IMG/VR virus record: IMGVR_UViG_3300022752_000197
Location: 1 to 35,998 of that record
Strand: one strand, 5' to 3'
DNA: 35,998 bases
Origin: a virus
This document shows positions 1-35,998 of this stretch, piece after piece. The stretch's first letter is position 1. Each line of letters begins with the position of its first letter. The notes under the pieces are model-generated. The model did not search any database and had not been told where the DNA came from. It saw nothing but the letters and a program-made list of their open reading frames with translations. A program made the translations under genes and the position numbers.

Positions 1-228
1 CAGACGACTCAAGACGTTACGGCAGTTATTGAGGCCAATAAGCGTGATTTTGCAGCCATTGACAATAAGGCAAACTGGACAGGTGAATGGCATCATGTTG
101 CCAGCATCCCAGAGTCTTTGTATTACAAGCTCAAGGCAGAAGGCAAGCTCGATGACCAGGCTTACATGAAGAAGTGGCTTAACGATCCAGACAATCGTTT
201 CTTTCGCGTGAGGCCCGGCCAAGTATGA
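1..228 (+). CDS. C-terminal part of a conserved phage protein (partial)
   Basis: This is the last 75 codons of a gene cut by the window edge. Base 1 is the first base of a codon, and the frame reads to a TGA at 226-228. It is the divergent counterpart of the complete gene at 35173-35487, differing at four residues in the stretch before the shared ending DNRFFRVRPGQV. The stop overlaps the ATG of the next gene, so the two are translationally coupled. The function is unknown. Its place just after the capsid gene in the other copy suggests a head or neck role. I see no enzymatic motif. Confidence 0.85.
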   Translation, partial: QTTQDVTAVIEANKRDFAAIDNKANWTGEWHHVASIPESLYYKLKAEGKLDDQAYMKKWLNDPDNRFFRVRPGQV

Positions 229-739
229 ACTACATCGCGGTTTGCACGCCAGCGCGTGATCAGGTCCACACCAATTACACATATTGCATGGTCAACCTTG
301 TTGCGTATCACACGCTCAACACCACTGATGCCATCAGTCTGAAACTGTTGCAAGGCACGCTAATCCAAAACCAGCGTGCTGACTTGTGTTTGGATGCGAT
401 GCGCGAAGGATGCACGCATGTGCTGTTCATTGATTCAGACATGACTTTCCCTCAGGACATGATTCAGCGGCTACTCAAGCATGATGTTGACATCGTTGCG
501 GCCAACTGCGCGAGGCGCAGGATGCCAACAGGACCAACCGCGCAGAACTATGACGAGAACGGCAAGCGCAAACCTGTCTATTCGATGCCAGAATCCACTG
601 GGCTTGAAGAAGTTGGCAGCGTTGGCACTGGTGTCATGCTGATCAAGCGCAACGTCTTTGAGGGCATGTCAGAACCCTGGTTTGATATGCCTTGGCAGTA
701 TGACACTCGAGGCTACATGGGCGAAGACGTGTTCTTTTG
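1..739. repeat. Left copy of imperfect terminal repeat
   Basis: This stretch aligns without gaps to 35260-35998. I count about 35 substitutions in 739 positions, mostly at third codon positions. It carries the end of a 104-residue protein gene and most of a glycosyltransferase-like gene. The repeat is most simply explained as overlap of the two ends of a circular or circularly permuted genome assembled from two close strains. Confidence 0.9.
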
Positions 740-878
740 CAAGAAGGCCCAGGAGCTTGGTTTCAAGGTGTATATTGACCATGATGTGAGCAAAGAGATC
801 GGCCACATTGGCACGTTTGAATTCAAGCACGAACACACCTGGATCGTCAAAGAGGAAATGGAAAAAGAGGCAAGCTGA
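225..878 (+). CDS. GT-A type glycosyltransferase-like protein
   Basis: This 217-residue protein resembles family-2 glycosyltransferases with a GT-A fold. It has an N-terminal beta strand (NYIAVCTPAR), then the metal- and nucleotide-sugar-binding DxD motif in HVLFIDSDMTF (around residues 65-75), an acceptor region with VGSVGTGVMLIKR, and a late GEDVFFCKKAQELGF helix like those that carry the catalytic base. No membrane segment is seen, so it should be cytoplasmic. It starts at an ATGA overlap with the preceding gene and ends overlapping the adaptor gene, placing it inside the capsid-neck operon. A role in adding sugar to a virion protein is inference. A partial second copy lies at 35484-35998. 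Confidence 0.75.
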   Translation: MNYIAVCTPARDQVHTNYTYCMVNLVAYHTLNTTDAISLKLLQGTLIQNQRADLCLDAMREGCTHVLFIDSDMTFPQDMIQRLLKHDVDIVAANCARRRMPTGPTAQNYDENGKRKPVYSMPESTGLEEVGSVGTGVMLIKRNVFEGMSEPWFDMPWQYDTRGYMGEDVFFCKKAQELGFKVYIDHDVSKEIGHIGTFEFKHEHTWIVKEEMEKEAS

Positions 879-1501
879 TGGCACTGACCACATACACTGA
901 GCTGAAAACATCAGTTGGCGATTGGCTCAACCGCACCGATCTGACAACGGCTATTCCTGATTTCATCGCGCTGGCAGAGGCCCAGATTGAGCGCCAACTG
1001 CGCACCCGGCAGATGATCGTTCGGTCCACTGCATCGATCTCCACAGAATACAGCGCAGTGCCTGATGACTTTTTGGAGACGAAGTCCATCAAGTTGACTG
1101 GCACAAATCCCATCACGCCATTGAAATTTGAGACTGTTGATTCGCTGGACAACTTGAGCACTCAGTACCGATCCAGCGGAACTCCCATCTTTTTCGGCAT
1201 TGTTGGAGGCCAGATCCGGGTGCTGCCGATCCCTGACGCTGCATATACCGCCGAACTGGCCTACTATGCCAAGTTGTCAAAGTTGTCAGCCACTGTATCA
1301 ACCAATTGGTTGCTGGCCCAAGCGCCTGACGTTTACCTGTATGGCGCTTTGCTCCAGGCTGCTCCTTACCTTCAAGATGATGCGAGAATCACAGTATGGT
1401 CATCGCTGTATCAATCTGGCCTTGATCAATTGCAGATTGCAGATGATCGAGGTTCAACCAGTGGTGGTGCATTGCTGACCAGGGCAAAAACATTTGGGTG
1501 A
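878..1501 (+). CDS. Head-tail adaptor (SU10-type adaptor/connector)
   Basis: This 207-residue protein has the look of the podovirus adaptor that sits under the portal and joins head to tail. Its N-terminus (YTELKTSVGDWLNRTDL, then IPDFIALAEAQIERQLR) is the helical start common to this family. It is followed by a beta-rich centre (VPDDFLETKSIKL, GGQIRVLPIPDAAYTAELAYYAKL) and a C-terminal helical part (APDVYLYGALLQAAPYLQDD). The ATG overlaps the stop of the glycosyltransferase-like gene. Portal, scaffold, capsid and adaptor follow each other in the circular map, which fits the assignment. Confidence 0.75.
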   Translation: MALTTYTELKTSVGDWLNRTDLTTAIPDFIALAEAQIERQLRTRQMIVRSTASISTEYSAVPDDFLETKSIKLTGTNPITPLKFETVDSLDNLSTQYRSSGTPIFFGIVGGQIRVLPIPDAAYTAELAYYAKLSKLSATVSTNWLLAQAPDVYLYGALLQAAPYLQDDARITVWSSLYQSGLDQLQIADDRGSTSGGALLTRAKTFG

Positions 1502-1505
1502 TCGA

Positions 1506-1691
1506 ATGGTAATGACGACCAAAGGCGAGATGGACGAGTCACTGCTGGAAAAGCGTGAGGGGGCCATTGATACTGAGACCGAGACAACGAGCTGGGTTGA
1601 GTATTGGCATGAGGGTGAGTTGGTCCATCGATCAGTCCACATGGTGCTTAAGCGCGGCATCTTTGCCGAAGGCATCAGTCAACCAATTTGA
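1506..1691 (+). CDS. Small hypothetical virion-region protein
   Basis: This 61-residue protein is rich in charged residues and has no recognisable domain. The frame is open from a TTG at 1494, but that start overlaps the adaptor gene. The ATG at 1506 or the one at 1512 is more likely, since gggtga lies just upstream. It sits between the adaptor and a beta-rich structural protein in a tightly packed late operon, so a minor tail or connector role is possible. The function is unknown. Confidence 0.6.
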   Translation: MVMTTKGEMDESLLEKREGAIDTETETTSWVEYWHEGELVHRSVHMVLKRGIFAEGISQPI

Positions 1692-1701
1692 GGGTTAAAT
1701 C

Positions 1702-2157
1702 ATGGCGAACACGCAGGCGATGTGTACGAGCTTTAAGGGTGAGCTGCTGGTCGGCCATCACAACTTTGGCACTGGAGTGGTCAGGGCATCCACTGCGGCT
1801 GACACCTTCAAGGCAGCCCTGTACCTGGCAAGCGCCACCATTAACGCATCCACCACGGCCTACAGCTCCACTGGCGAGGTCACTGGTACTGGGTACTCTG
1901 CTGGCGGTGTCACAGTGACCTTTGGCACGGCTCCCAGCACCTCTGGGACCACTGCATTTGTCACGCCCAGCGCCAGCATCAGTTTCAGCTCAGTGACCCT
2001 CTCAACGGCGTTTGATGCGGTCCTGATCTATAACTCGACCCAATCAAACAAGGCAGTCAGCGTCCACACTTTCGGCAGTCAGACCGTGACTGCTGGAACC
2101 TTTACGCTGACTATGCCAGCCAATGACGCAAGCACTGGCCTGATCAGGCTGGCTTAA
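1702..2157 (+). CDS. Beta-rich phage structural protein, unknown function
   Basis: This 151-residue protein is rich in Thr, Ser, Ala and Gly with alternating hydrophobic residues, typical of an all-beta virion surface protein. The N-terminus (TQAMCTSFKGELLVGHHNF) and the VTVTFGTAPSTSGTTAF stretch are of a kind often seen in phage tail-region proteins. A GAGGGTTAAATC sequence upstream gives a good ribosome site for the ATG at 1702. It lies between the adaptor and the repeat protein at 2173. A capsid decoration or tail surface role is inference. Confidence 0.6.
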   Translation: MANTQAMCTSFKGELLVGHHNFGTGVVRASTAADTFKAALYLASATINASTTAYSSTGEVTGTGYSAGGVTVTFGTAPSTSGTTAFVTPSASISFSSVTLSTAFDAVLIYNSTQSNKAVSVHTFGSQTVTAGTFTLTMPANDASTGLIRLA

Positions 2158-2172
2158 AGCAGGAGCAGCGCC

Positions 2173-2877
2173 ATGGCTGCTTACGGCACAGGCTACTACG
2201 GCCTAGGCGTTTATGGAATAGGCAATGTCGTCATCAGCGGCAACCAGGCAACTGGGGCCGTTGGTAGCGTCTTAGCCAGCAGATCAATTCAAGAAGATGG
2301 GACCATTGCCACTGGCAATGTCGGCACTGTCGGGTTGACCGTAACAGTTTCCATCACAGGCAATGCGGCCACTTGTGCCGTTGGCACAGTCTCCCCAGAC
2401 GCATCCAAAGCAATCACTGGTAATGCGGCCACGCTGGCCGTTGGCACTGTCACGCCTGTCAGGTCAATTGACATTAGTGGCAATGTAGTAACTGGTGAGG
2501 TTGACTCTGTCGGAGTCACCAGATCCACTGCCACAACTGGCAATGCTGCCACTGGTGCTGTGGGCACTATGTCGGCAGAGGTGATCTCATTCCAGGCCAT
2601 CACTGGTGTTTCTGGAACTGGTGCAGTTGGCAGTGCGTCAAACGTCATCTCTGTTGCGATAATTGGAAACGAGGTAGTTGGATCTGTCGGGGTGATGGTT
2701 GGATTTGGGTGGGGCGCAGTGCCCGACACAAGCGAAACTTGGACCGCCCAATCAGATACACCAGAGACATGGTCGCCAGTTTCCGATACGGCAGAGACAT
2801 GGACACCTCAATCAGATACAAATGAAAATTGGACACAGATCGCTGATAATTCGACATCTTGGCAAGTTGCCGCATAG
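2173..2877 (+). CDS. Repeat-built tail surface protein
   Basis: This 234-residue protein is made of two repeat zones. After a Gly/Tyr-rich start (AYGTGYYGLGVYGIGN), residues of about 18-175 carry seven to eight repeats of about 20 residues built on the pattern ITGNAATxAVGTV, which suggests stacked beta strands. The last 50 residues carry four 10-residue repeats of the form SDTxETWTPQ, with a fifth decayed copy. The ATG at 2173 follows an AGGAGCAGC ribosome site. Position just before the tail fibre gene supports a tail or fibre-attachment role. No enzyme motif is present. Confidence 0.65.
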   Translation: MAAYGTGYYGLGVYGIGNVVISGNQATGAVGSVLASRSIQEDGTIATGNVGTVGLTVTVSITGNAATCAVGTVSPDASKAITGNAATLAVGTVTPVRSIDISGNVVTGEVDSVGVTRSTATTGNAATGAVGTMSAEVISFQAITGVSGTGAVGSASNVISVAIIGNEVVGSVGVMVGFGWGAVPDTSETWTAQSDTPETWSPVSDTAETWTPQSDTNENWTQIADNSTSWQVAA

Positions 2878-2886
2878 GGGTAAAAA

Positions 2887-4134
2887 ATGGCAGATACGAC
2901 AACCACAAACCTTTTATTGACCAAGCCAGAAGTTGGTGCGAGCACCGACACCTGGGGCACAAAGATCAATACTGATTTGGACAGTCTGGACGCAGTATTT
3001 GCGGCTGCCGGCACAGGCACAAGCGTTGGCTTGAATGTCGGAGCTGGCAAGACATTGGCAGTGGCTGGATCAATAAGTAATAGCGCAGGCACTGCTAACG
3101 GCGTTGCCTACCTAAACGGCTCCAAGGTGCTTACCACAGGCAGTGCGGTTACATACAATGGAACCACTTTTGCAACAACAGCAGACGCAACCATCAGCGG
3201 CCTCACAGTTGGCAAAGGCGCAGGTGCTGTGTCTACCAACACTGCGGTGGGTGCAAGTGCTTTGAGTAACGGCTCATTGTCTGGCGGTAATAATTCTGTA
3301 TTTGGTTATCAACCAGCAACAGCATTGACCACAGGAACTGATAATTTAATTGCTGGCTATCAGGCTGGAAATGCAGTTACTACTGGAACTAGAAACACAA
3401 TTTTGGGTTCTCAGTCTGGTCAAAGTTTGACTACTGGCAGCGATAACATTTTGATTGGTTATCGAACAATTTATAACGCTGCGTCTACTGGCTCATACAA
3501 CGTGGCCTTGGGCAATCAAGCCCTCTACTCCAACACCACAGCCTCTAACAACACTGCTGTTGGTTATCAGGCGGGGTATACGCAATCGGGAGCAAGCACA
3601 GGAAATACATATTGTGGTTATCAAGCTGGGTATGCTGTTACTCAAGGAACATACAATACTTTAATTGGTAATACTGCTGGCAGTAATCTAACAACAGGAA
3701 CTTTTAATACATTTATTGGAACTTCTGCTGGAACAGATGCAGTATTTAACGGAACAACTCAAAGTAACAGAGTGGTTATTGGAGACAATAATGTTACTAA
3801 CGCATATATTAAAGTAGCTTGGACTGTAACTTCTGATGCTAGAGATAAAACAAATATTTCTAATTTAGATAAAGGTTTGGCTTTTGTAAGTAAATTACAA
3901 CCTAAACAATATCAATTCAAGACAAGTCGTGAAGATGAAACACCTATAGGAAAAATGCGTTATGGGTTTTTAGCACAAGATATTCTTGCATTAGAAGGAA
4001 ATTCATCAGTAGTTATTGATAATGAAGATGAAAACCACCTTAAATATCAAGGTGAATCGTTAGTGCCAGTTTTGGTTAAGGCCATTCAAGAACTCAAAGC
4101 AGAGTTTGACGCATACAAATCAACCCATCCTTAA
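2887..4134 (+). CDS. Tail fibre/spike with S74 self-cleaving chaperone domain
   Basis: This 415-residue protein begins with a short conserved fibre N-terminus ([20 protein letters not shown]). Residues of about 110-300 hold repeated elements of the type NTxxGYQAGxxxTTG, as in trimeric beta-structured fibres. The final 100 residues are an intramolecular chaperone of the peptidase S74 family. The signature SDARDK places the catalytic Ser at 316 and Lys at 321, the spacing seen in endosialidase chaperones, and cleavage is expected just before Ser316. The end has EQD-like [10 protein letters not shown] and a coiled tail ([15 protein letters not shown]). The second half is much more AT-rich than the first. 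It likely binds the host surface. Confidence 0.85.
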
Positions 4135-4144
4135 GGAGTAAATC

Positions 4145-4357
4145 ATGATTGAACTGACAGAACAAGAACAAATCGCCAAGCACTACTCTGCCGCACTTGA
4201 TTCCGTGCATCTCATAAATGCAGGAAAGCCAGAAGACATGACAGATGATGAGTGGGCAGATTGCCTGAAAAGGAACAAAGACCACTTGAAAATCATGTTG
4301 GCAAAGACTTTCTGGACGAATGAAGACCTGAAACCACTACAAGATGCGAGTGTGTGA
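4145..4357 (+). CDS. Small hypothetical protein after the tail fibre
   Basis: This 70-residue soluble, mostly helical protein starts at an ATG preceded by AAGGAGTAAATC, an excellent ribosome site. The C-terminal part contains AKTFWTNEDLKPLQDA, a pattern I associate with small proteins near phage fibre genes, but I cannot name a function. Its stop overlaps the start of the 47-codon gene that follows. A fibre-assembly helper is a possibility only. Confidence 0.65.
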   Translation: MIELTEQEQIAKHYSAALDSVHLINAGKPEDMTDDEWADCLKRNKDHLKIMLAKTFWTNEDLKPLQDASV

Positions 4358-4500
4358 TGGAAAAAATATTACTCTCAACAAACCTTGTCAATGGCATCTT
4401 GCAATACCTTGGAACTCGTCCATACGCTGAAGTGTTTCAGTTGATTGAAGCCATCCAAAAAGAGGCGCAGTCAGAAAAAGAGGCAAAGCCAGAGGATTGA
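4357..4500 (+). CDS. 47-residue hypothetical phage protein
   Basis: A short reading frame starts at the ATG that overlaps the TGA of the previous gene (4355-4359) and ends at a TGA at 4498-4500. The product begins MEKILLSTNLVNGILQYLG and continues through a helix (YAEVFQLIEAIQKEAQ) to a charged tail. It is too short for most gene callers. Tight coupling on both sides and a coherent amphipathic sequence support it as a real gene. The function is unknown. Confidence 0.6.
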   Translation: MEKILLSTNLVNGILQYLGTRPYAEVFQLIEAIQKEAQSEKEAKPED

Positions 4501-4501
4501 T

Positions 4502-4714
4502 ATGGATGCAACCCATTTAGCCAATGAGACTGATAAGCGACTAAGTGTTCATGAGGCAATCTGTGCCCAACGGTATGAGGGCATTCAAAGTCGTTTTGAT
4601 GAAAATTCAAAACGCATGACCAAGATTGAATATTTGCTTTATGCAGTAATTGCTGCCGTATTGCTCGGTCCTGGTGTTGCTGCCGAGGTTGTAAAAAAAT
4701 TATTTGGTTTGTAA
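4502..4714 (+). CDS. XhlA-like membrane protein, possible holin component
   Basis: The frame is open further upstream, but the ATG at 4502, one base after the previous stop, gives a sensible 70-residue protein. Residues 1-42 are a soluble amphipathic helix with the heptad-like run RFDENSKRMTKIEYLL. Residues of about 44-62 form one membrane segment (LLYAVIAAVLLGPGVAAEV), ending in KKLFGL. This layout resembles haemolysin XhlA and other phage lysis-associated small proteins. It opens a block of five or six membrane proteins ahead of the endolysin. The holin role is inferred from topology and place only. Confidence 0.6.
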   Translation: MDATHLANETDKRLSVHEAICAQRYEGIQSRFDENSKRMTKIEYLLYAVIAAVLLGPGVAAEVVKKLFGL

Positions 4715-4717
4715 GAT

Positions 4718-5395
4718 GTGGACCCAATCAGCATCCTTATGCTTGCATCCAGCGCCTTTGGCGCTATCAAGCAAGGCATTGCCACATATAAGGATGTCAA
4801 GAACACTGCTGGTGACGTTAAGAAGATCGTCAACGAGCTGGCTGGGATGTTTGGCCCGAATCCAACCAAAGAGCAAAAAAAGCAAATCGCTGCCGAACAA
4901 AAGCGAGTCCAAGAAGTCGCGGCCTATGACCCCAACCAGGTCATGGGAGACATCGCAAAGCGCCTTGGCGAATTCATGCGGCATCAGCAACAGATCCAGG
5001 ACTACTACCTTGAGGAAGAGCGCAAGTCAAAAGAGGAAGTCTATGAAGGTGCAGACTCTTTGGCAGAGCGTGCCTTACAGCGCACCCTTGTGCTCACCCA
5101 GTTAAGGCAGATGGAGACTGATTTGCGCGAGCAGATGATTTATCAGTCACCACCAGAGCTGGGAGATCTTTGGACTAGGTTCAATGAGATGCGTGAGCAG
5201 ATTGCAGTCGAGCAAGAGCAAGCTAGGGAGGCAAGAGATCGGCGAGAAACACAAGCAAAATGGCAACGAAGAAAAATAATAAACGATCTACAGGACAAAG
5301 CCATTTACCTGGGCGCAACCTTACTGATAATCGTGTACCTCGGCCTGTTTTGGACTCTCCTAGTGCTGGATCGAAAGACAAGATGGGGTTTCTGA
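4718..5395 (+). CDS. Coiled-coil protein with C-terminal membrane anchor
   Basis: This 225-residue protein starts at a GTG (4718); an ATG two bases earlier belongs to another frame. The N-terminus (PISILMLASSAFGAIKQGIATYKDV) is a glycine-alanine helix that may associate with membrane. Residues 50-190 are strongly charged and helical, consistent with a long coiled coil. Residues of about 196-218 are a hydrophobic membrane segment (IYLGATLLIIVYLGLFWTLL). The last 45 codons overlap another gene in a different frame. It lies in the lysis block, but the function is unknown. Confidence 0.65.
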   Translation: MDPISILMLASSAFGAIKQGIATYKDVKNTAGDVKKIVNELAGMFGPNPTKEQKKQIAAEQKRVQEVAAYDPNQVMGDIAKRLGEFMRHQQQIQDYYLEEERKSKEEVYEGADSLAERALQRTLVLTQLRQMETDLREQMIYQSPPELGDLWTRFNEMREQIAVEQEQAREARDRRETQAKWQRRKIINDLQDKAIYLGATLLIIVYLGLFWTLLVLDRKTRWGF

Positions 5396-5577
5396 TTGCA
5401 CTCGTCGCTATGGTCATTGTCTTTTGCCTGATGCTACCAATTGTGGGCATCATGTACTTTGACACGTTGGCAACGCAAAAAGAGAGCAAGGCCCAGATTG
5501 AGCGAATGGAGAGGCTGCGCAAACAGCTCGAGGAAGATCGCAAGAGGATGGATCAAGCTAACAGAAAGGACGAATGA
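5260..5577 (+). CDS. Small membrane protein overlapping the preceding gene
   Basis: This 105-residue frame has a basic N-terminus (ATKKNNKRSTGQSH), one membrane segment at about 43-67 (GFLIALVAMVIVFCLMLPIV) and a charged coiled-coil tail (QIERMERLRKQLEEDRKRM). If the ATG at 5260 is used, 136 bases overlap the preceding gene out of frame. The in-frame ATG at 5383 would give 64 residues and an overlap of only 13 bases. Neither start has a strong ribosome site. The next gene follows without a gap. The form (short N-tail, one membrane helix, coiled coil) is spanin- or holin-like, but the exact job is unknown. Confidence 0.65.
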   Translation: MATKKNNKRSTGQSHLPGRNLTDNRVPRPVLDSPSAGSKDKMGFLIALVAMVIVFCLMLPIVGIMYFDTLATQKESKAQIERMERLRKQLEEDRKRMDQANRKDE

Positions 5578-5784
5578 ATGAGACTGATGCTTTGTCTGGC
5601 CGTGATGGTCCTTGCTGGGTGCGAGGACCGTTATCGCTACACCTGTCAAAACCCTGATAAATTCGATCTGCCAGAGTGCCAAAAGCCCCGGTGCTTGTTC
5701 ACGCAGACATGTCCAGAGTACCTGGTTGCGCCAGTCTTAACCAACAAAATTGAAGAAAAAAAGGTCGAAGATGCTAAAAAATAA
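5578..5784 (+). CDS. Cysteine-rich small lipoprotein
   Basis: This 68-residue protein begins MRLMLCLAVMVLAGC, a clear lipoprotein signal with lipobox LAGC and lipidated Cys at residue 15. The mature part (EDRYRYTCQNPDKFDLPEC, then two more Cys) has five further Cys and ends in a Lys/Glu-rich tail. The ATG follows the previous stop directly. Similar short lipoproteins are known to me from lysis regions of other aquatic phages. It should sit on the periplasmic face of a membrane. It is a second lipoprotein besides the Rz1-like one at 6434. Confidence 0.75.
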   Translation: MRLMLCLAVMVLAGCEDRYRYTCQNPDKFDLPECQKPRCLFTQTCPEYLVAPVLTNKIEEKKVEDAKK

Positions 5785-6241
5785 AATGACACCCGAAGAA
5801 ATCGAAGTCAGAATTTGGGGTTTTGTGGTCGTGATGATCACAGTCATCCTATTTGGGATCGTGTTTGCCCTGCTCTATTCGGTGACTTTTGTGGTGCAAC
5901 CGATCAAGTCAATGGCTCCCATTGATGCTGCTTACACCAAGATGCTCAACGACATCGTGCTGCTCATTGTTGGCGGCATTGGTGGAATTGTGGGCAAGCG
6001 TGCCGTGGGGGCCGTCAGCAACGCAATAAACCCTGCACCAACACCTACCCCTGCCCCGGCCGCACCAGCGCCTTCTATGCCTGTTTCTGCGCCTTCCAGC
6101 GGTGCTTTGCCAGTGTGGATTAACCCGCCACTTGATGAGACTTGGACACCTCCACCTCCACCGATCACGCCACCCGAGCACCTGGAACCCGATCATGTCC
6201 GCGAGGAGATCGCGGCAGCCAGACGTGAGGCCGGGCAGTGA
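5771..6241 (+). CDS. Two-segment membrane protein, holin candidate
   Basis: The likely start is the ATG at 5771, with AAAGG six bases upstream; the frame is also open from a TTG at 5750 and has an ATG at 5786. The 156-residue product has two membrane segments: residues of about 16-42 (IWGFVVVMITVILFGIVFAL) and about 62-80 (DIVLLIVGGIGGIVGKRAV). A long Pro/Ala-rich tail follows, with the motif LDETWTPPPPP, and a charged end. Two membrane helices, small size and position just upstream of spanins and endolysin make it the best holin candidate here. The Pro-rich tail is unusual for a holin. Confidence 0.65.
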   Translation: MLKNKMTPEEIEVRIWGFVVVMITVILFGIVFALLYSVTFVVQPIKSMAPIDAAYTKMLNDIVLLIVGGIGGIVGKRAVGAVSNAINPAPTPTPAPAAPAPSMPVSAPSSGALPVWINPPLDETWTPPPPPITPPEHLEPDHVREEIAAARREAGQ

Positions 6242-6705
6242 ATCCATACCTGATCATCGCGGCCATGGTGTCAATTGCTGGCGCTTACGTTTACGGCCAT
6301 CATGTTGGGTATGAAGACCGTGACGCTGAGATGCAGGCCCACATTGCCAAGCTTAATGAAGAGTCACGCGCCAAAGAGCAAGAGCTGGCTGCATCACTGA
6401 ATAATCAAACCGAAACCCTGCGAAAGGCAAAGAATGAGATCAATAAAAAGCAGTCTGACATTAACGCTCTTGTTGATGCTGGTCGGTTGCGCCTCCCGGT
6501 CCCGCCCTCCCCAAGTTGCGTACCAGCCACCCCAGATCCCAGCCCTCCCAGCAGAGATCGCGGAGAAGAAAGACCCGACCCTTACAGAGAGGCTATTAAA
6601 AGTATTGTCGCAATCGCCATCGAGGGAGACAGAAACACCGTCCAGCTCAATGCCTGCATCGACACCTACAACAAAGTAAGAGAGTCCATAAATGGTAAAC
6701 AGTGA
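6238..6705 (+). CDS. Rz-like inner-membrane spanin
   Basis: This 155-residue protein starts at a GTG overlapping the previous stop. It has one N-terminal membrane helix (YLIIAAMVSIAGAYVYGHHV) and then a long periplasmic coiled coil (residues of about 30-80, with AHIAKLNEESRAKEQELAAS). The middle is Pro-rich, and the C-terminal part contains ACIDTYNKVRESI. This is the standard layout of the i-spanin, which joins the outer-membrane spanin to fuse the two membranes in the last step of lysis. A lipoprotein gene is nested entirely inside it in the +1 frame, which strongly supports the call. The end overlaps the endolysin gene by 14 bases. Confidence 0.85.
   Translation: MNPYLIIAAMVSIAGAYVYGHHVGYEDRDAEMQAHIAKLNEESRAKEQELAASLNNQTETLRKAKNEINKKQSDINALVDAGRLRLPVPPSPSCVPATPDPSPPSRDRGEERPDPYREAIKSIVAIAIEGDRNTVQLNACIDTYNKVRESINGKQ
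6434..6679 (+). CDS. Rz1-like outer-membrane spanin, nested in Rz
   Basis: This 81-residue frame lies wholly within the Rz-like gene, shifted by +1. It begins with a lipoprotein signal (SIKSSLTLTLLLMLVGC) whose lipobox LVGC gives the lipidated Cys, and the mature protein is Pro-rich (SRPPQVAYQPPQIPALPAEI). Both features are standard for o-spanins. Fully nested Rz1 genes are known from lambda and many other phages. It should be anchored in the outer membrane and bind the Rz-like protein across the periplasm. Confidence 0.85.
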   Translation: MRSIKSSLTLTLLLMLVGCASRSRPPQVAYQPPQIPALPAEIAEKKDPTLTERLLKVLSQSPSRETETPSSSMPASTPTTK

Positions 6706-7288
6706 TCAACTCAAAAAGCTGCACATTGGCCCTGAGTGGGTTGATGCACTCAATGAGACGTTTCAGCGTTTCAATATCTTGACCAAGCGCCAGCAGGCAG
6801 CATTCATCGGGCAGTGCGGCCATGAATGCGGAAACTTCAAGGTGCTGCAAGAGAATCTGAACTACCGCGCTGCCACGCTGATGAAGTTGTGGCCTAAGCG
6901 TTTTCCTACTCTTGACATTGCAAATCAGTACGCTGGAAACCCAAAGAAGATCGCCAATATGGTCTATGCCAACCGAATGGGAAACCGTGATGAGGCATCA
7001 GGTGATGGTTTTCGTTTTTTCGGAAGAGGTTGCATCCAATTGACCGGGTACAGCAATTATTTTCACGCAGGCCAAGCCCTGGGCATTGACTTTGTCATGC
7101 AGCCAGAGCTGGTCGCAACGCCCAAGTATGCTGCCTTAACGGCAGGTTGGTTTTGGTCAACCCATGACTGCAACCGATTGGCTGAGGCAGGAGACTGGGC
7201 GGCACTCACAAAGAAGATCAACGGTGGGACAATTGGACTCGAAGACCGAATCAAGCACACCAATGAGGCCATGGCCGTCTTGACATGA
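6692..7288 (+). CDS. Endolysin, GH19 chitinase-like muramidase fold
   Basis: This 198-residue enzyme matches the glycoside hydrolase family 19 type of phage endolysin, which cuts the glycan strands of peptidoglycan. The catalytic Glu is expected at 45 in the motif GHECGNF. The second conserved part is ANRMGNRDEASGDGFRFFG at about 93-111, followed by GRGCIQLTGYSNY, the typical substrate-groove signature. There is no signal peptide or membrane anchor, so it needs a holin to reach the wall. It overlaps the Rz-like gene by 14 bases and the next gene by four. Confidence 0.9.
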   Translation: MVNSDQLKKLHIGPEWVDALNETFQRFNILTKRQQAAFIGQCGHECGNFKVLQENLNYRAATLMKLWPKRFPTLDIANQYAGNPKKIANMVYANRMGNRDEASGDGFRFFGRGCIQLTGYSNYFHAGQALGIDFVMQPELVATPKYAALTAGWFWSTHDCNRLAEAGDWAALTKKINGGTIGLEDRIKHTNEAMAVLT

Positions 7289-7944
7289 CAAACCTGTACC
7301 AGCAGCTCGAAACACCAGCGCCACCAGACCTGCCATCTCCCGGCCAGGTCTATGACGAGCGCCTGACATCGCAAACTCATCGCGGTCTGCTGGTCTACTT
7401 TCGCAAGCTCACCAATATTCTGGGCACGGTCCTCGGGCCGCGAGGTGGGAAGTACTTGAACGTGCCTTATGGGGCTTTCCAGGACACGACAGATCAGGCA
7501 ATAACGGCCAACACTGCCACCGTCATGACATTTAACACCACTGACTTTAGCAATGGTGTCAAAGTTGTCACCAGTGGTGGGTACGCATCGCGGCTGACTG
7601 TGTCTCAGGCAGGGATTTATAACCTCCAGTGGTCTGGTCAATTCCAAAACACCGACACCCAACTGCATGACGTGAGTGTCTGGTTGCGTAAAAATGGCAC
7701 AGATGTAACTGGTTCTACAGGGCTTATCTCCATCCCCAACAGTCACGGCGGTGTGGACGGCCACATCATCGCAGGGTGGAATTATTTTCTTGAGCTGGCA
7801 GAAAACGACTACATTGAAATTTGGTGGTCTGCAACCAACACCGCCGTTTCGCTCCAGTTTTATCCTGCCCAGACATCCCCGACAAGACCGTCCACTGCGT
7901 CACTTATTGTGACCATGAGTTTTGTCTCAAATCTTTCCGCATAA
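7285..7944 (+). CDS. C1q-like jelly-roll virion protein
   Basis: This 219-residue protein has a helical N-terminal quarter (LTSQTHRGLLVYFRKLTNIL) and then a beta sandwich from about residue 60. The pattern SRLTVSQAGIYNLQWSGQF, DVSVWLRKNGTDV and NYFLELAENDYIEIWWSA matches C1q/TNF-like jelly-roll domains often found in phage surface proteins. Such trimers may bind surface sugars or cap fibres. It starts at an ATGA overlap with the endolysin gene, returning the operon from lysis to virion structure. Confidence 0.7.
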   Translation: MTNLYQQLETPAPPDLPSPGQVYDERLTSQTHRGLLVYFRKLTNILGTVLGPRGGKYLNVPYGAFQDTTDQAITANTATVMTFNTTDFSNGVKVVTSGGYASRLTVSQAGIYNLQWSGQFQNTDTQLHDVSVWLRKNGTDVTGSTGLISIPNSHGGVDGHIIAGWNYFLELAENDYIEIWWSATNTAVSLQFYPAQTSPTRPSTASLIVTMSFVSNLSA

Positions 7945-7951
7945 TCCCATC

Positions 7952-9433
7952 ATGGCACTTGTATCACTCAGAATTCCACCCGGCGTATACCGCAATGGGA
8001 CAGAGTATCAATCCTCTGGGCGATGGTTCGACTCAAACCTTGTCCGCTGGTTTGAGGGTACGCTGCGCCCTATTGGTGGATGGCGCAAAAGATCGAGCAG
8101 CCAACTGACAGGGTCATGCCGTGGCCTGATCACCTGGCGCGACAACTCAGGGGACCGCTGGATCGCCGCCGGGACTCATTCAAAGCTGTATGCCATGAAT
8201 GAGGCAGGGACTTTGAAGGACATCACGCCATCAGGGTTCACTGCTGGCATTGCTAATGCGGCCACGAAAACAGGTTACGGTTATTCCACTTATGGCAATT
8301 TTGCCTACGGTGTCCAGCGCCCAGACACAGGCAGCATCACACCAGCAACCACTTGGAGCTTAGACACCTGGGGCGAGTATCTGGTTGGCTGCTCAGACGC
8401 TGATGGCAAGCTCTACGAGTGGCAGTTGGGCTTTTCAACGCCGACCCTGGCCGCTGCCATCACGAACGCGCCAACGAGCTGCAATGCCGTGATGACCACC
8501 GCAGAGCGTTTTGTCTTTGCTTTGGGTGCTGGTGGTAATCCTCGCAAGGTGCAGTGGTGTGACCAGGAAAACAATACAGTTTGGACTCCGGCGGCAACGA
8601 ATCAGGCAGGGGACTTTGAGCTGCAAACTGTTGGATCATTAAAGGCAGGCAAGCGCGTGCGCGGTGTCAATCTGTTGTTTACAGATGTTGATGTCCACGT
8701 CAGCACCTACATCGGTCTGCCTTACGTTTACTCATTTGAGAAGGCCGGGTCTGGTTGTGGCTTGATCTCATCCCAGGCCGTTGCGGCCATTGACACTGCG
8801 GCCATCTGGATGAGCAAATCTGGTTTCTGGGTTTATGACGGTTACGTCAAGCCACTGGTGTCTGATGTTGGCGACTACATTTTCCAAAATATCAATTACA
8901 ACCAGGCCAGCAAAATTTATGCTGTGCATAACTCAAAATATGGTGAAATTATTTGGTTTTATCCATCAAGCCAATCAAATGAGAACGATTCTTATGTGAC
9001 CTACAACTATCGCGAAAATCATTGGGCTATTGGTTTGATGTCTCGCACGGCTGGAACAGATCGCGGGGTCTATTTGAACCCCTTGATGGTTTCTGCTGAT
9101 GGGTATATTTACGAGCATGAAGTTGGATATGCCTACGACTCTGTCGCGCCCTACGCTGAGTCTGGCCCTGTCCAGATCCAGGATGGCGAAAACATCATGA
9201 ACGTGCGCCAGATCATCCCTGATGAGCAGACTCTGGGCGAGGTTGTCGTGTCCTTCAAGGCCAGGATGTACCCAACGTCTAGCGAATCCACTTATGGGCC
9301 ATATTCTGCAAGCCAACCCACAAATGTGCGATTTTCTGCGCGTCAAGTAAAAGTCAGATATACCGGGGCCGTTTTAGAAGATTGGAGAGTTGGTTTAAAT
9401 AGACTTGATGTATTGCCCGCAGGCAAGAGATAA
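7952..9433 (+). CDS. Tail hub/nozzle-like protein
   Basis: The ATG at 7952 is chosen because it follows the stop of the previous gene at 7944; a TTG at 7922 would overlap it. The 493-residue product begins SLRIPPGVYRNGTEYQSSG and WFEGTLRPIGGWRKR, a start I recognise from podovirus tail proteins annotated as nozzle, hub or DNA-stabilisation proteins. The body is beta-rich with repeated blades (DRWIAAGTHSKLYAMNEAG, GEYLVGCSDADGKLYEWQ), like a beta-propeller. It probably forms the lower part of the short tail that closes the DNA channel. The exact homologue is uncertain. Confidence 0.7.
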   Translation: MALVSLRIPPGVYRNGTEYQSSGRWFDSNLVRWFEGTLRPIGGWRKRSSSQLTGSCRGLITWRDNSGDRWIAAGTHSKLYAMNEAGTLKDITPSGFTAGIANAATKTGYGYSTYGNFAYGVQRPDTGSITPATTWSLDTWGEYLVGCSDADGKLYEWQLGFSTPTLAAAITNAPTSCNAVMTTAERFVFALGAGGNPRKVQWCDQENNTVWTPAATNQAGDFELQTVGSLKAGKRVRGVNLLFTDVDVHVSTYIGLPYVYSFEKAGSGCGLISSQAVAAIDTAAIWMSKSGFWVYDGYVKPLVSDVGDYIFQNINYNQASKIYAVHNSKYGEIIWFYPSSQSNENDSYVTYNYRENHWAIGLMSRTAGTDRGVYLNPLMVSADGYIYEHEVGYAYDSVAPYAESGPVQIQDGENIMNVRQIIPDEQTLGEVVVSFKARMYPTSSESTYGPYSASQPTNVRFSARQVKVRYTGAVLEDWRVGLNRLDVLPAGKR

Positions 9434-9449
9434 GAATTAAAATTAAAAT

Positions 9450-9851
9450 ATGAAAGACATTCGACAAATTTTAAATGATGACCTGGCAAAGAACTATGCC
9501 GGGTTTGCTGTCACTGTTGATGATTACTTTGACAACCTGATGAACGCGCCGAAGACTGGCAACACTGTTGTGCGTCATGGCGACACATTGATCCTCACAA
9601 AGAAGATCGAAAACAACGGCATCGAATTCCACTGCATTAACGGTGAACGCGCCAAGGATTTGCTGGCGAATGTGCAGAAGTACCTCGATGAGTTAAAGGA
9701 TCAAGGGTATAACTATGCCGTCACGTTTTACGATAACCCTCGGATCAATGATTTGATTGTCCAATTAACTTACCCATCAGAGATCAAGAAAATTGATGAT
9801 GGATTATTCCGAACATACCAAGCCACAATGAGGTTCAAATGGGCGCACTAA
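9450..9851 (+). CDS. Hypothetical protein, possible GNAT-like internal protein
   Basis: This 133-residue alpha/beta protein contains RHGDTLILTKKIENNGIEFH and a helix NVQKYLDELKDQGYNYAVTF. The order of beta strands and helix recalls the acetyltransferase-like internal virion proteins of some podoviruses, but the acetyl-CoA binding loop is not evident. It overlaps the start of the large Ala/Gln-rich gene by 13 bases, so its product is probably made with the ejection proteins. The function is unproven. Confidence 0.6.
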   Translation: MKDIRQILNDDLAKNYAGFAVTVDDYFDNLMNAPKTGNTVVRHGDTLILTKKIENNGIEFHCINGERAKDLLANVQKYLDELKDQGYNYAVTFYDNPRINDLIVQLTYPSEIKKIDDGLFRTYQATMRFKWAH

Positions 9852-11461
9852 ATCAACTTGGCCAGGCCGCATCAAGTTTTGTTCAAAATCCTATAGGCAG
9901 TGTCAGCGATGCACTTGCAAAGGCAGATAAAGACTTGAGTTTGTCTAAAAATGCACCATTAATTGCGGGTGCTGGCGCAGCGTATTTGGCCGCACCATAC
10001 ATCATGGGTGCATTAGGTAGTGGTGCTGCTGGTGCAGCTGGCGCTGGCGCGGCAACAGGAGCATATGACGCTGGTATCGGATTAAATGCCATGACTGGTG
10101 GTGCTGGATTGGCTAGTGGAATTCCCGGCGTAATTGGTGGTGTCACTAATTTCTTGGGCAATTTAACCCCTGCCCAAGCAATCGGTGGCGCTGCTTTGGC
10201 CGCGAAGGCACTTGGTGGCGGAAGCAGCACGCCGTCATCCTCAACAACGTCAACTGCCATTGATCCTGACATCAAGGCCGCATATTTACAGCAATTGGCA
10301 GATGCCAGAGCTGCTGCGGCTGGCCTTGGAACACGTCAGTTTGAAGGATTCACGCCTGGCTATGCTACGGCAGAACAGCAGTTAAAAGATATTGGTCTTG
10401 GTGGAATTGGCCAAAGAACTACTAATCGAGCTGCTGAATTAGCACTTGCTGAGGCAGGATACACACCTCAACAAATTGCTGCTGCTACTGGTGGAAACGC
10501 TGCATTAGCAAATGCTCAAGGATATACACCTCAACAAATTGCTGCTGCACAAGCTAATAGAGCAAACATACAAAATATTGGCGTTAATACTGGCGCTCAA
10601 TACATGTCTGCATATCAAAATCCATTTGAAAATCAAGTTGTACAAGGTACGTTAGCAGACATTGAACGACAAAGGCAATTATCACAGCAGGCACAACAAT
10701 CACGCGCTATCGGTGCGAAAGCATTTGGTGGATCGCGTCAGGCAGTTGCTGAGTCAATTGCTAATGAAGATTACATGCGCCAGGCTGCAAATACTGCGGC
10801 TCAATTACGATCTGCTGGTTTTAGTACTGCTGCAAATTTAGGTCAGACTGATGCCGCTAGAGCTTTGCAAGCTCAAATGGCAAATCAAGGTGTTGATTTA
10901 ACACTTGAACAAGCTAATGCTCAATTGCGTCAAGGAGGATTATTAGCAAATCAAGCTGCCGCCAATCAAGCAATGCAATTTGGAGCTGGAGCAAGTAATC
11001 AGGCAAATTTAGCAAATCAGGCTGCAATGAATCAAATGGCTCAATTCAATGCTGGTCTTGCTCAACAAGCAGCTTTGGCGAATCAATCTGCATTTGCACA
11101 AGCTGCTGGGTTAAGACAAAATGCCATTGGTCAATTAGGCGCTTTAGGTGCTCAACAGCAAAACCTTGGAATGACTGGTGCTCAAGCCGTGATGACTGCC
11201 GAGCAGCAACGCCAGCAGTTGGCTCAGGCGCGGCTTGACGCTGCACGCAACCTGGCATCCGAGCGCCTTGGCCTGACTGGCAGTGCTTTGGGACAGAACG
11301 TGCCAAACCTTGGCGGCACGACAACCACGCCGATTTACCGCAATCAGATGGCAAGTGGTCTTGGCGGTGCTCTTGGTGGCGCTCAGTTGGGCAGCATCTT
11401 GGGTGGCAAGGAATACGCTGGTTATGGTGCCATCTTGGGCGGTTTGCTGGGCTTGGGTTAA
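9839..11461 (+). CDS. Ala/Gln-rich internal virion (DNA ejection) protein
   Basis: This 540-residue protein begins with a helix, then a Gly/Ala-rich hydrophobic zone at about 40-125 that may insert in membrane (LIAGAGAAYLAAPYIMGALG). From about 150 onward it is a long helical region rich in Ala, Gln and Asn, with two copies of GYTPQQIAAA and many NQAA units. The end returns to Gly-rich repeats (GGALGGAQLGSILGGKEYAG). Such composition and position after the tail hub are typical of proteins packed in the head and ejected to make a DNA channel. The central third, about 10390-11150, is clearly more AT-rich than its flanks. Confidence 0.65.
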   Translation: MGALNQLGQAASSFVQNPIGSVSDALAKADKDLSLSKNAPLIAGAGAAYLAAPYIMGALGSGAAGAAGAGAATGAYDAGIGLNAMTGGAGLASGIPGVIGGVTNFLGNLTPAQAIGGAALAAKALGGGSSTPSSSTTSTAIDPDIKAAYLQQLADARAAAAGLGTRQFEGFTPGYATAEQQLKDIGLGGIGQRTTNRAAELALAEAGYTPQQIAAATGGNAALANAQGYTPQQIAAAQANRANIQNIGVNTGAQYMSAYQNPFENQVVQGTLADIERQRQLSQQAQQSRAIGAKAFGGSRQAVAESIANEDYMRQAANTAAQLRSAGFSTAANLGQTDAARALQAQMANQGVDLTLEQANAQLRQGGLLANQAAANQAMQFGAGASNQANLANQAAMNQMAQFNAGLAQQAALANQSAFAQAAGLRQNAIGQLGALGAQQQNLGMTGAQAVMTAEQQRQQLAQARLDAARNLASERLGLTGSALGQNVPNLGGTTTTPIYRNQMASGLGGALGGAQLGSILGGKEYAGYGAILGGLLGLG

Positions 11462-11473
11462 GGGAAAAACATC

Positions 11474-13051
11474 ATGGCAGATTTCAATCTTGGCTTGCTG
11501 GGCGACATTTTTGGCGGCGGCACGTCTGCCCTGAGTGAGTACCTGACGCCTCAACAACAAGAGTCAATGCAGCGCCAAGCGCTGCTGTCCACGGCTGCGG
11601 CCCTGCTCCAAGCAGGTGGCCCATCAACAACCCCCATATCCCTTGGCCAAGCGCTTGGCGCAGGCTTGCAGGCTGGGACGGGCGCATATGGCAAGGCTCA
11701 AGAAGGTGCGATTCAGCAATTGCTGACACGGCAAAAGTTGGATGAGGCCAAACGTGCCCAGGCAGCTCAAGAGGCTTATCAAAAATTCATTCTTGGACAA
11801 CCAGGTCAGGCTCAAACCATTACGCCAGAGCAGGCCATCTCCATGCCTGGGATGCCTGTCGGTCCGACAGTTGAACGCGCTGAACTGATCGGGCAACCTG
11901 GCCCGAGCATGGCTCCAACTGGTCGCGGTACTTTGACTCCAGAAATGCGCCAATTGTTGGCAGCATTGCCTGCCAAAGAGGGCATCACAGAGGCCATGAA
12001 GTTTATGCAGCCTCCAGAGGTCATTGGTGAACCTTATCGGACTGCTGAAGGCAAAACATTTCAGCGCACAAAAACTGGTGGAAGAATTGAAATTCCAACA
12101 GCCGAGGCACCGGCACCAGAGGTCATTGGAGAACCTAAAGAAGTTACTGATGCCGCAGGTAATCCTGTATTGATCCAGAGATACAAAGACGGCAGTGTCA
12201 AAACCATTGAAGGCTTTGGCGTGCCGCGTGAGATGGTTCAAATGAACCTGAACAACAAGATCGTTTGGGTCGACAAAAATAGAATTCCTGCCAATGCTGA
12301 ATACTTGACTGGATTAAGCCCGGCAGAGGCTGAAAGATTGCGACTCGATCGTGCTCAACTGGGCATTGCTTTGGATCGCTTGCAACTTAGCAAAGCCGAG
12401 TTTGATCGCGGTCAGTATGACCGTGTTGAAACGGCAGATGGGTTTGCTTATGTGCCTAAGATGCCTGGTTATCCAGTCATCCCAATACCCGGTGCTGGTG
12501 GTGAGCAGTTGACTGGTAAAGGTGCCGCAACTGAAGACCAGGCAAAGTCTGCCGGATTCTCTTTGCGGATGAACCAGGCAAAGCAAATCTTCAATCAACC
12601 ATTGATTGATCCAGTCACAAAACAGCCAGTTGTTGACTCAAATGGCAATCAACTTACGCTGGAAAATGTTTTTGGCAGCCCAAGCAGAACGCAGGCAATT
12701 TTGCGCAGTATCCCATCTGCTGGTCTTACTACTGGATTTGCAAATTACATTGAGAGTGCTGGCCGTCAGCAATATCGTCAGGCTCAAGAAAACTGGGTCA
12801 CTGCAAATCTGCGTGCAGAGTCTGGCGCTGTGATTGGTGTTGATGAAATGGAAAAGGAAATTCAGAAATATTTTCCGCAAACCAATGACAAGCCGCAAAC
12901 CATTGCGCAAAAAGCTGATGCACGCAGGTCAGCAGAGCTTGCAATGCAAGTGCGTGGCGGTCCTGCACTCAAGGCAATTCAAAAAGCGCAACAAGCAACG
13001 CAACCAAGTGTTGGACTCTCATGGGATCCAGCCACACAATCATTCAAGTGA
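11474..13051 (+). CDS. Internal virion (ejection) protein, second of the series
   Basis: This 525-residue protein is preceded by AAGGGAAAAACATC before the ATG. The N-terminal 110 residues are helical and Ala/Gln-rich (TPQQQESMQRQALLSTAAAL). The middle has Pro-rich linkers and a repeated motif PPEVIGEPYRTAEGKTFQR and APEVIGEPKEVTDAAGNPV, then a long helical C-terminal half (ERLRLDRAQLGIALDRLQLS). Near the end comes ESGAVIGVDEMEKEIQKYFP, a segment often seen in phage internal proteins. No enzymatic motif is clear. It probably enters the cell with the DNA. Confidence 0.6.
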   Translation: MADFNLGLLGDIFGGGTSALSEYLTPQQQESMQRQALLSTAAALLQAGGPSTTPISLGQALGAGLQAGTGAYGKAQEGAIQQLLTRQKLDEAKRAQAAQEAYQKFILGQPGQAQTITPEQAISMPGMPVGPTVERAELIGQPGPSMAPTGRGTLTPEMRQLLAALPAKEGITEAMKFMQPPEVIGEPYRTAEGKTFQRTKTGGRIEIPTAEAPAPEVIGEPKEVTDAAGNPVLIQRYKDGSVKTIEGFGVPREMVQMNLNNKIVWVDKNRIPANAEYLTGLSPAEAERLRLDRAQLGIALDRLQLSKAEFDRGQYDRVETADGFAYVPKMPGYPVIPIPGAGGEQLTGKGAATEDQAKSAGFSLRMNQAKQIFNQPLIDPVTKQPVVDSNGNQLTLENVFGSPSRTQAILRSIPSAGLTTGFANYIESAGRQQYRQAQENWVTANLRAESGAVIGVDEMEKEIQKYFPQTNDKPQTIAQKADARRSAELAMQVRGGPALKAIQKAQQATQPSVGLSWDPATQSFK

Positions 13052-13059
13052 GGTAAACA

Positions 13060-14919
13060 ATGCCACAAACTGTCAATGTAATTGGGTATGGCCCGATTAC
13101 TTTCCCAGATGGAATGTCGCGGGAGCAGATGGCCGAGGCGTTGAAGAAACTGCCTCCATTGCCTGGTACGCCTGCATCTGTTTCCCCGGCAGCACCACAG
13201 ACCGTTATGGATAAGCTCTCAGCATCTCCAGTTGGTGGCGTTGTGCGCGGCCTGCGTGATGTTGCTGAAGGCACTGTGCAATTTGCTGCAAGAGGCGCTG
13301 AACAATTGCCTATCGTGGGCCAATTTATTCGTCCAGCACGTCAGTCTTTTGAGCAAGCCATGACCGCTGGAGAAAAACAATACCGCCAAGATCGTGCTGG
13401 CCAATTACGGCCAGATGAACTTGATGTTGGCCGTATGGTTGGCAATGTGGCTGGAACTCTTTTGCCAAGCACTGCTGCCGTTAAGGCATTGAACCTGGCC
13501 GCCAAACCCGTCAAGGCTGGCGCTGTTTCTGGTGCCGTCAGCGGTGCAATGCAGCCGGTCCAGACTGGTGCAACTGCGCCAACTTTGTCTGACCTGGTGA
13601 CAGAGACAAGACCTCAAGAAATGGGTGCTGGTGAATACTTCACGCAAAAGGCCCAGCAAATTGGATTTGGCGGGGCTTTGGGCGCTGGCGGTGGATACCT
13701 GACCGACAAGATGATGAGCATTTTGTTTGGCTCAAGAACGCCTGGTGTGGCGGCTCCATCTCCAGCACCTGGGCCAGCAACTGCACAAGCTCAAAGCAGC
13801 GCCACGGCAACTGCAACTCCAACGGCCACAGTGACTGGCGGTCAAGTTACGCCTGGCGTTGTTGGTGCTGATACATCAGCAGCCCTGACTGAAGCTCAAA
13901 GGGCCATTCTTGAGCGCGGCAAGATTATGGGGTTTCGCACAACCCCAGGCCAGGAAACTGGCAGCAGATCTTTGCAGCAGATGGAGGCTCGAATGGAATC
14001 CAGCCCATTTACGTCTGGGCCTTTCAATGAGATCAAGGCAGCCAATCAAAAGATTTTGAACCAAGCGACAGCTCAGGCCATTGGAGTCAATGCCAGTGAA
14101 TTGAGCAATCCTGTTCTGGCGCAAGCTCAGAGACAAATCAGCGCGGTCTACAACAAAGTCGCAAGCCCAACGGTTCAAAAAATCGATCAGCCTTATGTGC
14201 TCAACGGTATCGATTTGCTTGATAACGCATTTGAGGGTCTGACTACTCAGCCATTCAAGTCGAATATCTTTGTGAAGCAATTGCAAGATTTAGCTTTGAA
14301 GGGCGAGGCCACAGGCAATCAGTTGTCCACCTTGTCATCAAAAATTGGCAAGCGTGCAAAAAATGAAATGACAACGGCAAATGGTGACCGTGAATTGGGT
14401 CAGGCACTGTTCCAGATGAAGGAAATTGTGGATGATGCCTTGGCGTCTGGATTGTCAACAGCGGATCAATTGGCATTTCAAGCGGCCAGAGCAAACTATC
14501 GCAACCTGATGACATTGCGGTCAAGTCCTGGCGTTGTAAATCCATCAAGTGGCAATGTCTCTGCGCCTAATTTGGCATCAGCATTGACGCGCAAAGACCC
14601 CAGGGGATTTGTATTTGGTGAGAATCAGACTCCGATGTATGAGGCTGCGCGGTTCGCTCAGGCATTTAAACCCATCGTGGGAGACTCTGGAACGGCCACC
14701 AGGACCATGGAATACACGCCTTTGAACGTGATGCTATCCATGCCCACAAACCTGGCTGCACAGGCTTATACGTCAGCCCCAGCAACGGCTCTTGCGAGCA
14801 GATTGCAAACTGGTTTGTTGCCTGCCGATGTCACCAATGCTGCAACTGAGGAATTGATGCGCCGAGCATTGCCAGTCACGGCTGGCGCCGGGTTGGTTGG
14901 CGGTTTACTGGGTCAATGA
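13060..14919 (+). CDS. Internal virion (ejection) protein, third of the series
   Basis: This 619-residue protein starts with a short motif GPITFPDGMSREQMAEALKK, a small N-terminal unit common to phage internal proteins. It continues with hydrophobic Gly/Ala stretches (VGNVAGTLLPSTAAVKALNL and GFGGALGAGGGYLTDKMMSI), an Ala/Thr/Pro-rich linker at about 230-275, and a large helical region to the end. The start follows TGAGGTAAACA. Ordered after the two other large Ala-rich genes, it completes a set of three that I infer to form the ejectosome. No catalytic transglycosylase residues are visible. Confidence 0.6.
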   Translation: MPQTVNVIGYGPITFPDGMSREQMAEALKKLPPLPGTPASVSPAAPQTVMDKLSASPVGGVVRGLRDVAEGTVQFAARGAEQLPIVGQFIRPARQSFEQAMTAGEKQYRQDRAGQLRPDELDVGRMVGNVAGTLLPSTAAVKALNLAAKPVKAGAVSGAVSGAMQPVQTGATAPTLSDLVTETRPQEMGAGEYFTQKAQQIGFGGALGAGGGYLTDKMMSILFGSRTPGVAAPSPAPGPATAQAQSSATATATPTATVTGGQVTPGVVGADTSAALTEAQRAILERGKIMGFRTTPGQETGSRSLQQMEARMESSPFTSGPFNEIKAANQKILNQATAQAIGVNASELSNPVLAQAQRQISAVYNKVASPTVQKIDQPYVLNGIDLLDNAFEGLTTQPFKSNIFVKQLQDLALKGEATGNQLSTLSSKIGKRAKNEMTTANGDRELGQALFQMKEIVDDALASGLSTADQLAFQAARANYRNLMTLRSSPGVVNPSSGNVSAPNLASALTRKDPRGFVFGENQTPMYEAARFAQAFKPIVGDSGTATRTMEYTPLNVMLSMPTNLAAQAYTSAPATALASRLQTGLLPADVTNAATEELMRRALPVTAGAGLVGGLLGQ

Positions 14920-14935
14920 TCTTTGAGGTGAAATG

Positions 14936-15769
14936 ATGGCGACACTCAACCCATATTCAGATACTTTGCTCATGGACGCATTGCGTGGCTCTTTGAGCAA
15001 TGCTGAATCATTTGGCCGTGGCTTGGCTGTCGCGCCTGTTGGCTTGCTTGGTGACCTTGAAGGATTGCTGCGCAAAGGCGCCAACTTTTCATTTGGTCGC
15101 GGTGGCGTCAAAGTAAATGAGACTCCAGTGCTACCAACCACAGAAAGCCTGTTGGCTGCGATTCCTCGAATCTCCAACCCTCGAATGGAGACGGCAGGCA
15201 TTGAGCAAATAGGTGCGGCATCCAACCCTAAAGGTCCAATCGCTTTGGGCAAGACTGTTGGCCGCATGGCTGGTCGAGAGATCAACCGGGCCATGATGGG
15301 TGAAGGTGGTTTGCTGGGTCCGATCACTCCGCAGCCAATGTATGTTGTGCCGCCTGGGAAATCAATCAAGCAAATGCCACAAAGTAAATCTCTGCTTGAT
15401 ATGAATAGGACTCCAAGTGAGGCAGAAATCAAAAAGGCTCCACGGGAGGACTTGATTAACTGGTTGCAAAACAATGACCCCAATGGGACATATCTTGATC
15501 CAACTCCAGACCCTGCGGTCAATATGTATAGAACGGCAAAGGGTTATGCCATTGAGGATGCGAATACTGGCAGCGTTTCTGAATTTGGTGACTACAACAA
15601 AGCAAAACAAGAGTTTGATGCGTTGAGGTTTTCTAACTCAGAATTCCAGCCAATGACTCTCAAAGAAGCACAAGAGTCAGCAATAAATTACTTACGCGAA
15701 TCTGCTCAACCAGCAGGTGGCGGCAAATTGTTGCAGTTTGGAAGCAAGCCAAGCGGATTACTTGACTGA
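14936..15769 (+). CDS. Hypothetical protein at the end of the virion operon
   Basis: Two ATG codons lie in tandem at 14933 and 14936; the GAGGTG at 14925-14930 is best spaced for the second. The 277-residue product has a helical N-terminus (SDTLLMDALRGSLSNAESFG), a Pro-rich linker, a segment with IPRISNPRMETAGIEQIG, and a C-terminal part with repeated acidic helices. It is last in the rightward virion operon, and its stop overlaps the end of a leftward gene by 12 bases. A minor internal virion protein is the likeliest role. Confidence 0.55.
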   Translation: MATLNPYSDTLLMDALRGSLSNAESFGRGLAVAPVGLLGDLEGLLRKGANFSFGRGGVKVNETPVLPTTESLLAAIPRISNPRMETAGIEQIGAASNPKGPIALGKTVGRMAGREINRAMMGEGGLLGPITPQPMYVVPPGKSIKQMPQSKSLLDMNRTPSEAEIKKAPREDLINWLQNNDPNGTYLDPTPDPAVNMYRTAKGYAIEDANTGSVSEFGDYNKAKQEFDALRFSNSEFQPMTLKEAQESAINYLRESAQPAGGGKLLQFGSKPSGLLD

Positions 15770-16135
15770 TCCAAAGAACGCCGCCACCAGTGGATCTCGC
15801 CTAATCTTCACCTTACGGCCTCGCTCACGCGCCTGCCGGAAGGCTTTGTCATCGAGTGACTCTTTGCGCCTCCACTTGCGCACTCTGTCGTTGACGCTGA
15901 CAGGCATGGGCTTGATGGCATCAATGCCAATGCCGTACCTGTAAACCGCAATAGGAACATTTCTAACCTTGCATCTGGTCCATTCTTGAACATGGACAAG
16001 TTTTTGCTGACGTAACAAATTAATAAGCAGCCTTGCAGATCTTTGCGAACAAAAAATTGTTTTTGCTATTTCTGATGATGTCAGACCATTATTTGAAATA
16101 ACATTGATCAATCGTTTAATTTGAATAGACTTCAT
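15758..16135 (-). CDS. Leftward winged-helix DNA-binding protein
   Basis: This 125-residue protein has an N-terminal winged helix-turn-helix (IKRLINVISNNGLTSSEIAK, then CSQRSARLLINLLRQQKLVHV) followed by a basic C-terminal part (DRVRKWRRKE and RQARERGRKVKIRRD). It is transcribed against the virion operon, and the two ends overlap tail to tail by 12 bases. It starts beside a 66-bp AT-rich gap shared with the divergent acetyltransferase gene, so it may regulate both. The target is unknown. The first third is more AT-rich than the rest. Confidence 0.7.
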   Translation of the reverse strand: MKSIQIKRLINVISNNGLTSSEIAKTIFCSQRSARLLINLLRQQKLVHVQEWTRCKVRNVPIAVYRYGIGIDAIKPMPVSVNDRVRKWRRKESLDDKAFRQARERGRKVKIRRDPLVAAFFGSVK

Positions 16136-16201
16136 TTTAAATTTTTATTAAAAATTGTTTTTTGTCATATCCATTTAATAAAAAATTATTTTAATCCAAG
16201 C
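16136..16201. promoter_or_regulatory. Divergent AT-rich promoter gap
   Basis: This 66-bp gap between divergent genes is about 85% A+T. On the plus strand TTGTCA at 16162-16167 followed after 18 bases by TTATTT could serve as a weak promoter for the acetyltransferase gene. No clear minus-strand promoter or operator stands out. Confidence 0.4.
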
Positions 16202-16621
16202 ATGATCAATCGAGTTGACATTTCGGATCAATGCGTGCAAAAAAGATTGTTAAATCTTCAAAAAATTTGTTTACCCAATGATTCGATTTATGACACAAAT
16301 TTTGGATCTTGGTGGATTGCTTGTCAAGATGGTTGCGATATTGGTTTTGCGGGTCTTGTGCGGTCTGTGCGGTGGTCTGATTGTGGCTACCTGTGTCGCG
16401 CTGGTGTTGTGCCTGGTTATCGTGGACGCGGACTACAGAAGAAGTTTATTCGCGTCCGAATCAGACAAGCAAAAACTTTTGGGTGGAAATGGCTTGTGAC
16501 CGACACCAGATTCAATCCAGCATCAGCAAACAGTTTGATTAGCTGTGGTTTCAAAATGTTTGATCCCACTGACCCCTGGGGCTGTAAACATACACTTTAC
16601 TGGAGAAAGGCATTGTCATGA
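16202..16621 (+). CDS. GNAT-family N-acetyltransferase
   Basis: The frame is open from 16121, but that would run into the divergent gene. The ATG at 16202 gives 139 residues with a complete GNAT fold. The acetyl-CoA binding motif A is VVPGYRGRGLQKKFI (residues of about 69-83, Q/RxxGxG/A form as RGRGLQ). Ahead of it are strands IGFAGLV and CGYLCRAG, and the C-terminal part has NPASANSLISCGFKMF, the usual helix-strand end. The acetyl acceptor is unknown. The end overlaps the phosphoesterase gene by four bases, so the two are probably co-expressed. Confidence 0.8.
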   Translation: MINRVDISDQCVQKRLLNLQKICLPNDSIYDTNFGSWWIACQDGCDIGFAGLVRSVRWSDCGYLCRAGVVPGYRGRGLQKKFIRVRIRQAKTFGWKWLVTDTRFNPASANSLISCGFKMFDPTDPWGCKHTLYWRKALS

Positions 16622-17601
16622 AAACTTCAAGGGTTTCTGATGATGAAGTCATACGCGCTATCGCCAACTCAAAATCAATGCAAGCTGCAAGCAATGCCCT
16701 CGGTCTGGATGTGTCTGCGCTTTACAAGCGGCGCAGAAACATTGAACACAAACGCAAAGAAAAAATTGAGGCTCCGACTGATCACAAAAAAAAGCAGTAT
16801 GAACATTTGCAAATTTCGCTCACGCATCCGCATCAGAACGATTTGGGTATTTTGAATGGAGTGGTAATCGTTTTTTCAGACGCACATTTTTGGCCTGGTG
16901 TACACACAACTGCGTATAAGGGACTTTTGTGGGCCATTAAAGAATTGCAGCCCAAGGCCGTGATTGCAAATGGAGACATTTTTGATGGCGCTGGCATTTC
17001 TCGCCACGCCAGAATCGGGTGGAGCAGCGCCCCAACAGTGATTGATGAACTTAAAGCCTGCGAATTGGCCATGGGCGAGATTGAAGAAACCGCTAAACAA
17101 GCCAGGTCAAATGTTAGTTTGATTTGGCCTTTGGGCAATCATGATGCGCGGTTTGAGACATTTCTGGCGGCAAACGCGCCGCAATATGAGCACGTAAAGG
17201 GATTCAGTTTAAAAGACCATTTTCCTGCATGGCAACCGTGCTGGTCAGTTTGGATCAATGAGACAACGTGCGTGAAGCATCGCTTCAAGGGCGGCATTCA
17301 TGCAACGCACAATAACACGCTATGGGCTGGCACAACCATCGTAACAGGGCATTTGCACAGCTTAAAAGTCACACCGTTGAGTGATTACAGAGGTGTCAGA
17401 TATGGAATTGATACCGGGACATTGGCCGAACCATACGGCCCACAATTTCGAGACTACACAGAAAATAGCCCATTGAATTGGCGATCTGGGTTTGCCGTTT
17501 TATCTTTTCACAATGGCAAATTGATTTTGCCCGAATTGGTGATGCCACACGGCCCAGATTCGATTGAATTCCGAGGCCGTGTGATACCTCTCACTAAATA
17601 G
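16618..17601 (+). CDS. HTH-metallophosphoesterase fusion
   Basis: This 327-residue protein joins an N-terminal helix-turn-helix (DDEVIRAIANSKSMQAASNA, then LGLDVSALYKRRRNI) to a calcineurin-like phosphoesterase. The metal ligands are all present: D88 and H90 in SDAHFWP, D120 in NGDIFDG, N173-H174-D175 in GNHDARFE, and H245/H247 in TGHLHSLK. The HTH suggests it acts on DNA, as an endonuclease or phosphodiesterase, but the substrate cannot be read from sequence. It starts at an ATGA overlap with the acetyltransferase and its end overlaps a leftward gene by eight bases. Confidence 0.85.
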   Translation: MKTSRVSDDEVIRAIANSKSMQAASNALGLDVSALYKRRRNIEHKRKEKIEAPTDHKKKQYEHLQISLTHPHQNDLGILNGVVIVFSDAHFWPGVHTTAYKGLLWAIKELQPKAVIANGDIFDGAGISRHARIGWSSAPTVIDELKACELAMGEIEETAKQARSNVSLIWPLGNHDARFETFLAANAPQYEHVKGFSLKDHFPAWQPCWSVWINETTCVKHRFKGGIHATHNNTLWAGTTIVTGHLHSLKVTPLSDYRGVRYGIDTGTLAEPYGPQFRDYTENSPLNWRSGFAVLSFHNGKLILPELVMPHGPDSIEFRGRVIPLTK

Positions 17602-17797
17602 CAGATTCGTCTTCTTCTTCGTCTTCTTCGTCTTCTTCTTCGTCATCAAACTCAATGGCTTCCCAAGCACCACCCCAACCTTCTTTTTCTTGAAAGTCAA
17701 TAAATTCTTTCAGAACCTCAATCTTGTCGAAGTCCATGGTTTCGATGGTGATTTTTTCTTCAGAATTCCAACCAACAACAATTTCAATTTTATACAT
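17594..17797 (-). CDS. Very acidic small protein
   Basis: The ATG at 17797 has a GGAG ribosome site five bases upstream; a GTG at 17803 is also in frame. The 67-residue product has a short beta-like N-terminus (MYKIEIVVGWNSEEKITIET) and an extreme acidic tail (FDDEEEDEEDEEEDES). I count 27 Asp/Glu against five Lys and no Arg. Such charge is known in phage DNA-mimic inhibitors, but it also occurs in unrelated proteins. It is last in the leftward small-gene operon. Confidence 0.7.
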   Translation of the reverse strand: MYKIEIVVGWNSEEKITIETMDFDKIEVLKEFIDFQEKEGWGGAWEAIEFDDEEEDEEDEEEDESAI

Positions 17798-17862
17798 GAT
17801 CACTCCTTGTACTGCGGATTGCAGCTAGATCATGGTAAATTTCAAAAATGACAAAACTTTGA

Positions 17863-18129
17863 CTAAGTTTTATAGCAAATTTCCATTTCTAAGTCTTTGA
17901 CTTTTTCACGCAAGATTAAGTTCTCATTCTCCAAATCTTTGTATTCACTCTTTAATTTTTCACAAGTAAATTTTACGGCATTGCTATAGCCAATCAAAAC
18001 ACCATTGGTAATACATTTACGAATAGTTTGTTTAAATTCATGACGTGACATCATGATGCATACTGTCTCACTTGAAGGACACATTTTTTCGATTTCTTTG
18101 TCAATTTCCAATTGCATTTTTTTGTTCAT
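17863..18129 (-). CDS. Small helical protein of the leftward operon
   Basis: The frame is open from 18153, but the ATG at 18129 is preceded by GGAGGG seven bases away and is chosen. The 88-residue product starts NKKMQLEIDKEIEKMCPSSE and ends in a coiled-coil run (KLKSEYKDLENENLILREKV). No known domain is seen. A weak AT-rich hairpin overlaps its stop (17853-17871). It lies two bases from the upstream gene, so it is co-transcribed. Confidence 0.7.
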   Translation of the reverse strand: MNKKMQLEIDKEIEKMCPSSETVCIMMSRHEFKQTIRKCITNGVLIGYSNAVKFTCEKLKSEYKDLENENLILREKVKDLEMEICYKT

Positions 18130-18131
18130 TT

Positions 18132-18317
18132 TTAAACCCTCCATACTAAACAATCAAGAGAAACAACAACTAATGCAATCAGGCTGATGATACGAATAAT
18201 CTTCTCAGCGGTGCTGCATCGGTAGACATAAATTTCAATTGATGCGCCATTCTCCAAGCTTTTGGGGAATGCCTCTGTAAAAGTGCGCGCGTATTTCCGA
18301 GTTGTTTCATTTGACAT
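18132..18317 (-). CDS. Small single-pass membrane protein
   Basis: This 61-residue protein has a charged N-terminal part (SNETTRKYARTFTEAFPKSL) and a C-terminal membrane segment at about 41-60 (IIRIISLIALVVVSLDCLVW). It therefore probably sits in the inner membrane with its N-terminus inside. The start overlaps the end of the upstream gene by 11 bases. The function is unknown. Tiny membrane proteins in phage early operons sometimes block superinfection or host processes, but nothing here proves that. Confidence 0.65.
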   Translation of the reverse strand: MSNETTRKYARTFTEAFPKSLENGASIEIYVYRCSTAEKIIRIISLIALVVVSLDCLVWRV

Positions 18318-18477
18318 GATGGTCTTTCTTTGTTTTTTGGAATGATTCTTTTAATTGCTTACGCAACCAAGCCACACCACCAAGTTTTTTCCATTCGACA
18401 TAATGCACTGGAATCAACCTGGCGCTAACTGTTTTGGTCACTGATGTCATTTCACTTTTGGGTCTGGGCACATTCAT
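18307..18477 (-). CDS. 56-residue protein, possible ribbon-helix-helix type
   Basis: This gene reads from the ATG at 18477 to the TGA at 18307-18309. The product begins MNVPRPKSEMTSVTKTVSA and continues ARLIPVHYVEWKKLGGVAWL, RKQLKESFQK. The strand followed by two helices recalls small ribbon-helix-helix DNA-binding proteins, though this is weak. GGAG lies four bases upstream of the start. The start shares four bases with the stop of the upstream gene (ATGA overlap), which strongly supports a real translated gene. Confidence 0.65.
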   Translation of the reverse strand: MNVPRPKSEMTSVTKTVSARLIPVHYVEWKKLGGVAWLRKQLKESFQKTKKDHHVK

Positions 18478-18719
18478 CTCCAAGCCGTAAGGGCAGTTGC
18501 AAGATCTTTGGTTGATACGATGAGTTGATCCAGGCGCATGGACTCATCGGCAACAACAAACAGTCCTGGGCCGCGTTTGGTGCGTCCCCAAGCGTCTTTG
18601 CGGTTAACGTTGGAGATCTGGTTCTTGCGCACGGCGTTGTAGACCTGGTGCGTTGTAAATCCTTCATCAATGCATTCACGCATGGTGCGAGGAACACGGC
18701 AGAAGTCAATGATCGTCAT
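18474..18719 (-). CDS. Small helix-turn-helix-like protein
   Basis: This 81-residue protein contains RECIDEGFTTHQVYNAVRKN followed by a short wing-like segment ending GLFVVADESM. The pattern suggests a helix-turn-helix DNA-binding unit. The start at 18719 has GGAGGA upstream, and the gene overlaps the preceding one by 14 bases and the following one by four. It may regulate the leftward operon or the control region, which carries a perfect palindrome. That link is inference. Confidence 0.65.
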   Translation of the reverse strand: MTIIDFCRVPRTMRECIDEGFTTHQVYNAVRKNQISNVNRKDAWGRTKRGPGLFVVADESMRLDQLIVSTKDLATALTAWR

Positions 18720-18834
18720 TTAGATCGTCCTCCTCTTCATGATTTTCATTATCAGGTGGTGCATCATCAGGGTGCAAGGATCTGGATAAAATTTTGAACC
18801 ATTTTTCCTGTTGCTCATCAATCTCATCAAACAT
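18706..18834 (-). CDS. 42-residue acidic protein, first of leftward operon
   Basis: The ATG at 18834 has a perfect AAAGGAG ribosome site five bases upstream. The product begins MFDEIDEQQEKWFKILSRSL and ends with an acidic tail (NENHEEEDDLNDDH). The frame stops inside the next gene, overlapping it by 14 bases. It is too short for ordinary gene callers, but the ribosome site, the promoter a few tens of bases upstream and the coupling make it convincing. The function is unknown. Confidence 0.7.
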   Translation of the reverse strand: MFDEIDEQQEKWFKILSRSLHPDDAPPDNENHEEEDDLNDDH

Positions 18835-18859
18835 TTTTTCTCCTTTGGTTGACACGCAA

Positions 18860-18887
18860 ATCATACAATTATTGATGAATTCATCAA
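18860..18887 (-). promoter_or_regulatory. Leftward promoter with 16-bp palindromic operator
   Basis: Read on the minus strand, TTGATG (18882-18887) and TATGAT (18860-18865) are separated by 16 bases and form a good promoter for the leftward operon. The perfect palindrome TTGATGAATTCATCAA occupies 18872-18887, covering the -35 box and much of the spacer. A dimeric repressor bound there would block the promoter. The Cro-like protein at 19072 or the HTH-like protein at 18474 could be the ligand. Confidence 0.65.
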
Positions 18888-18933
18888 ATACCCATTAATT
18901 TAGTCAACTATTTGCTTTTGTACAATCACCATC

Positions 18934-19028
18934 GGCGGGTTCATCTTCCCGCCAATTGCGGCGAATGATTCCATTCGTTGCGGTTGCCATTTGAGGGCTG
19001 GGCATTTCTGTTCAGCCCTCATTTTTTC
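18934..19028 (+). ncRNA. Three-hairpin leader or small RNA candidate
   Basis: Three hairpins follow each other: GGCGGG/CCCGCC at 18934-18953, a 10-bp stem with two G-U pairs at 18958-18981, and GAGGGCTG/CAGCCCTC at 18993-19020, the last followed by ATTTTTT. A -10-like TACAAT lies at 18921-18926, though the -35 is poor. No open frame fits this stretch. It could be a small RNA or an attenuating leader of the early operon. Confidence 0.5.
18993..19028 (+). terminator. Rho-independent terminator ahead of early operon
   Basis: An 8-bp GC-rich stem (GAGGGCTG pairing with CAGCCCTC, loop of 12) is followed by ATTTTTTC. It points rightward although no rightward gene lies between 17601 and this site, so it must end a short leader or small RNA rather than a messenger from an upstream gene. 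Confidence 0.75.
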
Positions 19029-19071
19029 ATTGGCTTGCACAAAATGTCAAATTGGGGTTAACATCCAAGCC

Positions 19072-19308
19072 ATGAAAACAACTGACAATCCAATCAAAGA
19101 CGTGATGTCAAAGGCCGCCGCCGCAGGCTACTCAATGGCCGATGTCTGCCGTGTCGCAGAGATCGATCAGAGTCAAGCCAGCCGCTGGCTCAGTGGCCGC
19201 ACCAAGCCTCTTTATGCCTCTGTAGTGCGCCTTAATCAGGTGGTTGATGCCATGGTAGCGGCTAGACTTCAAGTGCTCAACAAGGCGCTGGACGAGGCCC
19301 AACAATGA
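19072..19308 (+). CDS. Cro/C1-type helix-turn-helix regulator
   Basis: The frame is open further upstream, but the ATG at 19072 gives a proper 78-residue protein. Residues of about 20-50 form a helix-turn-helix (GYSMADVCRVAEIDQSQASR, then WLSGRTKP), like the Cro/C1 family. It is the first gene of the rightward early operon and lies beside the divergent control region. Its likely role is to switch between leftward and rightward transcription. The ribosome site is weak (GGGG 14 bases upstream), and a terminator sits just before it, so expression may need read-through. Confidence 0.75.
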   Translation: MKTTDNPIKDVMSKAAAAGYSMADVCRVAEIDQSQASRWLSGRTKPLYASVVRLNQVVDAMVAARLQVLNKALDEAQQ

Positions 19309-19775
19309 GGCACATCGGAATCGATCCAGGTTTGTCTGGTGCTGTGGCCATCATTTCTGATGACTCACTCAAAGTCTTTGACATGCCTATCATGACGGTG
19401 GATCGCAACGGTAAGGCCAAGCGCCAGGTGTCAGCGAACGAGCTGGCCGAGTTGCTTTACACTTTCTCTGGCAAAGATTGCCATGTTTACGTTGAGCGCG
19501 TCTCTGCCATGGCAGGGCAAGGCGTAACGAGTGTCTTTAGCTTTGGCCGCTCGTTCGGGATGATTGAGGGCATCTTGGCCGCGCTCAAGATGCCAGTCAC
19601 CTTTGTGGCCCCTGCCACTTGGGTCAAGGGTGTTGGCCGCGGCCCCGGCAAAGATGCCAGCCGGGCCAGGGCAATGGAGCTTTTCCCGAATTACGAGTAC
19701 TTCTTCAAGCGCGTCAAGGATGATGGCCGGGCTGACGCTGCACTGATTGCACATTGGGGGCGTAAGCATGGATGA
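19305..19775 (+). CDS. RuvC-like Holliday junction resolvase
   Basis: This 156-residue enzyme has the RNase H-like fold of RuvC-type resolvases. The first acidic ligand is D7 in HIGIDPGLSGA, the second is E64 in VYVERVSA, and the last pair is D140/D144 in DDGRADAALIA. The central part (GVTSVFSFGRSFGMIEGILA) matches the RuvC core. It probably resolves branched DNA before packaging, cutting in the cytoplasm as a dimer. It starts at an ATGA overlap with the regulator and overlaps the next small gene by eight bases. Confidence 0.85.
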   Translation: MRHIGIDPGLSGAVAIISDDSLKVFDMPIMTVDRNGKAKRQVSANELAELLYTFSGKDCHVYVERVSAMAGQGVTSVFSFGRSFGMIEGILAALKMPVTFVAPATWVKGVGRGPGKDASRARAMELFPNYEYFFKRVKDDGRADAALIAHWGRKHG

Positions 19776-19989
19776 CGTTGAACGCAAAGCAATGCGTGAC
19801 CAGATTGTCTGGCTCACTCAGGAACTCGAGAAGGCCCGGCGCGCCAACCAGGACAAGACGCTGCTCATGGCCAGATTGCTTAACCCCGAGGATCTGGGGC
19901 ACGCTGTCTCCAACGAGGTCAGGGCACTCATTTACACAACGATCATCAACGAACAAGACGCGGAGCGCGAATCATGGAACAAAAAATAA
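19768..19989 (+). CDS. Small helical protein in the recombination operon
   Basis: The frame is open from a TTG at 19747, but the ATG at 19768 with GGGGG upstream is preferred. The 73-residue product is charged and helical (DDVERKAMRDQIVWLTQELE, then KARRANQDK) with a coiled-coil start. No domain is recognised. It overlaps the nuclease gene by 16 bases and is co-transcribed with the recombination genes. Confidence 0.65.
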   Translation: MDDVERKAMRDQIVWLTQELEKARRANQDKTLLMARLLNPEDLGHAVSNEVRALIYTTIINEQDAERESWNKK

Positions 19990-21089
19990 TACTCAGACCG
20001 TCAGCAGCGTCACGTTGGATCGCCTGCCCGGCCAGCGTTAAGTTGTCTGCCAACATCCCAGAGCAACCCTCTGGCGAGGCAGCGCAGATCGGGACGGCCA
20101 TCCATGCCCTGGCTGAGTTGTGCTTTAAGGCTGGCTCCAACCCGGCAGACTATGTCAACAAGGCGGTGGAAGGCATCACTATTACGCAGGCAAATGCCGA
20201 ATATGCCCAGCTGCACCTCGATGAGATCAAGCGGGTCCATGACGAGCTGGGGCACGTGAGAGTCGAGCAGTACGTCACGATTGTGGACACTGACCAGGTC
20301 AAGCTGGGTGGGACTGCTGACGTTGTGGGCCTGGGGTCTGGCAAGTTGATCGTGTCAGATCTCAAGACCGGCAAAGGCTGGGTTGACGCTGACTCTGACC
20401 AACTCAAGATCTACGCTCTGGGGGCCATCAGAGCAGCCACAAAGAACGGTATCCCACCTCCCCAACAGATCGAGCTGCGCATTGTCCAGCCCCATCATGG
20501 CGATGTGCGCAGCCACTTGATGACGTATGAGGAACTCTGGAACTGGTATCAGAACACCTTGCGCCCAGCGATCCAGGCCAGCATCAGCGCGGACTCGCAA
20601 CCCACACCCAGTGAATCAGCCTGTCAGTACTGCCCGGCCAAGGTTGTATGCCCTGCCCAGCGCAAAGGGTTTGAGGTGCTCGCGGCCAAGCCAGACCTGA
20701 GAACCATGGACAAGGAGCAGATCCAGGCCGTCATGCTCTCGCTCTCAGTCGAGCAGATTGCTGACCTCTTGGAGCGTGCGCCAGTGGTTGAGAAATTCAT
20801 TGATGCGGTGCGCGAGCACGCTGTGCAACGAATCAGGAACGGTGAGTCAATTCATGGCTGGCAGATGGTCCCTAAGCGTGCCACACGCAAATGGACCGAT
20901 GAAGAGGCCGCCTTGCAAGCGCTCACTGACGCTGGAATCGATAAATCCAAATTGGTTGTGACAGAGATGGTCACGCCAGCGGTGGCAGAAAAGCTCTTGG
21001 GCAAGGACAAGAAGTCCATGCTGGATGCGATCACCACAAAAGAATCATCGGGTTTGACTCTAGGCCGTGCCGTAGAGATTGCCCAATAA
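19974..21089 (+). CDS. PD-(D/E)XK nuclease with iron-sulphur site (DUF2800-like)
   Basis: This 371-residue protein matches the DUF2800/RecB-Cas4-like nuclease group. Nuclease motifs are GTAIHALAE (H44), LGGTADVVG (D116), VSDLKTGKG (D129 and K131) and Q143 in DQLKIYALG. Four Cys are set as in AddB and Cas4 iron-sulphur domains: C18 near the N-terminus, then C217, C220 and C226 in ACQYCPAKVVC. It should act as a DNA exonuclease in recombination or genome processing, paired with the SSB-like gene that follows. The C-terminal part is helical with a possible DNA-binding role. Confidence 0.85.
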   Translation: MEQKIILRPSAASRWIACPASVKLSANIPEQPSGEAAQIGTAIHALAELCFKAGSNPADYVNKAVEGITITQANAEYAQLHLDEIKRVHDELGHVRVEQYVTIVDTDQVKLGGTADVVGLGSGKLIVSDLKTGKGWVDADSDQLKIYALGAIRAATKNGIPPPQQIELRIVQPHHGDVRSHLMTYEELWNWYQNTLRPAIQASISADSQPTPSESACQYCPAKVVCPAQRKGFEVLAAKPDLRTMDKEQIQAVMLSLSVEQIADLLERAPVVEKFIDAVREHAVQRIRNGESIHGWQMVPKRATRKWTDEEAALQALTDAGIDKSKLVVTEMVTPAVAEKLLGKDKKSMLDAITTKESSGLTLGRAVEIAQ

Positions 21090-21145
21090 TCCCATTCCCC
21101 CAACCGTGACACATGTCACACAACTCAAGAAAGCGAGAACGCGAA

Positions 21146-21745
21146 ATGCTAAATCTGTCCTCTGGTGGTGGCTCCGGCAACTACATTCGTTTTTCCCCCC
21201 AAGCAAATGCTTGGACCAATCAAGACGGCGAGATCCAACTGGGTAAGGTCGTCTTTGACATTGACAATGTCCAGACTGGCTGGCTTGAGCTGGGTGTTGG
21301 TGTCAGGGACTGGCAACCCGATGTTGCCCTGGGCAAGAAGGGTCCGCAACCCACTGCAAACCACAAGCGCGGTTTCAGCGTGAAGTTTTATTCCAAGGCA
21401 CTGGGCACTGTCGAGTGGTCCTCAAACGGTGTCGGCCCCAACATGGGCCTGGAGCAGCTGTACAAGCAATGCTCAGAGCAGCACGCGGCCAACGCTGGCA
21501 AGTTGCCAGTGGTTGAGTACACAGGCTCGCGCATGGAGAAGATCGGCAAGGGCACAACCCGAATCCCGAACTTCAACCTCACAGGTTGGATTGCCCGGCC
21601 AGCAGGCATGGATGCAGATGCTGACGCGCCAGAAGAGTTTGATCCCTTCCCTGCGCCAAAAATTGCAGTTCCAATGCAAGCGCCAGTTAAAGCGCCAGCA
21701 AAGTCAGCCATGGCCGCGGTGCTCAATGATGAGGATCTGTTCTAA
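21146..21745 (+). CDS. Single-stranded DNA-binding-like protein
   Basis: An ATG at 21113 is in frame, but the one at 21146 follows AGAAAGCGAG and gives a better start (MLNLSSGGGSGNYIRFSPQA). The 199-residue protein has a beta-rich core, with GKVVFDIDNVQTGWLELGVG and KRGFSVKFYSKALGTVEWSS, an Ala/Pro-rich linker, and an acidic tip ending NDEDLF. A disordered linker with an acidic hydrophobic tip is typical of SSB proteins that recruit partners. It is followed by a strong terminator. SSB is inferred from form and place, not from a close match I can prove. Confidence 0.65.
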   Translation: MLNLSSGGGSGNYIRFSPQANAWTNQDGEIQLGKVVFDIDNVQTGWLELGVGVRDWQPDVALGKKGPQPTANHKRGFSVKFYSKALGTVEWSSNGVGPNMGLEQLYKQCSEQHAANAGKLPVVEYTGSRMEKIGKGTTRIPNFNLTGWIARPAGMDADADAPEEFDPFPAPKIAVPMQAPVKAPAKSAMAAVLNDEDLF

Positions 21746-21762
21746 GACGTAAAGAGACAAAG

Positions 21763-21790
21763 GCCGGGGCGCTGTCCCCGGCTTTTTTTT
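21763..21790 (+). terminator. Strong rho-independent terminator
   Basis: GCCGGGG (21763-21769) and CCCCGGC (21776-21782) form a 7-bp stem with a 6-base loop, followed by eight T. It lies 18 bases after the SSB-like gene and should end or reduce early transcription before the methyltransferase and primase genes. Confidence 0.9.
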
Positions 21791-21795
21791 CCCTC

Positions 21796-21897
21796 ATGGA
21801 ATCAAAAGAAGAATTCTGGCACTTGTTGGTGCTCATGCTGGCGCGGCGGGTGTACGAATTGGAGCAAAGAATTAAAAAACTGGAGAAGAAGAATTGA
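21796..21897 (+). CDS. 33-residue leader peptide before methyltransferase
   Basis: A short frame from the ATG at 21796 to the TGA at 21895-21897 gives MESKEEFWHLLVLMLARRVY followed by a Lys/Glu-rich helix. Its stop overlaps the TTG start of the methyltransferase. No strong ribosome site is seen because it starts a few bases after the terminator T-run. It may serve mainly to couple translation of the methyltransferase. Confidence is modest. Confidence 0.5.
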   Translation: MESKEEFWHLLVLMLARRVYELEQRIKKLEKKN

Positions 21898-23174
21898 GAT
21901 ATTTGTCAGTGTGCTCTGGAATAGAGGCCGCGACAGTTGCCTGGCATCCACTCGGATGGACGGCGGCGGCTTATTCAGAGATCGAAAAATTCCCATCACA
22001 GGTGCTGGCGCACCATTACCCAGATGTCCCCAATGTGGGCGACATGACCAAATATAAGGAGTGGAGCATTGGACCAATTGACCTTCTTGTTGGAGGAACA
22101 CCCTGCCAATCATTCAGCGTTGCAGGACTTAGAAAAGGGCTGGATGACCCACGTGGCAACCTCATGCTCACATTCCTTGCCATTGCTGACCAATATCGCC
22201 CCCGATGGATGGTTTGGGAGAACGTCCCCGGTGTCTTGTCATCTAACGCAGGAAAAGATTTTGGAACCTTCCTCGGGGCATTGGGGGAACTCGGGTATGG
22301 GTTCGCATACCGCGTTCTTGACGCTCAATACTTTGGAGTGGCCCAAAGACGCAAGCGTGTGTTTGTTGTCGGATACCTTGGAGACTGGAGAGCTGCCGCA
22401 GCGGTTCTTTTTGAGCGCCACAGCTTGTCAGGGGATTCTGCGCCGCGCAGAGAAAAGAGGGAAAGTGTTACCGCCAGCATTAGAGCAGGCATTGATGCAA
22501 GTGGTATCCAACAAACCGTAGGAACACTTTGTGCCGATGCGCATCCAGGTGCGTATAGTGGACAAGATGCTTACACAGGTCGATTAGTACCATCAGTTGT
22601 AGGCACATTGACAGCAAAAGGTGTCCCCGCAATGGGAGCGCCAGAAGTTGATGCGAATCATTATTTACCAATGATGTCCCAACCCATCTCATTTAGCGGC
22701 CAGATGTCTGAACCGCAGACAGATGTGGAGATGACGCAGACCCTGCAAGCCAAGAACCCGATGGCGGTGGCAGTGCCAGATGTCATGTGTACCTTAAGGG
22801 CAAGTGGCGCTGGCTTTGATCGGCCAGGGAATTCTGCCACTGAGCATGAGACATACATACCCGTCGGTACTGACCTCTACAACGGGGCAATCACTGGCGA
22901 AGTGGCAGCCACTATGTCAACACATGGAAGTGATGCTAGTGGTACAGGCCCGACCGTGATGCAACAAATGGCCGTGCGCCGACTCACCCCAGTTGAGTGC
23001 GAGCGACTGCAAGGTTTCCCCGACAACTACACAGACATCCAACCCAAAGGCAAGACCACACCAGACGGCCCAAGGTACAAGGCTTTGGGCAATTCAATGG
23101 CCGTGCCAGTGATGGCATGGATTGGAAAAAGAATACAAGAAGTGGAGCAGATGCAATGCAAGCCGAACAAATAG
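21894..23174 (+). CDS. DNA cytosine-C5 methyltransferase
   Basis: This 426-residue enzyme has the ordered motifs of C5-cytosine methyltransferases. Motif I (SAM binding) is LSVCSGIEAATVAW, motif IV is GGTPCQSFSVAG with catalytic C71, motif VI is MVWENVPGV, motif VIII is QRRKRVFVVG, and the C-terminal motifs are RRLTPVECERLQGFPDNY and ALGNSMAVPV. The variable target-recognition region lies between about 190 and 350. The start is a TTG with GGAG eight bases upstream, overlapping the small peptide gene. It probably protects phage DNA from host restriction. No partner endonuclease is seen. Confidence 0.93.
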   Translation: MRYLSVCSGIEAATVAWHPLGWTAAAYSEIEKFPSQVLAHHYPDVPNVGDMTKYKEWSIGPIDLLVGGTPCQSFSVAGLRKGLDDPRGNLMLTFLAIADQYRPRWMVWENVPGVLSSNAGKDFGTFLGALGELGYGFAYRVLDAQYFGVAQRRKRVFVVGYLGDWRAAAAVLFERHSLSGDSAPRREKRESVTASIRAGIDASGIQQTVGTLCADAHPGAYSGQDAYTGRLVPSVVGTLTAKGVPAMGAPEVDANHYLPMMSQPISFSGQMSEPQTDVEMTQTLQAKNPMAVAVPDVMCTLRASGAGFDRPGNSATEHETYIPVGTDLYNGAITGEVAATMSTHGSDASGTGPTVMQQMAVRRLTPVECERLQGFPDNYTDIQPKGKTTPDGPRYKALGNSMAVPVMAWIGKRIQEVEQMQCKPNK

Positions 23175-25267
23175 CAAAGGCGCTTGGCAACGCGAAGAGA
23201 GTGGGCAAAGGATGGTTGGCAAGTTGTCCCCTGCCAACACATGGACAGGGCAATGGAGACAAGAACCCGAGTCTCTCAATTAGTGACGGCGAAGACGGCA
23301 AACCGCTCTTTAAATGCCACTCTGGATGCGACCAGCATGAGCTGTTTCACTTCATCAGAAATTCTGGGTTGCTACCAGAGATTGAGAAACAGGATCCATT
23401 GGCAAACATCAAGCCACTGCCAGTGAATCAATCAGTCCTCGAGCATGAGTGGGTCTATGTGGACGAGGACGGCGAACCTCTGTTCGTTAAGCAAAGATTT
23501 AAGACCCACACCGCGAAGGGCAAAGACTACAGGCAGATGAGATGTGTCAAGCAGCCTGATGGGGCGTTTGTCAAATTCCCAGGGCTGAAAGAGACGCGCC
23601 TGGTCCCCTACAGGTTCCCCGAACTCTTGAACGCAAAGTCTGCTGGCCGGGCCATTTACTTGGTCGAAGGGGAAAAGGCAGCCGATGCCCTGGTAGAGAT
23701 CGGAGCGATTGCCACCAGCGCACACAATGGGTCAGGGAGTTGGCCCGAAGAGATAACCCAGTACTTTGCCGGGGCCACTGTTGTCATGCTGCCTGACAAC
23801 GATCTGGCGGGGTGGAAGTACGCAAAGCTGGTAGCAGAGGCATTGATCCCTGTCGTGAAGTCATTGAGGGTGTTGGATCTACCAGTGGAAGAGGCGACAG
23901 ATGATGCCTGGGAGTGGGTTCATGTTTATGGTGGAACCAGGCAGGAGCTTGCAGAGCTTGCCAAAGTGTGCAAGCCCATCACGTCAGTGGACGATGTAAC
24001 AATCCCGGCAAGATTGTTACTTGACACGCGCAAAGTCGATTTGCAGAACGAAAGTGCAGAACTTGCAGAACCCGGTGCAGAACGCAAAGCTAATCAAAAT
24101 GGTAAGGTCGAGGCAGAACCTTACAAACCTTTCAAGATTGAATCATGGCAGTCAGTCAAGGATGAACCTGTCAATTGGTTGGTCCAAGACGTGATTCCTG
24201 AGAGGTCATTCGTGGCCCTGTATGGCCCGCCAGCGTCATACAAGTCATTTATTGCCATGGACATTGCCGAGTGCATTGCCACTGGCAGGCCGTGGCTTGG
24301 CAAAGAGATCAATGGCACTGGGCCAGTCTTGTACATCGCAGGCGAAGGCCACGGTGGTATCGGGGCCAGGATCGCCGCGATCAAGCAGCACCACAACACG
24401 CCAGATGGGGCAGAAGTCTATGTCGTGAGGTCTCAGATCAACCTGAGATCCAGTGTGGATGACTTCACGGCCCTGATCGTGGCAATTGATGAGCTGGTTC
24501 AGACTTTGGGCAAAGATCTCAGAATGATCGTGATCGATACGCTGGCCCGGGCGTTTGGCGGTGGAAATGAAAACTCAAGCGATGACATGGGGGCATTCAT
24601 CCAGGCCACTGGGAAGATCCAGAACCGCTACAGATGCAGCCTGATGGTGCTGCACCACGCAGGTAAAGACACCACAAAAGGGCTGCGTGGGCACTCCAGT
24701 CTCTTGGGTGCAGTTGACACGCAAATGGAGATCATGCGGTTTCCTGAGACCATGAAGGGCTTGATCTTGATGTCAAAACAAAAGGATGGTCAGGACGGCC
24801 AGCGGTATGGGTTTGAGGCCGTCAGTGTGGACATTGACAGGTCAGATCTGGGCCTGGAAAACGGCAGCAGTCTGGTGATTGAGGCCAGGGAAACGGCAGA
24901 AAACGAGGTCCAGGGGGAGCAGAAAAAGCAGCCTCCTGACCGTGAAGGGAAGGGTCTTTTGCAGAAATATTTGGACCAAGCGCTGTACCAGGCCATGGTC
25001 AAAGCACCTCAAGATTTGATGGTTGGCGGGTCCATGGTGGTCGCCACAAGCAATGAAAACTGGAAAAGCCAGGTCGCAATCCTGGCCGCGATGGATGGAA
25101 TTGAGGCAACCCCAAAGCAGTTGACCGACCTTATTTATAGCGGGAAACGGCGTTTGCAGAAACGAGATTTGGGCGGTTTCACCGACAAAATGGCATGGTT
25201 TCACGGTAAAGAATTGCTTAAATTTAAGGCACTTTCGGTCAATGGTGGTGGAAATGAGAAGTTTTGA
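23156..25267 (+). CDS. Primase-helicase (TOPRIM plus RepA-like ATPase)
   Basis: The frame is open from 22997, but the ATG at 23156 starts the conserved part, with GGAG nine bases upstream. The 703-residue product has an N-terminal zinc-type site (C24, H29, C54, C58), a TOPRIM domain (E171 in YLVEGEKAADAL; D214 and D216 in MLPDNDLAG), and a RepA/AAA_25 helicase domain with Walker A GPPASYKSF (about 357-365) and Walker B MIVIDTLARAF (D461), then LHHAGKDTTKGLRG. It should prime and unwind phage DNA while the host supplies polymerase. It is followed by a possible origin. Confidence 0.9.
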   Translation: MQAEQIAKALGNAKRVGKGWLASCPLPTHGQGNGDKNPSLSISDGEDGKPLFKCHSGCDQHELFHFIRNSGLLPEIEKQDPLANIKPLPVNQSVLEHEWVYVDEDGEPLFVKQRFKTHTAKGKDYRQMRCVKQPDGAFVKFPGLKETRLVPYRFPELLNAKSAGRAIYLVEGEKAADALVEIGAIATSAHNGSGSWPEEITQYFAGATVVMLPDNDLAGWKYAKLVAEALIPVVKSLRVLDLPVEEATDDAWEWVHVYGGTRQELAELAKVCKPITSVDDVTIPARLLLDTRKVDLQNESAELAEPGAERKANQNGKVEAEPYKPFKIESWQSVKDEPVNWLVQDVIPERSFVALYGPPASYKSFIAMDIAECIATGRPWLGKEINGTGPVLYIAGEGHGGIGARIAAIKQHHNTPDGAEVYVVRSQINLRSSVDDFTALIVAIDELVQTLGKDLRMIVIDTLARAFGGGNENSSDDMGAFIQATGKIQNRYRCSLMVLHHAGKDTTKGLRGHSSLLGAVDTQMEIMRFPETMKGLILMSKQKDGQDGQRYGFEAVSVDIDRSDLGLENGSSLVIEARETAENEVQGEQKKQPPDREGKGLLQKYLDQALYQAMVKAPQDLMVGGSMVVATSNENWKSQVAILAAMDGIEATPKQLTDLIYSGKRRLQKRDLGGFTDKMAWFHGKELLKFKALSVNGGGNEKF

Positions 25268-25427
25268 TAAGGTAATCAATTCTGTCGATCGAAAATGGTC
25301 GAAAATGGTCGAAAATGGAAGGGGTAGTCAAATCGGTCGAATGTCGAATGTCGAAATGGGTGTCTATAAGACACCCATTTTCGATCGATCGACTATGTTC
25401 GACAGTCAGTTTAATGTAAGCAAATAA
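25254..25427 (+). CDS. Doubtful short frame over the iteron region
   Basis: A 57-codon frame starts at an ATG overlapping the end of the primase-helicase gene. It runs across the 10-bp direct repeats and the hairpin. The repeats are not a multiple of three, so repeated DNA is read in changing frames and the protein has no repeated motif. The coding claim is weak. The DNA-level structure is the more likely reason for conservation. Confidence 0.3.
   Translation: MRSFDKVINSVDRKWSKMVENGRGSQIGRMSNVEMGVYKTPIFDRSTMFDSQFNVSK
25285..25393. repeat. Phased 10-bp iterons and 12-bp hairpin, possible origin
   Basis: TCGAAAATGG occurs three times head to tail at 25289-25318, about one helical turn apart. 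GTCGAAT occurs twice with a third variant at 25336-25357. A perfect 12-bp hairpin (AAATGGGTGTCT with loop ATA) lies at 25354-25380. TCGATCGAAAATGG at 25285-25298 reappears inverted at 25375-25388. Such clusters next to replication genes are typical of origins or initiator-binding sites. Confidence 0.7.
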
Positions 25428-25443
25428 AAAGGGGAAAAGTATC

Positions 25444-26136
25444 GTGAAACAATTGAAAATCAGTCAGGGTAAAAAATGGTTGCCAGATCGTGGGATTAAG
25501 GTGCAGTTTCCTGCGACAGAGTTTGAGTTGGCGGTTGAAGCTTGGTTGTCAAAATTGGAAATTGTGAAAAAAGACGTTGACAAGCGTTGGGGAACTGATC
25601 GGTTGCAGAAGTTGGCAGATGCTAACTTCATGGAGAAGTTTCGGGAGCAGGAGCAAAGGGTCTGGCAGGCTTGTCAGGACAAAGACAAAGACAGGTTGGA
25701 GAAGTCGGCTGCTGGCATGGTCAGGGCTTACCAGGCGCTTGAGGCTTGGGCTTTGAGCAGTGGTGTGTCACAGCGGCCAGAGGTCGGTGTTGTTGAGCAT
25801 GTTGCGAAAGATGGGACGCTGATGGTGGTCGTGGCGACAAAGGATGATGCGGTCTGGTATCGTGAGAACAGGCCAGAGGTCGATGGGCAGCATGTTTGGA
25901 CCATGGACGAAATCGAGCTGCTGATCCAGGCCGAGATCAACCAGGCAGTGGTCGAGGCAAAAATCAGGTACGCGAAATTTGATCCTGTAGTGGTCAAGGT
26001 AGAGAAACTGGGCGGTGCGACAGGGTTTGATGACTTTGTCAATGATCTGGATTTGTCGGAACCCGATAAGTCACCTAAAATGTTTGACAGTAAAACAGCG
26101 GAGAAATTCAAGCATGGACAAAATCGAGCGATTTAA
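25444..26136 (+). CDS. Hypothetical protein after the putative origin
   Basis: This 230-residue protein starts at a GTG preceded by AAAAGGGGAAAAG. It is rich in charged helices (FELAVEAWLSKLEIVKKDVD, KFREQEQRVWQACQDKDKDR) and contains a beta hairpin (VEHVAKDGTLMVVVATKDDA). I recognise no domain. It lies between the putative origin and the small terminase gene, so a role in replication or in the switch to packaging is possible. Confidence 0.65.
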   Translation: MKQLKISQGKKWLPDRGIKVQFPATEFELAVEAWLSKLEIVKKDVDKRWGTDRLQKLADANFMEKFREQEQRVWQACQDKDKDRLEKSAAGMVRAYQALEAWALSSGVSQRPEVGVVEHVAKDGTLMVVVATKDDAVWYRENRPEVDGQHVWTMDEIELLIQAEINQAVVEAKIRYAKFDPVVVKVEKLGGATGFDDFVNDLDLSEPDKSPKMFDSKTAEKFKHGQNRAI

Positions 26137-26203
26137 GGCACTTTGTGCGAAATGCTGGGGTTGGGTACTTGAGCGATTAAAAGGCGCTAAAAAGGGGGTT
26201 TAA
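26114..26203 (+). CDS. 29-residue small frame
   Basis: A short frame from the ATG at 26114 to the TAA at 26201-26203 encodes a basic peptide with CAKCWGWVLERLKGAKKG. GGAG lies about ten bases upstream. It overlaps the previous gene by 23 bases and stops two bases before the small terminase start. It may be a real micro-gene or only a coupling frame. Confidence 0.4.
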   Translation: MDKIERFKALCAKCWGWVLERLKGAKKGV

Positions 26204-26205
26204 AG

Positions 26206-26640
26206 ATGCCTGGGAACCCAAAGCGCAAGAAGGATGTGGCTTTTTTGAACTCGATGCCAGAAGAAATGATTTTGAGCATGGTTGAGTCAGGGCAAAGCAT
26301 TGCGCACATCTGCGTCAACTTGGGCATTAGCAAGCGCGCCCTTGATGATTGGATTGATGAAAATGACATGGGTGCTATGATTACGCGCGCGCGTGCCCGT
26401 GCGGCAGATTTGATGGCTTGTGAGACTCTGACCATCGCAGACGGCATGGACGATGCGAATCCGACCAAGCCGACAGTGCGCATCCGAACGCGCCAGTGGC
26501 TGGCCGAGCGATGGGATCAGAAGACTTATGGCCTACAAAAGGCCAACCAGTTGAACATCAACATCGGCTCAATGCGCATGGATGCGCTGCGCCATGCCGA
26601 GGTCATCGAGGCCGAGTTATCCACAGGTCAGGACCAATGA
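26206..26640 (+). CDS. terS: Terminase small subunit
   Basis: This 144-residue protein has an N-terminal helix-turn-helix (MVESGQSIAHICVNLGISKR) for binding the packaging site, then the conserved helical core TRARARAADLMACETLTIAD and the late signature RIRTRQWLAERWDQKTYGLQ, typical of phage small terminases. It recognises phage DNA and hands it to the large subunit. A GGGGG ribosome site precedes the ATG. The 3' end of the gene carries a perfect DnaA-box match. The large subunit follows after a 320-bp gap. Confidence 0.85.
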   Translation: MPGNPKRKKDVAFLNSMPEEMILSMVESGQSIAHICVNLGISKRALDDWIDENDMGAMITRARARAADLMACETLTIADGMDDANPTKPTVRIRTRQWLAERWDQKTYGLQKANQLNINIGSMRMDALRHAEVIEAELSTGQDQ

Positions 26641-26702
26641 ACACAAAGTTATTCACAGATCGAGCTTGCTTGTCTGTGAATAACTGCGTTTTATGTGGAT
26701 AA
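26617..26702. promoter_or_regulatory. Cluster of four DnaA-box matches
   Basis: Four exact matches to TTATNCACA lie in 86 bp: TTATCCACA at 26617-26625, TTATTCACA at 26649-26657, and two on the other strand at 26675-26683 and 26694-26702. The middle two form a 13-bp inverted repeat with a 13-base loop. By chance about one match is expected in the whole window on both strands. A near match (CAATCCACA) lies at 26821-26829. Confidence 0.7.
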
Positions 26703-26960
26703 GTGGCATCGTAGGCATTGGGTAACTTAACATAATGCACATCGTCACGTTCAGTTATTTGACAACGATTAGAGAAACCAAGAGGCCATGCGAATATGTG
26801 CGAGAGCAGTCACTCACCAGCAATCCACAGGCGCGTGCAAGTTGCACACAGGCCGCTGGCCGCGCTGGCGCTGGTCCTGGCCTGCGCCGGGCCGCGCCGA
26901 CCCCCCCCTTCGCGCTCGCGGCGGGGGCAGGCTGAGGCAGCACCTTAACAAATACCGACC
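26641..26960. other. Non-coding terS-terL gap, GC-rich second half
   Basis: This 320-bp gap holds DnaA-box matches at its left side, then TAACTTAACATAATGC, an isolated TTGACA at 26759-26764 without a good -10, a 13-bp odd palindrome (GTGCAAGTTGCAC, near 26836-26848), and from about 26830 to 26935 a stretch far richer in G+C than anything near it. Short frames across it have no coherent protein sequence. It may contain the packaging site. Confidence 0.6.
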
Positions 26961-28445
26961 ATGACCCACCCCCCTACCCCAGCCCCCATCGCGCCCAGCG
27001 TCCCAAAAAAAATAAAAAAAATTGAGACAACGCTCGACCCCACCCAGAACCCTTTTGTCGAGTTTGTCAAACTCTACCGAAACAACCCTGTCAGGTTCGT
27101 GCAAGAGGTACTCGGGGTCACGCCTGACCCTTGGCAAGCTCAATTCCTGACGCACATTGCCAAGGGCAATCGACGCATCTCTGTTAGGTCTGGCCACGGC
27201 GTTGGCAAATCTACCGCTGGCGCATGGGCGATGCTTTGGTATTTGCATCTGCGGTTCCCGGTAAAGATTGTGGTCACGGCCCCCACCAGCAGCCAGTTGT
27301 ATGACGCGCTCTTTGCGGAACTAAAGCGTTGGATCAAGTCCATGCCGCAGCTCTTGCAGGACCAGCTCGAGGTCAAACAGGACCGTATCGAGGTCAAAGG
27401 TGCGGAGACCGAAGCCTTTATCTCTGCCAGGACATCAAGGGCCGAGCAACCCGAGGCCCTCCAGGGCGTGCACAGCGACAACGTGATGCTGGTGGCTGAT
27501 GAAGCATCGGGTATACCTGAGCAGGTCTTTGAGGCCGCTGGTGGCTCGATGTCTGGACACAATGCCGTGACCTTATTGCTGGGAAACCCGGTGAGGTCCA
27601 GTGGATTTTTTTACGACACCCACAACCGTTTGGCTGATGACTGGGTGAACATGAAGGTAGCGTGCGCTGACTCACCTCAAGTGAGTGAGGCGTACATTGA
27701 GGAGATGAAGGCGCGTTACGGTGAGGAGTCAAACGCTTACCGCATTCGCGTTTTGGGTGAATTCCCGCGCAGTGACGATGACACGGTGATCCCCATGGAG
27801 TTGCTGGAGATGGCAAGCCAAAGAGATGTGGAGGCAAGCCAGCACGCCAGGATGGTCTGGGGTTTGGACGTTGCCAGGTTCGGGTCTGATAAGTCTGCCC
27901 TGTGCAAAAGGCAGGGCAATGCTGTTACTGAACCTGTGAAAACGTGGAAGAATTTGGACTTGATGCAGCTCACAGGTGCTGTGGTAGCAGAGTGGGAAGT
28001 CCTGATGCCAAGCGCCAGGCCGCATGAGATTCTTGTGGACTCGATTGGTTTGGGCGCTGGGGTTGTTGATCGGCTCAGGGAACTGGGTTTGCCTGCTCGC
28101 GGGATCAACGTGGCTGAGTCCCCGGCCATGGGCAATACTTACAGGAATCTGAAAGCAGAACTCTGGCACAAGGCCAAGGCGTGGCTGGAAGCCAGGGACT
28201 GTCGGATGCCCAAGGATGAGGCGTTGATTGCTGAGTTGGCGACTGTGAGATATTCGTTCACGTCCAGCGGGAAGATCCAGATTGAGGGTAAGGACGAGAT
28301 CAAAAAGCGCGGCCTGCCGTCACCTGATCGGGCTGATGCTTTTTGCTTGACCTTCGCGTCTGACGCTGTTGTCGGGATGTATGGGTCTGCTGGTTCGGGT
28401 AAGTGGTCGCAGCCTTTGCGCAGGAATCTGCCAAGGGTTGCATAA
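26961..28445 (+). CDS. terL: Terminase large subunit
   Basis: This 494-residue motor has an N-terminal ATPase with Walker A SGHGVGKST (about 77-85), Walker B VMLVADEASG (D180, E181) and the coupling motif LLLGNPVRSSGFFYD. The C-terminal RNase H-like nuclease has D303 in WGLDVARFGSDKS, D360 in ILVDSIGLG and D459 in SPDRADAF. It packages phage DNA into the procapsid through the portal and cuts the concatemer. The ATG has no evident Shine-Dalgarno sequence, which is odd for such a gene, and the N-terminal 20 residues are Pro-rich and basic. Confidence 0.93.
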   Translation: MTHPPTPAPIAPSVPKKIKKIETTLDPTQNPFVEFVKLYRNNPVRFVQEVLGVTPDPWQAQFLTHIAKGNRRISVRSGHGVGKSTAGAWAMLWYLHLRFPVKIVVTAPTSSQLYDALFAELKRWIKSMPQLLQDQLEVKQDRIEVKGAETEAFISARTSRAEQPEALQGVHSDNVMLVADEASGIPEQVFEAAGGSMSGHNAVTLLLGNPVRSSGFFYDTHNRLADDWVNMKVACADSPQVSEAYIEEMKARYGEESNAYRIRVLGEFPRSDDDTVIPMELLEMASQRDVEASQHARMVWGLDVARFGSDKSALCKRQGNAVTEPVKTWKNLDLMQLTGAVVAEWEVLMPSARPHEILVDSIGLGAGVVDRLRELGLPARGINVAESPAMGNTYRNLKAELWHKAKAWLEARDCRMPKDEALIAELATVRYSFTSSGKIQIEGKDEIKKRGLPSPDRADAFCLTFASDAVVGMYGSAGSGKWSQPLRRNLPRVA

Positions 28446-28470
28446 TTGGAATACTTTTGAAAGGGTAAAC

Positions 28471-28638
28471 ATGAAAATGACCAAAGCACAAAAGAAAGTT
28501 GGCAAGGTGATGGGTGAATATAAGGCTGGCAAGCTGCATAGTGGATCAAAGTCTGGTCCTATGGTGAAAAATCCCAAGCAAGCCATTGCGATTGCTTTGT
28601 CCGAAGCCAAGATCAAACCTAAAAAGGGCATGAAATGA
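28471..28638 (+). CDS. Small basic protein (DUF6496-like)
   Basis: The ATG at 28471 follows GAAAGGGTAAAC and gives a 55-residue Lys-rich protein. The pattern KKVGKVMGEYKAGKLHSGSK, then KNPKQAIAIALSEAK, is that of a small family I recall as DUF6496, often near phage packaging genes. It may bind DNA, but the function is unknown. Its stop overlaps the next ATG. Confidence 0.7.
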   Translation: MKMTKAQKKVGKVMGEYKAGKLHSGSKSGPMVKNPKQAIAIALSEAKIKPKKGMK

Positions 28639-28781
28639 AACCGGGTTTGTATGCCAACATCGCGGCCAAGCGTGAGCGTATTGCTGCCGGGTCCAAAGAA
28701 AAGATGAGAAAGCCTGGCACTCCCGGCGCTCCCACTGCTAAGGCATTTAAGCAAGCAGCAAAAACTGCCAAGAAGAAATGA
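28635..28781 (+). CDS. 48-residue basic protein
   Basis: This frame starts at the ATGA overlap with the previous gene and ends overlapping the next. The product begins MKPGLYANIAAKRERIAAGS and goes on to KPGTPGAPTAKAFKQAAKTA before a Lys tail. Close relatives of this short basic protein are common in phage late regions in my memory. It is too short for many callers. A DNA-binding or head-associated role is possible, but nothing shows it. Confidence 0.7.
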   Translation: MKPGLYANIAAKRERIAAGSKEKMRKPGTPGAPTAKAFKQAAKTAKKK

Positions 28782-29029
28782 TCAAGCGCGGATCTGAGAC
28801 ATTTTCTGGGTATAACATTCCCAAACGCACACCAGACCACAAGACCAAAAGTCATGCTGTGTTGGCAAAATCTGGTGATGAGGTCAAACTCATAAGGTTT
28901 GGCCAACAAGGTGTTTCTGGTTCACCTGATGGGACCAAAAGGAATGAGGCATTCAAGGCCAGACACGCAAAGAACATTGCCAAGGGCAAGATGTCTGCGG
29001 CGTATTGGGCAAACAAAGTAAAGTGGTGA
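28778..29029 (+). CDS. Conserved small phage protein
   Basis: This 83-residue basic protein contains KRTPDHKTKSHAVLAKSGDE, KLIRFGQQGVSGSPDGT and a C-terminal MSAAYWANKVKW. This combination recurs in phage genomes next to the two preceding small basic genes. It has no enzyme motif. The three genes are joined by ATGA overlaps and are surely co-translated. Confidence 0.7.
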   Translation: MIKRGSETFSGYNIPKRTPDHKTKSHAVLAKSGDEVKLIRFGQQGVSGSPDGTKRNEAFKARHAKNIAKGKMSAAYWANKVKW

Positions 29030-29035
29030 ACGACT

Positions 29036-29524
29036 ATGGCAACTAGAGACTATGAACGCGCAGCCGAGCAGATGATGAAGGGCAATGGGGACAAGTGCCC
29101 TATTGCCACTCAAGACATTACAGTAAATCTTAAGAACCGCGGTAAGGCCATCGATTCTGCGGCCTATGGCCCAGAAAATCCAGCACTGCCAAATAAGAAG
29201 TTTTGGATGAAAAAGGCAGATACTTGGGATGTAACTGAAGAAGAAGCTAAAACCTGTCGTTGTGGAAATTGTGCAGCTTTTAATCAAGAGCAATCGATGC
29301 TTGACTGCATTGCCAATGGCATTGGGGACGAGGGCGATCCTTGGGCAATGATTGAGGCTGGGGATTTAGGTTACTGCGAGATCTTTGACTTCAAGTGCGC
29401 GTCTAGTCGGACCTGTGATGCGTGGGTTGCCAAGAGTCAATCTGATGATAAATATGGTTCAAACGACATGGGTTCTGCTGGCATGGGTTCATTGATCACA
29501 ATAAATGTTGAGGCCAAAGATTGA
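29036..29524 (+). CDS. Cysteine-rich conserved phage protein
   Basis: This 162-residue protein has a cluster of Cys that could bind metal: CRCGNCAAF, then MLDC, LGYC, FKCASSRTCDAW. The spacing recalls small iron-sulphur or zinc proteins. The arrangement GYCEIFDFKCASSRTCDAW is one I recall from other phage late regions, with no proven function. The upstream half is soluble and charged. Its end overlaps the TTG start of the next gene. Confidence 0.7.
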   Translation: MATRDYERAAEQMMKGNGDKCPIATQDITVNLKNRGKAIDSAAYGPENPALPNKKFWMKKADTWDVTEEEAKTCRCGNCAAFNQEQSMLDCIANGIGDEGDPWAMIEAGDLGYCEIFDFKCASSRTCDAWVAKSQSDDKYGSNDMGSAGMGSLITINVEAKD

Positions 29525-30225
29525 TTTGCCCTATTGCTGTTGCCACTGTCAGTGGCAAGTGCTTGCGTATGATGATGACAAGTGTTCGCGAATATGCAAG
29601 CGAAGTGCCCATCTATTTGCGCGGCCCTGAGTCAGTCATCACGCCACATGATGCCGATCACATGATTTGCGGCCAGCCCAGCACGTTTGGCGAGTGCTAC
29701 AACGAAGTGATTGATAAAGTGTTTGTTGACGGCTTTGACTCTGTCGTGGTGGCAAATGACGACATTGTCCTGACTCCGACCAGTTACCAATTGCTGATGG
29801 CCGATGTGGCGCTGCTCAAAAAGGAAGTGCTCAAAGTCGGCTGGGTGGCTGCCAGGTGCGATGCAGCTCGACCAACGCAAAATGTGAGATCAAATCCTTT
29901 TAATGAAAAAATGCATTTTTTTAAATATCCATTTGAAGATTACATAATTCAAATGGAATGCCCATCTCCAATATTTGCATGGATTTCTAAAGAGGCATGG
30001 GAAACTGCAAAATTTCCACCATTAAATTGGTATTCAGATGATGTTCATTGCACAGATTTAATTTCTGATGGATTTAAACATTATTTGTCAAGATCATATG
30101 TTCACCATGTTGGAAGTCAAACAATTGGTTTTGATGCTAATAAATTGGTAAAACAAGCTCAACCATGGATCAGAAAACACAGGCCCGAATATGCCAAGCT
30201 CTGGTTTGATACTCAACCTGGGTAG
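29521..30225 (+). CDS. Second glycosyltransferase-like protein (GT-A)
   Basis: This 234-residue protein starts at a TTG overlapping the previous stop. It has a GT-A-like order: first strand ICPIAVATVSGKCLRMMM, then SVVVANDDIVLTPTSYQ with an NDD metal-binding motif in the place of DxD, and a later WYSDDVHCTDLISDGF with acidic residues near the acceptor site. From about base 29880 to 30180 the DNA turns sharply AT-rich, while both ends match the surrounding composition. It is followed by a methyltransferase and the portal gene. Confidence 0.65.
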   Translation: MICPIAVATVSGKCLRMMMTSVREYASEVPIYLRGPESVITPHDADHMICGQPSTFGECYNEVIDKVFVDGFDSVVVANDDIVLTPTSYQLLMADVALLKKEVLKVGWVAARCDAARPTQNVRSNPFNEKMHFFKYPFEDYIIQMECPSPIFAWISKEAWETAKFPPLNWYSDDVHCTDLISDGFKHYLSRSYVHHVGSQTIGFDANKLVKQAQPWIRKHRPEYAKLWFDTQPG

Positions 30226-30724
30226 TGGCCGAGATCGGCGATCTGAGTGCGTCAACGCTGACATCAGGTCAGATGTTGGGGCTGATTGGGTTGTCGATAT
30301 TTCCAAATTGACGTATGGCGAGGTGATCTGGTCTCCCATTGACAAGGTGACCATTGAGCGCGGCATGTTTTCCAAGATCATCGCCATTGATGTCCTTGAG
30401 CACATCCAAGATCTGGTCGCGGCCATGACCAACTGCCGCGATTTGCTGGAGATGGGTGGCGAGATGCACATCTCAGTGCCCTATGACCTGAGTCTTGGGG
30501 CTTGGCAAGACCCCACGCATGTGCGTGCGTTTAACGAGAACTCATGGATTTATTACTGCGCCTGGGCCTGGTATCTTGGTTGGACTGGTTCGCGGTTCAA
30601 CATGGAGAAGTTGGAATTCAAATTAAACCCAAGCGCAGACTTAGAATTGCCACAAGATCAATTGCTGCGCACGCCCAGGGCAGTTGAGTCAATGTATGTG
30701 GTTTTGAAGAAAGTCCCAATATGA
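30191..30724 (+). CDS. SAM-dependent methyltransferase
   Basis: This 177-residue protein has the class I methyltransferase fold. Motif I is LILNLGSGRDRR, the acidic end of strand 2 is CVNADIRSD, motif II is IIAIDVLEHIQDL, and the next strand is GGEMHISVPYDL. The later part has ENSWIYYCAWAWYLGW. Its substrate is unknown. Coupling to the glycosyltransferase-like gene upstream (35-base overlap) suggests both act on one glycan or virion protein. It overlaps the portal start by four bases. Confidence 0.8.
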   Translation: MPSSGLILNLGSGRDRRSECVNADIRSDVGADWVVDISKLTYGEVIWSPIDKVTIERGMFSKIIAIDVLEHIQDLVAAMTNCRDLLEMGGEMHISVPYDLSLGAWQDPTHVRAFNENSWIYYCAWAWYLGWTGSRFNMEKLEFKLNPSADLELPQDQLLRTPRAVESMYVVLKKVPI

Positions 30725-32913
30725 TCAACGACCTCAATATCAGCACCGACATCGTGGCGGCAGAGACCATGGATGACAGCGAGTTGCAAGGCATCATCAC
30801 CTCTGACCTCGAGGACGCTGTCAGCTACATCGACTCCGACCTGAGTCCCATCAGGGCCAAGGGGACCGAGTATTACCGCGGTGACCCATTTGGCAATGAG
30901 GAAGAGGGGCGCTCCCAGGTTGTCGCTATGGAGGTGCGCGACACTGTCAGCGCCATGATGCCAAGTCTCATGCGCGTGTTTTTCAGCACCGAGAACACAG
31001 TCGAATACATGCCTCGCGGCCCAGAGGATGAAATGGGCGCACAGCAGGCCACTGACTATGCAAACCTGATCTTCAATTCTGACAACAACGGTTTCATGAC
31101 CACCTATGCGATCTTCAAAGACGCGCTGGTCAGGAAATGCGGCATTGCTAAATACTGGTGGGAGGAAGAAGAGAAGGTCCGCATCGAAGAGTATTCGGGA
31201 CTCGATGACCAGACCCTGCAAATACTCTCCCAGGAAAATGCCGAAGTCAAGATCGTTGTGTCCTACCCTGACCCGGCCATCTCCCAGGAGACGATTGACC
31301 AGGTGAACGCGCAGGCCATGGCCGCAGGCCAGCCGGCGCCGCCAGTTCCCATGTTGCATGATGTCCAGATCAAGCGCATCGTCAAAGATGGGCGCGTGCG
31401 GATCATGGCCGTGCCGCCCGAGGAGCTGGTCATTGACCGCCGTGCGCGGTCATTTGAAGATGCGGCCATCATTGCCCACCGCCAGATGCTGACCGTGGCC
31501 GACCTGATCGCCATGGGCTATGACGAGGATGAGGTGCGCGACAACCTGACATCCAACGACCTGGACTCCAACGAGGAATTTTTGGCGCGTCAGCCTTTGA
31601 ACAACATCACGGGCAACAACAACACGACCAACCCAATGATGCAGCGCGTGCTCTACGTTGAGGCGTATTCGCGTGTGGACTATGACCAGGACGGCATCCC
31701 TGAGCTGCGCAAGATTTGTTGCATGGGGTCTGGCTACAACATCGTTCGCAATCTGCCAGCGTCATATATCCCCTTTGTTGACTTCCCCTGTGATCCAGAA
31801 CCCCATACCTCGCCATTGGAGTCCATGTCGATTTTCGACATCACGCATGATTTGCAAGAGATCAAATCTGAGATCTTGCGCAACACGCTGGATTCGCTGG
31901 CCCAGTCGATCCACCCCCGGACCGCGATTGTTGAGGGCCAAGTCAACATTGATGACGTGCTCAACAACGAGACTGGCGCTGTCATTCGTATGCGTGCCCC
32001 TGGCATGGTGCAGCCATTTAACACCCCATTCGTGGGCCAGGCAGCATTCCCGATGCTGGACTATGTGGACCAGATCAAGGAAGACCGCACCGGGATGAGC
32101 AAGGCCGCAATGGGCCTCAACGCTGATGCCTTGCAGTCGAGCACCAAGGCGGCGGTGGCTGCCACCATCAGCGCCAGCCAGGGCCGCATTGAACTGACAT
32201 CGCGGATCTTGGCCGAGGGCATGAAAAAGCTCTTCAAGGGCATTTTGTACTTGATCACCACGCACCAGGACAAGCCCCGCATGGTGCGCCTGCGCAACCA
32301 GTGGGTGCAGATTGATCCTCGCGCCTGGGATAACTCCATGGACGTGTCGATCAACATTGGCCTGGGCCAGGGTGACACCAACGAGCGTTTGCAGGGTCTG
32401 ATGATGATCCTGCAAAAACAAGAGCAGGCCTTGAGCACCATGGGTGCCGACAATCCCTTTGTGAGCATGACTCAGTTTTCGCGCACGCTGCGCAAGATTG
32501 TGGAATTGTCCGGGTTCAAGGATGCCAGCCAGTACTTCAAGGACGTGCCAGAGGGCTATATGCCGCCTCAGAAACCCGAGCGCCCAACACCAGAACAGGT
32601 GCTGGCCCAGGTTCAGGCCGAGTCCATTCAGGCCGACATTCAGAAAAAGGCTGCCGAGCTTGAATTGAAGCGTGATCAGATGATTCGGGATGATGATTAT
32701 CGAAGAGATCAACTCGCCCAGGACTTAATGCTCAAGAAGTACGAGCTTGAGTTAAAGTACGGGGTGCAGATTAGCACTGCCGAGATTGAAGCCCGGCAGG
32801 CTATGGACAGAGAGGCACTGATCCAGCAGTCAGCTCTCATGGCCCAGGCCATGCAGCAGCCGACCCAGGCACCAGTGCCGCCCATCAACCCTAATAGTGG
32901 AATGGTTCAATGA
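30721..32913 (+). CDS. Portal protein
   Basis: This 730-residue protein matches podovirus portals. The start resembles the conserved SDLEDAVSYIDSDLSPIRAK region, with YYRGDPFGNEEEGRSQVVAM and RDTVSAMMPSLMRVFFS, followed by the wing and stem regions. The C-terminal 150 residues are a long charged coiled coil (ADIQKKAAELELKRDQMIRD) and a Gln/Pro-rich tail. Twelve copies should form the ring at one capsid vertex through which DNA passes. It lies between the methyltransferase and a small gene before the scaffold, as expected. Confidence 0.88.
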   Translation: MINDLNISTDIVAAETMDDSELQGIITSDLEDAVSYIDSDLSPIRAKGTEYYRGDPFGNEEEGRSQVVAMEVRDTVSAMMPSLMRVFFSTENTVEYMPRGPEDEMGAQQATDYANLIFNSDNNGFMTTYAIFKDALVRKCGIAKYWWEEEEKVRIEEYSGLDDQTLQILSQENAEVKIVVSYPDPAISQETIDQVNAQAMAAGQPAPPVPMLHDVQIKRIVKDGRVRIMAVPPEELVIDRRARSFEDAAIIAHRQMLTVADLIAMGYDEDEVRDNLTSNDLDSNEEFLARQPLNNITGNNNTTNPMMQRVLYVEAYSRVDYDQDGIPELRKICCMGSGYNIVRNLPASYIPFVDFPCDPEPHTSPLESMSIFDITHDLQEIKSEILRNTLDSLAQSIHPRTAIVEGQVNIDDVLNNETGAVIRMRAPGMVQPFNTPFVGQAAFPMLDYVDQIKEDRTGMSKAAMGLNADALQSSTKAAVAATISASQGRIELTSRILAEGMKKLFKGILYLITTHQDKPRMVRLRNQWVQIDPRAWDNSMDVSINIGLGQGDTNERLQGLMMILQKQEQALSTMGADNPFVSMTQFSRTLRKIVELSGFKDASQYFKDVPEGYMPPQKPERPTPEQVLAQVQAESIQADIQKKAAELELKRDQMIRDDDYRRDQLAQDLMLKKYELELKYGVQISTAEIEARQAMDREALIQQSALMAQAMQQPTQAPVPPINPNSGMVQ

Positions 32914-33170
32914 ACGAAGATCAAGTGCGTAAGGGCCGCAAGGCCGAGCAGTTGCTGCAAGACGAGGTCTTTGCGGCTGCGCTGGAAAAGCTCGAAAACG
33001 AGCAGTTGTGGGCATTCAAGGGCAGCAAGCCAGAGGAGGCCGACAAGCGCGAGCAGGCTTACGCCATGATCAAGGCCATTGAGTTGTTCAAGACCGAAGT
33101 CACCAAGATGGTGGACAACGGCAAACTGGCGCAGCGAGCAATTGAACGCGCCCAGAAAGTCACCGTATGA
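32910..33170 (+). CDS. Small helical protein between portal and scaffold
   Basis: This 86-residue protein is fully helical and charged (EQLLQDEVFAAALEKLENEQ, AMIKAIELFKTEVTKMVDNG). It is joined to the portal gene and to the scaffold gene by four-base overlaps on both sides. A head-assembly helper is likely from position. No family name is certain. Confidence 0.7.
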   Translation: MNEDQVRKGRKAEQLLQDEVFAAALEKLENEQLWAFKGSKPEEADKREQAYAMIKAIELFKTEVTKMVDNGKLAQRAIERAQKVTV

Positions 33171-34162
33171 GCACGCAGGCAGCACAAGTAAGCGCCCCTG
33201 CGGGTCCAATGAATTTGGCCGAAGCGGCCAACGCTCTCGAGGGAATACTGCCAGTTGATGGAGAACAGTCGCCCGAAGAGACGCAGTTGCCAGAGTCCGA
33301 AGAGGATGATGGCGCGGCCTTGAGCGAGGAATCATCAGCGGATGCAGACGCTGCTGATGAGGAAACGCAAGAGGAACAGTCCGAAGAAAATGAGGAATCC
33401 GAGGAGCAAGAACAGCCAACCGTCTTCACCGTCAAAGTTGACGGCAAAGAAGTTGAGGTGACGCTAGACGAGCTGCAAAAAGGTTATTCGCGGACCCAGG
33501 ACTACACACGCAAAACGCAGCAGATCGCTGAGATCAGGAAACAGGTTGAGGCTGAGACTGAGGCAGTGCGTGCCGAACGTGCGCAGTACGCACAGATGTT
33601 GGGAGCGTTACAGGCCCAGCTCCAAAATGCTGAACCTCAAGTCGATTGGGACCGTCTTTACCAAGAAGACCCCATCGAGTGGGTGCGGCAAAAAGAGGTG
33701 ATGCGCGAGAGACAAGAAAAACTCCAAGCGATTCAATTTGAACAGCAACGGGTGGCTCAACTCTCGCAGCAAGAGCAGCAGCAGCATTTTGAGTCGCATT
33801 TGAAAGAGCAGCACACAAAGCTGCTCGAGGTCATTCCCGAGTGGAAAGACCCGGCAAAGGCGAAAGCAGAAAAGCAGATGCTGGTCGAATTCGGTCAAAA
33901 GACTGGATTCACACCTGAGGAGCTGAAGGCCATTGTGGATCACAGGGCGGTTGTCGCGTTGCGTAAAGCAGCGCTTTACGACCAGATGATGACCAAGCGA
34001 AAAGCAATCACCCCCGTGACCAATAACGGTCCACGGCCTGCCAAGCCAGGTGCAGCAGGCCGGGTATCCCAAACAACTGAGGCAACCCGCGCCAAACAGC
34101 GTCTCGCAAAGACTGGCCGTGTCGATGATGCGGCCTCCGCAATCTATCAACTTTTGAGGTAA
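33167..34162 (+). CDS. Capsid scaffolding protein
   Basis: This 331-residue protein has a very acidic, low-complexity N-terminal region (residues of about 25-85, including EETQEEQSEENEESEEQEQ), a short fold with VFTVKVDGKEVEVTLDELQK, and a long helical C-terminal part rich in Gln and Glu (RKQVEAETEAVRAERAQYAQ). This is the common layout of phage scaffolds. Position directly upstream of the capsid gene supports it. It should guide capsid assembly and leave before DNA enters. No protease motif is visible. Confidence 0.82.
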   Translation: MSTQAAQVSAPAGPMNLAEAANALEGILPVDGEQSPEETQLPESEEDDGAALSEESSADADAADEETQEEQSEENEESEEQEQPTVFTVKVDGKEVEVTLDELQKGYSRTQDYTRKTQQIAEIRKQVEAETEAVRAERAQYAQMLGALQAQLQNAEPQVDWDRLYQEDPIEWVRQKEVMRERQEKLQAIQFEQQRVAQLSQQEQQQHFESHLKEQHTKLLEVIPEWKDPAKAKAEKQMLVEFGQKTGFTPEELKAIVDHRAVVALRKAALYDQMMTKRKAITPVTNNGPRPAKPGAAGRVSQTTEATRAKQRLAKTGRVDDAASAIYQLLR

Positions 34163-34166
34163 CACC

Positions 34167-35129
34167 ATGACTATCGTAACCAATACCTTCACGAGCTACT
34201 CTGCAAAGGGTATCCGCGAAGATCTGAGCAATGTGATTACCAACATTGCTCCCGAAGAGACTCCTTTCCAATCCAACATTGGCCGTGAAACCATCTCCAA
34301 CACCTTGTTTGAGTGGCAGACCGACACCCTGGCAGATGCCGCATCAAATGCGCAGCTCGAGGGTGATGATGTTGCAACATTCGATTCAGTGACCGCCACT
34401 GTTCGTTTGACCAACTATGCTCAGATTTCGCGCAAGACCATCATCTTGTCGAACACTGAGGAAGTGGTCAATAAAGCCGGTCGCCGTTCTGAGTTGGCCT
34501 ATCAGATCGCCAAGCGCGGTTCTGAATTGAAGCGCGATCAAGAATTCATTTTCTTGAATGGCGGTGTTGCTGTTGCCGGCAACACGACCACTGCTCGCGT
34601 GACTGCCTCTTTGGGCGCGTTTGTCAAGACCAACACTGACAAGCAGACCAACGGTGTCGATCCCAGCTACACCACCCTGCCCAATAGCGCTCGCACTGAC
34701 GGCAACGTGCGTACCTTCACCGAGACGATCTTGAAGAACGTCATCCAGAAGGTGTGGACTGCTGGCGGCACTCCCAAGATCCTGATGACTGGTCCTGTCA
34801 ACAAGCAGCGCGTCTCTGGTTTCTCTGGCATTGCCTCCTCGCGTTACAACATCAACGGCGGCGACCGTCCTGCCACTTTGATCGGGGCCGTTGACATCTA
34901 CGTCAGCGATTTCGGTCAAGTGTCTGTGATCGCCAACCGTTTCCAACGCGAGCGTGACGCATGGGTGATCGATCCCGACTACGCAAAGATGACTGTGCTG
35001 CGTCCTTATCAGCAAATCGAATTGGCGAAGACTGGCGATGCTGAAAAACGCATGTTGCTGGTTGAGTACGGCTTGAAAGTGTTGGCTGAAAATGCCCACG
35101 GCCTGGCCGCTGACTTGATCACTTCCTGA
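34167..35129 (+). CDS. Major capsid protein, SU10/DUF5309 type
   Basis: This 320-residue protein matches the HK97-fold capsid group typified by SU10. The N-terminus (GIREDLSNVITNIAPEETPF) and the segment TVRLTNYAQISRKTIILSNT are typical, and the C-terminal part has VSVIANRFQRERDAWVIDPD and LLVEYGLKVLAENAHG. Its codon use is strongly biased to G/C-ending codons, as expected of a highly expressed gene. GAGGTAACACC precedes the ATG. A hairpin with a GAAA loop follows the stop. Confidence 0.88.
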   Translation: MTIVTNTFTSYSAKGIREDLSNVITNIAPEETPFQSNIGRETISNTLFEWQTDTLADAASNAQLEGDDVATFDSVTATVRLTNYAQISRKTIILSNTEEVVNKAGRRSELAYQIAKRGSELKRDQEFIFLNGGVAVAGNTTTARVTASLGAFVKTNTDKQTNGVDPSYTTLPNSARTDGNVRTFTETILKNVIQKVWTAGGTPKILMTGPVNKQRVSGFSGIASSRYNINGGDRPATLIGAVDIYVSDFGQVSVIANRFQRERDAWVIDPDYAKMTVLRPYQQIELAKTGDAEKRMLLVEYGLKVLAENAHGLAADLITS

Positions 35130-35138
35130 TAGTTAATT

Positions 35139-35172
35139 AGGAGAGGGGCCGGGGAAACCTGGCCCCACTTAC
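35139..35172 (+). promoter_or_regulatory. Hairpin between ribosome site and start codon
   Basis: AGGAG at 35139-35143 is followed by a 9-bp hairpin (35145-35166) with loop GAAA, a GNRA tetraloop, then six bases before the ATG at 35173. Unfolded, the ribosome site is 29 bases from the start. Folded, about seven unpaired bases separate them, a normal spacing. No T-run follows, so it is not a typical terminator. Confidence 0.6.
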
Positions 35173-35487
35173 ATGGACAAAAAAATTCTTGATGTAAGCC
35201 ACGACAAGGCAATCACTCGGACCTGGCACTTCAACCCTGACACCGAAGAGACGACTATCCAGACGACTCAAGACGTTACGGCAGTTATTGAGGCCAATAA
35301 GCGTGATTTTGCAGCCATTGACAATAAGGCAAACTGGACAGGTGAATGGCATCATGTTGCCAGCATCCCAGAGTCCTTGTATTACAAGCTCAAGGCCGAA
35401 GGCAAGATCGATGACCCGGTTTACATGAAGAAATGGCTTAACGATGCTGACAATCGTTTCTTTCGCGTGAGGCCCGGCCAAGTATGA
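35173..35487 (+). CDS. 104-residue protein after the capsid gene
   Basis: This gene starts at the ATG just after the hairpin and encodes a soluble protein with WHFNPDTEETTIQTTQDVTA, WTGEWHHVASIPESLYYKLK and the ending DNRFFRVRPGQV. It is conserved in the divergent copy at the left edge of the window. Similar proteins follow the capsid gene in other phages as I recall, without known function. A capsid or neck role is inferred from position. It overlaps the next gene by four bases. Confidence 0.8.
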   Translation: MDKKILDVSHDKAITRTWHFNPDTEETTIQTTQDVTAVIEANKRDFAAIDNKANWTGEWHHVASIPESLYYKLKAEGKIDDPVYMKKWLNDADNRFFRVRPGQV

Positions 35488-35998
35488 ACTACATCGCAGT
35501 TTGCACGCCAGCGCGTGATCAGGTCCACACCAATTACACATATTGCATGGTCAACATGGTGGCGTATCACACGCTCAACACCACTGATGCCATCAGTCTG
35601 AAACTGTTGCAAGGCACGCTGATCCAAAACCAGCGTGCTGACTTGTGCCTGGATGCCATGCGCGAGGGTTGCACGCATGTGCTGTTTATTGACTCAGACA
35701 TGACTTTTCCCCAGGACATGATCCAGCGTCTGCTCAAGCATGACGTTGACATCGTTGCGGCCAACTGCGCAAGGCGCAGGATGCCCACAGGTCCGACCGC
35801 GCAGAACTATGACGAGAACGGCAAGCGCAAACCTGTGTATTCGATGCCAGAATCCACTGGGCTTGAAGAGGTTGGCAGTGTTGGCACTGGTGTCATGCTG
35901 ATCAAGCGCAACGTCTTTGAGGGCATGTCAGAACCCTGGTTCGATATGCCTTGGCAGTACGACACTCGAGGCTACATGGGCGAAGACGTGTTCTTTTG
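35260..35998. repeat. Right copy of imperfect terminal repeat
   Basis: This stretch is the gap-free counterpart of bases 1-739. Differences are scattered and mostly silent, as between two strains. It ends at the window edge inside the glycosyltransferase-like gene. Confidence 0.9.
35484..35998 (+). CDS. Glycosyltransferase-like protein, second copy (partial)
   Basis: The first 171 codons of this gene are present before the window ends. It matches residues 1-171 of the protein at 225-878 almost exactly, with a Leu-to-Met change at VNLVAYH/VNMVAYH as the only difference I see. It keeps the DSD metal-binding motif in LFIDSDMTF. If the window is one lap of a circular genome, this is the same gene read from a second strain rather than a paralogue. 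Confidence 0.85.
   Translation, partial: MNYIAVCTPARDQVHTNYTYCMVNMVAYHTLNTTDAISLKLLQGTLIQNQRADLCLDAMREGCTHVLFIDSDMTFPQDMIQRLLKHDVDIVAANCARRRMPTGPTAQNYDENGKRKPVYSMPESTGLEEVGSVGTGVMLIKRNVFEGMSEPWFDMPWQYDTRGYMGEDVFF

Follow-up and report, generated by a model that had tools for sequence, protein, structure and literature searches.

The gap between two divergently oriented groups of genes in the window, i.e., the whole 35,998-base virus record analysed here, carries what we regard, with a probability of about 65%, as a free-standing phage small-RNA gene, whose product of 65-100 nt would most likely act in trans and probably serves as a regulator during infection. The RNA is found in more than 100 viral contigs, all from uncultured phages represented by metagenomes only, and it is kept in nearly all contexts examined. 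No Rfam family matches it at gathering thresholds, in line with the original prediction, to which no known RNA family was evident, and based on this result and a search of the open-access literature, it probably constitutes a new phage-encoded family. To our knowledge, small RNAs have received little characterisation in uncultured environmental phages. The sharply defined core of this RNA offers a target for mutation and makes it a candidate for RNA-based control in such phages, and the alignment and covariance model obtained here can be used for annotation.

Gene layout and RNA architecture

The gap adjoins genes for replication and recombination, and gene direction switches there (Table 1). 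The last rightward gene upstream of the element ends at 17601, about 1.33 kb away, and the plausible genes in between are leftward, which bears out the earlier remark that the terminator has no rightward gene for 1.4 kb before it. The array of three hairpins with its terminator and the TACAAT box, all first read from the letters alone, were likewise recovered. The element folds with a minimum free energy of -52.8 kcal/mol; the mean of 200 shuffles was -27.4 (sd 3.5), which gives z = -7.2, and none of them was as good. A generic terminator scan returned four candidates where 4.0 were expected by chance, that of the element being the strongest (13 pairs, T6); neither the loose terminator scan nor the promoter scan rises above chance alone. 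The main support for the element is comparative.

Table 1. Coordinates of the gap, the predicted RNA and the flanking features in the window.
Feature	Position	Strand	Evidence or remark
Divergent gap	between leftward small ORFs (17594-18864) and rightward operon from 19072		ORF list, sequence
Leftward promoter-like site TTGATG, 16 nt, TATGAT	18860-18887	-	Promoter scan (not above chance alone), sequence
Palindrome TTGATGAATTCATCAA, possible operator	18872-18887		Overlaps leftward promoter-like site
P_R1, promoter-like: box GTCAACTATT (18903-18912) and -10-like TACAAT (18921-18926)	18903-18926	+	Sequence, relatives
Predicted small RNA, about 95 nt	18933-19027	+	Fold, covariation, covariance model match at 18952-19026; inferred 5' end placed from -10 box, 3' end from terminator
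Hairpin 1, 6 bp	18934-18953	+	Fold, covariation; missing in two-hairpin form
Hairpin 2, 14 bp (4 G-U)	18954-18985	+	Fold, covariation; corresponds to the only 5' hairpin in the two-hairpin form
Core GUUGCC, near-invariant	18983-18988	+	Kept in 106 of 108 contexts
Intrinsic terminator	18992-19027	+	13-bp hairpin (18992-19021), then U6 (19022-19027); scan, fold, covariation
P_R2, promoter-like: TTGCAC, 18 nt, TAACAT, 7 nt before HTH ATG	19035-19064	+	Sequence, same spacing in relatives
TTGCACAAAATGTCAA, possible operator	19035-19050		Within P_R2
Small HTH protein gene	19072-19308	+	First of operon; HTH models match below cut-offs
RuvC-like Holliday junction resolvase gene	19305-19775	+	Second of operon; PHROG 1770, E 8.9e-36

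Conservation among related phages

Searches with the exonuclease protein and the RuvC-like protein yielded 57 and 80 loci, respectively, on contigs that are partly the same, and in most of these loci a small HTH gene lies directly upstream of the RuvC-like gene. The gap follows a common order, beginning with a leftward promoter-like site, the box GTCAACTATT or GTCGGGTATT, TACAAT (or TAAACT) and one or two hairpins, and continuing with GUUGCC, the terminator, and a second promoter ending in TAACAT, 7 nt and the ATG. The closest relatives of the window have three hairpins including the terminator, in about 100 nt, and the wider group has two, in about 65 nt; a single hairpin ahead of the terminator is thus the form of most members. 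In the most distant relatives (e.g., L035-L046) no element precedes the HTH gene.

Two features that the original prediction lacked, the near-invariant GUUGCC and the second promoter-like site past the terminator, proved to be widespread. The pattern of P_R2 plus HTH start matched at least 120 viral stretches, a lower bound like all scan counts of relatives given here, on metagenomic and partly redundant contigs, and a collection of 84,980 bacterial and archaeal genomes gave no match to it. The sequence [A/G]GUUGCC followed by a T-run occurs in 106 of 108 unique full contexts, the exceptions being one with GUCGCC and one seemingly without the 5' part; these contexts were found without reference to the RNA, yet some loci had first been fetched by an RNA pattern, hence the set is not wholly independent. 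Among loci fetched by protein alone, core and T-run were present in 50 of 50 extracted RNAs, extraction having required a -10-like box and a T-run.

In further searches, a DNA search of cultured phages gave no match, the exact terminator pattern was not found across viral contigs, and RNA patterns returned nothing convincing from the 84,980 bacterial and archaeal genomes, where the only two matches (L308 and L309) look like chance and are probably coding DNA. Two regions of named phages with relatives of the HTH protein (L304 and L306) were examined, and the element is absent from both. In the former (L304:3001-3307; MW202879.1) the HTH homologue lies on the plus strand of the locus, opposite to a ribbon-helix-helix gene annotated in the record, an annotation that may be on the wrong strand. 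A separate observation concerns the contig IMGVR_UViG_3300011116_000225 (69,407 bases), in which the region occurs twice, in diverged copies some 34.6 kb from each other (L026/L059 and L007/L077); the contig perhaps represents two related phages joined during assembly.

Promoter-like sites and probable transcription of the operon

Of a promoter and a terminator belonging to the RNA itself, the terminator is clear, and the promoter-like box is conserved with no -35 consensus seen at P_R1, so that an activator is possible. A script placed the TATT of this box at 7-8 nt from the -10 for 71 of the 90 unique relatives; for 14 others it gave a spacing of 4, but these read TATTATTG and on inspection agree with 7 nt. 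At P_R2 of the relatives, 18 nt separate TTGAC or TTGCA from TAACAT, which lies 7 nt before the ATG; in more distant phages (L142, L159, L161, L165, L202, L208, L236 and L243) the 7-nt distance was recognized by eye with other -10 letters. No Shine-Dalgarno sequence is apparent before the HTH ATG, and the HTH mRNA, which would start at P_R2, is probably leaderless, for which cI of lambda, transcribed from P_RM, is a precedent. Relatives carry a comparable TTGAC...GTCAA-like site at the place of the leftward promoter-like site, and in the window such sites occur near all three promoters (the palindrome, the P_R1 box and TTGCACAAAATGTCAA); they are possibly operators of one regulator, as far as visual resemblance can suggest.

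With P_R2 lying after the terminator and 7 nt before the HTH ATG, the operon appears to be separately transcribed, and this, together with the promoter-like box and terminator that bracket the RNA, favors a free-standing RNA over a leader or attenuator. RNA polymerase would start just past the TACAAT of P_R1 and end at the terminator, giving an RNA of 65-100 nt composed of one or two 5' hairpins, the core GUUGCC and the terminator hairpin with U6. The HTH operon would initiate apart from it at P_R2, and the HTH protein or another phage regulator may control the promoters together, as the TTGAC...GTCAA-like sites suggest. The RNA itself would most likely act in trans through GUUGCC and its flank, its partner being either an mRNA of the phage or host, with which it would pair, or a protein that it would bind.

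The original prediction had left the choice between a small RNA of about 95-100 bases and the leader of an early operon with a terminator that has to be passed, and it is the former that gains from the promoter-like box, the terminator and the compensating changes. A cis-acting leader or attenuator is in our judgement unlikely. In that scheme, P_R1 would be the early operon promoter, and HTH-RuvC expression would depend on conditional passage of the terminator, brought about by a put-like RNA, by an N-like protein or by an alternative RNA fold. The element does lie upstream of an early-type operon, and when the RNAs are cut before the 3' arm of the terminator, its 5' arm is predicted to pair upstream (mean probability 0.42 and 0.65); the terminator helix nevertheless dominates the full-length folds (0.95 and 0.94), and such a leader would have to accommodate a promoter-like site at a fixed 7 nt from the ATG, between terminator and operon, across the family. 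In addition, the second hairpin before the terminator is missing in most members, which speaks against the put-like version in particular.

Covariation and strand

The compensating stem changes that the original prediction proposed to look for in related phages were found in two alignments. Among 61 two-hairpin RNAs, for which the tested structure was named by hand, 94.9% of cells are paired and 11 of 17 pairs have changed on both sides; covariation amounts to 0.466 against 0.257 in shuffles, with none of 500 as good, and pairing falls to 34-61% in slid controls. The 22 three-hairpin RNAs, including that of the window, have 90.4% of cells paired and seven compensatory pairs, helix 1 showing little variation (one pair changed on both sides) and helix 2 being less well kept (81%); the covariation counts of both sets are inflated by relatedness of the sequences. 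Trained on the two-hairpin set, the window excluded, a covariance model finds the window element with 33.4 bits (E 1.5e-6 in 418 kb) and no convincing second copy. No conserved ORF is apparent within the RNA: no more than 21 of the 61 two-hairpin sequences and 10 of the 22 three-hairpin sequences contain an ATG. The conserved structure, as looked for in a phage small RNA, thus has no apparent protein-coding explanation.

The terminator is the best conserved helix of the two-hairpin alignment (99% of cells paired) and sits just upstream of P_R2, as would be expected if the hairpins only blocked stray transcription into that promoter and the short RNA were a by-product. We consider this insulating role very unlikely, given that it leaves the compensation in the 5' hairpin, the near-invariant GUUGCC and the conserved box and -10 unexplained. 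In the two alignments, G-U cells outnumber A-C mismatches by 142 to 21 and 127 to 23, i.e., about six-fold, and since a G-U pair is a mismatch on the other strand, this excess argues that the plus-strand RNA is under selection. A replication origin, a protein-binding cruciform or another element of the DNA itself could be imagined next to replication and recombination genes where gene direction changes, but it is extremely improbable in view of this one-strand signal, a U-run on one side only and a GC-skew in which no clear turning point was found.

Possible targets and related RNAs elsewhere

The core is fixed although the pairing of its GUU differs between the two forms (largely paired with three hairpins and partly free with two, according to the predicted folds), and it is therefore probably kept for its sequence. 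Native combinations of the RNA with the leftward leader or HTH mRNA paired no better than swapped ones. A recurrent core-pairing site at the start regions of phage loci, located at a conserved ...DPLVAALFG end before variable leftward genes, was judged to reflect coding constraint. GGCAAC at gene starts ranked third among 90 permutations in a comparison with no genome-wide background control, and many of these are Met-Ala-Thr starts. Window genes 5260 and 29036 both start with AUGGCAAC, which is complementary to the linker GUUGCCAU of the three-hairpin RNA, and this start holds in the sampled three-hairpin phages (7 of 7 for 5260 and 6 of 6 for 29036), with most orthologues of 29036 outside these phages reading AUGGCUAC or AUGGCCAC; as the matches amount to about one evolutionary event, they serve as a lead only.

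RNAs of the same plan lie beside a different gene set in L144 and L227, which fits a trans-acting unit, though the core was itself part of the pattern that retrieved both. In a sister clade (L047-L056), the N-terminal reading frame of the RuvC-like gene contains a block of TACAAT...GCAGUUGCCU, hairpin and T-rich sequence, and the hairpin arms of this block, though coding, compensate between phages (GGGACAGGC/GCCTGTCCC and GGGGGTGGGC/GTCCACCTCC). The covariance model gives the block modest scores (E 5e-4 to 0.03), and its homology to the small RNA is possible. It is also conceivable, albeit quite doubtful, that the RNA belongs to a new effector class, its GUUGCC having as partner not one mRNA but a protein, from host or phage, or a universal host RNA; if true, this would explain the fixed core against diverging hairpins and the apparent recurrence elsewhere, including the RuvC reading frame of the sister clade.

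A second, unrelated conserved phage RNA was noticed in L227 (about 575-730, plus strand), L144 and L345-L374. It consists of AGCCGUUAAGCCUGAUCCCGACCCC, a variable hairpin and CCGGGGUCAGACUUAACGGCUUUUUU, has a promoter-like site upstream, occurs in 33 viral stretches, and matched no Rfam family when taken from L227 and L373. A search with its pattern indicated that the GTTGCC RNA is usually not linked to it.

Comparison with known systems

The C4 antisense RNA, a phage immunity RNA, resembles the window RNA in being small, structured and encoded in a phage control region. The window RNA differs from C4 (RF01695; listed in PMC2864571) in having no Rfam match at gathering thresholds, and no pairing site for it was found in the leftward leader or HTH mRNA.

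The putRNA of HK022 measures about 70 nt, contains two stem-loops and enables polymerase to read through terminators further downstream (PMC9378689). The window form likewise has a pair of neighbouring stem-loops where an early transcript would begin; unlike in putRNA, a strong terminator follows them directly, and the two-hairpin majority has one stem-loop before it and so does not fit the put plan, which makes the suggested antitermination role unlikely.

In lambda, OOP is encoded in the regulatory region adjoining the replication genes. OOP, PreS and VpdS are among the phage small RNAs that have been reviewed: OOP is antisense to cII, and the phage-encoded PreS and VpdS have mRNAs as their targets in trans (PMC12197685). 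Hfq binding and targets are established for the latter two (PMC12197685); trans action on mRNAs, the point of likeness, is a proposed mode for the window RNA. Compared to OOP, no sequence relation emerged from the Rfam search and no leftward gene is seen over the window RNA, where the minus strand has no ORF of at least 50 aa over 18933-19027, a finding that speaks against an OOP-like antisense RNA. What the window RNA does share with OOP of lambdoid phages is its form and its place, namely a short RNA with a terminator in a regulatory region near replication genes (PMC12197685).
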